This document shows, in pieces, positions 1 to 47,005 of a stretch of DNA of 47,005 bases. Origin of the DNA: a virus. Positions within the stretch are counted from its first letter, which is position 1, and each line of letters opens with the position of its first letter. The notes beneath the pieces were generated by a model that saw only the letters and a program-made list of their open reading frames with translations, was not told where the DNA came from and made no database searches. The DNA lies in the IMG/VR virus record IMGVR_UViG_3300046488_000035, positions 1 through 47,005 of that record. One strand, written 5' to 3'. Position numbers and translations under genes: made by a program.

Positions 1-127
1 TTGCCTTGTTTATTGAACTGAGTCAGTGAAGCTTGTCCTTGCCCACCGATTGTTGTCTTGATGCCATAGCCATACTCTGAGTCGTATCCAACGAAACCAC
101 TAGCTATACCACACAAGAATGAGTCGT
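1..127. repeat. Terminal overlap of circular genome (left copy)
   Basis: These 127 bases are identical to 46879-47005. An exact short overlap whose two ends join one reading frame (the portal gene) in phase is the signature of a circular or circularly permuted molecule assembled as a linear contig. A true packaged terminal repeat of exactly this length cannot be excluded, but it would lie inside the portal coding sequence, which is unlikely. Confidence 0.93.
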
Positions 128-494
128 TTATCATCTTCTTGATTTGATACTTTACACCTGTTTCAAGAAGCATCCACCTATCCAAGTCCTCCACAAGCCT
201 CGCGTGCAGTTCAAACTCAAGCCCTGGTTTGGTGGGAGTGATGACGACTGATGGGTTACGAAAGTATACCTGAGGTACGATAGAACGTAGGATAGAGAAC
301 ACCAGGTTGACCGGTAAGGTGCCATCCGGATACTCATGCCGATAGTATGCCTTGTACTGCTGCCACATCTGGCTCTTGGCGTACTTGCGTTGGAACCTCA
401 GTCCGTTCAGAACTGCCGACTTGTACCAGGTCAAGTCTCGTTCAACCTTAGATACATTGCTAACAGAATCCCCTACAGCATTATCCATAGGCAT
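1..494 (-). CDS. Portal protein, N-terminal part (continues at 47005)
   Basis: This is the 5' part of the portal gene, which is cut by the contig ends. From ATG 492-494, preceded by AAGGGGAAG, the frame is open to base 1 and continues in phase at 46878 down to 45606. The joined protein is 588 residues and begins MPMDNAVGDSVSNVSKVERD. The length, the N-terminal pattern (helical start, then a conserved NPSVVITPTK-type strand) and the position just upstream of the scaffold and capsid genes fit a podovirus-type portal, the dodecameric ring at the packaging vertex. The gene before it (498-575) ends 3 bases upstream, so the two are probably coupled. The family call is by similarity of pattern and context. 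Confidence 0.8.
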   Translation of the reverse strand, partial: MPMDNAVGDSVSNVSKVERDLTWYKSAVLNGLRFQRKYAKSQMWQQYKAYYRHEYPDGTLPVNLVFSILRSIVPQVYFRNPSVVITPTKPGLEFELHARLVEDLDRWMLLETGVKYQIKKMINDSFLCGIASGFVGYDSEYGYGIKTTIGGQGQASLTQFNKQG

Positions 495-497
495 GAT

Positions 498-575
498 TTA
501 CTTCCCCTTTTTCTTACCCTTTGATACTATTAAAGCTTTTATCTTAGCAGCGTTTCCTTTATTTGCACAAGCCAT
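498..575 (-). CDS. 25-residue basic peptide
   Basis: ATG at 573-575 follows a near-perfect AAGGAGATAATAAT ribosome-binding site, and the frame ends at TAA 498-500. The product MACANKGNAAKIKALIVSKG continues KKKGK, giving a 25-residue, strongly basic peptide with no acidic residues. It sits between the 99-residue head-region gene and the portal, in the same direction. The function is unknown. A nucleic-acid-binding or head-associated role is only a guess from its charge. Confidence 0.6.
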   Translation of the reverse strand: MACANKGNAAKIKALIVSKGKKKGK

Positions 576-587
576 ATTATTATCTCC

Positions 588-887
588 TTATAATAGTGTG
601 AACAGCACAACATGGTTATAAGCTGTACCTGTACAAGTAACATTTATACCACCAGCGCATACCACAGGAACAACAGGACCGTCATTTGCTACTCCACCAG
701 AAGTTAATGAAACTAGCGCAAATACCGGATTAGAAGTATTTGTTCCAGAGTATACAACAATTTTACCTGCCGTAGCCGTAGCACCTGCTATTGCAACTAC
801 ACCACAAAACAATGCGTCTTGAGTAGCAATTGTTCTTGCTGCAGCTGTCGCATACGATGACGGAACACATGCATCAAACTTTGCCAT
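588..887 (-). CDS. Small virion-like protein, Ala/Gly/Val/Thr rich
   Basis: A 99-residue protein beginning MAKFDACVPSSYATAAARTI. The start at 887 is chosen because GGAGGGAAATAAA lies directly in front of it; the longer in-frame start at 902 would put the ribosome-binding site inside the gene. The composition is low in charge and rich in small and beta-branched residues (segments such as CGVVAIAGATATAGKIVVYS), typical of beta-sandwich decoration or head-fibre proteins. It lies between lysozyme and portal in the leftward structural operon. No specific family is recognised. Confidence 0.65.
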   Translation of the reverse strand: MAKFDACVPSSYATAAARTIATQDALFCGVVAIAGATATAGKIVVYSGTNTSNPVFALVSLTSGGVANDGPVVPVVCAGGINVTCTGTAYNHVVLFTLL

Positions 888-888
888 T

Positions 889-1434
889 TTATTTCCCTCC
901 AAATTTAAGGACGTGATGCTTTGCCCTATTTCCTGTTTGTTTATACCAATCGCTGTTCTTCATCTCGGCAGCGGCACGTTGGTTGTCTCCTGAGTCAAGT
1001 GCCTTCCTTAGCTCTTTGAATGTGGATAGCGTAGGCAATCCCATGTTATATGCCATATCAACCAAGATAGCCTGCCTTTCCGGGTTAAGCTTCATAAAAT
1101 TATCAGCACCTGCATAAGTGAATGCCTCTCGTGCTGCTTGATTGTAACGAGCCATGAATATCTTGTCAGCTTCAGGCTTGGATAGCGCCCGTGCCCCTGC
1201 TATCACATCAGTCGGCACCATCTTACGCATATTCGGGTCATTCAAGTTGAAACCATACCCGATAGATGGGTTACCTTTAGTATCCGTGTACACCCTATCC
1301 CGAAACCCCTCGAATTGTTTGGTTTGAGGTATACCCTCGTCATAGTATTTCCGAGGTGTCTCAATTTCTCCCATATTCGGGCCTCCAAGCCCTGCGTTGA
1401 GCGTCAAAAGGAAGCCCAGCCATGCCACCAGCAT
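889..1434 (-). CDS. Endolysin, T4-type lysozyme (GH24-like), with N-terminal hydrophobic segment
   Basis: A 181-residue muramidase that cleaves the peptidoglycan glycan strands at lysis. The catalytic arrangement is E42 (in FEGFRD), D51 and then S57 in the GNPSIGYG loop. This matches the E-x8-D-x5-T triad of T4 lysozyme with Thr replaced by Ser. Residues 1-18 (MLVAWLGFLLTLNAGLGG) form a hydrophobic signal or signal-anchor segment preceded by AAAAGGAGTTGAAAAAGA. A second start, ATG 1372-1374 (MGEIETPRKY), has its own strong site, TTGGAGGCCCGAAT, and would give a 161-residue form without the anchor. The 5' end overlaps the terminase gene by 74 bases. The family call is firm; use of two starts is inferred. 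Confidence 0.9.
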   Translation of the reverse strand: MLVAWLGFLLTLNAGLGGPNMGEIETPRKYYDEGIPQTKQFEGFRDRVYTDTKGNPSIGYGFNLNDPNMRKMVPTDVIAGARALSKPEADKIFMARYNQAAREAFTYAGADNFMKLNPERQAILVDMAYNMGLPTLSTFKELRKALDSGDNQRAAAEMKNSDWYKQTGNRAKHHVLKFGGK

Positions 1435-2953
1435 TCTTTTTCAACTCCTTTTCGATTTCTTCCATTGAAAAAGGGTTCACATAAGCTTTGACGGGGGCAG
1501 CCATGGGAACTTTTGCTACTCTTATCAAATACCCCATACAGTCAAGGATGTCCACCGTCCTGGAATGGGGATAAAACTCCAATTCCTCTAAAAGAGTCCC
1601 CATAGAAGAGAGCACATGTAGAAAACCATTACTAACGACAGGCTCAAGAGCGCGTATCCTAAGATTCTTAGCATCTTTTCTTCCATCATAAGGCAATTTC
1701 TCCTGAATGAAGGCTTCCCCGGTCTCTTCCATCTGCTGACGGGAGAAGAATCGTATCGCTCTTTGATATTGTATCTCTTCTATCCATATTCTAGAGTGAA
1801 ATACGCGTGAATGCACCTTAAACACGTCGATGACCTCACTTGGATTCATGCGCCGAGCATCCAAACGACCTATCCAGACGTGGTGTTTCGAATCTACTGC
1901 CCCCGTCAGGACGACGTTGCGTGCAGTTCCCTTAGAATCCCCCCATCCTGCTAAGTCAACGATGGTTGCGTACTCCAAATCCGACGGGTATTCATTGAGG
2001 GAGCTGTGTATGATGACATCTTCCTTCTTAAACACGATATCTTCTGTTGCACGAGGCCGGTTGAGGTACTGGGTCTCGAAAATCCGCATCCCTTGCGCAT
2101 GACAGATGGTTTCAAGAGTCTCTTTATCGTACCTCTCAGGCCATAAGCACTGGGAATTATCCATAACGGGCCACTGAGCATCCCTGGTTGCAGCAAACTC
2201 CATGCACTGATACTGCTTCTCGAACTTGCGGATGTAGTTTATCATGTCCTGAGGAGCCCATCGAGTGCCTGTGTTATCGATACAACCCGATTTCGGATTA
2301 GCAAGAAGCGAGAACGACAGCTTATGCCATCCGATAGCATTATCGATGTCCTCTTGTGAAGGCATCAGCTCCTGTCCCGTAAAATCATCCTTGCGCGCGT
2401 ACACCAAATCGTCCTCAAGTATGTGGTCAAAGTGCTGAGAAATAACAGAGCCACCGACGCCTACTGCTGTATAGGTACCTTCGGTGGCGTTTATCGCACG
2501 CACGACCTCTGCAACGTGGTCAGACCATCGTGTCTTATTGAAATCCGGTATCAACTCAGGGAATGCCGCCTGCAACCTCTCGTTATGCATCCACTCCTGC
2601 TTTATCTTGAACACCATCTTTGCTGCGTTGTCGATGACGTTCGATGCAATCAGGATACGCACGTTGCAACCCTTGTATGGGAATATGTCTTTATACAAGC
2701 CGTCCTCATCGGGGAGTGTTAGCCATATGGCCTTGCCGACCGTGAGTACCCAGGTTTTGAACCATGAGCGAGGAACTGTAGCTTGCCTAAACCTTCCGAA
2801 CTTCGGGTGCGTCGTGAAATAACAAAGATGCCCATGAACATGCGGCACCATATCTTTATACCCAAGGACCTCTTTACAAAGATAGTACAAGCTTCGTTGA
2901 CAAAGCTTTCTGTCCAGAGCAACCTGTTCCTTGGACAGCCCTACACTACTCAT
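1361..2953 (-). CDS. terL: Terminase large subunit
   Basis: A 530-residue DNA-packaging motor. The N-terminal ATPase has a deviant Walker A, PRSWFKT at residues 61-67 (the PRG-x-FKT type common in phage terminases), and a Walker B/catalytic acid segment HILEDD ending at residue 182. The C-terminal RNase H-like nuclease begins with a TIVDLAGWGD strand near residue 333. The gene starts at ATG 2953, overlapping the small-subunit stop as ATGA. Near its 3' end the GC-rich dispersed motif (1489-1502) is translated as MAAPVKA just before the C-terminal tail. Translocation and cleavage of concatemers are the expected roles. Confidence 0.93.
   Translation of the reverse strand: MSSVGLSKEQVALDRKLCQRSLYYLCKEVLGYKDMVPHVHGHLCYFTTHPKFGRFRQATVPRSWFKTWVLTVGKAIWLTLPDEDGLYKDIFPYKGCNVRILIASNVIDNAAKMVFKIKQEWMHNERLQAAFPELIPDFNKTRWSDHVAEVVRAINATEGTYTAVGVGGSVISQHFDHILEDDLVYARKDDFTGQELMPSQEDIDNAIGWHKLSFSLLANPKSGCIDNTGTRWAPQDMINYIRKFEKQYQCMEFAATRDAQWPVMDNSQCLWPERYDKETLETICHAQGMRIFETQYLNRPRATEDIVFKKEDVIIHSSLNEYPSDLEYATIVDLAGWGDSKGTARNVVLTGAVDSKHHVWIGRLDARRMNPSEVIDVFKVHSRVFHSRIWIEEIQYQRAIRFFSRQQMEETGEAFIQEKLPYDGRKDAKNLRIRALEPVVSNGFLHVLSSMGTLLEELEFYPHSRTVDILDCMGYLIRVAKVPMAAPVKAYVNPFSMEEIEKELKKNAGGMAGLPFDAQRRAWRPEYGRN
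1489..1502 (+). repeat. Dispersed GC-rich motif, copy 1 (inside terL)
   Basis: TGACGGGGGCAGCC preceded by ATAAGCTT, an almost full match to the 22-base consensus. Read on the coding strand it gives AAPVK in the terminase C-terminal region. Confidence 0.85.
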
Positions 2954-3504
2954 GCAACCTCAGCAGCACCCGTCTTGACGGGGGCAGCTACAGGAACCGA
3001 TGCTTCAATTGGTACGGGGGCAGCATCGATGGGAGCAGTCTGGTCGATTTGTTTTATTAGGAAATCACTTCCCAATGTTGCCAGTGTCCCCTCAATATTT
3101 TGTATCTCTTTCATTACAGACAAAGATGAAGCAATCTCCTCAGGTGTGAACTGTCTCGTGCGAGTCTCCACAACCTCAACAGGTTTCATACCGCACTGAT
3201 AAAGTATCTCTTTTGCTGCATCAAACCTCAATCTCTCCTCAGGCTTACCTTGCTTCATCAGCCTTATGATCTGCCCTGCTGCCTCGACGAGCCTTCCTTC
3301 CAGCGCCTTGCGAGCTGTCTCGACGCTATTTTTAACCACCTCGTCGTGGTGTTCCTGAAATTTAGTCGTGCGTATGATATTGCGTACCTTATCCACTCCG
3401 AACTTAGTCTGCTTCATTATCTCAGCAACCGATGCCCCCTCGATGTGCATCTTAAACACCACCTGGTGAGCCGCAGACCACCCCTTCTTGTACCTTCCCC
3501 CCAT
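2950..3504 (-). CDS. terS: Terminase small subunit
   Basis: A 184-residue protein. The start at 3504 (MGGRYKKGW) is preferred over 3510 because AAGGAG stands six bases in front of it. Residues about 10-55 form a helix-turn-helix (segment VAEIMKQTKFGVDKVRNIIR) for recognising the packaging site, followed by a helical oligomerisation region. Position directly before terL, with an ATGA overlap, supports the call. The C-terminal tail is proline/alanine rich and holds two copies of the dispersed GC-rich motif (AAPVK and DAAPVP), so this tail looks like inserted or drifting sequence. It is the first gene of the leftward operon, just behind the promoter at 3593-3620. Confidence 0.85.
   Translation of the reverse strand: MGGRYKKGWSAAHQVVFKMHIEGASVAEIMKQTKFGVDKVRNIIRTTKFQEHHDEVVKNSVETARKALEGRLVEAAGQIIRLMKQGKPEERLRFDAAKEILYQCGMKPVEVVETRTRQFTPEEIASSLSVMKEIQNIEGTLATLGSDFLIKQIDQTAPIDAAPVPIEASVPVAAPVKTGAAEVA
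2976..2988 (+). repeat. Dispersed GC-rich motif, copy 2 (inside terS)
   Basis: TGACGGGGGCAGC; on the coding strand it is translated VAAPVKT near the C terminus of the small terminase. Confidence 0.85.
3013..3024 (+). repeat. Dispersed GC-rich motif, copy 3 (inside terS)
   Basis: TACGGGGGCAGC, one mismatch from the core, 37 bases from copy 2 in the same orientation. It is translated DAAPVP. Confidence 0.7.
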
Positions 3505-3515
3505 CACCATCTCCT

Positions 3516-3820
3516 TGTGGATAACCTGTGTACAACCTGTTAATAACCTGTGGATAAGTTGTGGATAAGTTGTGTATAACTTTCTTACCTCAAGTATACC
3601 ATAGGTTTGCGAATTGTCAAGGTTATATTAGCTAATTCTATAAGTCATTGCTACACAATAAGTTAGATAAGTCAAAGCTAAAAATGGGTAGCGTAAATTT
3701 CTGTATCTAGCCAAAACTACCCAGGCCCCCCCAGGGGGGAAATGAGTTATCCACAGACTTATGCACAGGTTATCCACAGAGTTATTAACAGGTCAATAGT
3801 TATCCACAGGGTTATGCACA
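3516..3820. other. Replication-origin-like region with two arrays of DnaA boxes
   Basis: Two clusters of the DnaA box TTATCCACA (or a one-base variant) face each other. On the minus strand they are at 3516-3524, 3549-3557, 3560-3568 and 3571-3579 (TTATACACA), the last three spaced by exactly 11 bases. On the plus strand they are at 3747-3755, 3759-3767 (TTATGCACA), 3770-3778, 3800-3808 and 3812-3820 (TTATGCACA), with a weaker TTATTAACA at 3782. Between them lies about 165 bases of mostly AT-rich DNA. The region separates the two divergent transcription units. This is the classic form of a DnaA-dependent origin and suggests that the phage recruits host DnaA. Confidence 0.85.
3593..3620 (-). 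promoter_or_regulatory. Sigma70-type promoter for the leftward structural operon
   Basis: On the minus strand TTGACA (3620-3615) is followed after 16 bases by TATACT (3598-3593). Transcription would start near 3586 and run through the minus-strand DnaA boxes into the small terminase gene. Its placement between the two DnaA arrays means DnaA binding could affect it. Confidence 0.75.
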
Positions 3821-3857
3821 GGCTAGCTAGTATGTGCTTGGATATGTGCTTATGTGC

Positions 3858-3918
3858 TTGCGTATCAATGGCTTATGTAGTATGATACGGTTATACTAGC
3901 TTATGATACGGTTATACT
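3858..3918 (+). promoter_or_regulatory. Candidate rightward promoter with tandem 17-base repeat
   Basis: TTGCGT (3858-3863), 17 bases, then TATGAT (3881-3886) forms a plausible sigma70 promoter towards the early genes. The segment TATGATACGGTTATACT at 3881-3897 is repeated exactly at 3902-3918, a 21-base period, so it could be an operator or iteron. Three copies of TATGTGCTT (3831, 3843, 3851) lie just upstream. Confidence 0.5.
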
Positions 3919-4396
3919 CAAAGCTGTAGAGGTTGCGTGTCCGGCGTGTATGCTTGAAAAGTGGCTGAAAAGTGGCTTGGCGTGTATTGTGTCAATGCCC
4001 GTTTTTGCGGTTTGCGAGGCTATCCCTGACGCGCAAGGGCTGTCAGGCAGGGCAAGGGCTGTCTGGTGTGCAAGCGTGGCGCAAATGGGCATTGCTTGCC
4101 TTGTGGCAGGGTTTAGCCTTGTGGCTTGGTGTTCAATCGGCGCGGAAATGGTTTTGGGGCATACCTCAAAATTTATTTTCTCGTCGGTAGACACGCTTTT
4201 AGGGTATTGACAAAATACGAGGGTATGACTCGTCGCTGGTCTTGTGGTTTTGTGGTGTTTTGTCGTCGGGGGCGTGGTTTGTGGTATGATACGAGGGTAG
4301 ACAGAAGATGCTCTTTGACAACTTTGGTCCGTCGTGGTCCGTCGGTGCGGGGTTTACGCGCTTGCGCGGTCTATGCGGTCAATAATGGGGTGCGAG
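3919..4396. other. Repeat-rich stretch without a confident gene
   Basis: This stretch of about 480 bases is G- and T-rich on the plus strand and unlike its neighbours. It contains several short direct repeats: TGAAAAGTGGCT twice near 3955, GCAAGGGCTGTC at 4033-4044 and 4052-4063, TACGAGGGTA at 4216-4225 and 4290-4299, and GGTCCGTCG at 4326-4334 and 4336-4344. Open frames exist (for example 3950-4210, 86 codons, hydrophobic), but none has a ribosome-binding site and frames overlap on both strands. It is best read as part of the origin/control region; a small membrane protein at 3950-4210 is a weak alternative. Confidence 0.5.
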
Positions 4397-4594
4397 ATGA
4401 CAAAGCACAAGGTAATATCTGATGATGATATTAGAATACTGCAAGCGTTTAGCAGAGCATGCCAGGAAGAGCAATGGGTTAGAGGTGAAGCGCGTATCCA
4501 TAACATGGTGTATTTGATTGACTTGAAAGAACAGCTTTGCAAGCGTGGACTTGCAGAGTTTGCAGGTAGTGTATCATCATCAACGGGGGTGTAA
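4397..4594 (+). CDS. Small early protein, unknown
   Basis: A 65-residue protein, MTKHKVISDDDIRILQAFSR at the start. The internal ATG at 4397 is preferred because the upstream codons (from 4334) come from the repeat-rich control region; GGGGTGCGAG is a modest ribosome-binding site. It is mostly helical and charged, without cysteine motif, signal or membrane segment. It is the first gene right of the origin and is followed after one base by the next gene. No family is recognised. Confidence 0.55.
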   Translation: MTKHKVISDDDIRILQAFSRACQEEQWVRGEARIHNMVYLIDLKEQLCKRGLAEFAGSVSSSTGV

Positions 4595-4595
4595 A

Positions 4596-4862
4596 GTGTT
4601 GAAAGTCAATGCGGTTGATTTAAAAGGGTTCAAGCTGGTTTTGCAAAATGGCAAGGAAATCTATACGCTGGCAACGCTGGATAGCGTAGTACCAACAGAC
4701 GCGAAAAACGGCTTGAAATTGCATCTTGTTGCTGGTAGCAAGTGGGCTGGCGATATGGTAGCAGACTTGCCAGACGGCAGGGTTTTAATGCTCAAAGGCT
4801 CATTGTACAGCCGTACATCGGCAAGCGTAACGCCTGACGGCAAGGTTGGTGCGATAGGCTAA
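4596..4862 (+). CDS. Small beta-rich protein, unknown
   Basis: An 88-residue protein starting at GTG 4596 (VLKVNAVDLKGFKLVLQNGK), two bases after the previous stop and behind GGGGGTGT. The pattern of short beta strands (LVLQNGKEIYTLATLDSV, then GLKLHLVAGSKWAG and GRVLMLKGSLY) resembles small beta-barrel or DUF2442-like proteins, but I cannot assign it. A terminator follows 13 bases after the stop, so genes 4397-4862 form their own short transcription unit. Confidence 0.55.
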   Translation: MLKVNAVDLKGFKLVLQNGKEIYTLATLDSVVPTDAKNGLKLHLVAGSKWAGDMVADLPDGRVLMLKGSLYSRTSASVTPDGKVGAIG

Positions 4863-4875
4863 ACGATTGAAATGG

Positions 4876-4914
4876 GGCAGGTTATAGAGATATGACCTGC
4901 CTCTTTTCTTTTAT
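4876..4914 (+). terminator. Rho-independent terminator
   Basis: An 11-bp stem (GGCAGGTTATA / TATGACCTGCC, one U-G pair) with a GAGA loop at 4876-4901 is followed by TCTTTTCTTTTAT. It closes the first short rightward unit. Confidence 0.85.
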
Positions 4915-5000
4915 ACTACTGATATATTGGCTTATTTGATTATATAAACATACATTATACAAGTTCAATGCTAATAACATATAAACATAAGGAGAGTGAG

Positions 5001-5174
5001 ATGACTAAAAAGGATTATATTGCAATAGCTAATATTATATCCAATACCAGAAATGCATATAATAGTACAGAAGTAAGTGAAGCATTTGATACATTAGTCA
5101 ATGAGCTAATAGCATATATGCAAGATGATAATGATAGATTCAATAGGGATAAGTTTTATGTAGCTAGTAGATAA
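5001..5174 (+). CDS. Small phage protein, unknown
   Basis: A 57-residue protein, MTKKDYIAIANIISNTRNAY at the start. The start at 5001 is set by ATAAGGAGAGTGAG directly before it. The composition and pattern (a short helix-turn-helix-like layout ending in DRFNRDKFYVASR) match a group of small proteins seen in many phages whose role is not known. It begins the AT-rich cluster that carries the ubiquitin-like genes. Confidence 0.6.
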   Translation: MTKKDYIAIANIISNTRNAYNSTEVSEAFDTLVNELIAYMQDDNDRFNRDKFYVASR

Positions 5175-5178
5175 GCAT

Positions 5179-5225
5179 ATGTAGCAGTATAAGCATATGC
5201 TACATAAGGAGGTGTGTATATGTGA
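5179..5225 (+). promoter_or_regulatory. Leader hairpin followed by strong SD and start-stop codon pair
   Basis: ATGTAGCA (5179-5186) pairs with TGCTACAT (5198-5205). Immediately after it comes AAGGAGG (5206-5212), a consensus Shine-Dalgarno sequence. At the right distance stands ATG TGA (5220-5225), a start directly followed by a stop. A ten-codon alternative (MIAVWGGTAL from 5227) is possible. This may be a ribosome-loading or standby site in front of the Ubl gene. Confidence 0.4.
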
Positions 5226-5293
5226 TATGATAGCAGTATGGGGTGGAACAGCATTGTAGTATAACAATAGTAGCATAACATAAGGAGTGGTAC

Positions 5294-5503
5294 ATGATAG
5301 TTAAAATAGCACCGCTTGGTGAGAGGGTAGTTGAAGTAAATGTTGAAGCTGGAGTATCAATAGCTGATATATTAGCTATAGCAGAAGTTGATGTTAATGG
5401 TCGTAGCATAAGGTTGAACAATGTAGAGGTTGATGAGAGTGGTACTGTTAGTGCTGAAGGCTCAATCATTACATTGGTACAGAAGATGAAGGGTGGAAGG
5501 TAA
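5294..5503 (+). CDS. Ubiquitin-like beta-grasp protein with C-terminal GGR
   Basis: A 69-residue protein (MIVKIAPLGERVVEVNVEAG at the start) with the size and strand/helix order of the ThiS/MoaD/ubiquitin fold. Two N-terminal strands, a helix (VSIADILAIA), the strand DVNGRSIRLNN, and the final strand IITLVQKMKGGR can be seen. The end Gly-Gly-Arg is the key point. After removal of Arg, for example by the JAB peptidase encoded 1.1 kb downstream, the exposed Gly-Gly could be adenylated by the E1 protein (7496-8158) and passed to the E2-like protein (5598-6590). ATAAGGAG precedes the start. A sulfur-carrier role (ThiS/CysO-like) is the alternative, but the E2-like neighbour favours protein conjugation. 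Confidence 0.8.
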   Translation: MIVKIAPLGERVVEVNVEAGVSIADILAIAEVDVNGRSIRLNNVEVDESGTVSAEGSIITLVQKMKGGR

Positions 5504-5517
5504 GATACAATGATAAT

Positions 5518-5574
5518 AGCAGGTGGTAGTGTAGGTAGGCGGATAAGGCATATGCACCTATGCTATCACCTGCT
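5518..5574 (+). promoter_or_regulatory. 18-bp intercistronic RNA hairpin between Ubl and E2 genes
   Basis: The arm 5518-5535 pairs with 5557-5574 over 18 bp. At the DNA level three positions mismatch, but in RNA all three become G-U pairs. The loop is 21 bases. It lies 14 bases after the Ubl stop and 23 bases before the E2 start. There is no following T-run, so it looks like an RNA-stability or processing element rather than a terminator. Confidence 0.55.
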
Positions 5575-5597
5575 GTATCAAACAAGGGAGTGGGTAG

Positions 5598-6590
5598 ATG
5601 ACTGTTGAAGAGTTAGATAAGATGTATAAGGGTAAGTTAGTAGAGTTGATTGGTGCTTCATATGGTTGGGGTAGTACTTCAGTTGGGGATAAGTTGACAG
5701 TAAGTCATGTAGATATGAGTGGTAACTTATGTTTGATAGATGTTAGATGGGATTATGGTACATTAGTATTTGCACCTAAAGACGTAAAGATAGTAGATGG
5801 TAAGATAGGTATAGTATCAAATGAGAAGGTAGAGAGGTATATTGAGTTCTTTAGTAAACGTACACAGTTGTGGGTGGGTAAGAGAGAGCAATTGATAAAT
5901 GATATAAAAACACACGAGAATGCACTGTATACAATAGCTGAAGAGATGAGTTCAGTAAATACATTGATTAAATCAGCTATTGGTAAGCAATCAAGCATGG
6001 ATAGACAGAAGATATATAATCTGTTTGAGGGTATTAAACTCAAGTATAGTGATATAAGGTTTGCTGGTTGTGCTATCATTGCTACTACATCACCTATTAA
6101 GATGGTGTTCAAGGATAACAATGATAAGACAGTTGAGGTGGATATGGGAGTGTATGAGATTACACTTGATATAACCAAAGGTATGACATTTGCACATGTA
6201 GAGGGTGGATACAAGAGGGATTGTAGTGAGATACATCCGCATATACCAAGTAATGGTAAGCCTTGTTGGGGTACATGGAGTAAGGATATATGCAAGTGTC
6301 ATGGAGAGCAGGATTATATTGGTGAGTTGAGATTAGCACATGAGTTTCTATCTACTTGTGATAGTGGTGGGTGGTATATAAGTGGATATGCATTTGCGAA
6401 GGATAATGGGGATAGGTGTAGGGATTGTTGGGAGTTGGATTATGTATGCGATTGTGATAGATGCAGTAATTGTGATAGACCAACAGATGATTGTGCTTGT
6501 CATGTATGCCCTGATACAGATGAGAGATTCAGTGATGATTCATATTGCAATGGTTGCTCAAGCTATACAGAAGATGGTTGTAATTACTAA
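5598..6590 (+). CDS. E2-like (UBC-fold) conjugating protein with Cys-rich, RING-like C terminus
   Basis: A 330-residue protein. Residues 1-65 look like a small SH3/KOW-type barrel and 75-145 are helical. Residues about 150-260 hold the E2 signature: strands VYEITLDITKG, then H213-P-H-I-P-S-N-G-K-P-C223-W. This has the same spacing as the HPN-I-x-SNG-xx-C active site of eukaryotic ubiquitin-conjugating enzymes, so C223 is the predicted thioester cysteine. A helix (GELRLAHEFL) follows, as in the UBC fold. Residues 274-328 contain 12 cysteines (CxxC pairs at 274/277, 289/292, 301/304, 317/320), which could bind zinc like a RING or other treble clef. The N-terminal SD is AAGGGAG. It would accept Ubl from the E1 and attach it to targets; the E3-like role of the tail is inferred. 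Confidence 0.75.
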   Translation: MTVEELDKMYKGKLVELIGASYGWGSTSVGDKLTVSHVDMSGNLCLIDVRWDYGTLVFAPKDVKIVDGKIGIVSNEKVERYIEFFSKRTQLWVGKREQLINDIKTHENALYTIAEEMSSVNTLIKSAIGKQSSMDRQKIYNLFEGIKLKYSDIRFAGCAIIATTSPIKMVFKDNNDKTVEVDMGVYEITLDITKGMTFAHVEGGYKRDCSEIHPHIPSNGKPCWGTWSKDICKCHGEQDYIGELRLAHEFLSTCDSGGWYISGYAFAKDNGDRCRDCWELDYVCDCDRCSNCDRPTDDCACHVCPDTDERFSDDSYCNGCSSYTEDGCNY

Positions 6591-6607
6591 ACATAAGGGG
6601 GTGGTAA

Positions 6608-7471
6608 ATGTTAGTTTCAATAGGTAGTGGAGTGGAGAAGGTAGAGACATCAGCTGTGCATTACATAAGCATACCAGCACAGTTATATGCTGACTTATGT
6701 GAGTTTGTAGACCACTATGATACAGAGGTGAGTGGGTGTGGTATGGTAGAACGCATAGAACATAGGACAAAGGCAAAGGATAAAGATGACCCAGATACAG
6801 TGGAGATTGAGTTCCGCATATCTGAAGTGTATCTACCAGGTAAGCAAGAGAATACTGGGTCATCTACAGATATCACTGATGATGTGATAGCTGAATTGAT
6901 GAGTGAGTTATTGGCTAAAGGTGAGGATACTGAACATTTGAGATTGCATTGGCACTCTCATGCTGATATGGATACATTCCACAGTGGCACAGATGAGGAT
7001 AATTATGCTACATTATCAAATGGAGAGTTCCTTGTGTCATTGGTAATCAATAAGGCACATAAGTTTCTAGGGAGAGTTGATTACTTTAAGCCAGTGAGAG
7101 TTACATTGACTGGTGTGGCTACATACATGAGGATTGATAATGAGTATAAGCCAAGTGATGAGGCATTGAAGAGTATCAAGGTGTTGGATAAGTATACGAA
7201 GGATAAGCCGAAGGTTACATATGTTAGTGAGGCATATCAACAGGAGTATAGTGGATTTGGGTTTGATGGGAATATGTATGGTAAGCAGGAGAGAGTTACA
7301 TACAATGCAGAGTTAGACCCAGATGAGATAGAGGTAGCGAGGCAGTTGGACATTAACATAGCACAAGCTAAAGCATTTAAGGGGTGTATGGAAGTGAATA
7401 AATGCTATTGTTGCAAGTTTGTGGTAGAGTGTGAAGAGTTTAAGTACTTGACTGGGAACTATGATTGTTAA
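6608..7471 (+). CDS. JAB/JAMM metallopeptidase (deubiquitinase-like)
   Basis: A 287-residue protein. The JAMM zinc site is complete: E48 (in CGMVERI), H116-S-H118, seven residues, S126-G-T-D129. In characterised families such enzymes remove residues after Gly-Gly or cleave Ubl-target bonds. Here the enzyme could mature the GGR end of the Ubl and remove Ubl from conjugates. Residues about 150-260 extend beyond the usual Prok-JAB length, and the C terminus has five cysteines (KCYCCKFVVECEEF and the final C), possibly a second metal site. AAGGGGGTGGTAA precedes the ATG. It is encoded between the E2 and the E1, all close together and on one strand. Confidence 0.88.
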   Translation: MLVSIGSGVEKVETSAVHYISIPAQLYADLCEFVDHYDTEVSGCGMVERIEHRTKAKDKDDPDTVEIEFRISEVYLPGKQENTGSSTDITDDVIAELMSELLAKGEDTEHLRLHWHSHADMDTFHSGTDEDNYATLSNGEFLVSLVINKAHKFLGRVDYFKPVRVTLTGVATYMRIDNEYKPSDEALKSIKVLDKYTKDKPKVTYVSEAYQQEYSGFGFDGNMYGKQERVTYNAELDPDEIEVARQLDINIAQAKAFKGCMEVNKCYCCKFVVECEEFKYLTGNYDC

Positions 7472-7495
7472 ACATATACATAAGGGGGTGGTGCA

Positions 7496-8158
7496 ATGGA
7501 TTTGACAAGACAGGCTGACTTGGTTAGTAGTAAGATATTTGATACTCCCATCACTGTTATTGGTGGTGGGGGTATCGGGTCATTCGTGGTATTGGCATTG
7601 GCTAAAATGGGGTTTGCTGATATTACTGTATATGATGATGATACAGTAGAGGAACATAATATACCTAATCAGTTTTATCCATTGGATAGTTTAGGCAGAC
7701 CCAAAGTTGAAGAATTAAAAGCTATAGTACATATGTTTGCAGGCTCTGGTATAAACACATTTGCCCATAGATGGGATAAGTCTATGGCATTTACTCCTGG
7801 TGTAGTCATATCAGCAGTTGATACAATGAAGGTAAGAAGTGAGATATACCATGCTATCAATGCTACAAGGAACATATTCATAGATGGTAGAATGGGTGGA
7901 CATCAGTTAGAGGTACACACTTGCATAATGGGTGATAAGAATGATATGAAGATGTATAAGAGGACATTATGGAAGGATAGTGAGACATCTGTATTGCCAT
8001 GTACACAGAAGGCTGTGATGTATAATGTGCTGATGATAGCATCTCTTATAGCTAATCAATGCAGGTTGACATTAGAACATAAGAAGTATAATAGAGAGAT
8101 TATCTATGACTTTGAAACTGGGTCAATGCTGTCATCTAATGAGTGTATGGTGGTATAA
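7496..8158 (+). CDS. E1-like (ThiF family) adenylyltransferase
   Basis: A 220-residue minimal E1. The Rossmann nucleotide loop is GGGGIGS (23-29). The acidic strand end YDDD (46-49), the VEEHNIPNQF segment, GRPK (67-70, ATP contacts) and ISAVD (105-109) are in the order of ThiF/MoeB enzymes. C169 in VLPCTQ is the likely catalytic cysteine. No CxxC zinc pairs are visible, unlike MoeB. The reaction would be ATP-dependent adenylation of the Ubl C-terminal Gly, then thioester formation. The SD is AAGGGGGTGG, the same as for the JAB gene. It completes the Ubl-E2-JAB-E1 set. Confidence 0.88.
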   Translation: MDLTRQADLVSSKIFDTPITVIGGGGIGSFVVLALAKMGFADITVYDDDTVEEHNIPNQFYPLDSLGRPKVEELKAIVHMFAGSGINTFAHRWDKSMAFTPGVVISAVDTMKVRSEIYHAINATRNIFIDGRMGGHQLEVHTCIMGDKNDMKMYKRTLWKDSETSVLPCTQKAVMYNVLMIASLIANQCRLTLEHKKYNREIIYDFETGSMLSSNECMVV

Positions 8159-8162
8159 TCGT

Positions 8163-8215
8163 GAAGAGGTGCTCTACACTGGGTAGAGTTAAATGGTTCA
8201 GATACCAGCCTCTCC
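8163..8215 (+). ncRNA. Three-way-junction RNA resembling a tRNA without anticodon arm
   Basis: GAAGAGG (8163-8169) pairs with CCTCTCC (8209-8215) with one A-C mismatch. Inside it, CTCTAC/GTAGAG forms an arm with a GGGTA-containing loop like a D arm, and TGGT/ACCA forms a second arm at the T-arm position. There is no anticodon arm, and the loop does not match the TTCRA consensus, so it is not a functional tRNA by sequence. It fills the gap between the E1 gene and the next gene and may be a leader or 3' element. Confidence 0.4.
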
Positions 8216-8250
8216 ACCCCCTATAAACATAAATATGAAAGGAGTAGAAC

Positions 8251-8448
8251 ATGAGAACATTTGTGAAGCTGTATGTATCAGAGAAGAAGCTGAAGCAGTT
8301 TGCTAAGACAGGTAGCTATGAGTTGATGCATAAGGGAGTGACTTATAGCATACATCGTAAGCCTGAGAACATTAAAGCACAGAAGGAGATACTCAAGCTT
8401 AAAGCACGTATCAAGGAGTTGCAGATGCAAAATGGGGTGGGTAAATAA
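8251..8448 (+). CDS. Small protein with C-terminal coiled coil, unknown
   Basis: A 65-residue basic protein, MRTFVKLYVSEKKLKQFAKT at the start. Residues about 37-60 (ENIKAQKEILKLKARIKELQ) form a likely coiled coil. GAAAGGAG precedes the ATG. It directly follows the ubiquitin-like cassette and its three-way-junction RNA, and is followed by a palindromic copy pair of the dispersed motif. A partner or substrate role in the cassette is possible but not shown. Confidence 0.55.
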   Translation: MRTFVKLYVSEKKLKQFAKTGSYELMHKGVTYSIHRKPENIKAQKEILKLKARIKELQMQNGVGK

Positions 8449-8461
8449 GATACATAAGCTG

Positions 8462-8512
8462 TGACGGGGGCAACAGTATGAAAGCAAGTATCCCTGCTAG
8501 CTGCCCCCGTCA
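8462..8512. repeat. Dispersed GC-rich motif, convergent pair (copies 4 and 5)
   Basis: TGACGGGGGCAAC (8462-8474, plus) faces GCTGCCCCCGTCA (8500-8512, minus). With flanks the inverted arms reach about 20 bp (TAAGC at both outer ends), and RNA would form an 11-12 bp stem with a loop of about 29 bases. It is intergenic, with no T-run after it, so it is not a standard terminator. Confidence 0.85.
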
Positions 8513-8536
8513 AGGCTTACACAAAAGAGGTGAGAA

Positions 8537-8719
8537 GTGGTTAAGATAGTGGTATGGAAGGCAAGGATAAGTGAGGTAAGGGGTGAGAAGATACATAAGT
8601 GGGAGTCGGAGTGTAAGAGTTTTAGGACATTGATGAACAGGTTAGCACATGTGATAGAGAGTAGCAGGGCATTGGAGATACATATCATAAGGACATATCT
8701 GAAAGTGAGTGAGAGATGA
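8537..8719 (+). CDS. Small protein, unknown
   Basis: A 60-residue protein starting at GTG 8537 behind AAGAGGTGAG; it starts MVKIVVWKARISEVRGEKIH. Mixed charge, no membrane segment. The stop overlaps the next start (ATGA at 8716), so it is translationally coupled to a run of four genes ending in the radical-SAM gene at 9062. Confidence 0.5.
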   Translation: MVKIVVWKARISEVRGEKIHKWESECKSFRTLMNRLAHVIESSRALEIHIIRTYLKVSER

Positions 8720-8847
8720 CACATGCGGAGTTAGAGGTGTTGGTCAAGCAACAAGGGGAGATTATAAAGCACATAGCTAATACATTACAGGCTATGCAGG
8801 ATACTATTGGTCTGCTTATACAACTATTTGAGGAGAAGAAGAAATGA
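8716..8847 (+). CDS. 43-residue amphipathic protein, unknown
   Basis: ATG 8716 overlaps the previous stop, and the gene ends at 8847, overlapping the next start (ATGA). The product starts MTHAELEVLVKQQGEIIKHI and is one continuous amphipathic helix, probably a coiled coil. No function can be assigned; the coupling on both sides is the main support. Confidence 0.55.
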   Translation: MTHAELEVLVKQQGEIIKHIANTLQAMQDTIGLLIQLFEEKKK

Positions 8848-9065
8848 TAAAAGAACATATCGATGCTACAGTTGAGAATATGAAGGTCAATGGGGAGTAT
8901 TGGGCACAGATAAGGCTGTATATAAACAAGACATCATCAATGGAAATGGCTTACATACAAGGGTTTGTTGATGCTTATGAGACATTGAAGACATATATTT
9001 TGTACCATAAACTTGACAAACCAGCGACGAGGTGTTATACTAAGAGAAAGGCACATAAGAAATGA
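8844..9065 (+). CDS. Small protein, unknown
   Basis: A 73-residue protein (MIKEHIDATVENMKVNGEYW at the start), ending in a basic tail (CYTKRKAHKK). It is coupled by ATGA overlaps to both neighbours. Its last 50 bases also carry the consensus promoter for the downstream radical-SAM gene (9013-9041). Confidence 0.5.
   Translation: MIKEHIDATVENMKVNGEYWAQIRLYINKTSSMEMAYIQGFVDAYETLKTYILYHKLDKPATRCYTKRKAHKK
9013..9041 (+). promoter_or_regulatory. Consensus sigma70 promoter
   Basis: TTGACA (9013-9018), 17-base spacer, TATACT (9036-9041). The expected start is near 9048, about 14 bases before the ATG of the radical-SAM gene, so the transcript would have a very short leader. Confidence 0.75.
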
Positions 9066-10231
9066 GCGAATCATACCTGAGGCAACAACCACAAAAGTAT
9101 TTAATGGATGGATGTAAGATTTTTTGGCACCAGGATAAACTTGAGGACTTCCTGCGTGGTTATCGTATATCTCCTGTAACCATTGACATGGGGATTGCTA
9201 AATCGTGTAATATTCATTGCGTTTATTGTTATGGCATAAAACAAGGCAAGTCATCTGAATACATACCACTTGATAGATTGCTTATGCTAGCTGATGACGC
9301 ACGTGATTGTGGCGTGAGGTCTATTGCTATCATTGGTGATGGTGAGCCTACTATGAATAAAGGGTTGTATCCATTTGTTGAGGCACTTAAGAAAAATGGT
9401 GTGCAGAGTGCTGTTGCTACAAATGGATTGTTGCTTAATGAGTATCAGATAGAATGCTTAGTAAGTACTTGTACATGGGTGAGGTTTAACATATCAGGTG
9501 TATCTAACTATGACTGGGTAATGGGAGCACCTAAAGGGTCATTGGCTAAGTTTGAGGATATTGTACTCACAGCTGTACAGTATGCTAGCTTATATGGATG
9601 CACTATAGGACTACAGATGGTGCTTATACCAGAGTGCTTTGAGGAGATTATACCATTAGCTAAGAAAGCTGTGGAATGGGGAGTTGATTATCTGGTCATT
9701 AAACAGTTCTCTGATGGTGGTGAGGGAATGCCTATGCATCTACATACGGATTATGATAAGGCACGTGAGGCTTTACATACAGCTGAAGGGATGAGTAATG
9801 AGAAGACTAAGATTATTCCCAAATGGAATGCCCTTAGCGATACAGTGGCTATTACTAGGGATAAACATTGGGGGTTTGATAGGTGTATCGATTTACCTTT
9901 TCTGTTCCAAATCTCTGGAAATGGAGAGTGCTATCCGTGCGGTTATCTTTTTGGCAATCCTGAGTATTGCTACGGCAATGTGCGAGAGCAAAGGTTGGCT
10001 GACATTCTCAAGTCGGAGAGGTACTGGGAGATAGTGGATAAAGTGGGGAATACACCGTTGGAACAGTTGTGCAAAGGACAATGCAGGCACTGTGAGGGTC
10101 TTAAGTTTATGGATAAGCTTAATAAGATATATACGGGAGATTTACATAAGGCATTGGTTGAGATGTGTGGTTCGGAGGAGCAGTATGAGAAGTTGATGAG
10201 GAATCCACCGGAACATAGGGAGTTTATATAA
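9062..10231 (+). CDS. Radical SAM protein with SPASM-like C-terminal domain
   Basis: A 389-residue enzyme. The CxxxCxxC motif (C49, C53, C56; KSCNIHCVYCYG) binds the 4Fe-4S cluster that cleaves S-adenosylmethionine. The GDGEPTM strand follows at the expected place. The C-terminal third carries many cysteines (GECYPCGYLFGNPEYC and CKGQCRHCEG), as in SPASM/twitch domains that hold further clusters and act on peptides or other substrates. ATG 9062 overlaps the previous stop and has its own promoter 20 bases upstream. The substrate is unknown. The genes 12279-13703 and 13568-14443 are two more members of the superfamily. Confidence 0.9.
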   Translation: MSESYLRQQPQKYLMDGCKIFWHQDKLEDFLRGYRISPVTIDMGIAKSCNIHCVYCYGIKQGKSSEYIPLDRLLMLADDARDCGVRSIAIIGDGEPTMNKGLYPFVEALKKNGVQSAVATNGLLLNEYQIECLVSTCTWVRFNISGVSNYDWVMGAPKGSLAKFEDIVLTAVQYASLYGCTIGLQMVLIPECFEEIIPLAKKAVEWGVDYLVIKQFSDGGEGMPMHLHTDYDKAREALHTAEGMSNEKTKIIPKWNALSDTVAITRDKHWGFDRCIDLPFLFQISGNGECYPCGYLFGNPEYCYGNVREQRLADILKSERYWEIVDKVGNTPLEQLCKGQCRHCEGLKFMDKLNKIYTGDLHKALVEMCGSEEQYEKLMRNPPEHREFI

Positions 10232-10272
10232 AGATTACAACCCATAACCACAACATAACAAGGGAGGGGAGT

Positions 10273-10431
10273 ATGGAAGATAGTGTTTTTGTTGAATGGG
10301 TTGAGGGTTTGAGTGAAATTAACGCTAAAAGGTGTTGCGCTTTTTTATGTATTATAGCTTTTTGTCGAGCTAATGATTTAAACCCCTGGGAAATTATAAT
10401 GTGTTATTTTCAACAATTATTAGATGTTTAA
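10273..10431 (+). CDS. 52-residue protein, unknown
   Basis: MEDSVFVEWVEGLSEINAKR starts the product, with a hydrophobic Cys-rich middle (CCAFLCIIAFC). GGGAGGGGAGT is a strong ribosome-binding site. It could be a small membrane protein with one short segment. Not recognised. Confidence 0.5.
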   Translation: MEDSVFVEWVEGLSEINAKRCCAFLCIIAFCRANDLNPWEIIMCYFQQLLDV

Positions 10432-10521
10432 CATAATGGCGGGGCTGTGGTATGGCTACAGGGAAAAATAGTAGGAAAGCAACTGTACCCAGCCTCGCCT
10501 AAACAGGAAGGGGATGAGGGG

Positions 10522-10716
10522 ATGAAGCAAGTTTTAGAAGGATGGATAGTATCAGATGGAACGGTAAGTTTTGAGGAAAGCATTAAGGATGGATTTTGCT
10601 TTTATGTTAAAGCGCCTTATTATACGGCGGCAAATTCCACACATGTCCAAAAAGTCCGCATCGCTATAGAGAAGCTGACTACGCCCCCTGTAATGGGTGG
10701 AAAGGACTCTGCATGA
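10522..10716 (+). CDS. Small protein, unknown
   Basis: A 64-residue protein (MKQVLEGWIVSDGTVSFEES at the start). The start at 10522 is chosen because GGAAGGGGATGAGGGG stands directly upstream; an upstream in-frame GTG at 10447 has no comparable site. Beta-rich, single domain. It is coupled to the next gene by ATGA. Confidence 0.5.
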   Translation: MKQVLEGWIVSDGTVSFEESIKDGFCFYVKAPYYTAANSTHVQKVRIAIEKLTTPPVMGGKDSA

Positions 10717-11210
10717 CCCCACAACCTAAAATGAAAAAAGGGAGGAGGAATGGGAAGTGTAAGTATTTGCGTCATAAAACAATTTTAGATGAATGGGGAA
10801 AGCATGAAGAAGAATGGTGTAAAATTTTTAAGCAATTTCTTGTCATGCAAACCTGTTCGGGATGTCCAGACTACGAGGAGGAAAAGATAATGTCTAATCC
10901 CAGAGAAGATGATTTGCGGGAGGCGGTTGAACAGCTTGAGATTAGTAGTGAACACATAAAAAACAACGGAAGAAAGTTTGGATTAAATGAATATGAGAAG
11001 GATTTGTTAAAAGCTATCCAAGTTGTTATTGCTGAACTCACCCGCCTCAAGGACGAACTTGCCAGGGTGAAGGGGGAGATACGCCAAGCCTGTAATGTTC
11101 TCGGCGGTCCAGTTGCGGGATATGCCCCAGAAGTGGCTATGCAAGAATACGAGAATAGGATTGTTGTGGCAACGGGGATATTGATACCATTACTCACAGG
11201 CGATAAATAA
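10713..11210 (+). CDS. Protein with Cys-containing N terminus and long helices, unknown
   Basis: A 165-residue protein (MTPQPKMKKGRRNGKCKYLR at the start). Three further cysteines (C35 or nearby in EEWCKIF, then TCSGCPDYEEE) could form a small zinc site in the first 60 residues. Residues 60-165 are charged and helical, with a likely coiled coil (ITHL-type spacing around ELTRLKDELARVKGEI). Alternatively two phage gene pieces have fused here, since a good internal start (MSNPREDDLREAVEQL, behind AGGAGGAAAAGATA) lies at 10890. Confidence 0.5.
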   Translation: MTPQPKMKKGRRNGKCKYLRHKTILDEWGKHEEEWCKIFKQFLVMQTCSGCPDYEEEKIMSNPREDDLREAVEQLEISSEHIKNNGRKFGLNEYEKDLLKAIQVVIAELTRLKDELARVKGEIRQACNVLGGPVAGYAPEVAMQEYENRIVVATGILIPLLTGDK

Positions 11211-11245
11211 CCCTCGCCTCATTGGTAATGTGAAAGGAGAAGGGG

Positions 11246-11452
11246 ATGAATTGCATGAAATGTGGTAAAACGTTTCAAAGCGCTACTAATGGAGATACGA
11301 TTTGTCAAGAATGTAAAAATGGAAATGCTTTCCAACCTACTGGTGTAGGTGGTTTGATTGGTTGGATATGTCCTGTATGCGGTGCGGGATTATCGCCTTA
11401 CACGGCACGGTGTTCATGTCAGGGTTATCAACCAATGAAAGTAACTTGTTAA
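11246..11452 (+). CDS. Small double zinc-ribbon protein
   Basis: A 68-residue protein. CxxC pairs at CMKC...CQEC and CPVC...CSC form two probable zinc ribbons. AAAGGAGAAGGGG precedes the ATG, and the next start follows the stop directly (TAAATG). Such small ribbon proteins are common in phage early regions and often bind nucleic acid or other proteins; a specific role is not visible. Confidence 0.6.
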   Translation: MNCMKCGKTFQSATNGDTICQECKNGNAFQPTGVGGLIGWICPVCGAGLSPYTARCSCQGYQPMKVTC

Positions 11453-11662
11453 ATGAAATACCTTCTTGCCCTCACTCTCCTTCTCTCCGGCTGCCACTCC
11501 ACAACCTGCCTATACCTGGAGGGCAAGCAGTTGATAGAGATATGCGATGATAGCACGACCAATGTGCTGGATTGCTCTGGGGAGAAATGCACAAGGACGA
11601 AGGTGGAGAGGACGGAAGGGATGAATAGGGAGTTTGATAACTGGGTGGGAAAGTTAAGATAA
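11453..11662 (+). CDS. Small lipoprotein
   Basis: A 69-residue protein starting MKYLLALTLLLSGC: a short lipoprotein signal peptide with an LSGC lipobox (cysteine at 14). It would be lipidated and membrane-anchored. The mature part is Cys-rich (CLYLEG, ICDDS, DCSGEKC). A second lipoprotein follows at 11987. Phage lipoproteins act in lysis (o-spanins) or superinfection exclusion; the small size and position in an early cluster fit exclusion, but this is inference. Confidence 0.65.
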   Translation: MKYLLALTLLLSGCHSTTCLYLEGKQLIEICDDSTTNVLDCSGEKCTRTKVERTEGMNREFDNWVGKLR

Positions 11663-11673
11663 GGGGGAATGCA

Positions 11674-11955
11674 ATGGAAAAAAGATCGTATTATTGCGAC
11701 AAATGTAATAAAGAAGTTGCTACAACGAAAGACTTAAAAACTATTACCATTGGCAACGGCGGAAGTTTTGATTCTTTCAGTTCGTATAACCGATTTGAGA
11801 TATACAAAAAGTTTGATTTATGTGAAGATTGCCAAAAGAAAGTCGGGGTTTTTATTCCAGTACCTTCTACTCAAGAACAAAGAATCTCAACCGCAGATAG
11901 ACTGTATGAAATTGTTGCAGAGATGATTGCAGAGTCACGGGAACAAGGGAGTTGA
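11674..11955 (+). CDS. Zinc-ribbon protein
   Basis: A 93-residue protein (MEKRSYYCDKCNKEVATTKD at the start). Two CxxC pairs (CDKC and, about 35 residues later, CEDC) form a zinc ribbon. The C-terminal part is a charged helix. GGGGGAATGCA precedes the start. Unknown role. Confidence 0.6.
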   Translation: MEKRSYYCDKCNKEVATTKDLKTITIGNGGSFDSFSSYNRFEIYKKFDLCEDCQKKVGVFIPVPSTQEQRISTADRLYEIVAEMIAESREQGS

Positions 11956-11986
11956 ACGCATGGCTGGACAAACTGGGAGGGGTGAG

Positions 11987-12181
11987 ATGAGGTATTGGGT
12001 TATTCTCTGTCTCCTCCTCTGTGGTTGCACAATAAGCAAGCCTGACGGACTTTATGTTAACTATAAACTGACGGTTAACAACGCAACAGTAGAACAGTTC
12101 TGCAAGGCAAAAGGAAGCGGGGATATAGTGGAATTGGTCAGAGGTGGGAAAGTGGTGTATAGCAAAGGAGTAAGGAAATGA
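11987..12181 (+). CDS. Small lipoprotein
   Basis: A 64-residue protein. The start at 11987 (MRYWVILCLLLCGCTISKPD) is set by GGGAGGGGTGAG and gives a lipoprotein signal with LCGC lipobox; the longer frame from 11927 would bury this signal. The mature part is a small beta-rich domain. It is coupled by ATGA to a 34-residue membrane peptide. The two lipoproteins and this peptide may form an envelope-modifying group. Confidence 0.65.
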   Translation: MRYWVILCLLLCGCTISKPDGLYVNYKLTVNNATVEQFCKAKGSGDIVELVRGGKVVYSKGVRK

Positions 12182-12282
12182 TTAGAACACTTATTATGTT
12201 TGGTGGTGTGGTGTTTTGGTGTTTTGCACTAATAGTTGTTGTAAGCATATTCATGTTTTTCTTAACAGAGGATGAGACATGA
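12178..12282 (+). CDS. 34-residue membrane peptide
   Basis: MIRTLIMFGGVVFWCFALIV starts the product; almost the whole chain is one transmembrane helix with a short acidic tail (TEDET). It overlaps both neighbours by ATGA (start at 12178, stop at 12280-12282), so it is firmly embedded in the coupled run. Function unknown. Confidence 0.6.
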   Translation: MIRTLIMFGGVVFWCFALIVVVSIFMFFLTEDET

Positions 12283-13703
12283 GGAAAGTAGTTTTGGTTG
12301 TACCTAACTTTAGATGGGTAGATAAAGACCCTAATGCACTATGGCACTATCTACCATATAACCTATGCCTATTAGCTGCTTGTATAAGAGATATAGCTGA
12401 TGTAGAGATTATTGATGCCTACAAACAGGACATGAGTCAATCTGACCTCAGGGTTGCTTTAGAGCAACGTAGTCCTGATATTGTAGGCATCACTGTTCTT
12501 ATGGATAAGTATGGGGCTAGTGGACATACAGTGGCTAGGATAGCTAAGGAAGCTTGTACACCAATGGTAGTCATGGGTGGGGTGTATGCATCTATGAATG
12601 CACAGCGTGTAATTGAGGACCCTAATGTGGATTATGTGGTTAAGGGTGAGGGAGAGTACGCATTTAGGGAATTGGTTAAGTGGGGTGTACAGAATGATAG
12701 CATAATACAAGCTACCCGTATCACTGACCTAGATAGCTTACCATTACCAGCATATGACCTTATACCATATGCTACATATGCTACAAGTGCTGAGAGGCAT
12801 TCGGTAGATAGGCCACCACTTATGCCTTATGGGAGAGTGCTCACATCAAGAGGGTGTCCATTTGGATGTTGCTTCTGCCAGGTGGAGCAGATATCGGGGA
12901 AAGAGTTTAGACCAAGGTCAGCTGAGTCAGTATTGTATGAGATAAGGTGGTTGAGAGATGTGTATGGTATACAATCGTTGATGTTTGATGATGATAATAT
13001 GCTCAATGACCAGACAAGGGCTAGGAAGATATTTAAGGGTATGATTGAGCAGAAGCTGGTTATGCCTTGGGTGATGATAGCTACTGCAGCTTTTAAGCTT
13101 GATAAGGATTTGATAGCACTTATGAAGGAGAGTGGGTGCGTGTATGTCAATGTGGCTATTGAGAGTGGTACGGAGAGAGTGCTACATAAGGTAATCAATA
13201 AACCTATTAACCTAGAACAAGCACATAAGGTAGTGAACATACTCAAGGAATATGGAATATATGTAGCTGCTAACTTCATCATTGGATTCCCTACAGAGAC
13301 TTGGGATGAGATACGGGAGACATTGGCATATGCTGATTACTTGAATGCTGATTATACCAAGGTGTTTGCTGCTATGCCTTTGAGGAATACAAGGCTGTGG
13401 GATATGTGTGAGAAGTATGGGGCATTCAAGAAAGGGTTCAAGGGAGATGTGGAGTGGGCTAGTGGGCAGATAGAGACTTCTGAGTTTAATGCTGATGATT
13501 TAACAATACTGAGGGCATATGAATGGGAACGTATCAACTTTTCCAATGCTGATAAGAGGAGGAAGACATGCAAGATGATGGGGATAACGGAACAGGAATT
13601 GCTCAAGATAAGAAGACAAACGATATCATCATCCCTGAGGAATACGGGTACATCGGGGTGTTCCTTACCTTCGCATGTCAGCTCAGATGCTCCTACTGCA
13701 TAA
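12279..13703 (+). CDS. B12-binding-domain radical SAM protein
   Basis: A 474-residue protein of the cobalamin-type radical SAM architecture. A Rossmann-like N-terminal domain (about 1-140, VVLVVPNF..., GITVLMDKYG, VVMGGVYAS) is followed by a radical SAM barrel with C193, C197, C200 (RGCPFGCCFC), FDDDN at the second conserved strand and GFPTET further on. The usual DxHxxG cobalamin motif is not obvious, so B12 may not be bound. The last 136 bases overlap the next radical SAM gene in another frame. It is coupled to the upstream membrane peptide by ATGA. Substrate unknown. Confidence 0.85.
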   Translation: MRKVVLVVPNFRWVDKDPNALWHYLPYNLCLLAACIRDIADVEIIDAYKQDMSQSDLRVALEQRSPDIVGITVLMDKYGASGHTVARIAKEACTPMVVMGGVYASMNAQRVIEDPNVDYVVKGEGEYAFRELVKWGVQNDSIIQATRITDLDSLPLPAYDLIPYATYATSAERHSVDRPPLMPYGRVLTSRGCPFGCCFCQVEQISGKEFRPRSAESVLYEIRWLRDVYGIQSLMFDDDNMLNDQTRARKIFKGMIEQKLVMPWVMIATAAFKLDKDLIALMKESGCVYVNVAIESGTERVLHKVINKPINLEQAHKVVNILKEYGIYVAANFIIGFPTETWDEIRETLAYADYLNADYTKVFAAMPLRNTRLWDMCEKYGAFKKGFKGDVEWASGQIETSEFNADDLTILRAYEWERINFSNADKRRKTCKMMGITEQELLKIRRQTISSSLRNTGTSGCSLPSHVSSDAPTA

Positions 13704-14443
13704 ACCATGAGGGTAAAGCACAACCAGCATATGCTACATTGACGGGGGCAGCATGGACCACGGCACTCAATCGTATCATTACCAAACCGGATAGACCTAT
13801 CACGTTGCAAGGTGGGGAGCCTACGATGCATAAGGACTTCTATCAGATAGTAAAGGGAATTAGACCGGATATAAGCATAGATTTATTGACTAATTGCCAA
13901 TTCAATGTTGAGGAATTTGCCAATGCTCTGCCCCCGTCAAGGCTACGAAGGGATGCACCGTATGCTTCTATAAGAGTCAGCTATCATCCAAGCACTATGA
14001 ACCTTGGGGATACGGTGGAGAGGGTGAGGTATTTAAAGGCTAAAGGGTATTCGATAGGTGTGTGGATAGTGGATTATCCTGGGGATAAGTTCATAAAGAT
14101 ATGCCAGCAATGCTTTAAGGATGAGGGTATTGACTGTAGATTAAAGGAGTATTTGGATGGTAAAGGATATGGAACGTATAAGTACACCGAGTATATGGGT
14201 AAAAAGAATATGCTATGCCGTCCTTCTGAGCTTATTGTTGCCCCTGATGGCACTATCCATAGGTGCCACGGTGATTTGTATAATAATAGACCTAGCATTG
14301 GGAATATTCAAGATGCTGATATACGGCTCAAGTTCGATTTTATGGAGTGTAAACGTGTGGCTTGTAATTCGTGTGATAGGAAGGTCAAGACAGACAGATT
14401 CCAGGTAGGCGGGCATTGTGCGGTGGAAATAAAACAGCCTTGA
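13568..14443 (+). CDS. Radical SAM protein, short SPASM-like type
   Basis: A 291-residue enzyme. The cluster motif is C37, C41, C44 (FACQLRCSYCINHE), and the SAM-binding GGEPTM follows. The C-terminal part has the SPASM-like series MLCRP, IHRCHGDL, ECKRVACNSC and GHC. The start at 13568 lies inside the previous gene, giving a 136-base overlap; no later start fits before the cluster motif. Two convergent copies of the dispersed GC-rich motif lie inside the gene (13739-13752 and 13928-13939), translated LTGAA and LPPSR. The last codons carry the next promoter. Confidence 0.85.
   Translation: MQDDGDNGTGIAQDKKTNDIIIPEEYGYIGVFLTFACQLRCSYCINHEGKAQPAYATLTGAAWTTALNRIITKPDRPITLQGGEPTMHKDFYQIVKGIRPDISIDLLTNCQFNVEEFANALPPSRLRRDAPYASIRVSYHPSTMNLGDTVERVRYLKAKGYSIGVWIVDYPGDKFIKICQQCFKDEGIDCRLKEYLDGKGYGTYKYTEYMGKKNMLCRPSELIVAPDGTIHRCHGDLYNNRPSIGNIQDADIRLKFDFMECKRVACNSCDRKVKTDRFQVGGHCAVEIKQP
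13739..13752 (+). repeat. Dispersed GC-rich motif, copy 6
   Basis: TTGACGGGGGCAGC inside the radical SAM gene, translated LTGAA; convergent with copy 7, 175 bases further on. Confidence 0.85.
13928..13939 (-). repeat. Dispersed GC-rich motif, copy 7
   Basis: CTGCCCCCGTCA, inverted, translated LPPS in the same gene as copy 6. Confidence 0.85.
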
Positions 14444-14467
14444 CAATCTGGGTTCTTGTGTTATACT
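14440..14467 (+). promoter_or_regulatory. Sigma70-type promoter
   Basis: TTGACA (14440-14445), 16-base spacer, TATACT (14462-14467), overlapping the last codons and stop of the radical SAM gene. The predicted start (about 14474) coincides with the first base of the pseudoknotted RNA. Confidence 0.75.
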
Positions 14468-14474
14468 TGTCTTA

Positions 14475-14569
14475 GATCGATGGGCGAGGTTTTTTATTTA
14501 TAGATTACAAGGACCCAAAGTAGGGAAGAAAGCCTAACCTCTTTCATCGATCACCCGAAATGGGTCCTT
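14475..14569 (+). ncRNA. H-type pseudoknot leader RNA with terminator-like 3' stem
   Basis: Stem A is GATCGATG + GAGGTT (14475-14491) with AACCTC + CATCGATC (14536-14552): 8 and 6 bp around a 3x3 internal loop. Stem B is AAGGACCCA (14509-14517), inside loop A, with TGGGTCCTT (14561-14569), downstream of A: 9 bp perfect. The order A-B-A'-B' is a pseudoknot. B' runs into TTTTATTT, so stem B, or the alternative ACCC/GGGT hairpin (14553-14565), can act as a terminator. The following gene starts 17 bases later. It behaves like a riboswitch, an attenuator or a self-standing small RNA. Confidence 0.65.
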
Positions 14570-14585
14570 TTATTTAGGAGGGGTG

Positions 14586-15572
14586 ATGAGTTTGTCAATA
14601 ACAAACATTGGGCGTGCGCTTACAGGAGATAGCCTTATAGCAGCAATGCACGCAGCAAAAGAAGCTCGAAAACCGTTGGTTGAAGGCCTGATATATGATA
14701 AGACAATGCTCTTAGTATCAGCTGACCCAGGCACAGGAAAGTCCACTATAAGCACTCAAATAATGATAGAAGCCGCAGCTGGATTACCCATATTTGGTAT
14801 GCTACATGTACCTAAACCATTGAAATTCTTATACGCACAAACAGAAAGAGATATACTTGAGGTACTAGAGCGTATAGAAGTATTTAGTAAGTCATATCCT
14901 ATAGTCAAAGAGAATATCTTTGTAACTGATGAGTATCAACGCTTTAATATGCTCAATACAGACCATGTGCATATGCTAGCTGAGTGTATAAAGAGAGACT
15001 GCCCTGGTGGTGTGGATGTGATTAACTGGGACCCTATCTATAGTATGGTATCAGGGGGTCTAAGCAAAGATGAACCAGCAGCAGCTTTTACACATGCTAT
15101 GAGTATAATACATAAGGAGATAGGTGCTGTACATTGGTATAACCACCATACTGTTAAACCAGAGTACTTCCAAGGCAAAAAGCAGGAACGTGAGGACCCA
15201 TTTTATGGCTCACAATGGCTAAAGGCTCACTGCACAGGGGCTTACTACATGAAGAAGACTGAAAAGGGTGTGCAGATGATACGTAAAAAGGATAATTATG
15301 GTATCCTAACAGAGATATTGGACCTTGAGTATAATGCCGAGACTGGATTATGTACTATAAATATGGATGGTTTAACTGCTAAAGACCGTATTCGCAACTA
15401 CATAGGCTTAAAGAAAATGGAAGGAAAAACGTTCTATTTTGATGATATTGTGAACGCTACCAAAGTGTGCACTCGTCAGGTAAGAACCATCCTATTGCAC
15501 AGTTCAATTAAGGACCTAATTATTGTTGTAAGCACTAAAGATAAGAAGCACTTATACGCAGCAGCACCGTGA
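14586..15572 (+). CDS. RecA-fold replicative ATPase (RepA/DnaB-like helicase)
   Basis: A 328-residue ATPase. Walker A is SADPGTGKST near residue 48 and Walker B is VDVINWDP near residue 143. A conserved HWYNHHT segment, as in AAA_25/RepA-like helicases, comes after it. The C-terminal 80 residues form a small helical, winged-helix-like domain (DRIRNYIGLKK, VCTRQVRTILLHSS). It probably unwinds DNA for the phage PolA. AGGAGGGG precedes GTG 14583 and ATG 14586; either may be used. The gene lies behind the pseudoknot leader and its own promoter, so its expression may be RNA-controlled. Confidence 0.8.
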   Translation: MSLSITNIGRALTGDSLIAAMHAAKEARKPLVEGLIYDKTMLLVSADPGTGKSTISTQIMIEAAAGLPIFGMLHVPKPLKFLYAQTERDILEVLERIEVFSKSYPIVKENIFVTDEYQRFNMLNTDHVHMLAECIKRDCPGGVDVINWDPIYSMVSGGLSKDEPAAAFTHAMSIIHKEIGAVHWYNHHTVKPEYFQGKKQEREDPFYGSQWLKAHCTGAYYMKKTEKGVQMIRKKDNYGILTEILDLEYNAETGLCTINMDGLTAKDRIRNYIGLKKMEGKTFYFDDIVNATKVCTRQVRTILLHSSIKDLIIVVSTKDKKHLYAAAP

Positions 15573-15577
15573 AAAAA

Positions 15578-15624
15578 GTGCTGTGCAGTGCAATGATACT
15601 TATATATAGGTATATACACAGCAC
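15578..15624 (+). promoter_or_regulatory. Intergenic hairpin
   Basis: GTGCTGTG (15578-15585) pairs with CACAGCAC (15617-15624); inside, the AT-rich stretch TATATATAGGTATATA can extend the stem. No T-run follows. It fills the gap between the helicase-like gene and the zinc-ribbon gene. Confidence 0.5.
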
Positions 15625-15657
15625 AATTGATAACGTAACAACACGTAGGAGGAATGT

Positions 15658-15879
15658 GTGAAAAACTTACTAGGGGTAAGAGTCAAAGAACTTAATAAAA
15701 AAGAACGAAAACTGGTACGGGTAATCTCTCCGTGCTCCCTTTGTGGGGAGCACACAGCTTTTGCCAGTACTGGTAGCAAAGCACTTATCCTTGATGGCTA
15801 TAAGGTTGTATGCAATAAATGTGATAAAAAGGTATTAAATGACTCTAAACCCAAGGTAATAATCGAGTTGTCAGAGTAA
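15658..15879 (+). CDS. Small zinc-ribbon protein
   Basis: A 73-residue protein starting at GTG 15658 behind TAGGAGGAATGT. CSLCGEH and CNKCDKK, about 30 residues apart, make a four-cysteine zinc ribbon. The N terminus is basic (KELNKKERKLVR). It could be a nucleic-acid-binding helper of the replication genes around it. Confidence 0.6.
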   Translation: MKNLLGVRVKELNKKERKLVRVISPCSLCGEHTAFASTGSKALILDGYKVVCNKCDKKVLNDSKPKVIIELSE

Positions 15880-15898
15880 AAATAGCTTAAAAATCACC

Positions 15899-15927
15899 TT
15901 GACAAACCGGGTTTTGTCAGGCATACT
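15899..15927 (+). promoter_or_regulatory. Sigma70-type promoter
   Basis: TTGACA (15899-15904), 17-base spacer, CATACT (15922-15927). It drives the genes from 15973. The first bases of the spacer (AACCGGG) resemble the spacer of the promoters at 9013 and 14440. Confidence 0.7.
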
Positions 15928-15972
15928 TAGGGTACGAACGAGGCGAGAAGCCTGAAAGGAAGACGAAAGCAC

Positions 15973-16350
15973 ATGAAGAAAAACACCCACATACAAATGT
16001 CTTTAGGTGATGCTATTGACCGTATCTCCATACTAGTACGCAAGATATACTTTGGAGAAGACGGTGCTTTGAAAGAGTTTGTGTATCTTACAGAAGCTAT
16101 AGATAAGCTAGATATAAAGCTATCTGGTGCGTTGCTTTCTGCTATTATACGTATAGCTATGATGAATTTTGAGGTGTGGATAAGGGAAAATGCATTTCGT
16201 AAGGGAGAAGACCTACCAGCAGAACAGGTCAAGAAGATGATGATTGAAGTACGTGATTGCAATTCTAAGCGGATAGAGAACAAGAATGAGATTAACCGGC
16301 TCACAGAGATGGGCTTTAGAGAGTTTAAGATACAGCATAGGAGTAGATAA
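15973..16350 (+). CDS. Helical protein, unknown
   Basis: A 125-residue protein (MKKNTHIQMSLGDAIDRISI at the start), all helical and charged, without cysteine motif. The LGDAIDRISIL-x-x-KI pattern resembles small proteins of sugar-related clusters (DUF6165-like), but I cannot confirm this. The stop overlaps the next start (TAATG at 16350). Neighbouring genes encode a thiamine-diphosphate enzyme, so a metabolic role is possible. Confidence 0.5.
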   Translation: MKKNTHIQMSLGDAIDRISILVRKIYFGEDGALKEFVYLTEAIDKLDIKLSGALLSAIIRIAMMNFEVWIRENAFRKGEDLPAEQVKKMMIEVRDCNSKRIENKNEINRLTEMGFREFKIQHRSR

Positions 16351-16625
16351 TGACGGACAGAATGCTACAAAGCGCAAGAAGTGGTAAGAAACGTGCAGGA
16401 CAAGGTGACTTGATACACCATCTGCAGGGAAAGAAGCTTACACAGAGGCAAGCAATTAAAGCTAAGTGCTATGATTGCAATGGGATGGGTGAACTGGATA
16501 CATGTGATATTACAATATGCCCCCTATATCCATACTCACCTTACACTAGAAATATGCCAGGACACGCTCCAGCTAAGCAATGCGGGCCTAGAAAGGGCAT
16601 TGTACATGAACATCCAAGAGCTTAG
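16350..16625 (+). CDS. Small phage zinc-finger-like protein
   Basis: A 91-residue protein with the pattern AIKAKCYDCNG, about ten residues, CDITICPLYPY. Many phages encode this AIRAKC-x-x-C...CP-L-x-P-Y family, whose role is not established. A further C in KQCGPRKG may complete a metal site. It is coupled upstream by TAATG and overlaps the next gene by 20 bases. Confidence 0.7.
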   Translation: MTDRMLQSARSGKKRAGQGDLIHHLQGKKLTQRQAIKAKCYDCNGMGELDTCDITICPLYPYSPYTRNMPGHAPAKQCGPRKGIVHEHPRA

Positions 16626-17196
16626 AGACTTTGAGAAAGAGATAGCTACTCTATTTGAGCAAGGCAAGATACGTTGCCCCATACATCTCAGCTCAGGTAA
16701 TGAACAACAACTGCTAGATATCTTTAAGAAGATATACTCACGTGATTATGTATTCTCTACACACCGTAATCATCTACATTACCTACTCCATACTGATGAT
16801 GTAGAAGGACTTAGAGCAAAGATACTGCTAGGGGATTCGATGCATACCTGCTCACCTGAGGACCACTTCTACTCTAGCTCTATAGTAGCTGGGTGTGTAG
16901 CTATAGCTGCAGGTGTAGCATATGCTCTTAAGCTTAAGGAGAGTGCTAAGAAGGTGTATTGCTTTATAGGTGATGGTGCGGTAGATGAGGGGTGGTTCCA
17001 AGAAGCTGTGAAATATGCTACAACACAGGACTTACCAATAACATACATCATTGAGCATAACAACAGGTCTGTGTGTTCAACTGTAGCACAAAGGTGGGGT
17101 ATGGACTTCAACTACCCTTCAAACCCTAAGATTATGCAGTATAACTATACCTGTGGTTATCCTCATGCTGGCATTGGCAAATTTGTGGAGTTCTGA
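16606..17196 (+). CDS. Thiamine-diphosphate enzyme, E1-alpha-like subunit (ThDP/Mg domain)
   Basis: A 196-residue protein equivalent to the ThDP-binding subunit of 2-oxo acid dehydrogenase E1 or the transketolase N domain. It shows PIHLSSGNE, FSTHRNHLHYLL, GSM-like GDSMH, and the ThDP/Mg motif GDG (about 121-123), 27 residues, NN. The start at 16606 (MNIQELRDFEKEI) is chosen because upstream codons overlap the zinc-finger gene; AGAAAGGG is the SD. It is coupled to the beta-like subunit by TGATG. It is shorter than a standard E1-alpha (about 330), keeping only the core domain. Substrate unknown; similar split enzymes occur in sugar-biosynthesis clusters. Confidence 0.85.
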   Translation: MNIQELRDFEKEIATLFEQGKIRCPIHLSSGNEQQLLDIFKKIYSRDYVFSTHRNHLHYLLHTDDVEGLRAKILLGDSMHTCSPEDHFYSSSIVAGCVAIAAGVAYALKLKESAKKVYCFIGDGAVDEGWFQEAVKYATTQDLPITYIIEHNNRSVCSTVAQRWGMDFNYPSNPKIMQYNYTCGYPHAGIGKFVEF

Positions 17197-17738
17197 TGAC
17201 ATACAAAGACCAGTTGATACAAACCATGACAGATGTTGCTAAAAACGAACAGGTGCGCTTCTTAGGCTACAATGTAGCATATGGGCATCAATTCAATGGC
17301 ACACTTGTTAACATAGCAAAGAGTCAGTTATTTGAAATGCCGGTCGCCGAGAACCTCATTGTTGGGGTGGCTATTGGTATGGCTATGGAGGGGTTCATAC
17401 CTGTGGTGTGTATAGAACGTATGGATTTCTTATGGGCATGTGCTGATGCTATCATCAATCATATGGATAAGGCTAAGCAATTGGGATGGGGTAATCTGAA
17501 GGTTATCATACGGGCATGTGTAGGTGGTACCAAGCCATTGAGCTCTGGGTGCCAGCATACAGGGGATTATGTCAAGACCTTCAAATCCCTGTTGGCTGCC
17601 CCCGTCATGGCGATTAAGCGGGTAGAGGATATTGATAGAATATGGACTAAAGCTGTAGCACTTGATGGGCCTTGTATGATAGTGGAGTATAAAGATTTAT
17701 ATCCCACCCTTTCCACGGTGGCAATTAAAACTACTTAA
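17196..17738 (+). CDS. Thiamine-diphosphate enzyme, E1-beta-like subunit (Pyr domain)
   Basis: A 180-residue protein equal to the pyrimidine-binding domain of transketolase/E1-beta. It shows NVAYGHQF, then PVAENLIVGVAIGMAMEGFIPVV with the conserved glutamate that activates the cofactor, FLWACADAIINHMDKA and HTGDYVKTFKSL. The C-terminal transketolase domain is missing, so the pair 16606/17196 is a minimal two-domain enzyme. An inverted copy of the dispersed motif at 17595-17607 is translated LAAPVMA. The gene is followed by a 260-base structured, gene-free stretch. Confidence 0.83.
   Translation: MTYKDQLIQTMTDVAKNEQVRFLGYNVAYGHQFNGTLVNIAKSQLFEMPVAENLIVGVAIGMAMEGFIPVVCIERMDFLWACADAIINHMDKAKQLGWGNLKVIIRACVGGTKPLSSGCQHTGDYVKTFKSLLAAPVMAIKRVEDIDRIWTKAVALDGPCMIVEYKDLYPTLSTVAIKTT
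17595..17607 (-). repeat. Dispersed GC-rich motif, copy 8
   Basis: GCTGCCCCCGTCA inside the E1-beta-like gene, translated AAPVM. Confidence 0.85.
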
Positions 17739-17754
17739 AAGGTAGTTGAGTGCA

Positions 17755-17990
17755 CCAGTCAGGTTATATTGCCTATTCCTGGCAGGGTGGGGGATTGGGT
17801 CTGGTAAGGAAAGTAAAAGGAACATGGGTAGCGCCGGGAGGGTCCCACAAAGAAAACAATACTTCTAGAGGGCGCGGATACCGTACCTGCCAGACCACTT
17901 AATTTGGGGTGTGGTGTAAAGGGCACAACTTCTGGGACGCTGGAAGGAAGGACGTGGTGAACAACTCCACGCACCCCAGCAATAACTGAA
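17755..17990 (+). ncRNA. Structured RNA candidate, class unknown
   Basis: This gap of about 260 bases has no plus-strand gene but several strong stems. GGTCTGG (17798-17804) pairs with CCAGACC (17890-17896) and encloses GCGCC/GGCGC (17831-17835/17871-17875) and a GGGA/TCCC hairpin. TGGGGTG (17905-17911) pairs with CACCCCA (17972-17978) and competes with the local hairpin CGTGG/CCACG (17953-17957/17967-17971) close to the GAAAGGAG of the next gene. The GC content is above the neighbours. The first domain has a faint similarity to cobalamin riboswitches (GGAA, GGGTCCC and GGATACC...CTGCC in order), but key positions differ. It may be a riboswitch or a phage non-coding RNA. Confidence 0.5.
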
Positions 17991-18000
17991 AGGAGTAAAG

Positions 18001-18174
18001 ATGGCAGACAAAGTAGAGTTCAAGTTTGATACAAACACAGTATTTGCTTTCATGTACATACTATATAAAACCAACATGATAAGCCGTAACAACCTGCAAC
18101 AGATGATAGCTGAGATAAAGAAGCCCTGGCCTGAGGATGTGGCTAAGTATCTAGTGGAGGAGTCACTCAAATAA
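18001..18174 (+). CDS. 57-residue protein, unknown
   Basis: The product begins MADKVEFKFDTNTVFAFMYI; it is small, mostly helical and ends KYLVEESLK. GAAAGGAG stands directly upstream, at the end of the structured RNA. The stop shares a base with the next start (TAATG at 18174). Pattern and position just before a RecB-like nuclease are consistent with a small helper protein, but no function is recognised. Confidence 0.6.
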   Translation: MADKVEFKFDTNTVFAFMYILYKTNMISRNNLQQMIAEIKKPWPEDVAKYLVEESLK

Positions 18175-18317
18175 TGGACTACAATAAGATAAGCATTATA
18201 GATATGATAGTAAAGAACAACGAGATGGATTTGAAAGCGTTACGCGAGGCTCGTGTGCCTAGTAAGATGAAACGAGAGATGAGGAGGAAGTATGCAAAAA
18301 AGTACGGCACCAAATGA
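18174..18317 (+). CDS. 47-residue basic protein, unknown
   Basis: Begins MDYNKISIIDMIVKNNEMDL and ends in a basic tract (KMKREMRRKYAKKYGTK). It is coupled to the previous gene by TAATG and overlaps the next gene by 26 bases; the AGGAGG of the next gene lies inside it. Possibly nucleic-acid binding because of charge; not recognised. Confidence 0.55.
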   Translation: MDYNKISIIDMIVKNNEMDLKALREARVPSKMKREMRRKYAKKYGTK

Positions 18318-19158
18318 GTTCGACTATACCATGCTCAGTACATTCTGCCGATGCCACCGTCGGTACTACTGGAGATTTGTACGAGACCTGGTAGGCAAAG
18401 CGCCACAGACAGCACCTGAGTTTGGGAAGTGCATACATAAAGCACTTGATGTATGGTATAAGACACATGATACCAAGCTAACCATAGCTGAGTTCGAAAG
18501 CACATTCGTTGAGAATCCCGAAGATGATAAGAGGACATTAGCAGTAGGTAGAAAGCTACTTAGCTTATACATGGATAAGTATGAGCACGAGGGATTCAAG
18601 ATACTAGCTACTGAGTTGCCATTCGAAGTACCAGTTGCGCCATATGGATTTAAGCTGATAGGTCGTATAGATAAGATAATCAACTGGGATAATGCTATTA
18701 TGGTAATGGATCATAAGACTACATCAAGGCTAGGCTATGAGTTCTTCTTCAAGATAAAGCCTAACATGCAGTTCGATGGGTACATATGGGCAGCGAGACA
18801 GTTGGGATATCCCACATGCTCAGGTATAGTACTTGATGCGTTGCTTGTAGCTAAAGGTTTGTTGGTACCTGCTCAACTATCACGCTTGCAACCTCTAGGT
18901 CGTGATGTATCTATGAGGACAGGTGAGGAACTTGAGGAGTACATACAAACCATATGCCTTATAGTAGATGATATACGTAAATGCTATGATAGTAGTATAT
19001 GGTATAAGAACACTGAAGGGTGCTGTGATTTTGTGGAGTGCCCTTATCGTAAGATATGCAAGGAAGATGTATCAATGCAAGACAGGATAGCAGAGATGGA
19101 TTTCAAACAAGAGCACTGGGACCCAAGGAAGGTAGAAGATGCTACGATTACTGCATGA
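18292..19158 (+). CDS. RecB/Cas4-like PD-(D/E)XK nuclease
   Basis: A 288-residue nuclease. The conserved core is LIGRIDKI (near 124), then IMVMDHKTT (near 139, the D-x-K catalytic pair) and a downstream QFDGY motif (QxxxY type). A cysteine pair near the N terminus (FCRC) and CxxxxxC near the C terminus (CCDFVECPYRKIC) are placed like the Fe-S cluster ligands of AddB/Cas4 proteins. It probably resects DNA ends for recombination, working with the Sak4-like protein (19374) and ssDNA-binding protein (20134). GAGGAGG precedes the ATG. Confidence 0.85.
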   Translation: MQKSTAPNEFDYTMLSTFCRCHRRYYWRFVRDLVGKAPQTAPEFGKCIHKALDVWYKTHDTKLTIAEFESTFVENPEDDKRTLAVGRKLLSLYMDKYEHEGFKILATELPFEVPVAPYGFKLIGRIDKIINWDNAIMVMDHKTTSRLGYEFFFKIKPNMQFDGYIWAARQLGYPTCSGIVLDALLVAKGLLVPAQLSRLQPLGRDVSMRTGEELEEYIQTICLIVDDIRKCYDSSIWYKNTEGCCDFVECPYRKICKEDVSMQDRIAEMDFKQEHWDPRKVEDATITA

Positions 19159-19396
19159 TAAGGATTTACCTGATGCATTCAATGTAACACCTGCAGAAAA
19201 GGATATGCTAGTTGAGCTCGTGACTCAACTTATAGCATCAAAGGAGAAGACCACTATCTCATGGGCGGTAGAGAGGCTATGGATAGACGAGAGGTTCTCC
19301 GATAACTTAAGAGCTATGGCTATATTCGTACTCGGATATACCTATGCTATACAAAATGAAAGGAGAGAAAAATATGGAAGAGATAATACTTACTGA
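19139..19396 (+). CDS. Small helical protein, unknown
   Basis: An 85-residue protein (MLRLLHDKDLPDAFNVTPAE at the start). AAGGAAGGTAGAAG precedes the ATG. It overlaps the nuclease gene by 20 bases and the recombinase gene by 23 bases, so it is part of the same coupled operon. Mostly helical, no motif. Role unknown. Confidence 0.55.
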   Translation: MLRLLHDKDLPDAFNVTPAEKDMLVELVTQLIASKEKTTISWAVERLWIDERFSDNLRAMAIFVLGYTYAIQNERREKYGRDNTY

Positions 19397-20132
19397 CCTT
19401 AAACCTGATATACGCAAGGTACTGCTCATTGGTGCTGAGGGTGTCGGCAAGACTAACTTCATCAAGAGTATGCCTAAGCCTATCTACTGCTTCTCATTCG
19501 ACAAGGGATACTTGACACTTGCTGGTGAGGAAGGTATCAAGGTAGGTGTGTGTATGGATGAGGACAGGTACAGACCTAAGGCTTATGCTGAGTTCAAGCA
19601 GAAGTTTGCTAAGCTTGTAGCAGGTGAGAAGTTCAAGTATCCTGATGGGCATGAGGAAGCGTATCAGACTATAGCACTTGATAACATATCGTTCTTAAGT
19701 GATATGGTATTTGACCATCTGCAGATGATAAACAACAACATCGATAAGCCAGGTGGATATGCGGTGTATGGGTTGGTCAAGTCATACCTGCAGGATGTGG
19801 TTAACAAGTGTGTAGCCATTGCTAACTATGTGGTATGTACAGCACTGATTGATGCTACTAAAGATGAGACCACAGGTGAGATATTCTTCACACCTAACAT
19901 GGTAGGGTCCATCAAGAGCGAGATCGGTGCATGGTTCGATGGTGTGTTCTACATGACAGTGGATAAGTCATCTGATGGTAAGAAGCAGTATAAGCTTATC
20001 ACTGTTGGTGATAGAAGACAGAAGGCTAAGATAAGGTTACCTAGCAAGATAGCAGATGCAATCTCAGCAGTTGAGACACCGGATTTCAAATTGCTGATGG
20101 ATAAAATCAACAAAGTCATAGGAGGGAAATAA
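19374..20132 (+). CDS. Sak4-like RecA-fold recombinase (AAA_24)
   Basis: A 252-residue ATPase. Walker A is GAEGVGKT near residue 22; a Walker B-like strand TIALDNIS lies near residue 99. The family order (K-x-LLIG-x-x-G-x-GKT, then a DKGYLTLAG strand) and the partner gene are those of phage Sak4 single-strand annealing proteins, short RecA/Rad51 relatives. The start at 19374 (MEEIILTDLK) is chosen by AAAGGAGAG. Next gene starts one base after its stop. Confidence 0.8.
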   Translation: MEEIILTDLKPDIRKVLLIGAEGVGKTNFIKSMPKPIYCFSFDKGYLTLAGEEGIKVGVCMDEDRYRPKAYAEFKQKFAKLVAGEKFKYPDGHEEAYQTIALDNISFLSDMVFDHLQMINNNIDKPGGYAVYGLVKSYLQDVVNKCVAIANYVVCTALIDATKDETTGEIFFTPNMVGSIKSEIGAWFDGVFYMTVDKSSDGKKQYKLITVGDRRQKAKIRLPSKIADAISAVETPDFKLLMDKINKVIGGK

Positions 20133-20133
20133 G

Positions 20134-20535
20134 ATGGCAATGCTCAACGTGAATCCCGAAGCGGAAGTCAAGACAGGTTTTGCAGCTGTGAAGCCTGGAA
20201 CGTATGAACTACGTATCAAAGAAGTAACTGACAGGAACCCTGAGAAGAATGACTTGAAGGTGGTGCTTGAGTTTTGTGCACCGACGAGTGAATTGTCTGG
20301 TATCGATAACCAGCCTCTCAAGGGTAATGCAGGTTCATTGTTTGATTATGTTATGCTGGAGAATGACAAACAGTGGAAGCTCAGACAACTGGCAGAAGCT
20401 TGTGGTATGCCGTGGGAAGCTTTCGACCCTGTTGTTGAGTTCCCTGGTAAGACTATGTTCGCTATTGTTAAGACAGAGCTTTACGAGGGTGAGATGAAGA
20501 ACAAGATAAGCAGATACGTAGTTGCTGCAAAATAA
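20134..20535 (+). CDS. ssDNA-binding protein (DUF669-like), Sak4 partner
   Basis: A 133-residue protein, MAMLNVNPEAEVKTGFAAVK at the start, with an OB-fold-like pattern (PGTYELRIKEV, KNDLKVVLEF, LFDYVML, KQWKLRQLAEACG, KTMFAIVKTELYEG). Proteins of this kind lie directly behind Sak4 genes and act as the phage single-strand DNA-binding protein. AGGAGGGAAATAAG precedes the ATG. The 115-base gap after it contains copy 9 of the dispersed motif and a small hairpin (ACAGC/GCTGT, 20611-20627). Confidence 0.75.
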   Translation: MAMLNVNPEAEVKTGFAAVKPGTYELRIKEVTDRNPEKNDLKVVLEFCAPTSELSGIDNQPLKGNAGSLFDYVMLENDKQWKLRQLAEACGMPWEAFDPVVEFPGKTMFAIVKTELYEGEMKNKISRYVVAAK

Positions 20536-20538
20536 GCA

Positions 20539-20551
20539 TTGACGGGGGCAG
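20539..20551 (+). repeat. Dispersed GC-rich motif, copy 9
   Basis: TTGACGGGGGCAG preceded by AAATAAGCA, three bases after a stop codon; convergent with copy 10. Confidence 0.85.
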
Positions 20552-20649
20552 TCACATGCGGAGACAGGGACAGGTAACTCCCAGGTTGTTCTGACCATAC
20601 AAATCCTGTTACAGCTTCCGTGGCTGTCCTCGTAACTTAAGGAGCAACA

Positions 20650-21102
20650 ATGACAAGCACTGAGATTAGCGAGTTAGCAAAGACATATGCTGATGCTATA
20701 CTAACCAACCAGATAACAAGAGCTGAGGTGGTGATGTTACTGGCTTGTATTACAATAAGGATTAACCAGGCAATACTGATAGGGCTAGGAACCCCGTCTG
20801 TGGCTGCCCCCGTCAAAGCGGGTGATGTAGCAAAGGAATGGAAACCTGGTGTTAAGATAGCAGATAAAGGTTATCCCTGTGTATGCGTCATGTGTGCGAA
20901 ACATATCTACACAGTCAATAAAGATGTATACGACAACACAGTAGTCAAGGATTTCATTGAGTCATATACGCCGATGCCAGGGTTCCCAGTTATGACTAGG
21001 CAAATGAAGATAAGCAACATTGAGAATAATATAACCACCAACTGTCCCTCTTGCGGGGGAGAGCTAACTCTCTACCTAGCAGGGAGGCAGATAAGTGGCT
21101 AA
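20650..21102 (+). CDS. Protein with zinc-ribbon C terminus, unknown
   Basis: A 150-residue protein (MTSTEISELAKTYADAILTN at the start). The N-terminal half is helical. Then comes a linker with an inverted copy of the dispersed motif (PSVAAPVKAG). The C-terminal half has C-V-C-V-M-C and, about 45 residues later, CPSC, likely one zinc site. TAAGGAGCAACA precedes the ATG. It overlaps the polymerase gene by 8 bases. A replication-associated role is inferred from position. Confidence 0.55.
   Translation: MTSTEISELAKTYADAILTNQITRAEVVMLLACITIRINQAILIGLGTPSVAAPVKAGDVAKEWKPGVKIADKGYPCVCVMCAKHIYTVNKDVYDNTVVKDFIESYTPMPGFPVMTRQMKISNIENNITTNCPSCGGELTLYLAGRQISG
20803..20815 (-). repeat. Dispersed GC-rich motif, copy 10
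   Basis: GCTGCCCCCGTCA, translated AAPVK in the zinc-ribbon protein; convergent with copy 9. Confidence 0.85.
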
Positions 21103-23389
21103 ACGAGTTGAGGCACTCAAACCAAGCGAGGTGTTCAATGGCATTATGCTCATCGGGGAGGCACCAGGGGAGACAGAAGAAAAGCACGGAGTACCTTTTG
21201 TGGGACAAGCTGGAATGGTTCTTGATGGAATGCTTGAGGAGTGTGGAATTGAAAGGAAATCATGTTACATCACAAACCTTGTCAAAGAACGCCCGGTCGC
21301 TAACAACTTCAATTCTGTTGACAAAGAGAGCCTCGCAAAGTATAAAGCGGAACTTCAAGAAGAGATATCCATCGTCCAGCCTAACATCATTGTTGCAATG
21401 GGCGAACATGCGCTTGAAGCAATTACAGGGCTTAAAGGCATTACCAACTGGCGTGGGTCAGTGCTTGGGAGAACTGGCACAAAGGTCATTCCCACAATAC
21501 ATCCAGCAGCAATATTACGTGAGTGGAAGTTCCGTCCCATGTGCGTGTGTGACTTACACAAAGCAAAGCAAGAGTCCGGATACCCTGGTATCAGAGTTCT
21601 TCAACGGAACATCATCATCCACCCAAGCTTCACCAACGTTTGTGCCTTTCTCGACGGCATACTACGGCAGAAGCAAACGTGTGCATTCGATATCGAAACC
21701 GAAACAAGCCAAATCTCATGTATCGCCTTCGCCACGTCGCCTCAAGAGTCAATGTGCATACCTTTTTGGTTCGGGGCATCGGGGTCTATCTACAGCGAAA
21801 AAGATGAACTCGAAATCTGGTGGAAGATCAAAGAGGTCCTTGAGAACCCAGAGATAAAGAAGATAGCACAGAACGCACAGTATGATATGACTATACTCAG
21901 AGATAAGTATCATATCAATGTCAAGGGTTTGTGGCTTGATACAATGATAGCATTCCACTCGATATACCCTGAGCTTCCTAAGTCATTAGCATTTCTCACT
22001 TCTATATATACTGATGTACCGTATTATAAGTATTATAGAACAACCAATAATATGGATGACTTCTTCAGGTATAATGCTACTGATGCTATAGTCACCTATG
22101 AATGTGCTATGAAGATATACAAGGAAATGGAAGAAGCTCATGTCGTGGATTTCTATTACGAGCATATGCATTCTCTTATACTGCCTCTTATGGATATTTG
22201 CAATCGCGGTGTACGTATTGATACGGCTGGTAAGAAGGTTGCTATTGCGGAAGTTAACAAGTGCTTAGAAGGAAAGCAACAACACCTTAATACACTTGTT
22301 GGTCACGAACTTAACGTCAACTCCCCCAAGCAAATGAAGGAGTGGTTGTATAAGGAACTAAAGCTCAAGCCGAAGTATAAGCTACGCAAAGCAAGTGGCG
22401 AGAAGACCGTTGCTGCTGATGAGGAAGCACTTGTGGACTTATACGCTGAGACACAATTGGAAGCATTGAAGGTGATACTCGATATCCGTGGGGCACGGAA
22501 ACTGCTGTCTACTTATTTGGAGGTTACGTATGACAAGGTTGAAGGTCTGGAAAGGGCACGAACGTCGTACCTCATCACGGGGACGGAGACTGGAAGACTG
22601 TCCTCAAGAGAAACTGTATATGGTACTGGAACCAATATGCAGAACATACCTAAGGGAATTGTTAGACGCATTTTTATTCCTGACGAGGGCAAAGTCTTCC
22701 TCAATGCGGACTTTTCTCAAGCAGAGGCAAGGGTTGTTGCGTGGCTTGCAGGAGAAGATAGACTTATCCAAATATTCAAAGACGGAGGCGATATACATCG
22801 TAGAAATGCTGCAAAGATTTACCGCAAAGCAGAAGCAGATGTTACTAAAGCGGAAAGAGAAATCGCGAAAAGGATAATACATGCCAGTAACTATGGTATG
22901 GGTCCAGTCACGTTTAGCAAGAACGCAGGTATACCAGTAGCGGAAGCTAAGAGATTGCTCAATGCTTACTTCGCTGAGTTCCCGCGTATCAAGTTATGGC
23001 ACATGGCTATCCAGCGTGACCTGCGCAATTCACGTACTTTGACTACACCACTGGGTAGGAAGCGTACCTTCTTCAACAGGTGGAATGAATCATTGGTCAA
23101 GGAGGCTTTAGCATTCATACCACAAAGCACAGTAGCTGACCTGCTTAACATGGGATTGAGGAGATTGTATGCCAAGTATAATGGGAGTGCTGTTGAAATA
23201 CTACTCCAAATACACGATGCGGTTCTGCTTCAGGTACCTGTTTTGGATGTTGCAGTTGTGGCTGAGGACGTGCGGAGAATGCTTACAATTCCTATTCAAA
23301 TAAACCATAAGGAATTAGTGATACCTGTTGACATCAGCGTCGGACAAACGTGGGATAGCTTGAAGAAATATGAGGTTGACAAAGCGTAG
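21095..23389 (+). CDS. Uracil-DNA glycosylase / DNA polymerase I fusion
   Basis: A 764-residue fusion. Residues about 15-170 are a family-4-type uracil-DNA glycosylase (IGEAPGETE at 20-28, PFVGQAG, TNLVKERP, PTIHPAA). Residues about 190-350 are a 3'-5' exonuclease (FDIETET, then IAQNAQYDMTIL, NATDAIVTYE). The rest is a family A polymerase: motif A ADFSQAEAR near 535, the O helix AKRIIHASNYGMG near 590 (Tyr at the dideoxy-selectivity position), and motif C LQIHDAVLL near 703. In motif C the usual HDE is HDA; the metal-binding Asp is kept. GTG 21095 is the annotated start (GTGGCTAAACGAG), behind GGGAGGCAGATAA. It is the phage replicase. Confidence 0.92.
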   Translation: MAKRVEALKPSEVFNGIMLIGEAPGETEEKHGVPFVGQAGMVLDGMLEECGIERKSCYITNLVKERPVANNFNSVDKESLAKYKAELQEEISIVQPNIIVAMGEHALEAITGLKGITNWRGSVLGRTGTKVIPTIHPAAILREWKFRPMCVCDLHKAKQESGYPGIRVLQRNIIIHPSFTNVCAFLDGILRQKQTCAFDIETETSQISCIAFATSPQESMCIPFWFGASGSIYSEKDELEIWWKIKEVLENPEIKKIAQNAQYDMTILRDKYHINVKGLWLDTMIAFHSIYPELPKSLAFLTSIYTDVPYYKYYRTTNNMDDFFRYNATDAIVTYECAMKIYKEMEEAHVVDFYYEHMHSLILPLMDICNRGVRIDTAGKKVAIAEVNKCLEGKQQHLNTLVGHELNVNSPKQMKEWLYKELKLKPKYKLRKASGEKTVAADEEALVDLYAETQLEALKVILDIRGARKLLSTYLEVTYDKVEGLERARTSYLITGTETGRLSSRETVYGTGTNMQNIPKGIVRRIFIPDEGKVFLNADFSQAEARVVAWLAGEDRLIQIFKDGGDIHRRNAAKIYRKAEADVTKAEREIAKRIIHASNYGMGPVTFSKNAGIPVAEAKRLLNAYFAEFPRIKLWHMAIQRDLRNSRTLTTPLGRKRTFFNRWNESLVKEALAFIPQSTVADLLNMGLRRLYAKYNGSAVEILLQIHDAVLLQVPVLDVAVVAEDVRRMLTIPIQINHKELVIPVDISVGQTWDSLKKYEVDKA

Positions 23390-23404
23390 TTCGTGTGGCA
23401 TACT
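23376..23404 (+). promoter_or_regulatory. Sigma70-type promoter at the convergent junction
   Basis: TTGACA (23376-23381), 17-base spacer, CATACT (23399-23404), overlapping the last codons of the polymerase gene. It points into a short gene-free segment, so it probably makes a small RNA. Confidence 0.7.
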
Positions 23405-23410
23405 TGTTGT

Positions 23411-23485
23411 AGATTACGTAGATACGGGGGCAGCAGTTCGGGCAGTTCTTACTTGTCACGAGTAGGGACTGCCCGATGTCTTTAT
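23411..23485 (+). ncRNA. Short RNA / bidirectional hairpin between convergent operons
   Basis: From the predicted start at about 23411 the transcript would contain copy 11 of the dispersed motif (23422-23434) and a hairpin, CGGGCAGT (23439-23446) with ACTGCCCG (23468-23475), with an inner TACT/AGTA step, followed by ATGTCTTTAT. The hairpin may terminate rightward transcription, and leftward transcription of the structural operon on the other strand. Confidence 0.5.
23422..23434 (+). repeat. Dispersed GC-rich motif, copy 11
   Basis: ATACGGGGGCAGC, one mismatch from the core, in the convergent intergenic region. Confidence 0.7.
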
Positions 23486-23766
23486 AGTGCTAAGATAGGT
23501 AGAGTAAGTATGATAAGCACACCCCTACCACCTTCTTCAAGCCAGTCTGTATCTATAAGGTTTGACCAGATACCCATACTTACAGCTAGACATACAGCTC
23601 TTAATAGGATTAGCCACACTGATACCCCTATAAAAACAAGTGGTAACAAAGCTAACCCTACCCCTAACCCATGCGCGTAGAAGTCATCATGCCCAAACAC
23701 CACATCCCAGTACGTGCTTAGTGCGCCCCAAGATAATACAAAACAGCCAATGTAACAATAGAGCAT
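23482..23766 (-). CDS. Small multi-pass membrane protein, unknown
   Basis: About 94 residues from ATG 23766 (MLYCYIGCFVLSWGALSTYW), which has AAGGGATATAGG before it; the frame is open to GTG 23799. Two or three hydrophobic segments are visible (CYIGCFVLSWGAL, LGVGLALLPLVFIGVSVWLIL, GVLIILTLPILAL). It is the last gene of the leftward operon, after three other membrane proteins, and could take part in lysis or in host-envelope changes. Confidence 0.55.
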   Translation of the reverse strand: MLYCYIGCFVLSWGALSTYWDVVFGHDDFYAHGLGVGLALLPLVFIGVSVWLILLRAVCLAVSMGIWSNLIDTDWLEEGGRGVLIILTLPILAL

Positions 23767-23903
23767 CCTATATCCCTTATAATTGAGCATCTTAACCACT
23801 TAGGTATCCAGCGTGGCTTAGCAAGGTTATCTTTGCTCATGCCACCTGCCCGATACAAAATGGCTATTACCAAAGCACTAACCCCAAGGATTATATACCT
23901 CAT
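23718..23903 (-). CDS. Small membrane protein, unknown
   Basis: A 61-residue protein with two hydrophobic segments (MRYIILGVSALVIAILY and SIVTLAVLYYLG) joined by a basic loop (KPRWIPKWLR). ATG 23903 overlaps the previous stop (ATGA). The layout of two helices with a short loop is holin-like, but no holin family is recognised. Confidence 0.55.
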   Translation of the reverse strand: MRYIILGVSALVIAILYRAGGMSKDNLAKPRWIPKWLRCSIIRDIGCSIVTLAVLYYLGAH

Positions 23904-24124
23904 TCAGCCGTCTCATTTTTAGGTGCATTATACACTCTTATACCAGCGCAACCAAAGACAGGATGTGGAGTTATGTAGTAGTTCACGTTTGTAATCACAT
24001 CAGCCTTCTGGCTTGTTGATGGATTGGGATGAGTCGTGGGTCGGATTAGCCCTGCATAGACTATCCATGCAAGAGCTAATCCACCCAATATCCCACCGCC
24101 CCATTTAGCGATAGTGAACCACAT
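23900..24124 (-). CDS. Small membrane protein, unknown
   Basis: A 74-residue protein from ATG 24124 (MWFTIAKWGGGILGGLALAW), one base after the previous stop (TAAT-ATG). One N-terminal transmembrane helix is followed by a polar, probably external, domain (PTTHPNPSTSQKADVITNVN). This single-pass layout resembles spanin-type or holin-accessory proteins; not assigned. Confidence 0.55.
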   Translation of the reverse strand: MWFTIAKWGGGILGGLALAWIVYAGLIRPTTHPNPSTSQKADVITNVNYYITPHPVFGCAGIRVYNAPKNETAE

Positions 24125-24125
24125 A

Positions 24126-24338
24126 TTATACTGGTAACCAACCAAGCTGCGGGAAGTTATCCCTCAGGTATTTAGCTACGCCCATGATTATTGGTGCTAG
24201 TGCTGACCATCTGGGGTCAGGGTTACCTGCTAAATATGAGATAAGATAAGGCAATCCCATAGCTACAACTACTCTAAGCGCTCGATAGATTGCTGCCCAT
24301 ATCGATGTTGACTGTGGTACCTTTTCTACTGTAGGCAT
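24126..24338 (-). CDS. Small membrane protein, unknown
   Basis: A 70-residue protein (MPTVEKVPQSTSIWAAIYRA at the start), with AAAAGGAGGGTAT before the ATG. A central hydrophobic region (VVVAMGLPYLISYLAG, then SALAPIIMGVAKYL) suggests two membrane segments. Similar small proteins in phage lysis regions are often annotated as holins; the evidence here is size and hydrophobicity only. Confidence 0.55.
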   Translation of the reverse strand: MPTVEKVPQSTSIWAAIYRALRVVVAMGLPYLISYLAGNPDPRWSALAPIIMGVAKYLRDNFPQLGWLPV

Positions 24339-24349
24339 ATACCCTCCTT

Positions 24350-24535
24350 TTAACGCACACTCACGTTACTGTGCATGATACCAAGTGATTGCAGTAACAA
24401 TAGGACAGCAACCACAACGATTACTACCCCAACGACCTTCTTTAACACCGGAACCGGATTAAGCGTTGAGTTAACATACCAGCATAACCCTGCAACGATA
24501 CATATTACCAATATCTGCATTATGTTCACATCCAT
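24350..24535 (-). CDS. Thivi_2564-like small membrane protein (two TM helices)
   Basis: A 61-residue protein: MQILVICIVAGLCWYVNSTL, then PVPVLKKVVGVVIVVVAVLL. Two transmembrane helices with a KK turn are typical of a small family found in many bacteria and phages (Thivi_2564 type), often seen next to lysis genes; function not established. AGGAGAACAT precedes the ATG. Confidence 0.6.
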   Translation of the reverse strand: MDVNIMQILVICIVAGLCWYVNSTLNPVPVLKKVVGVVIVVVAVLLLLQSLGIMHSNVSVR

Positions 24536-24544
24536 ATGTTCTCC

Positions 24545-25570
24545 TTATATTAGCTTCAATGCTCTGAGCTTATGCATCTTCTCCGCAGTATCCTTACCGA
24601 TGTCACATCGATACTGCAGTCCTTCTATGCTGAGGTTAGAGATAGTACGATACACCCTTCTCTGCGCTTCTTGTGGTGTCTTACCACGAGCAGTCACGTA
24701 TCCGGCATTACCACTCAAAGCACCGCATACTAACTTCTCATCCACCTTGGACACATCTGCTTGCCACATGTGCTTTTGGTTAGCAGAGTTGAGCCCAAGT
24801 ATCTCTAACGGTATTGTAGGTTTTGCATGAGGATATGGATAAACGCTGAGCATCACACCCGCTACATACGGGTCTAACGCTTCGACGGGGGCAGCAGCAG
24901 GATCGAACATGGCAAGTATCAAATCAGCCTTATTCTTCCTAGTGTTCTCATATACAGCATTGGTATAAGGCAGGTTTATGTTGGCACTCACGGACTCACC
25001 ATACACATCACCTTTGCTGTCCACTACTACATTGATAGAGAAGCACCCTCGATGGTTTGCCTTGCGCAGGAACTTTTCCACAGGTGTGAGGACTGATTCC
25101 ACAAGCTTTGATGCACTGAAGTATGCCACATACCCTGCGCACTCCACATCAACACCCACATCCCCTGCCATCATCTTGGTGTAGTTGAATACGAGGAACT
25201 TGGATATGAACTTGTTGCCATTGAACCAGGCACAGACAGTAGCTCTTGTGGCTGCCCCCGTCAATGCTGGTACTGCTTTCAACCCAATAGCAGCAAGTAA
25301 TTGTTTATTATACTCCTGGTTATCCTCCAGCAGATTGGACCACTTCGTCGGCCCAAGAACCTTGGTACCATGGGCACGCACCCATTCTGCAGGTACGATA
25401 TGACTTGTATCGTCGAAACACACAAAGTCTGGTTGGGCTTCCAAGAACTGGCTTTCTACGCTTCTTAGGTCCGTTGGTTGTAGACATACCTTTACCGAGT
25501 GCCCTTCTTGGGTTAGATGCTGTGCTATACCAAGACCACCGCCTGTGTTACTGAATAGTATGACTCGCAT
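24545..25570 (-). CDS. ATP-grasp protein, phosphoribosylamine-glycine-ligase (PurD)-like
   Basis: A 341-residue protein with the PurD layout. N-terminal Rossmann segment MRVILFSNTGGGLGIAQHL, LGPTKWSNLLEDN (GP-x-K-x-A-x-LE-like), an ATP-grasp core (KFISKFLVFNYTKMMAGDVG), and a C-terminal domain with VMLSVYPYP and ALSGNAGYVTARGKTPQEAQ as in GARS enzymes. The catalytic region is divergent, so purine synthesis itself is uncertain; it may ligate another amine or amino acid. Two convergent copies of the dispersed motif fall inside (24883-24895 as AAAPVEA, 25251-25263 as ALTGAAT). Location within the virion operon is unexpected. Confidence 0.75.
   Translation of the reverse strand: MRVILFSNTGGGLGIAQHLTQEGHSVKVCLQPTDLRSVESQFLEAQPDFVCFDDTSHIVPAEWVRAHGTKVLGPTKWSNLLEDNQEYNKQLLAAIGLKAVPALTGAATRATVCAWFNGNKFISKFLVFNYTKMMAGDVGVDVECAGYVAYFSASKLVESVLTPVEKFLRKANHRGCFSINVVVDSKGDVYGESVSANINLPYTNAVYENTRKNKADLILAMFDPAAAPVEALDPYVAGVMLSVYPYPHAKPTIPLEILGLNSANQKHMWQADVSKVDEKLVCGALSGNAGYVTARGKTPQEAQRRVYRTISNLSIEGLQYRCDIGKDTAEKMHKLRALKLI
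24883..24895 (+). repeat. Dispersed GC-rich motif, copy 12
   Basis: CGACGGGGGCAGC in the ATP-grasp gene; convergent with copy 13, about 355 bases on. Confidence 0.8.
25251..25263 (-). repeat. Dispersed GC-rich motif, copy 13
   Basis: GCTGCCCCCGTCA with GCATT on the outer side, translated LTGAA. Confidence 0.85.
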
Positions 25571-25587
25571 GTTACGTGCTCCTCTCT

Positions 25588-27330
25588 TTATTGTTGTGCG
25601 TCTTCCCCGTCGCTACCGAATATATCTCTTGTCATGTATCTCGTTGCAGCAGGTGCAAGTATACCACGTCTTGTAAGCATCTCTGTAGCTTGTCCTGCTG
25701 GGGATGCCATGAACTTTGCTTTTATAGCATTGTTCATATGCCCTAAGTCATATAACTTCTTATACATCAAAGCAGATGCTCTAGGTGAAGATAGTGCTAC
25801 ACCACCAGCCAGCGCTGGTAGATACCCTGGATTAGTTACAGCAAGATATCCTGCAGCTACAGGACCCATCAATGAGAAACCTGCTTGAGGTTTGAGGGAT
25901 TTGAACGCAGCATTGGTTGAAGCATCTTTGAGTTGCTCTAAGAACTTCTCAGCTTCTGGTAACTGGGCATCAAACTCTGTCAGCACTTTCTTAGCTTCGA
26001 TAGGTAACGAGAAGAAGTTACTTAGCTTAGTGCCACCTTGTGAACGAGCTTTAAGTAGATCAAACGCACCAGGTAACTTATTAGCCTCATCTGGGTTAAG
26101 ATACTTAATCATACCTTGGTATTGCTTATTGATAGCACCCATTGTTTGTGACTGAGCATTGATTGTCTCGCGTAAAGCAGATGCTAACTTAGATGCCTGT
26201 GCACTCACTGCTTTATTTTCACTGCCAATCAAACCCTCAAGCTCTTTAAGATTTATACGTAGATGCCCAACAGTAGCAGTAGTCCCTTGCTTGGTTAAAT
26301 CGTCTATAACATTAGCAAGTGTATCTGAGCCAGGTATGTTCTTATTGCCCTTAAGTACAGGTGTCTTTAAAGGTCCTTTACCTTTACTACCCCATGTAAG
26401 TCCAAGTTCGTCCTGTCCAAGTTGCAAAGCCTGTTGCGCTATTGGTCTTGACTGTGCATCTACTAGTAATACGGATTCACCTTTAGCTCTATTTAATCCC
26501 GTTTCATAAATAGCAGATGCTCTTCGTTGTGTAGCACGTGCTCCAGCTTCTGCTTTAGCTACAGCACCTGTTACTTCACTCTCTATACTAGCAACAGACT
26601 GCCTAGGTTTAATCATTGACCAGTTCTTTGCTATACCATTAGCAGCTGCTTCTGGATGCTCACGTGAAAGCAAAGTAAGGTGTGCACTAGTTAAACCTAC
26701 TGCAGCTTTATTAGCCACATCTTCAGTTACCTTACCACCTGCTTTAAAAGCTTTACTAACGCCTTTAACTATATCACCTGTACCAGGTATGATAGCACTT
26801 GCTAACAATCCAAGCCCCTTTGACACAACTTCGGGTGGCTTAGCCGGACCAAGGTTCCGTGTAATATCACCATACTCAATAGGTGTTTTACCTGTTATAG
26901 CATCAAGCCTTGTCTTATAATAAGGTAATTCCCAAGGCATCTCTCCACGTTGGGGAGCTACTACAGCACCCGCTATCAGTCCTTCTTCCGATTGCCCAAG
27001 TGCACCCATTGCCTTGAGTGTTGTTGCAGCAGGTTTGAATAGCATGTTCTTAGCTTTACCCATAGTGTTTAAGTTAGGGTCACTCCATGGTGCATATGAT
27101 AATTCCTTACCTAGAGTACTCCAAGCATTGGGGCGTTCCTCAGCCATACGAGCTGAGTCTTGTGTACCAGGATTATAACCACTGATAACCTTTTCACGTG
27201 TAACCATACCTGGTAACTTACCATACGCATCAGGATATTTAGTAGCTAATGCCGATGCTAATTCATCATCTGTCTTGTTAGCATAAGCTGGATACTTTTG
27301 TTTGAATGCCTCTAACGCTGCTATTGGCAT
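25588..27330 (-). CDS. Internal virion / ejection protein candidate (580 aa)
   Basis: A 580-residue protein. The first 35 residues (MPIAALEAFKQKYPAYANKT) have the short helical motif often found at the start of phage internal proteins. The middle is alanine-rich and helical, and near residue 500 there is a hydrophobic stretch (GPVAAGYLAVTNPGYLPALAGGVAL). Together with the next two genes it forms a set of three large alanine/glutamine-rich proteins after the tail genes, the usual place and size of podovirus ejection proteins that enter the cell with DNA. No enzymatic motif is visible. GGAGGTAAATAAT precedes the ATG. Confidence 0.6.
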   Translation of the reverse strand: MPIAALEAFKQKYPAYANKTDDELASALATKYPDAYGKLPGMVTREKVISGYNPGTQDSARMAEERPNAWSTLGKELSYAPWSDPNLNTMGKAKNMLFKPAATTLKAMGALGQSEEGLIAGAVVAPQRGEMPWELPYYKTRLDAITGKTPIEYGDITRNLGPAKPPEVVSKGLGLLASAIIPGTGDIVKGVSKAFKAGGKVTEDVANKAAVGLTSAHLTLLSREHPEAAANGIAKNWSMIKPRQSVASIESEVTGAVAKAEAGARATQRRASAIYETGLNRAKGESVLLVDAQSRPIAQQALQLGQDELGLTWGSKGKGPLKTPVLKGNKNIPGSDTLANVIDDLTKQGTTATVGHLRINLKELEGLIGSENKAVSAQASKLASALRETINAQSQTMGAINKQYQGMIKYLNPDEANKLPGAFDLLKARSQGGTKLSNFFSLPIEAKKVLTEFDAQLPEAEKFLEQLKDASTNAAFKSLKPQAGFSLMGPVAAGYLAVTNPGYLPALAGGVALSSPRASALMYKKLYDLGHMNNAIKAKFMASPAGQATEMLTRRGILAPAATRYMTRDIFGSDGEDAQQ

Positions 27331-27331
27331 A

Positions 27332-28474
27332 TTATTTACCTCCGAATAATCCTAATGGGTCATTAGCGTTATTGGCTGGTGTATTATCTGTAATAACACC
27401 TGGTTGTGTTATATTACCCTTGAATGCTTGTCCCTGTGGTGTAGTTTGAAGCTGGGCTGCTCTGTTTAATCTACGCTCTGCCCATTGTAAGTCTTTCTTC
27501 CACTGAGATGGATATTTATTAACAGGGCTTAAAGCAGAGAAAACAAGATTACGTTCCGTATCAGATAGTGTTTTACCACCATATGTAAAGGCTATCTGCT
27601 TTATCTTGTTTAACTGTAATGCTAACTCTCTTTGTTTATCGAATTCTCCAAAGCGCAACATAGACTGACCAGGACCTGTTTCTGTACCAGCGTTAATCTT
27701 AACACCACCGAACCAACCCATACTATCGCCATGTTTAATTAAATCATCTACCTTGGTGTACATATCAGCAAATACTGGTTTAGCTTCTTCTTGAAATGCT
27801 ACAGCATTAGCTACGTTATCACTTAACGGTTGCCCAGTATTTGTGGCTATCTCTTTAGCAGTTGTCATCTTATTAAGCGAATCCTGGTTAATAAGTTTTA
27901 AATCCACAGGTCCTGCATTGATGCCTATTTCAGGACCTAAGCTATAACCAGACTGAGTAGGGGTATTGCCCGCTAGAACATTAGTTTGCGCTTGTGTAGT
28001 TGCTTGTGGGGCTTGACCAGGTGCACCAGCTGGTTGTGCATCACTATACCCTAACTGCTTTCTTATCATAGGACTATTCAGTGTATCAGCCACCGCTTGT
28101 TTCTGTGCGGTATCCCCAGAAGGCTGAAGCTTTTTTATCATATCCTGCACAAGAGGGTCTGATAAGTCTTTCATCATATCAGCACCACCTAATTGCAGAG
28201 CGGTCTTGATGACTGATTCAGGATTAGGGCTATCCATAGCTGACTTGAATATATTAGCCATATAAGACATACGGTCACCGAGACGTTGGACCTTTATCTT
28301 CTCGATTTCATTATCCGTATTCTTAGCCATGAGCTTAAGTTGCTCATTCATCTGCTTAAACTGCATACTCTTATCAAAAGCATTTTGTGCCATCTTAGCT
28401 TTTTCAATAGCTTGATTAGCTTGATTGTTCTGGTCATCAATTGCTTCTCTACCTAGTACCTGTATTTGGGGCAT
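27332..28474 (-). CDS. Internal virion protein candidate (380 aa)
   Basis: A 380-residue, Q/N/A-rich protein (MPQIQVLGREAIDDQNNQAN at the start). The first 100 residues are a long coiled coil (IEKAKMAQNAFDKSMQFKQM); the middle has a low-complexity linker (PAGAPGQAPQATTQAQTN). Role in the particle interior is inferred from composition and neighbours. The start overlaps the previous stop (TAATG), with GGGAGGTAAC upstream. Confidence 0.6.
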   Translation of the reverse strand: MPQIQVLGREAIDDQNNQANQAIEKAKMAQNAFDKSMQFKQMNEQLKLMAKNTDNEIEKIKVQRLGDRMSYMANIFKSAMDSPNPESVIKTALQLGGADMMKDLSDPLVQDMIKKLQPSGDTAQKQAVADTLNSPMIRKQLGYSDAQPAGAPGQAPQATTQAQTNVLAGNTPTQSGYSLGPEIGINAGPVDLKLINQDSLNKMTTAKEIATNTGQPLSDNVANAVAFQEEAKPVFADMYTKVDDLIKHGDSMGWFGGVKINAGTETGPGQSMLRFGEFDKQRELALQLNKIKQIAFTYGGKTLSDTERNLVFSALSPVNKYPSQWKKDLQWAERRLNRAAQLQTTPQGQAFKGNITQPGVITDNTPANNANDPLGLFGGK

Positions 28475-29415
28475 TAGTTACCTCCCTGTAAATAACGTGC
28501 TGTAAGACCGTTGGGGTTATACCCATTGTTATATGTTGGAGTAGAGGAATATGCTGGAGTACTAGTGTTAGATGACCCACTACCATTCATCCCATTTGTT
28601 AATGCCATTGTTCCAATTTGATTGATAGTCCTACCCGTAGCAGCTGTAGCATCCCAGTTATTATTCCCTGCTATAAGATCAGCACCTAAACCACCAGCAC
28701 CTAAGGCTTCAGTAAAAGCTTGGAATCCTGATTTAACTGCTGGAGTGTATGTACTAGTCTTAGTTGATATATTAAGGAAATTAAGGGCGCTATCAATGTA
28801 CGACTTGTTCATATTCTGCCCACGTGTCCACTCGTCGTATTGCTTATCAAGTCCATACTGTTGTATCAGCCTCGGTGCAGCAGCCATTGTAGCAGTTGCT
28901 TGATTGATGCTTGATGCACCGTTAGCATAGTCAAGAGCATTCTTATAAGAGTTCTGTAGTGCAGTAGAACGCCAGTTCTGGTATGGATTAGATACAGTAT
29001 TATTATATGCATCCATCACACCACCAGCACGAGCACTGCCCCAGTAACCTCCACTACCTGCATACTGTTCCTCAGCTAATGCCTTAGCACCAGGAGTTGC
29101 ACCATTGCCATAGAACTGTTGGTTGAGGTTACGAAGCTCATTAGCATCAGTTTCAGCATTGATTTGTCCTGGTTGGAAATTACCGGACCAATCAGCCACT
29201 TGCCCCGAAAGAGCATTTTGTCTATTAAGATTATCCTGCTCCATTGAAGTATATGGAGTTGTAAAGTTACCAGTATATGTAGGTGCACCATTTGCTGCTA
29301 AATCTGTAACCTTTGGTGCCAGTGTTTGAAACATAGTCTTCTGCTCTGGATTTAGCGTACCGTATGGGTCAATCTCAGTTTTCGCTTTTGCCCCTTGCCA
29401 GAAACCAGTACCCAT
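28474..29415 (-). CDS. Internal virion protein candidate (313 aa)
   Basis: A 313-residue protein (MGTGFWQGAKAKTEIDPYGT at the start), rich in Asn, Tyr, Gln and Ala, with the segment EEQYAGSGGYWGSARAGGVM and a Gly/Ser/Thr/Asn-rich tail. This pattern is common in podovirus proteins lying between tail tube and ejection genes. TAGGAGGTTTAT precedes the ATG. Function not directly visible. Confidence 0.6.
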   Translation of the reverse strand: MGTGFWQGAKAKTEIDPYGTLNPEQKTMFQTLAPKVTDLAANGAPTYTGNFTTPYTSMEQDNLNRQNALSGQVADWSGNFQPGQINAETDANELRNLNQQFYGNGATPGAKALAEEQYAGSGGYWGSARAGGVMDAYNNTVSNPYQNWRSTALQNSYKNALDYANGASSINQATATMAAAPRLIQQYGLDKQYDEWTRGQNMNKSYIDSALNFLNISTKTSTYTPAVKSGFQAFTEALGAGGLGADLIAGNNNWDATAATGRTINQIGTMALTNGMNGSGSSNTSTPAYSSTPTYNNGYNPNGLTARYLQGGN

Positions 29416-29424
29416 ATAAACCTC

Positions 29425-29661
29425 CTATGATAATGTTATTATAATCCCAGATTGCACCGTTACTGTAGCTCCACCAGAGCTTACAAACGTGCCACTTGTT
29501 CCTGTTGATAAGATACTATATGTATTATCAAATGACTTAGCTAACTGCAACTCAAGAGCTGTCTTTAAGTCCTGTAAGTATTGATACTCCGGCTTTCCCC
29601 GCATTGACGGGGGCAGCTCAGGGAGGAACACATTTCTTGGATTTGGTAAGTTAAGCCCCAC
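29425..29661 (-). CDS. Small virion-like protein, unknown
   Basis: A 78-residue protein from GTG 29661, directly after the previous stop. An N-terminal extended part contains copy 14 of the dispersed motif (LPELPPSMRG), then a helix (YQYLQDLKTALELQLAKSF), then a beta-rich Gly/Ser/Thr/Val tail. This helix-plus-beta layout resembles small tail-adaptor or fibre-attachment proteins. Confidence 0.5.
   Translation of the reverse strand: MGLNLPNPRNVFLPELPPSMRGKPEYQYLQDLKTALELQLAKSFDNTYSILSTGTSGTFVSSGGATVTVQSGIIITLS
29605..29617 (+). repeat. Dispersed GC-rich motif, copy 14
   Basis: TGACGGGGGCAGC, translated LPPSM on the coding strand. Confidence 0.85.
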
Positions 29662-31266
29662 TTAGACCTCACTTCCGACGATAAACCTTGGTTTTAAGTA
29701 TCTTATATGTACCACCTCATTCAACCCTGAGTTCTTTACACGGAACATGATATGCTCATTAGCTGTATCAAACTCAAAGGTGTACATAGCCCATTCAGGG
29801 GTGAGTGCTGCATACTCAGGATTAGCCGGTGCCCAGTTGTTACCAGCATCGGTGGAGTATTCAGCGTATAAAGAACCTGAACCTTTAGCTTCTATCCTGA
29901 CCTCATACCAGCGAGACTTGTTATCCATATATGAGGTAAGGTTATACCTGTTCTTGACAAGCGGGTCGATGTCACCAATAGAAGATAGGTCCTTTGTATC
30001 AAACACAAAGGTCTGTGCTGTCTGGGTGCCACCTATGCTTATGGAGTACACCGTCTTATCCATCTTCACAATGTTCCCAGTCTGGTCACCAAGTATAGTA
30101 ATACCAGCACCAATACGAACAATGTAGTCCCCGAACTTCCAGTTCTGCGCTCCGATGTCTCCAACCAACTCCCCTATGGTTTTAGCTGATGGTGAGTTGC
30201 TTACTTTACCTACACACGTATACGGACGTGTTGAACGGAACCAAGCATCGTCCTTGACCTTGTATATATAGCATATGCTAGGATAAGTATCAGAACCTAT
30301 GGGGATATACACACGTACCTCATCCTCATCTTTGATATAATCAATGAACGCATATTCAATGCTGGATTGGGAAACATCATCAACATACTGAGGTTTGATA
30401 GCATCTCCGATAGGTGTGAGGTCTCTACCTCCTTGATACTTATATATGTTATCTCTACCTATGAAGTAGTGGGTAGTATCATTAGCAACTACACCACGCC
30501 TGCAAGGTGTACCTATATTTGTTATCATCTTGGTGAAGCGATACACATCTGTGCCCCCTACCCATTCCTGCATATGTATAGACTTCTCACCATAGATAGC
30601 AACACCAGCGTTACCCATTTTCTCAGCTGTTATAAGATTCCCATCCATGTCCATGAGGTCTACAAATCCTGCTGTGCCTCCTGTCCAATCTGTAGAGGTA
30701 TAACCAAGTAAACCAACTTTAGTCCAGCGAACCCTTTTGTAACAAGGATTACCACTCTCAACGGTATTATAGAAATTGAGGTGATTAGCAAAACTAACTA
30801 CTACATTAGCCATTGCAGCAGCTGTCGTGATACCAGCCATGTTGGTGCCTGTTGAAGCATATGCTAGTTTAGCTTGTACTGTATCTATACCATTAGAGAA
30901 GATAAGCGCGTCGTTGTGCATACAAGCTGACCAGAAGTCGGTGAACGTTCCTGAGTACACCTGACCATCGGATACGAACGAGTCCGTACCTGAGGAGTAC
31001 TTGTGCATACCTGTATGGGTGAATGCCTCAATCAAACGGTCTGAGCCGAACAGTGCCTCATAGATAAAGTTAGCAGGTGCTCCCAGTGCTGCCCCCGTCC
31101 CGGTAGCGAATATGGTGGTGCCATAATCCTTTTGCACAGCACCGTAGTATGAGTTAGCATCAAGGCAGTTTGGTGTGGAACGTGCTTGTATAAACGATGA
31201 CCCAAGTTCACGGTGGATTCCTTGAGTCGGCATTAGTATCTCTATAGCTACATCACGTTTTGGCAT
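29662..31266 (-). CDS. Tail tube/knob-type structural protein (534 aa)
   Basis: A 534-residue beta-rich protein (MPKRDVAIEILMPTQGIHRE at the start). Repeated strands with aromatic ends and a GRDNIYKYQGGRDLTPIG segment resemble the beta-propeller or stopper proteins (P22 gp10 type) that follow head-tail adaptors in podoviruses. An inverted copy of the dispersed motif at 31088-31100 is translated TGTGAALG. ATAAGGAGACTAG precedes the ATG. The structural role is likely; the exact counterpart is uncertain. Confidence 0.65.
   Translation of the reverse strand: MPKRDVAIEILMPTQGIHRELGSSFIQARSTPNCLDANSYYGAVQKDYGTTIFATGTGAALGAPANFIYEALFGSDRLIEAFTHTGMHKYSSGTDSFVSDGQVYSGTFTDFWSACMHNDALIFSNGIDTVQAKLAYASTGTNMAGITTAAAMANVVVSFANHLNFYNTVESGNPCYKRVRWTKVGLLGYTSTDWTGGTAGFVDLMDMDGNLITAEKMGNAGVAIYGEKSIHMQEWVGGTDVYRFTKMITNIGTPCRRGVVANDTTHYFIGRDNIYKYQGGRDLTPIGDAIKPQYVDDVSQSSIEYAFIDYIKDEDEVRVYIPIGSDTYPSICYIYKVKDDAWFRSTRPYTCVGKVSNSPSAKTIGELVGDIGAQNWKFGDYIVRIGAGITILGDQTGNIVKMDKTVYSISIGGTQTAQTFVFDTKDLSSIGDIDPLVKNRYNLTSYMDNKSRWYEVRIEAKGSGSLYAEYSTDAGNNWAPANPEYAALTPEWAMYTFEFDTANEHIMFRVKNSGLNEVVHIRYLKPRFIVGSEV
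31088..31100 (-). repeat. Dispersed GC-rich motif, copy 15
   Basis: GCTGCCCCCGTCC, one mismatch at the end of the core, translated TGAA. Confidence 0.7.
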
Positions 31267-31275
31267 CTAGTCTCC

Positions 31276-32079
31276 TTATGATACCCAGTTATACCCATAA
31301 GAATATATAGTTACAGTTCTATCGGCAGCTATTGCAACGGCAAAACCTACACCTGCAAAACCTGCTGAATATGCTTGTTGTACACTTACAATCCAATGAC
31401 AGTCTGCTTGAGCGCATCCTGCAGGTAAAGGAATAGCCGTCCCTGAAGCAGCCTCACCACTTGCCATAACTAATTGTCCAGAGGAGTTCTTACCTATACA
31501 AAAATAATAGTATCTACCTCCAGCAGTAGGACCATAGCTACTAGCAGCCCCGCAACCAGCACTAGCGTTAGTTGGGCCAGTTCCAGTTAACGCCATAACA
31601 GATTGCCAAGATGGTGCTGCAGTCTGCCCAAGGGATGTAAGCACATAACCTACAGCTGTAGTAGCGGCTAATACAACAACTCCATTAGCATTAGCTGAGG
31701 AGCATACTATAATACCCCCTTGTGTACCACCACTAATTATTGATGGCAAATTACCAGCAGAATTAACTAAAGTTACTGTTGAACCAGCGCTATTCTCAAA
31801 CATCAAAGGATATCCAGCACCAGAGCTACCTACATACAAAGCACCAACCATACCAGAAGATGCTAAAAGCGTAGGCGCACCTGTCTGCTGCTGAAACGTA
31901 ATGAACTGATGATGCCCTGCTTCACCCGTTCCTGTTTGGGACGCAGGCCATACGTGCTCACGTGCCATACGAGAACGCACGCCTAAACGTATGTCTCGAT
32001 TGTAATCATCTATTTGATGTGCTAGTGTATTGTTATCTGGTAATGCTTCATTCCATACGATTCCATCCCCTGCAGCCAT
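31276..32079 (-). CDS. Tail fibre-like protein
   Basis: A 267-residue protein. The first 40 residues (DIRLGVRSRMAREHVW) are like the particle-binding parts of phage fibre proteins. The rest is a Gly/Ser/Ala/Thr/Val-rich beta structure, ending in a compact domain with four cysteines (SAGCGAASS, YFCIG, AGCAQADCHW). It could be a receptor-binding fibre. TAGGAGGCAATT precedes the ATG. Confidence 0.6.
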   Translation of the reverse strand: MAAGDGIVWNEALPDNNTLAHQIDDYNRDIRLGVRSRMAREHVWPASQTGTGEAGHHQFITFQQQTGAPTLLASSGMVGALYVGSSGAGYPLMFENSAGSTVTLVNSAGNLPSIISGGTQGGIIVCSSANANGVVVLAATTAVGYVLTSLGQTAAPSWQSVMALTGTGPTNASAGCGAASSYGPTAGGRYYYFCIGKNSSGQLVMASGEAASGTAIPLPAGCAQADCHWIVSVQQAYSAGFAGVGFAVAIAADRTVTIYSYGYNWVS

Positions 32080-32088
32080 AATTGCCTC

Positions 32089-32202
32089 CTAGTTTTCGAT
32101 TGGATAATTCCAAGTACACAATTCGTTAAGACATATCCAGAATCCATCTTTGATTGCGATTAACCCTTTACATACTGGGCAAACCTTAAATATCTTTTTC
32201 AT
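32089..32202 (-). CDS. 37-residue zinc-ribbon protein
   Basis: MKKIFKVCPVCKGLIAIKDG starts the product, followed by FWICLNELCTW: two cysteine pairs about 15 residues apart, a single small zinc ribbon. ATG 32202 overlaps the stop of the previous gene (ATGA). The next gene's SD follows its stop directly. Confidence 0.65.
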   Translation of the reverse strand: MKKIFKVCPVCKGLIAIKDGFWICLNELCTWNYPIEN

Positions 32203-32486
32203 TTCACTTTCAGCTTTAGAACTTCAATCAACCTCTGTATCTCCACATTGTTATTCTGGCTAACCTTGAGATGCTCAATTTGTATATTGCGTATTTCTGA
32301 AATCTTGTCCTCGATGTTAGCGTAGCATTGCTGTAACCTGACAATATCTTCCCCGTTCTGGTTAGACTTATTAACGGCAGACTGCGACATACCATAGGTG
32401 AGGTTTAGGAACACTATCATCATAATACTTATCAACCCCGTCAATATCGCCCACGTTATCTTTGTCCCTAAACCGTTCTCACTCAT
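32199..32486 (-). CDS. Membrane-anchored coiled-coil protein
   Basis: A 95-residue protein from ATG 32486 (TGATG overlap). One transmembrane helix (ITWAILTGLISIMMIVFLNL) is followed by a long coiled coil (IVRLQQCYANIEDKISEIRN and on). The layout recalls spanin-like or XhlA-type lysis accessory proteins, but the order (anchor first) also fits a tail-associated or holin-partner protein. Confidence 0.6.
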   Translation of the reverse strand: MSENGLGTKITWAILTGLISIMMIVFLNLTYGMSQSAVNKSNQNGEDIVRLQQCYANIEDKISEIRNIQIEHLKVSQNNNVEIQRLIEVLKLKVK

Positions 32487-32569
32487 CACACTCTCCAGTT
32501 GTAATAAATCGCCATCCCGATTATCGCCAATATGATTACTGCCAGTATGTACTGCGGTATAGTCCTCAT
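32486..32569 (-). CDS. 27-residue membrane peptide
   Basis: MRTIPQYILAVIILAIIGMA continues IYYNWRV: a single transmembrane helix. It is coupled to both neighbours (ATGA at the start, TGATG at the end), which is the main support for it being a gene. A holin-type pinhole or regulatory peptide is possible. Confidence 0.6.
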   Translation of the reverse strand: MRTIPQYILAVIILAIIGMAIYYNWRV

Positions 32570-32756
32570 TGCACCTTGCCTGTAAATGTTTGCTTGCCGG
32601 AGTAGATGCCGGTTATGTTGCCGGATGGTTCTTCTGCCGCATTTATCAATATACTCAACGCCTGTGTATCATTCGCTGTTGCGTTGTCCACTACCCTTGC
32701 GTAGTTATCCCACACACAATCCCCAGAAACAACACCACAAATAATAGCCGCTTCAT
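32566..32756 (-). pseudogene. Small exported protein gene, apparently frameshifted
   Basis: ATG 32756 overlaps the previous stop (ATGA) and begins a clear signal peptide (MKRLLFVVLFLGIVCGITTQ), but the frame stops at 32691-32693 after 21 codons. The neighbouring frame is open from 32856 to 32566 and its last 43 codons (RVVDNATANDTQALSILINA and on) look like a real mature domain and end in a coupled ATGA. A single frame change would join signal and mature part into a protein of about 63 residues. Either a recent mutation, a sequence error, or ribosomal slippage. The alternative is the 96-codon frame starting at 32856 inside the upstream gene, without a ribosome-binding site. Confidence 0.45.
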
Positions 32757-34159
32757 TGGATGCTCCCTGGGTTGATAGTGCCTGAGTGGATAAATGTCCC
32801 AAATTGGTATGCTCCCATAGAGAAATAGTTTGTTCTGGGATTGCCGTCTTTGTCATCTGTGATGCCGACGCCTACCCCGCTTGTGGTACACGGGCTTCCT
32901 GACTTTAGGTAGTAGGCGGAGGTTAGGAGTGGGTCTACATTCAGTCCTGCGGTGTCGAAGCCGTAGCCTTGCCAAGTAGCCCAGTTTGGATTGCTGTCGT
33001 TATAAGAGATAAGACTACCAGCAGTTTGGTAGAGACAGTTATTATTTATTGTCGCATGGCTTTGGCTAACCATCTGATAAGCATATCTATTGGCGGTTGC
33101 GTAGATGATATTGTTTTCTATAATCAAAGATGTATTGATATCAGTGTCAATTTTTATTTCTACAGGATAAGCATTTTGGACAGTGTTGTTGTTAAGATAA
33201 AAAGTATTGTGGTAAATACTAAGGGTTAAAGCATTAGCATCTTGACCAGTATTCCATACCCCTACATGGTTACCCGTGAATATGTTATTGTATATCAAAA
33301 GTGTAGTGGAATAATCTTCTGTTCCTGTATGTATTCCCCCTGAATATGAACCACTTATATAATTATGATGTGCGCTTCCACTCCCTGCAAAATTTATACC
33401 AGCTCCACGACTTGAATTGGTAATTGTATTATGATGAATATTTTGGTTAGTAGCTCCTGTTCCAACATAAATACCATGCGTTAAACCGAGTTCTCCTACG
33501 CCTCCGTTATCATGTATTGTGTTATAGGCGATTTCGGTGTTATCGTCAGCCGCCGTTACTGGTTGAATATGTATTCCTGCTCCCCATCCTGTATAAACTG
33601 TATTCGTATAACTTATGTCGTTATAGGTAACGACATTATTACCGCCAGCCAACTCTATTCCTGCCTGGGCTATGTTTGTGATAGTACAATGGGTAATCGT
33701 CCAATGGGAATTTCCATTTATTCCTGGAAGAACGGCATTGGCAGTTCCAATGGCACTTACGGTTAAATTCTGGATAATGATATTAGTCGCAGCCCCTTCA
33801 CCGCAAATTCCCGTCGCCGTTGCATTTTTACAATCTACCCCGTCAATGGTGATGTATGATTTATCAACTAAAGAAATACATCTTGTATTCGCATTGTTGG
33901 CGTCGATGATAGGATTTGCTCCTGTGCCATATTTACCTATAGTAATAACACTCCCCACCGTTCCCTCTGACGGGAAAATCAATTTGCCCGTAAAGGTTTC
34001 TCCTTGGTTAAACAAAACAAAATCACCAGGCTGAAACGTAGCGGCGTTGACCTGTGCTATTGTTGCGTAGTCGCCCCCCGATGCGGCTACATGATAAACA
34101 GCCGCTTGACAGATTGAAGCCCAAAGTAAAAATGGAATTACAAAGATTAGTTTTTTCAT
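32753..34159 (-). CDS. Exported parallel beta-helix protein (tailspike/pectate-lyase fold)
   Basis: A 468-residue protein. The start at 34159 (MKKLIFVIPFLLWASICQAA) is set by the TAATG overlap and gives a classical Sec signal peptide with an AxA-like end (CQAA). The body has the repeated N-x-I / ITHNTI-type strands of right-handed beta helices (for example NTIHDNGGVGELGLTHGIYV, IHHNTITNSSRGAGINFAG). Such folds bind or cut polysaccharide. No catalytic residues can be fixed by eye. A signal peptide is unusual for a virion protein. Confidence 0.75.
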   Translation of the reverse strand: MKKLIFVIPFLLWASICQAAVYHVAASGGDYATIAQVNAATFQPGDFVLFNQGETFTGKLIFPSEGTVGSVITIGKYGTGANPIIDANNANTRCISLVDKSYITIDGVDCKNATATGICGEGAATNIIIQNLTVSAIGTANAVLPGINGNSHWTITHCTITNIAQAGIELAGGNNVVTYNDISYTNTVYTGWGAGIHIQPVTAADDNTEIAYNTIHDNGGVGELGLTHGIYVGTGATNQNIHHNTITNSSRGAGINFAGSGSAHHNYISGSYSGGIHTGTEDYSTTLLIYNNIFTGNHVGVWNTGQDANALTLSIYHNTFYLNNNTVQNAYPVEIKIDTDINTSLIIENNIIYATANRYAYQMVSQSHATINNNCLYQTAGSLISYNDSNPNWATWQGYGFDTAGLNVDPLLTSAYYLKSGSPCTTSGVGVGITDDKDGNPRTNYFSMGAYQFGTFIHSGTINPGSIQ

Positions 34160-34917
34160 TAGTTCACCTGTATTATTTGTGAATTTGTAGTTGACGGAGT
34201 AGCTTCTGCCCCCACCCAAGTAGTATCGTCAATAGCGATATTATCAACACAATAAGTTCCCACAGTGTTCGTAGGACCGACCCTTAAACTTTGAAACACC
34301 ACTGGTGAACCAGACGTTGTTCCTTCCGAAGTAATGGGGTCTGTTGCGTCAACATTGTTTGGCTGGTCAACCCCGTCTAATCTCCAAGCCCAAACGTGGT
34401 TAGTTGTATCCCACTTGACCTCTACTATATATTTTGTGTTTAATAATATATTTGTTAGGGAATAATAGGCATGATTCGAGCCGTCATACTTTGCATTTAG
34501 ATATATGGAATAAACTCCTGCGGCTTGATAAAAACGAATATTATAGCTCGATGCAGCCATATTGCTACTGCCAACATCACAAAAAACAACTACGCCTCCA
34601 TTTCCTATACCTTCACTTGTAAACATAAACTCTATTCTTGAATAACTAATAGCATAGCTTGATGCTAAATTAGCGTGTAATGATTGCGTTGTATTGGTAT
34701 TTCCTACTATAACTTCTAAACACTGGGAATCCCAAGTTGCGGGGCTTCCTATGCTGGAAGTTGCATAATCTTCATCTACGGTATTACTTGCTCCAACTGT
34801 TTCAGTCCAAGATTCTTCATACCCTGCGCCTTCAAATTTTTCATCAACTACCCTGGTCGCCCACGCACTTGAAGCGTAGAGGGTAAAGAGGAGGAAGAAT
34901 AGAATCAGTCTTTTCAT
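34159..34917 (-). CDS. Exported LamG/concanavalin-like protein
   Basis: A 252-residue protein with a Sec signal (MKRLILFFLLFTLYASSAWA). The mature part begins TRVVDEKFEGAGYEESW and shows the strand pattern of laminin-G/concanavalin-like carbohydrate-binding domains (YSIYLNAKYDGSNHAYY, KYIVEVKWDTTNHVWAWRLD, VDNIAIDDTTW). It overlaps both neighbours by ATGA/TAATG. Probably binds surface sugars together with the beta-helix protein. Confidence 0.7.
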   Translation of the reverse strand: MKRLILFFLLFTLYASSAWATRVVDEKFEGAGYEESWTETVGASNTVDEDYATSSIGSPATWDSQCLEVIVGNTNTTQSLHANLASSYAISYSRIEFMFTSEGIGNGGVVVFCDVGSSNMAASSYNIRFYQAAGVYSIYLNAKYDGSNHAYYSLTNILLNTKYIVEVKWDTTNHVWAWRLDGVDQPNNVDATDPITSEGTTSGSPVVFQSLRVGPTNTVGTYCVDNIAIDDTTWVGAEATPSTTNSQIIQVN

Positions 34918-37900
34918 TTGAACAGTAACCTCAAGGTTGAGTTCGTCCCTGAATTGTAATGGAACATTATCATTGTGCCAGCTTCGATTGAAGTGTTCGC
35001 TGGAGTTGAGTTGGTGTTATACGAACACAATGTCCCGTTTGTCCAGGCGTTCAAAAGGATTGTAGTTACGTTGCCAGGGTTAGTCCTGTCATTCCAGGCA
35101 TTAGACTTTGACACTGTTACGTTGAGATTTGAACCTGTGGCGTTGGTGATACCTGTGATATTGGTGAGGGCGTAAGTGTAGCTGTAAGGATAGAATACGC
35201 TCAAATGACCGCCTTCCCAGGTTGAAGAATCGGGGAGGGTGATTGAGAAGCCGGAATTAGCTCTTGCGTTTGTATAATAAAGGTTAGTCCCCTCTGTAAC
35301 TTGGGTAGTGTTGTATTCCCCTGCTGTCGCCCTCTGTGCCAAAGTGCAATTCGCCGCAGGTAAGTTGATCGTTACTCCATATGTCAAATTGCTATTCTTT
35401 CCCGTAACATTGTAAGTATGCGACATATCAGAGTCGGCATAGAGCAGGCTTGAGGCTTTAAGCTGTGGCACGAGCAGGGATTCTTCTGTGGTGTTCCAAG
35501 TGGTGTTTGTAGCCCCGCCCAGAGCTGTTGAGTTGACACGATATTGCATCTCTGTTCCTGTGCCTGCGGGATTTGCACCGCCTGTCTGATTAGCAAACGA
35601 AGTTGTGCCGTTGGTATTATGGGTCATTACCTGTCCATTAGCCGTAGGAGCGGCAGTAGGATAATACATTGTATATGTCGCAGTTACTGAAGTCGGAGCT
35701 TTAACCTCAACGTAATTCGTGCCTGCTGCGTCAAAGTATTTCCCACCCCCTGCACCCGTACCCTGGACTTCCAAGCTCCCCACTTTAGCTGTCCCATCAA
35801 TAGTCGCATTGTTGGTAACATGGATGTCGGGGAATAGGGAAGTACCGTTACCGGTGTAGGTCTGTATGCCGGTCCAAGTGTTGTTGGCGGTGAGTAAGCC
35901 ATACCTGGCGTCGGCGACGGTTTTGTTGTAGTAGTTGGTCAGGTTAGAGAGTGCAAGGACTGTGGATAGATTGGTGTAGCCTGCGCTGGCGTGATTGCCC
36001 CAGCCATAGGCTGTCTGACCATTGTCCTCTTTGGTGGTGTTGGCTGTAGTGGGTAAACCCGTTAAAAGCGAACCATTACCCATGAAATAATCAGCAGTTA
36101 AGCCATGATTGAACTGAGTAGGCGTTTCAACGATTAAAGTATTTCCTTCTTCGTTATAATCAGAAAGGTGAAAACCACTAATTACTTTTAATGATCTTGC
36201 CACCTGATTGCCTGGGGAATCGGTTAAACGGTAAATATTGGCGAGGTTAGCACCATCCCCACCTCCGGCAAACAGCGAACCGCCGAATGGTCGCAGAGTA
36301 AAGAATCTCTGTGTCGCTAAATCAGCCGCACGGGATGTTGACCATCTGTTGCCATCATAAACATAAATTTCATTCCTTGCGGTCGTGGAATTACCCTTAC
36401 CGGCTGTGGCATATAACATATCGCTGTATGTACACATCCCATCCACTTCAGTATTCACGGTATTATCAAGAGACATATCCCAATTAGTGCCATTCTTGAC
36501 TAACACATCGCCTGTGCCTGGTCCTGAATGTCCGTATGTGCTTGTATATGTTTTCCCTCTATACTCATCTATACCCGAACATTCTGAATAGTTACCTGCA
36601 AAATCTGAACCCTGAAAATCAACGGTCCAGTTAGTCCCATCGGCAGAAGATACTACTTGCCCATGTCCATCACTTGCACCACCTTCTGTGCAATATAGCC
36701 TTCCCTGTATAACCTTAAAATCATTGACATTGTTAGCGGTAGTATCGTTATAAACCTGCGCCCAAGTTGTTCCGTTAAACTTCCAAATATCACCATCACC
36801 GATACCATAACCCATACCCGCATATAGATTGTTATCGAAAGTAATTAACCTATGCACAGCATTATAAGTATTTCCATCAGACATCTTAGAACTGTCAAAA
36901 CTGATCTCCCAGTCTGAAGGAGATTGAGTTATCATATAAGCTGTAGCATCAGTTGAAGATGTACTTGATAACATTCGTAACCAGTAGAGATCAGATACGC
37001 TATTAACAGTTGTAATAGCCCAGTCGCCAGGGACTGTAAATCCGATAACTCCATTCTGTGTCAGATTATTTGTAGTGTCAGAAGTAATACTTGTTGCGTT
37101 CCATGCAGAACCGTTCCAATAAGTCAACGAGGGAGTGTAATTCGTAGCGGTAGAGTTGAGGTATACATTAAAAGAACCAAAGGTATTGTTAAGCCCAAAA
37201 TACATACTGGCGTTTGCAGTACCTGAGCTGCCCTTAATAATAAAAGGAGTCCCCCCTGGTGTTATAGCCTCTACAGTTTTATTGCTATACGTCGCAGTAC
37301 TGCCTCTCTGCTGAACATTATCAAAAGGAATAAAATTGGCTACAGAAGCATTTTGAACATAAATATTAGCATAAGGGGCATTAGGTTCAACACTGCCCGC
37401 ATAAAGTTTTCCATTGTAACGCTCTATGCTGTAAATACCGTTTGCCGGTGTACCCGTATTAAAGTTCTTTACTAAAGTTAAATTAACCCCATCCCACTTC
37501 ATTATTTCTGCTTTGCTTGTAGAATTGTAATTACCCGCATAGGCTATATATAATTCACCGTTGTAATCTTTCATGTCCCAGACTTGATTCCTGGCACTCG
37601 TAGTAGGCGTAGGGCTGGGGATCTCTAATGTCCAGGGGATATTAACGGTATGGGCGTGGGTAGCGGCAAGTCCTGTTAATCCAGCACCGCTTCCTACAAA
37701 GCCCGTTGAGGTAAATGTACCGTTAACAGTTTGGTCTCCCTCCCAAGTGTTGCCTCCGGCTAGGTTGCCTTTGTTGCCCACTGTATTCCAAGCGGTTGAA
37801 TTATCTACAATAGATGTACCCCAGGCAGCACCAGTTGAAGTAGGTATACCAGAACTAGGATAGGGCATAGTAGCACCACCCGCAGGCAAATCACTTAACC

Positions 37901-38108
37901 CTATAGCACCAGTCTTAAAGGTACCATTAGCATTGAGCTTTGTACCTACTGCTGTATCAAGGGTATTGAAATTGTTGTTAACCGAAGTTGCCCAGTTTAC
38001 TTCTCCTTGAGCTGGTTTGTACAACTGCAGATTAGTGGTGTTTGTTCCAGCCCAAGCATTAAAGGCAATAGATAAAACCATTGATGCTGTAATAAGCAGT
38101 CTCCTCAT
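34914..38108 (-). CDS. Very large exported tail-fibre-like protein (1064 aa)
   Basis: The start at 38108 (MRRLLITASMVLSIAFNAWA) follows GGAG at the right distance and creates a signal peptide with AWAG cleavage; the longer frame to 38147 lacks a site. The mature N terminus (TNLQLYKPAQGEVNWATSVN) is like fibre domains that precede short repeats. The middle (about 160-650) contains beta-propeller-like repeats (GDIWKFNGTTWAQVYND, NDFKVIQGRLYCTEG, DGMCTYSDMLYATAGKGN). The C-terminal part is collar- and trimer-like, with repeated T/N/G-rich strands. Likely a receptor-binding or surface-adhesion protein. Confidence 0.7.
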   Translation of the reverse strand: MRRLLITASMVLSIAFNAWAGTNTTNLQLYKPAQGEVNWATSVNNNFNTLDTAVGTKLNANGTFKTGAIGLSDLPAGGATMPYPSSGIPTSTGAAWGTSIVDNSTAWNTVGNKGNLAGGNTWEGDQTVNGTFTSTGFVGSGAGLTGLAATHAHTVNIPWTLEIPSPTPTTSARNQVWDMKDYNGELYIAYAGNYNSTSKAEIMKWDGVNLTLVKNFNTGTPANGIYSIERYNGKLYAGSVEPNAPYANIYVQNASVANFIPFDNVQQRGSTATYSNKTVEAITPGGTPFIIKGSSGTANASMYFGLNNTFGSFNVYLNSTATNYTPSLTYWNGSAWNATSITSDTTNNLTQNGVIGFTVPGDWAITTVNSVSDLYWLRMLSSTSSTDATAYMITQSPSDWEISFDSSKMSDGNTYNAVHRLITFDNNLYAGMGYGIGDGDIWKFNGTTWAQVYNDTTANNVNDFKVIQGRLYCTEGGASDGHGQVVSSADGTNWTVDFQGSDFAGNYSECSGIDEYRGKTYTSTYGHSGPGTGDVLVKNGTNWDMSLDNTVNTEVDGMCTYSDMLYATAGKGNSTTARNEIYVYDGNRWSTSRAADLATQRFFTLRPFGGSLFAGGGDGANLANIYRLTDSPGNQVARSLKVISGFHLSDYNEEGNTLIVETPTQFNHGLTADYFMGNGSLLTGLPTTANTTKEDNGQTAYGWGNHASAGYTNLSTVLALSNLTNYYNKTVADARYGLLTANNTWTGIQTYTGNGTSLFPDIHVTNNATIDGTAKVGSLEVQGTGAGGGKYFDAAGTNYVEVKAPTSVTATYTMYYPTAAPTANGQVMTHNTNGTTSFANQTGGANPAGTGTEMQYRVNSTALGGATNTTWNTTEESLLVPQLKASSLLYADSDMSHTYNVTGKNSNLTYGVTINLPAANCTLAQRATAGEYNTTQVTEGTNLYYTNARANSGFSITLPDSSTWEGGHLSVFYPYSYTYALTNITGITNATGSNLNVTVSKSNAWNDRTNPGNVTTILLNAWTNGTLCSYNTNSTPANTSIEAGTMIMFHYNSGTNSTLRLLFK

Positions 38109-38129
38109 AACATACTCCATTCGCTTTTC

Positions 38130-38180
38130 TGACGGGGGCAGCCACACGGGGCAAGTGCTTCCTTGCTGTTGCCCCCGTCA
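38130..38180. repeat. Dispersed GC-rich motif, convergent pair (copies 16 and 17)
   Basis: TGACGGGGGCAGCC (38130-38143) and GTTGCCCCCGTCA (38168-38180) in the gap between two tail genes. The outer flank of copy 17 matches the longer consensus (ATAAGCATTGACGG on the opposite strand). Potential hairpin of about 11 bp. Confidence 0.85.
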
Positions 38181-38193
38181 ATGCTTATCTTAC

Positions 38194-38652
38194 TTATGCA
38201 AATGTGACTTTATAAGTCACGGCTAATGTATCCCCTGATGTAGCGTTTAACGCTGCGAATACTTGACGAGCAAGCATAACACCTGTTACTGTAGCTGTTA
38301 GGGAGAATACACCTGCTTCAACTATAGCAGCAGCACCTGTGAATGCAAATGAACCTACCAGTTGAGCTGTATCATTGGTTGATGTAACCTGTACCTGCGT
38401 ACCAACACAAGCCACTTTAGCATATTCCGTAGCTAGTGCTGTTTGCAGATTAGTAGCTGCTGTAGTACCTATACCAATAGCAATAGCATCATAAGCACTA
38501 CCACCTATATCCTTTAAGATAAGAGCTGATACCGAACCCTTGCCTGATAAGGTGATGATATTACAAGCTTCACGGTAGTCCTTCAAATCCCCCCTTGCAT
38601 CACGTAACTTGAACTCAAACTTTCCCCGCATTCCAATCGACTCATTACTCAT
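38194..38652 (-). CDS. Structural protein, tail or fibre-associated (152 aa)
   Basis: MSNESIGMRGKFEFKLRDAR at the start, then a beta-rich, low-charge body with AIAIGIGTTAATNLQTALATE and a final AVTYKVTFA strand. This AIG-x-G-TTA...TALGTE pattern recurs in tail-module proteins of many phages with unknown structure. AAGGAGGAAGT precedes the ATG. Confidence 0.65.
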   Translation of the reverse strand: MSNESIGMRGKFEFKLRDARGDLKDYREACNIITLSGKGSVSALILKDIGGSAYDAIAIGIGTTAATNLQTALATEYAKVACVGTQVQVTSTNDTAQLVGSFAFTGAAAIVEAGVFSLTATVTGVMLARQVFAALNATSGDTLAVTYKVTFA

Positions 38653-38666
38653 ACTTCCTCCTTATA

Positions 38667-40178
38667 TTAAGTCCATGTATTAACTGGGTCGGCTACTCGT
38701 GCCCATGTATCCTTTGCAGCTCCAGGATTGCCCCAAGGAAAGTCACCCCACCCCAAATCACCCCATCCACCAGCTACGTAGATATCACTCCATATATTGG
38801 TTACATCAGCTTTACGCAACCACATTTGTATGCTGTCGTGCATAGAAATAATATCATCAATAGTATAAGAACGACCTCTAGCAGCAAGTTCAGCAATACT
38901 AATTACATCACCAAAACTTCTAGCAGAGTCTCTATTGATGCCCTCAGATAATGCAATAGTCTCACTAAGAGTCTTTATTTGATTTGTTGTATGAGCATCA
39001 AACTCAGCATTCTCTGAGAAGGTTATATACTCGATTAGCGATAGTAATATCTGTCCACGGGAATACGTATCTGACATAGTTATGCTATCAGATAGTTGCT
39101 TAGGGACATATTTTGATACTACTTCAGTTAATGTGATGCTCTCAGAAATGCCAGCATCAACAAAGGATTTAAGCGGTTTATCATCGGTTACAGTGATAGA
39201 CTCGGTGAGAACTATACCAGAAAGTAACTCTCCCCCAAGGTCTCGTATATCACAGTAGTCCATCTTGCCACTTGTGTCTTCTGCAAATGTCAAATCTGTG
39301 TTACCACCTGAATCTGTGGAATTACTACCTACGTTCCACTGTGCTCCACTATAAGTTTTTTGTACAGTATAACCAGTACCATTAGTGGTAGACTTAATAG
39401 TTACTGTATGAGTAGCATCCCCCAATGCTTGGAAGTTCGCAGTTATAATTTGTCTTGAACCGGCATGGAATTGAATGGTTCTAGTTTCCGGAGTACCATC
39501 TGTTAGACGCAAGTCAGCTATGGTATTACTATCCCAAAGAATTGAATTACTACCAGTAAACTTAACAATATTATATGTCTTATTCCCACCAACAAAACCT
39601 CCACCATCAGTTACTGTAATAGTGCAATTACTTGCATCTATAGTACTAGTCGGACTTATCGAAAAAAGTACTGATGTAACTATTGTAGATGTACCAAAGT
39701 TTATCGTTGAACCACTATAAGCATACAAATACTTACTAGTAATATTATAATTATTTGTGTTAAATGTTGCTGCTATGTCTACGTTTATGGCACTAGTACA
39801 AGTAAGGGCATCTTGTAAAGTCCACGTACCACTATGTATGCTCACATTATATAGTACTTTTCCATTAGTTGTAATATTACCTGTACCAGTGCTGAAATAA
39901 ATAGCTGATGAAGAGCTAGTTGCTACCACGGTCATAGCAGCGGAAAATATTAGTGAACCTGTCATAAATATTTTCCTTGAATTAAATGTCAAAGTTCCTG
40001 TATAATTGGATAAGTCTAAATCTATACAATAAGCACTAGAACCATAAAGTGTCAAGTTACCAGAACTACCATCAGATTGGGCTACTACGTTATCATATTG
40101 ATTTGCAACTATACCCTCGACCCAAGTTGCAGTATCATTCCAATTACCACCGGCATCTGATATTGTCCTAATTGCCAT
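38667..40178 (-). CDS. Tail structural protein with internal repeats (503 aa)
   Basis: A 503-residue beta-rich protein (MAIRTISDAGGNWNDTATWV at the start). From about residue 330 on there are imperfect repeats around SESITLTE / LSDSITMSD / LSETIALSE, with a period of roughly 20 residues. The last 40 residues (GGWGDLGWGDFPWGNPGAAK) are Gly/Trp-rich. The first 300 residues resemble a shallow beta helix. It is coupled to the previous gene by TAATG. Possibly a tail spike or fibre. Confidence 0.65.
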   Translation of the reverse strand: MAIRTISDAGGNWNDTATWVEGIVANQYDNVVAQSDGSSGNLTLYGSSAYCIDLDLSNYTGTLTFNSRKIFMTGSLIFSAAMTVVATSSSSAIYFSTGTGNITTNGKVLYNVSIHSGTWTLQDALTCTSAINVDIAATFNTNNYNITSKYLYAYSGSTINFGTSTIVTSVLFSISPTSTIDASNCTITVTDGGGFVGGNKTYNIVKFTGSNSILWDSNTIADLRLTDGTPETRTIQFHAGSRQIITANFQALGDATHTVTIKSTTNGTGYTVQKTYSGAQWNVGSNSTDSGGNTDLTFAEDTSGKMDYCDIRDLGGELLSGIVLTESITVTDDKPLKSFVDAGISESITLTEVVSKYVPKQLSDSITMSDTYSRGQILLSLIEYITFSENAEFDAHTTNQIKTLSETIALSEGINRDSARSFGDVISIAELAARGRSYTIDDIISMHDSIQMWLRKADVTNIWSDIYVAGGWGDLGWGDFPWGNPGAAKDTWARVADPVNTWT

Positions 40179-40888
40179 TAAGCACTCCTATTAACGAATG
40201 GGTCAAGCCAAGGGTCTCCTACGTATCTGCTGTTCGTATACCCAAATCCTTGTGCCACTGGATTCCAATCTGGGTACTTGCCATCTACATCAATCGCAGA
40301 CCTCAACTCCATCTTGAACTTCCCTTCCCACACCGCACTGTCCTCGTGAAGCTGGAGCAATGAGAATAATTCAGCTGTCATACCGTATACAAGCAGGTCA
40401 TCCTTGTCATCATCAAATATCACAGAATCAGTTGTAGCAGTAACTTTGGTGGGCCAAATGGTGCATTTCATATACATGGTATAAGAAGCATCTGGTATAG
40501 GGTAGAGGTCAAAGTTGTTGCCGTATGGTACATACCAGCAGGAACGACCCTCGGATTGACCCTCAGGATATGCTATCAACTCATCAAACCTCTGTCCTTG
40601 TGCGTGTTCTAGCTTACGCGAGGAGGTGCCATCAATGAGCCTAAGGTCGTAGATGGTCTTGTAACCACTGGGAAGTGCATAGGTTTTAATACTTGCTGTA
40701 GTATTTGAGGTATAGGTCTTCCTGCACTCTCTAAAATCGTGCTTACGGGACATACGGCTCATAGTCCTATTAAGCACATCTATGCCGAAGTTAGAGAGCG
40801 TAGTACCACTTTTTGTAGTGGTTGTACCAAGCCGAGAAGCATTGTCTAACGCCCTGGTTATAAGGGCACTAGCTAAAGAATTACTCAT
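40178..40888 (-). CDS. Head-tail adaptor protein (P22 gp4-like)
   Basis: A 236-residue protein, MSNSLASALITRALDNASRL at the start. N-terminal helices (FGIDVLNRTMSRMSRKHDF) are followed by beta strands (TYALPSGYKTIYDLRLIDG, FDLYPIPDASYTMYM) and a C-terminal helical part. This order is the pattern of the ring proteins that extend the portal in podoviruses (gp4/gp11 families). GGGAGGATAGCTAT precedes the ATG. Confidence 0.65.
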   Translation of the reverse strand: MSNSLASALITRALDNASRLGTTTTKSGTTLSNFGIDVLNRTMSRMSRKHDFRECRKTYTSNTTASIKTYALPSGYKTIYDLRLIDGTSSRKLEHAQGQRFDELIAYPEGQSEGRSCWYVPYGNNFDLYPIPDASYTMYMKCTIWPTKVTATTDSVIFDDDKDDLLVYGMTAELFSLLQLHEDSAVWEGKFKMELRSAIDVDGKYPDWNPVAQGFGYTNSRYVGDPWLDPFVNRSA

Positions 40889-40902
40889 ATAGCTATCCTC
40901 CC

Positions 40903-41103
40903 TTAGACGTTAAACTTAGTACCAGTACCTGCTGTATTAACTGCTAAGTAGCATCCAGTTGTAGCTACTGAATATGTAATAGTCCCTAGTTTGGTAGAAC
41001 TAGCTGTACCAGTGGCGATTACCTGAATCTTCGGATATGGCGCTCTACGGAATACCTGACGACCACCAAAAGCTTTATTTGCTATCGTTTTGCGGACTGT
41101 CAT
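40903..41103 (-). CDS. Small structural protein (66 aa)
   Basis: MTVRKTIANKAFGGRQVFRR at the start, then a beta-rich tail (KLGTITYSVATTGCYLAVNT). GGAGGCAACAA precedes the ATG, inside the last codons of the glycosyltransferase-like gene (29-base overlap). Between head and adaptor genes; unknown. Confidence 0.55.
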   Translation of the reverse strand: MTVRKTIANKAFGGRQVFRRAPYPKIQVIATGTASSTKLGTITYSVATTGCYLAVNTAGTGTKFNV

Positions 41104-42193
41104 TTGTTGCCTCCACTATTTGAGGTTCTAAAGTGTCAACTAGATTCAAAGCTGGTTTACACTTTAATTCAGCTTCCTGCATCTTCTGGTGTAGGAAGTA
41201 TTGATGCTTGTCCATATCCTCTTGTGTCAAATGGACTAAGCCTTTTCCCGTCGCTTTATTAACTTCTAAACCTTTTTGGAGCTCAAATGGCCTGGTTACA
41301 TCATTGATACCATTATGATTTAATCGCACACCCATATGGCAGTATTCCTGAACACCTGCTTCGATACATCTATCAGCTAACCATGAGTCCGTGGGATAAT
41401 TCTCTGAGCAATGGAACCAAGGTTTCTTGAGTTTATCGAATAAGTCTACCCGTACTAAAGCAAATGGTAGAGGTATAAGGTCTACTGGTTGCACGAGGTT
41501 ATCTTGAGTAGCACCACATGCAGGGCAGAATCTCATGTCCCAGTGGGTTAACGCACAACCACACTTGTCGCATTGGCAGGGTACCTCATATAACCGATAC
41601 ATTGAATTGTCAGAAGGCATGTCGATAACTTTCTTGTTAGTATCATATCTCCTGAAAGCGCATGAGGCAAATGGAAACTTGGAAGCGAACATATGCCCAC
41701 TAATGATATCCTTCTTTGCGTCTATCAATTTATGTAGGTCCTCAACGGTGATGTCATAAATGTCATCATCCATGAAAAGGATATGCGTGCACTTATTGAA
41801 CTTTGCTACTTTGACTATCTCTATCTCACCTATATGTGATGGTCTACGGTAAACAAAGTGATATCCAATTTGTAGCTTACCCCGCTCAATGGTGCATACC
41901 TGCTGCCAGAACTTGAGGAAGCTCTGCACGAACTCGTGGGAATAACTAAGGATACATATGCCAATCAGTATCCTCAACTTTCCTTCAGGCGGTGCTGGAA
42001 TGTGGTCGTTGTTCTCTCCCATGACCATCTCCATTTCACCATCACAAGGTCTATGCACACCACCCTCAGGAATACCTGCTTTAGGTTCTTCAGGTAACTC
42101 TAGCTTGGGTAGTATAGGCACGGGTAAAGACCAGTCTTTTCCTGTTGTTGCATCTACTATCACTGCTGCCTCCACTTTAGTTTCCTCGCTCAT
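41075..42193 (-). CDS. GT-A-type glycosyltransferase with internal zinc ribbon
   Basis: A 372-residue protein. After a 75-residue polar extension comes a GT-A fold: RILIGICILSYSHEF at the nucleotide site and HILFMDDDIYD as the DxD metal motif. Then come an inserted zinc ribbon (CQCDKCGC, about 15 residues, CPACG) and a further conserved segment (DSWLADRCIEAGV). Such enzymes transfer sugar from a nucleotide sugar. Its place between capsid and adaptor genes suggests that a virion protein may be the target. GAGGAGTTTGAT precedes the ATG. Confidence 0.75.
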   Translation of the reverse strand: MSEETKVEAAVIVDATTGKDWSLPVPILPKLELPEEPKAGIPEGGVHRPCDGEMEMVMGENNDHIPAPPEGKLRILIGICILSYSHEFVQSFLKFWQQVCTIERGKLQIGYHFVYRRPSHIGEIEIVKVAKFNKCTHILFMDDDIYDITVEDLHKLIDAKKDIISGHMFASKFPFASCAFRRYDTNKKVIDMPSDNSMYRLYEVPCQCDKCGCALTHWDMRFCPACGATQDNLVQPVDLIPLPFALVRVDLFDKLKKPWFHCSENYPTDSWLADRCIEAGVQEYCHMGVRLNHNGINDVTRPFELQKGLEVNKATGKGLVHLTQEDMDKHQYFLHQKMQEAELKCKPALNLVDTLEPQIVEATNDSPQNDSK

Positions 42194-42220
42194 ATCAAAC
42201 TCCTCGCTAGTTTATAAGCC

Positions 42221-42270
42221 TTGACGGGGGCAACCCAGGGGGCACACGCCTCGTGTAGCTGCCCCCGTCA
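42221..42270. repeat. Dispersed GC-rich motif, convergent pair (copies 18 and 19)
   Basis: TTGACGGGGGCAAC (42221-42234) and GCTGCCCCCGTCA (42258-42270); both outer flanks are ATAAGC, giving inverted arms of about 20 bp. It lies in the gap between the decoration-like gene and the glycosyltransferase-like gene. Confidence 0.88.
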
Positions 42271-42285
42271 TAGCTTATGTTGTGG

Positions 42286-43047
42286 TTATTCCAACATCAG
42301 TATAACCGGTGTAGCAGCTGCTGCAACTCCTGCCTCAGGACCATTCATGCCAACGATAACTTTAAGCGCGTCAGCTGTAGTTCCCTCAATAGCTGCAATA
42401 ACTGTACCAGTTGTACCTATTGTCAACGGTGTAAAAGCCGCAGGTGTAGCCGCTGCGATAACACCCACAGGACCTTTAGTCTGAAGCCAGAAGTAATTAC
42501 CTTCTGTTACATCGATCATCGGAACACCAATTGGACAACGACCACCAGTGGTGGAAACCGAGACGATGTATTTGTTTAACAATAAAGCACCTACTGATGT
42601 AGCTGTTACTGTACCTATGATAGGGTCATATAACGTTATCGCAACAGACGTTAGACCAGATGTACCTGTAGCGTTACTCTTAATGCTATAAGTCTCACCT
42701 GCGCGTGTGCCAGCACCAAATACAAAGTAACCATCTTCATATGTATCCACTGTGATAGCACCACCACCAACTGTAGCACTAAGCACAGAAGCTCCAGTTG
42801 TGGCTACCGCGAAAGAAACGAATGTTCCACCATGCGTACCAGGAGCAGCTACCATAGAAGCAATACGACCTGCCTTGACTCCTATTTGACCAGCGCCTGC
42901 TTTAGCATAGCGAAACGTTCTATCCCCTATTTCTATCCTCGTTCCCAACGGAGCCTTCTTTGTAGTCGACTCTTCGTAGATCGATTGGTCTACGGGTATA
43001 ATTGGGTTTAACCGTCCTACCCTTGCTGCTGGAACTAATCCTGCCAT
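42286..43047 (-). CDS. Capsid-associated / decoration-like protein (253 aa)
   Basis: A 253-residue protein (MAGLVPAARVGRLNPIIPVD at the start), with RIEIGDRTFRYAKAGAGQI and a beta-rich, Ala/Gly/Val/Thr body. This protein type regularly follows the major capsid gene in phages of this group and is thought to be a minor head protein. AAAGGAGAATAAC precedes the ATG. Confidence 0.65.
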   Translation of the reverse strand: MAGLVPAARVGRLNPIIPVDQSIYEESTTKKAPLGTRIEIGDRTFRYAKAGAGQIGVKAGRIASMVAAPGTHGGTFVSFAVATTGASVLSATVGGGAITVDTYEDGYFVFGAGTRAGETYSIKSNATGTSGLTSVAITLYDPIIGTVTATSVGALLLNKYIVSVSTTGGRCPIGVPMIDVTEGNYFWLQTKGPVGVIAAATPAAFTPLTIGTTGTVIAAIEGTTADALKVIVGMNGPEAGVAAAATPVILMLE

Positions 43048-43080
43048 GTTATTCTCCTTTGGTTTTTTGGTCTACCTTAA

Positions 43081-43100
43081 AGCTCCATTGTCTTGGAGCT
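43081..43100 (-). promoter_or_regulatory. Hairpin after the capsid gene
   Basis: AGCTCCA (43081-43087) pairs with TGGAGCT (43094-43100), loop of six. There is only a short TT after it on the transcript, so it may protect the 3' end of capsid mRNA or be a partial terminator. Confidence 0.5.
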
Positions 43101-43106
43101 CGGAGG

Positions 43107-44416
43107 TTATGCAGTGGTTATCCCACCAAGAACGCCAAGTGACGCACGTCTTGAAGCGATAAGGTTACCTTTCCACACGACCTGCTGAACCCTGTCCAGC
43201 TGGTTAGGAATGGTCTTCCACTCTGTTGCTGACATATTGATGTCAGGGTCAACGTTCAACCCAATATACTTTGAGTTGAGGAAATACATCAAACCTGCAG
43301 GACACGCTGCTGACCACACGAGAGGCATACCTTTGAAGGTAACCGTGATAAGCATAGCATCACCAGAGGTCTGATTCACTATCTGCTTCTGTTCCTGAAC
43401 TTCATCTTCGTAATACTCAAACACGGTCTGAGTAGTTATGAGCATATCAGGAAGGTCGGTTGCCTGACCAGTGGAGCAGTTGTTGTACAACGTTCTCATG
43501 TCGCTGAGAAGATAAACGCTAGCAGACCCTGAGGAAGCTGCCTGCTTATTCTGCCACCAAGAATAGGTGGTTTGTGGGATATTACCAACAGTACGCGCAA
43601 CAGTCGGAGTGTAATCAACGATGTTAGCAAAACCATCGATGTCCTTACTACCATTGCCCGAACCATCGGAGAATATCATTGTCTCGAACTTGTCAATCAT
43701 CGACCGTTCAAGGTTGTCTATCTTGGCGTTAACCAATGATAGATGTTGCTGTTTTGACTTGTTCTTTGCATCGTCTACATAATACCGGACGATAGAACCC
43801 GCAACGAACTTCCACTCAAACTGGGCTACCGTTAAGAACTTGGTGTCCGAGATTGAGATGGTATCGCCCTTGTCAAGGGAGGCGACGGTTGCGTTCTTTG
43901 CATAGCTCAGGGGGATTTCGAGATACCTTCCACCCGTGCCGTTGAGCTTGATGCCACCCTTAGCTTTGAGAAGCTTGAAGGTAGGTGTTCCGGTGAAAAT
44001 CTGGTCTGTTACTTCAGATTTCCGGTTGTTCCAGGTCTATGATGTTATCGTAGGCTTTCTATTTCCTACTTCTACCAATTCCTTGGTAGTACAGGTCATA
44101 TCATCTCTTTCGAGTGGGGTGCTAATGTCCATTATTTCAGGACTGACCGTCACACGTTCCTTGCTAATGCAAGGCTCCGCTCGGTATTGCCCGTTCTGGG
44201 TGTCCACCGAATTCTCCCCATTTGCTAAACGACCACGAAAGTTCAAGAAGGAGCGTTGTCCTTTTTGGTGCCTAATGGATAGACAACCCTCACCGTCTAA
44301 TATTCCTGCTAAGTATCCTTTTTGCGCTTCTAGTAACTCTTTCATAGTCGTTAAGGTCCCTGTTATTGAGACGTGTACAAATCATCTAACTGTTCCGTCC
44401 TAGTTGGATTTGCCAT
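43107..44416 (-). CDS. Major capsid protein, split by a group I intron
   Basis: Two exons: 44369-44416 (16 codons, MANPTRTEQLDDLYTS) and 43107-44036 (TWNNRKSEVTDQIFTGTPTF and on), joined in phase 0 to a protein of 325 residues. The joined sequence reads as one typical coat protein of the DLY-x-S-TW...R...DQIF type, with GGRYLEIPLSYAKN, FEWKFVAGSIVRYYVDD, NAKIDNLERSMIDKFETMIF and a SDGSGNG loop. Without splicing, exon 1 would end at CAA TAA, two codons after the junction. AAGGAAACTAAGCA precedes the ATG. It forms the icosahedral shell around the scaffold product of the preceding gene. Confidence 0.85.
44037..44345 (-). CDS. Degenerate LAGLIDADG homing-endonuclease frame inside the intron
   Basis: A 102-codon frame that fills nearly the whole intron. 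Residues about 10-30 (KGYLAGILDGEGCLSIRHQK) are a clear single LAGLIDADG motif with the acidic residue in place (D-GEG). The rest does not continue as the roughly 150-residue enzyme of this family; it is the translated ribozyme core. The endonuclease is therefore truncated and probably inactive, a remnant of a once mobile intron. No good ribosome-binding site precedes the ATG. Confidence 0.65.
   Translation of the reverse strand: MKELLEAQKGYLAGILDGEGCLSIRHQKGQRSFLNFRGRLANGENSVDTQNGQYRAEPCISKERVTVSPEIMDISTPLERDDMTCTTKELVEVGNRKPTITS
44037..44368 (-). other. Group I intron (332 nt) in the capsid gene
   Basis: The boundaries follow group I rules. The 5' exon ends in U (ACGTCT) and can pair as GUCU with GGAC in the intron start (CAATAACAGGGACC), with the U-G wobble at the splice site. 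The intron ends in G (ACATCATAG). CAGG of the same guide can pair with CCTG at the start of exon 2 (P10). Near the 3' part, GACGGTCAGTCC and GATGATATGACCTG give a P7-like pairing (GGTCA/TGACC), and CGGGCAATACCGAGCGGAGCC resembles a P4-P6 element. The exact secondary structure has not been calculated. Confidence 0.75.
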
Positions 44417-44429
44417 TGCTTAGTTTCCT

Positions 44430-45104
44430 TTATAGAGTGTCCTTACCAGAACCAACTATCCTATCCCAGGCATCATCAGCAGCATCTTCCTTATCTTTGA
44501 AAGCACTCTTAGACATCGTATCGCCTGGAACCGTTGAAGTCGGTTTCTCAGTCGGGGGCGGTGTCTTAAGCTCTTTCTTGTCTTCAGGAGTCAACTTGCC
44601 TTCTTTCTCAAGCCGGTCCATCTTGGCTTGTTTGTATGCCTGTTCAATTGTCAATTGGGTCTTTGAGGTTTCGAGAACCTTCCGAGTGTCGTCTTTGTAG
44701 TCCGCAAAATCCTTGTACTTCTTTTCTGCTTCACCGAGCTCGATGTAGGCAAGTATGTCTTGTATGGTGTTGCCTTGACGTTTCAGGGCTTCCTCATACT
44801 TTGGCATTACTTCGCTCATCAAAGCTTCCTTGGCGCGTTCGGTGGATAGTTCGAGTATCTGCTTAGAAGTCATCTTATCCGTATCAATCTCGGACATCTC
44901 CCTCTTTACAGCTTTCTCGACACGCTGCCCACGTTTTGTCTCCAAGAACTCGATGTAATCTGCGTCCAACAAAGACAACTTCGCTTCATCCAACTTGCTC
45001 TCAAGGTCTTTTACTGACCCAGCAAGTTTCTCATACTCCTCTTTCGGGACAAATTTTGATTGGTCTACAGCCTGCTCGCTGGCTTTCTTATCTAACTCGC
45101 TCAT
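44430..45104 (-). CDS. Scaffolding protein
   Basis: A 224-residue, highly charged, almost wholly helical protein (MSELDKKASEQAVDQSKFVP at the start), with coiled-coil heptads (LAGSVKDLESKLDEAKLSLL) and a Pro/Thr linker before a charged C-terminal tail. Composition, size and position directly before the major capsid gene identify a capsid-assembly scaffold. It is coupled to the previous gene by ATGA. Confidence 0.8.
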   Translation of the reverse strand: MSELDKKASEQAVDQSKFVPKEEYEKLAGSVKDLESKLDEAKLSLLDADYIEFLETKRGQRVEKAVKREMSEIDTDKMTSKQILELSTERAKEALMSEVMPKYEEALKRQGNTIQDILAYIELGEAEKKYKDFADYKDDTRKVLETSKTQLTIEQAYKQAKMDRLEKEGKLTPEDKKELKTPPPTEKPTSTVPGDTMSKSAFKDKEDAADDAWDRIVGSGKDTL

Positions 45105-45283
45105 TTCGCTGCCTCCAGTTTTATCCTTACCTCTTTTATATAATGTTTGTATGCCCTGAACAACCTTACTCGCGTGTGAATTAAATCCCTAACGTTCCAA
45201 TCACCGTTGAACACAAATAACGGTTGTCTATTGGCATCAAACGTTACTAGCAGACTCCTATCGCTTACAGCCATCTTCGCCAT
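45101..45283 (-). CDS. Small protein, unknown
   Basis: A 60-residue protein (MAKMAVSDRSLLVTFDANRQ at the start) with a beta-hairpin-like first half and a basic helix. GGGAGGTAAGT precedes the ATG. It lies between portal and scaffold, a place often used for small head-assembly proteins. Confidence 0.55.
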   Translation of the reverse strand: MAKMAVSDRSLLVTFDANRQPLFVFNGDWNVRDLIHTRVRLFRAYKHYIKEVRIKLEAAK

Positions 45284-45285
45284 AC

Positions 45286-45606
45286 TTACCTCCCTTTCGC
45301 TATTTCAAAACCTTGTCCTTGAGATTTGGGCTTCATAAACGCCCTGGGCATAACTCCGCGTTTCTCGCATTCACGGAAGAGATGCTCTTTTGATTCTATC
45401 ATAATAGGTTCAGGTGCTATATCAGTCCATACACCTTTGACCCAGTCATGCGTGTGAACGGCTGGTGCAGCTGCTTCTTCCTTAGCACATTTCGGACAGT
45501 GGTCCCCGCGTGTGTAGCCGTGACGGGGGCAGCCATAACCGACCACCGTTCTCTTGCTTGTGCCGTGTTTATGTACTGATGGTGAAAGCAGGTTCTGTAC
45601 GCTCAT
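45286..45606 (-). CDS. Small zinc-finger-like protein
   Basis: A 106-residue protein. The start ATG 45606 overlaps the portal stop (TGATG). GCPRHG...HCPKC is a Cys/His zinc site; the first part of it (GCPRHG) is encoded by copy 20 of the dispersed motif, and an HTHDW segment follows. The C-terminal half is mixed. Role unknown; a function in head assembly is only suggested by place. Confidence 0.55.
   Translation of the reverse strand: MSVQNLLSPSVHKHGTSKRTVVGYGCPRHGYTRGDHCPKCAKEEAAAPAVHTHDWVKGVWTDIAPEPIMIESKEHLFRECEKRGVMPRAFMKPKSQGQGFEIAKGR
45521..45534 (+). repeat. Dispersed GC-rich motif, copy 20
   Basis: TGACGGGGGCAGCC, translated GCPRHG on the coding strand, where it provides a Cys and a His of a possible zinc site. 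Confidence 0.8.
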
Positions 45607-47005
45607 CACATCCCCATCTTCTGCCCCATCATCTGGGCTGCAGCTTGCGGTGGTAGAGCCTGTTCTGGATTCTGACCAGGACCCGGCATAGGTTGCCCTT
45701 GCTGTTCAATAGCTTTGTCTATATTGATACCATCATACTGAGAGTAGAAATACCTCAGCAACTCAGATGGTATCGGACTGCCAGTCTTGCTCGATGCTAT
45801 TGCTGCGTTAGACCAAGCAGCCATCATCTCCTGTGCATCTTGTCTCTTGGTACGTTGGTCGACTGGTAGTGCATTAGTCGGGTCCACTCGGTATGTGTAC
45901 TCAGCTTTGATGTCAGCAGGTGAGTACTTAATCCACCAGCGGGCACCATCAGGACCTATGATAGAGCGTATGATAGGCTCTTTCCAATAGGTGAATATCA
46001 TCTGGTTATACCTGCGAACCACATTCTGCAATAGATCAGCTACCATATCCCGTCGTTCATCTACACGAATCTGATTAGCCCAGTTGACCACTTCAGTCTC
46101 TTTAGCAGAGATATGGGTCTTTCCTTGATACTCACCAGTCGAGGAACGGGAGAAGCCTACCGTTTCACGGACATCTCCACGGATGATTTCTCCCATTCGT
46201 TCGAGGTCGGCAAGGACAGCAGATGCGCCTGGTTGTAGTTGCATGATAGCTTGGTTGATTGGTTCATCGGAGTCTACTTCGATGCCAGCTTGTACATCTT
46301 CCGATAGCATTTTCTGTAGTTGTTCAGGTGCTATTGACTTACGGCGATACAAGAACTTGAGGATATCCACACGCCTGTGCTTCATGGCTTGTGTGCGTAT
46401 CTCGTTTAACTCAAGCAACTGAGGCTCAATGATACGAGCATCAGGTATACCATAGATGTAATCCGGGTCAGGGTTGAAGGCAATGGTCTCAACAGGGATG
46501 CCATCTACCTGCATGAGGTCCTCTTCTTGGCGCAGGAACTTATCGTGGTCCATGGTGAAGCATATAATCTGTTTGGTCTTAGCATCACGCAGTTGCCACA
46601 GCTCCACCCACTCATGGTCCTTGAACTCACCATCAGCCCATTCGTCCCTGATACCACCCTCAGGCTGGGTTCTACGCTGCGTGTATGAGCCTTTTAGATC
46701 ATTGGTGTTCTTATACTTGGCATCCGCTTTGATGTCGGACAATGGACGGAATACACGCATAGCTACCCATTCCGCATTGTAGGACGACTCACAGCCCCAG
46801 GGATACACGACATCTTCCGGTCGGGCGCGTAGGAACCAAGGCATACCGGGATTGACCATGTTATTGTATTCTATCTTATTGCCTTGTTTATTGAACTGAG
46901 TCAGTGAAGCTTGTCCTTGCCCACCGATTGTTGTCTTGATGCCATAGCCATACTCTGAGTCGTATCCAACGAAACCACTAGCTATACCACACAAGAATGA
47001 GTCGT
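45606..47005 (-). CDS. Portal protein, C-terminal part (continues from position 1)
   Basis: This is the 3' part of the portal gene. Bases 46879-47005 duplicate 1-127. Features seen include RPEDVYPWG-like RPEDVVYPWGCESSYNAEWV, the long helical stem segment and the C-terminal Q/P/G/M-rich tail (QGQPMPGPGQNPEQALPPQA). Residues around GISARI-like PDARIIEPQLLELNEIRTQA form the usual crown/stem helix region. The stop overlaps the next start (TGATG). See the entry at 1-494 for the start. Confidence 0.8.
   Translation of the reverse strand, partial: DSFLCGIASGFVGYDSEYGYGIKTTIGGQGQASLTQFNKQGNKIEYNNMVNPGMPWFLRARPEDVVYPWGCESSYNAEWVAMRVFRPLSDIKADAKYKNTNDLKGSYTQRRTQPEGGIRDEWADGEFKDHEWVELWQLRDAKTKQIICFTMDHDKFLRQEEDLMQVDGIPVETIAFNPDPDYIYGIPDARIIEPQLLELNEIRTQAMKHRRVDILKFLYRRKSIAPEQLQKMLSEDVQAGIEVDSDEPINQAIMQLQPGASAVLADLERMGEIIRGDVRETVGFSRSSTGEYQGKTHISAKETEVVNWANQIRVDERRDMVADLLQNVVRRYNQMIFTYWKEPIIRSIIGPDGARWWIKYSPADIKAEYTYRVDPTNALPVDQRTKRQDAQEMMAAWSNAAIASSKTGSPIPSELLRYFYSQYDGINIDKAIEQQGQPMPGPGQNPEQALPPQAAAQMMGQKMGM
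46879..47005. repeat. Terminal overlap of circular genome (right copy)
   Basis: Exact second copy of bases 1-127. Removing it leaves a 46,878-bp circle and restores a single uninterrupted portal gene. Confidence 0.93.

Follow-up and report, generated by a model that had tools for sequence, protein, structure and literature searches.

What is known of ubiquitin-like conjugation in prokaryotes concerns mainly the biochemistry of cells and their immunity against phages. In Bil (BilABCD), a ubiquitin-like modifier (Ubl), an E2, a JAB peptidase and an E1 are encoded by four separate neighboring genes; BilA contains two Ubl domains, BilD pairs an inactive with an active adenylation half, and BilB carries a CEHH motif (PMC11354881). 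PRTRC-type operons and operon type 6d likewise have separate Ubl, E2, JAB and ThiF-like genes, the type 6d E2 having no His before the Cys and the operon including a fifth, alpha-helical gene (Iyer 2006, PMC1779556). The E1, E2 and JAB chemistry is also common to CBASS Cap2/Cap3, 6A-MBL and Bub. The archaeal SAMP2/UbaA system relies on a ThiF-type E1 and is not known to have an E2. In phages, the lambda-type tail genes K and I (TAPK/TAPI) encode a JAB and a Ubl-like domain; they serve in tail assembly and come with neither an E1 nor an E2 (PMC1779556). The open PMC literature, the scope of our search, yielded no description of a phage-encoded E1-E2-Ubl pathway.

The window analyzed here is the whole 47,005-base IMG/VR virus record IMGVR_UViG_3300046488_000035, which carries terminase, portal, capsid and DNA polymerase genes. 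At 5294–8158 on its plus strand, adjacent ORFs for a Ubl, an E2, a JAB and an E1 were found where a sequence-only reading had placed them; all four are open, their motifs can be read, and each is preceded by a Shine-Dalgarno-like sequence (AAGGAGTGG for the Ubl, AAGGGAGTGG for the E2, and AAGGGGGTGG for both the JAB and the E1). The same reading had put the set next to the origin. The GC skew of the window turns from negative to +0.36 at ~4 kb, the point of divergence of two gene arms, which is no more than consistent with an origin there.

The family was searched for over viral contigs with the JAB profile alone in the lead. This matched 176 viral stretches, with the other three genes beside the JAB gene in dozens of contigs. 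A single-sequence query of viral contigs with the window E2 was empty, this E2 being too divergent, and the family was reached via the JAB profile only; the L009 E2 gave no match in named phage records. Of 50 divergent lineages among the loci collected, 39 have all four genes; the gene order is shuffled between lineages while the membership of the set is kept, with helicases, primases, SSB and DNA polymerases as recurring neighbors. In the L044–L059 group, the E2 candidate lacks the motif searched for. Most close pairs have dN/dS values of about 0.1–0.25 in all four genes, indicating purifying selection. Dozens of distantly related phages carry the set, which points to phages, and not only cells, making use of ubiquitin-like tagging; a full Ubl/E2/JAB/E1 set in many phages would mean that bacterial viruses run their own protein tagging. 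A one-off chance cluster was also considered, and was rejected on the number of JAB-led matches and of lineages with four-gene sets.

The Ubl (5294–5503, plus strand) is a modifier of 69 residues, whose AlphaFold model (pLDDT 88.7) has the element order E-E-H-E-E-E. Foldseek matched the model to Mth1743 (E 1.6e-4) and also to NEDD8 and ubiquitin, and the family profile searched against the PDB gave SAMP2 as best match (E 6.8e-6, full length), with ThiS next; Pfam, NCBIfam and PADLOC model searches returned nothing useful for the Ubl. The beta-grasp fold expected for this ORF is borne out by the AlphaFold model and the Foldseek matches. The C-terminal tail K66-G67-G68-R69 (5489–5500, plus strand) contains the Gly-Gly of ubiquitin-like modifiers (KGG-R), with a cut predicted after G68. 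In 40 Ubls, only the A30, K66 and G67 columns are conserved to at least 90%, and a simple pattern count by lineage gave Asn at position 68 in 27, Ala in 7, Gly in 4 and Ser in 1. The conserved core of the tail is Lys-Gly, followed by Asn in most phage relatives (K-G-N), and the canonical GG is kept in the clade of the window. The GGR ending emphasized earlier is present in the window, but the emphasis needs correction, since the second glycine is specific to that clade.

The E2-like conjugating enzyme (330 aa; 5598–6590, plus strand), assigned by model and structure alignment, is laid out as an N-terminal region, a long helix, a UBC core (residues about 128–268; 5979–6401, plus strand; core pLDDT mostly 70–95) and a Cys-rich tail. 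The sequence alone matches eukaryotic E2s weakly (E about 0.16), PADLOC models gave nothing useful for it, and the family has no match above cut-off in Pfam, NCBIfam or PHROG, so that the libraries searched have no entry for it. Foldseek on the E2 model returned nothing significant by itself. When the same list was aligned with VIA-align, 50 of the 50 matches listed were E2s or E2 complexes, the best with Z 8.7 and an rmsd of 3.2 over 115 residues, in agreement with the UBC fold foreseen for this ORF. The active-site motif H213-P-H-I-P-S-N-G-K-P-C223-W-G (6234–6272, plus strand) aligns with HPNIDEKGQVCL of UBE2L3 with identical spacing; the context of the catalytic Cys is HPH-x7-C, with His for the Asn of HPN-x7-C, and P214, C223, G225 and D255 are invariant in 32 aligned E2s. 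The tail (6408–6587, plus strand), read directly from the sequence, holds 12 Cys within the last 65 residues and is probably metal-binding; model confidence is low in this part.

The JAB/JAMM metallopeptidase (287 aa; 6608–7471, plus strand) matches Pfam Prok-JAB with E 0.0017, under the curated cut-off, and its family profile matches RPN11 in the PDB with E 0.016. Its JAMM signature, H116-S-H118-x7-S126-x2-D129 (6953–6994, plus strand) with E40 upstream, provides a complete set of metal ligands that is invariant across alignment A2. HSH, S126 and D129 had been named correctly from the sequence; the glutamate is E40 (in TEVSG), not E48. The fourth protein (220 aa; 7496–8158, plus strand) is, as had been read, a minimal ThiF-type E1 (Pfam ThiF, 3.8e-21) with both the nucleotide-binding loop GGGGIGS (residues 23–29; 7562–7582, plus strand), a Rossmann GxGxxG, and the candidate catalytic C169 (8000–8002, plus strand). 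G23, G25, G28, S29 and C169 are invariant in the E1 alignment A1, and C169 aligns with a Cys of crAss-like and Flavobacterium phage E1s. The family profile matched PaaA, MccB, ThiF, UBA5, Uba1 and others in the PDB, and ThiF models were the best in NCBIfam. An invariant NIPNQ in A1 aligns with the N-x-x-R-Q of PaaA, MccB and ThiF, with Asn replacing Arg, so the ATP chemistry of this E1 may differ; the assignment to the ThiF domain rests on the ThiF match despite the missing Arg. In the E1/ThiF superfamily, this arginine is usual, not universal.

The SAMP2 and ThiS profile matches of the Ubl and the ThiF models for the E1 are also what would be expected if the Ubl were a ThiS/MoaD/SAMP2-like thiocarboxylate donor, activated by the ThiF-type protein and serving a cofactor, tRNA or Fe-S pathway, in which case the E2-like protein would be a partner that does not conjugate. 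Three radical SAM genes downstream of the set (9062–14443) would fit such a sulfur carrier, but radical SAM genes are absent from the recurring neighbors, and no rhodanese, ThiG or MoaE was noticed in the sets or among those neighbors. Furthermore, the E2 has the classical HP...G..C spacing conserved across the family, and the tail Asn or Ala of most relatives is at odds with a thiocarboxylated glycine. SAMP2-type proteins are able to do both jobs, sulfur transfer and conjugation. On balance, we consider a sulfur-carrier system unlikely.

The likeness to Bil and PRTRC cassettes that had been drawn from the sequence holds for the general kind of system, but the defining features of both are missing. 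The window Ubl is a single domain whereas BilA has two, and the window E1 has one ThiF domain in place of the paired adenylation halves of BilD; the Glu, His and His of the BilB CEHH motif, at +6, +8 and +13 from the Cys, correspond to K, I and G after C223. In contrast to the type 6d E2, the window E2 has a His before the Cys (HPH...C). PRTRC models scored the set far below their cut-offs (ThiF, 44.7 vs 144.75 bits; A, 13.6 vs 101.8 bits), and the B and C models were not among the matches listed. In Cap2-type systems E1 and E2 are fused, whereas here they are separate proteins, so that neither the E1-E2 fusion nor the multidomain E1 looked for as a mark of CBASS Cap2 and Bub is present, and the PADLOC E1-E2 models match only the Rossmann part of the window E1. 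BubA is one of the structures that align with the Ubl model. We nevertheless rejected placing the set in Bil, PRTRC, Bub or Cap2, since the features tested were not found. SAMP2, although the closest solved Ubl relative by profile, belongs to a system not known to include an E2, which the window set has, and, unlike TAPK/TAPI, the window set lies in the early arm and includes E1 and E2.

The Ubl systems of CBASS and Bil defend bacteria against phages (PMC10097602, PMC13373217), and the JAB is the natural stripping enzyme. The set might disturb host Ubl-based immunity, e.g., Bil or type II CBASS, for instance if the JAB removed host tags or if the Ubl and E2 served as decoys. However, the JAB alone would suffice for stripping, whereas most lineages retain the full set, its E1 and E2 active sites intact, and the Ubl is single-domain and SAMP2-like rather than two-domain like BilA, which makes counter-defense decidedly improbable. 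Bacterial Ubl conjugation is also reported to interfere with phage assembly (Hor et al. 2024, as cited in PMC13373217), and a Bil-like weapon could in principle tag virion proteins of competing phages in superinfection exclusion. We regard this as very improbable: the set sits among replication genes in many lineages, the BilB CEHH residues are missing, and lysogeny is unsupported because no tyrosine or serine integrase match was found in the window, which is a possibly incomplete record.

We propose that the set is probably a complete, phage-owned pathway of ubiquitin-like conjugation and deconjugation. That every part of such a pathway is encoded, as the sequence-only reading had it, is well supported by both predicted folds and by the linkage of the four genes across dozens of divergent lineages under purifying selection. 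The data directly support the folds, the catalytic residues with their conservation, and the durable linkage of the genes; the reaction steps that follow are deduced from the named families. The JAB would free the Ubl tail by trimming Arg69, and its counterparts in other phages would act on longer tails or on Ubl repeats arranged head to tail; the joined Ubls of several lineages, described below, speak for such a maturation step. The ThiF-type E1 would then adenylate the Ubl, hold it as a thioester on C169 and hand it to C223 of the E2, which would attach it to substrate proteins produced early during infection, its Cys-rich tail perhaps positioning the enzyme; the JAB would finally take the Ubl off again. 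The replication/takeover stage is the likeliest setting, since the set lies in the early/replication gene block of several phage groups.

A further possibility, which we put forward tentatively, is a large Ubl conjugation family of the phages' own, in which most members would activate a Ubl with Asn (Lys-Gly-Asn) instead of glycine at its end, and in which some E2s would carry a zinc finger of cross-brace type (RING/PHD/FYVE-spaced) as a built-in E3. Judged from the sequences, the tail Asn looks retained rather than trimmed, because conservation stops at Asn and the residues beyond vary, and because head-to-tail Ubls join there (fusions at the K-G-N/A point in L012, L037, L038, L040, L061 and L071). 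MccB is an E1-type enzyme that acts on a C-terminal Asn, and is among the closest solved E1 relatives by profile, the match covering the Rossmann part only. The set makes testable the targets of phage tags, non-glycine ends of Ubl tails, and handover from a minimal ThiF-type E1 to an E2.

Finally, related E1s are present in cultured crAss-like, Flavobacterium and Xanthomonas phages, the evidence for the remaining genes being partly weaker. The crAss-like E1 groups with the window E1, and related JAB genes accompany the E1 in crAss-like and Flavobacterium phages; for Xanthomonas phage PhiXhv-12 there was no JAB profile match, which does not by itself prove absence of the gene. The crAss-like E2 (E 0.0075 against the family profile, with the active-site motif aligned) and Ubl (E 0.085) are candidates only, since these matches are weak. 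In crAss-like phages, a primase and a UDG lie near the set. Among cellular systems, the closest relative is an E2-(JAB)-E1-Ubl operon on the chromosome of Methylomirabilota, where the E1 is present in 16 of 95 genomes and the Ubl of the operon ends in GG.

The window, a virus record in IMG/VR of 47,005 bases, divides into two divergent arms. Genes for terminase subunits, portal, major head protein, tail proteins and an endolysin lie on the minus strand, in the right part and at the far left; in the plus-strand arm, which starts at about 4 kb, DNA polymerase is encoded together with a primase/helicase-like ATPase and a Sak4-like annealing protein. Where the arms diverge, at about 4 kb, GC skew changes from -0.08 to +0.36. 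Searches of the window, a possibly incomplete record, detected neither a tyrosine nor a serine integrase domain. The four genes of the set are located just inside the start of the plus-strand arm, on the plus strand and each with a Shine-Dalgarno-like sequence ahead: Ubl, 5294-5503; E2, 5598-6590; JAB, 6608-7471; and E1, 7496-8158. Downstream on the same strand are three radical SAM genes (9062-14443); one matches SPASM, and another contains a B12-binding domain. An adjacent gene pair at 16471-17738 looks like a thiamine-diphosphate dehydrogenase E1/transketolase in two halves (PF00676, PF02779), which is unusual for a phage, and a minus-strand gene at one end of the late arm (24545-25570) encodes a protein matching the purine-synthesis-type GARS C-domain (PF02843). 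The DNA polymerase I-like protein at 21095-23389 has an N-terminus resembling uracil-DNA glycosylase (GEAPG...GVPFVGQAG); in crAss-like phages, UDG adjoins their set.

For the Ubl (69 aa), scans against Pfam, NCBIfam and PADLOC models gave no match. When 40 relatives were combined into a profile, the best match was the archaeal modifier SAMP2, aligned full-length (E 6.8e-6), with ThiS and others next. The AlphaFold model (pLDDT 88.7) has the strand and helix order of a beta-grasp fold with a loose tail, and Foldseek retrieved Mth1743, NEDD8, ubiquitin and SUMO (E 1.6e-4 to 1e-3), in agreement with the fold proposed in the sequence-only reading. That reading had also stressed the GGR ending, which is present in the window but is a local form, because the conserved end across lineages is Lys-Gly followed mostly by Asn, and tandem Ubls are joined head-to-tail at the same place. 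By simple pattern count, 27 lineages have Asn after Lys-Gly, while 7 have Ala, 4 have Gly and 1 has Ser; beyond this residue the tail is variable, often with no further residues. Loss of Arg69 would be expected to leave a canonical GG in the window Ubl, and in most phage Ubls Asn would be exposed unless JAB cleaves after the glycine.

The E2 gave nothing above cut-off in the family libraries searched. Its model has a long helix followed by a confidently predicted core, and every one of the 50 rows that VIA-align lists for the model is an E2 enzyme (best Z 8.7, rmsd 3.2, 115 residues). Since Foldseek alone returned no significant match, the UBC fold, likewise anticipated earlier, draws on this second-look alignment together with the sequence. 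In family profile searches, E2s recurrently matched at the active-site motif; HPH..nGkaCL aligned to HPNIDEKGQVCL of UBE2L3 with identical spacing, at a statistically weak E of 0.16. Among 32 relatives, no variation is seen at P214, C223, G225 or D255. The last 65 residues contain 12 cysteines, with a spacing that differs from the cross-brace zinc-finger pattern C-x2-C-x(11-12)-C-x2-C-x4-C-x2-C-x(11-14)-C-x2-C in the E2 tails of lineages L006, L010 and L036. Several repeats of a cross-brace-like unit occur in L036, similar units in L037 and L104, and a more irregular one in L070. Five lineages (L040, L045, L060, L082, L101) carry two E2-like genes per set, and some of these genes lack the usual active-site motif.

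The JAB has complete JAMM ligands (E40, H116, H118, S126 and D129), and its matches are weak but specific: Prok-JAB for the window protein (0.0017) and RPN11 for the family profile (0.016). One ThiF domain (3.8e-21) makes up the E1, and its C169 is unchanged in nine aligned relatives; the usual E1 motif N-x-x-R-Q is N-I-P-N-Q in every sequence of the alignment. In L012/L013 (6825-7971), JAB is in two ORFs about 250 bases apart, broken at the HSH motif, possibly by an intron or insertion; in Flavobacterium phage Fpv1 (L002) it is likewise in two pieces, with an opposite-strand ORF in between.

Starting from the window E1, a first scan yielded 11 contigs, the majority of which carry the four genes together. 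A JAB-profile-led scan gave 176 matching stretches, of which 80 were kept, and Ubl, E2 and E1 profiles independent of that search matched beside JAB in most stretches. Reduction to <70% E1 identity left 50 lineages, a few of which are named phages or Methylomirabilota; the complete set is present in 39, in the orders Ubl-E2-JAB-E1, E2-JAB-E1-Ubl, Ubl-E1-JAB-E2 and others. That the genes are kept together despite this reshuffling argues for joint function. The remaining 11 show fewer parts, owing to contig ends or to a Ubl and E2 that are missing or too diverged for the profiles; the parts missing from L008 were found in L043 on the same contig. All four genes are under purifying selection in close pairs (dN/dS about 0.1-0.25 in most), and genes for helicase, primase/helicase, SSB and DNA polymerase recur in the neighbourhood of the set. 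In the related lineages L028 (6888-8225), L091, L098 and L108, JAB-E1 is directly followed by a gene resembling reverse transcriptase (YADD motif), and the E2 candidate is very divergent.

Folds, residues, linkage and selection form the observed part of the case for a pathway, which in its simplest reading would tag and untag proteins during infection; all reaction steps, the substrates and the purpose of the set we infer. The main rival, in which the Ubl acts as a sulfur carrier, leaves unexplained both (i) the conserved E2 cysteine and (ii) the non-glycine Ubl tails.

Bacterial E1/E2/JAB/Ubl operons were described by Iyer and colleagues in 2006, who placed phage Ubl and JAB in tail assembly only (PMC1779556). 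Membership of the window set in Bil, PRTRC, Bub or Cap2 is ruled out, as it departs from each in at least one tested defining feature. A literature search of open-access PMC papers found no description of a phage-encoded Ubl/E2/JAB/E1 set.

E1 relatives occur in Bacteroides crAss-like phages, Flavobacterium phages (Fpv1 and kin), Xanthomonas phage PhiXhv-12 and Erwinia phage Ep032, mostly annotated as thiamine biosynthesis protein. In the crAss-like and Fpv sets E1 adjoins JAB, and position and motifs (H-S-H...C-x-G for E2; K-S-G or S-S-G for Ubl) mark the two upstream genes as E2 and Ubl candidates, with weak profile support. The E2 of PhiXhv-12 (profile match 4e-6) is long, contains HPH...LCLG and is Cys-rich at its ends, and the phage also has a candidate Ubl with a C-terminal KASGG; a search for JAB in this phage found none.

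The closest E1s from genomes are those of Methylomirabilota (41-44% identity), where the window type occurs in 16 of the 95 genomes searched. The window E1 groups with that of lineage L005 as one clade of the E1 tree (100/97), joined by Methylomirabilota (99/96) and then by the crAss/Flavobacterium phages (96/83); the tree is rooted at midpoint, a rooting from which transfer direction is not readable. The Methylomirabilota contigs carry E2, E1, Ubl and sometimes JAB amid ordinary chromosomal genes, and their Ubls end in GG or GG plus a short tail. The chromosomal E2-(JAB)-E1-Ubl operons in L110, L111 and L118-L124, with Ubls ending in RGG or in KGG plus a short tail, are an uncharacterised cellular system.
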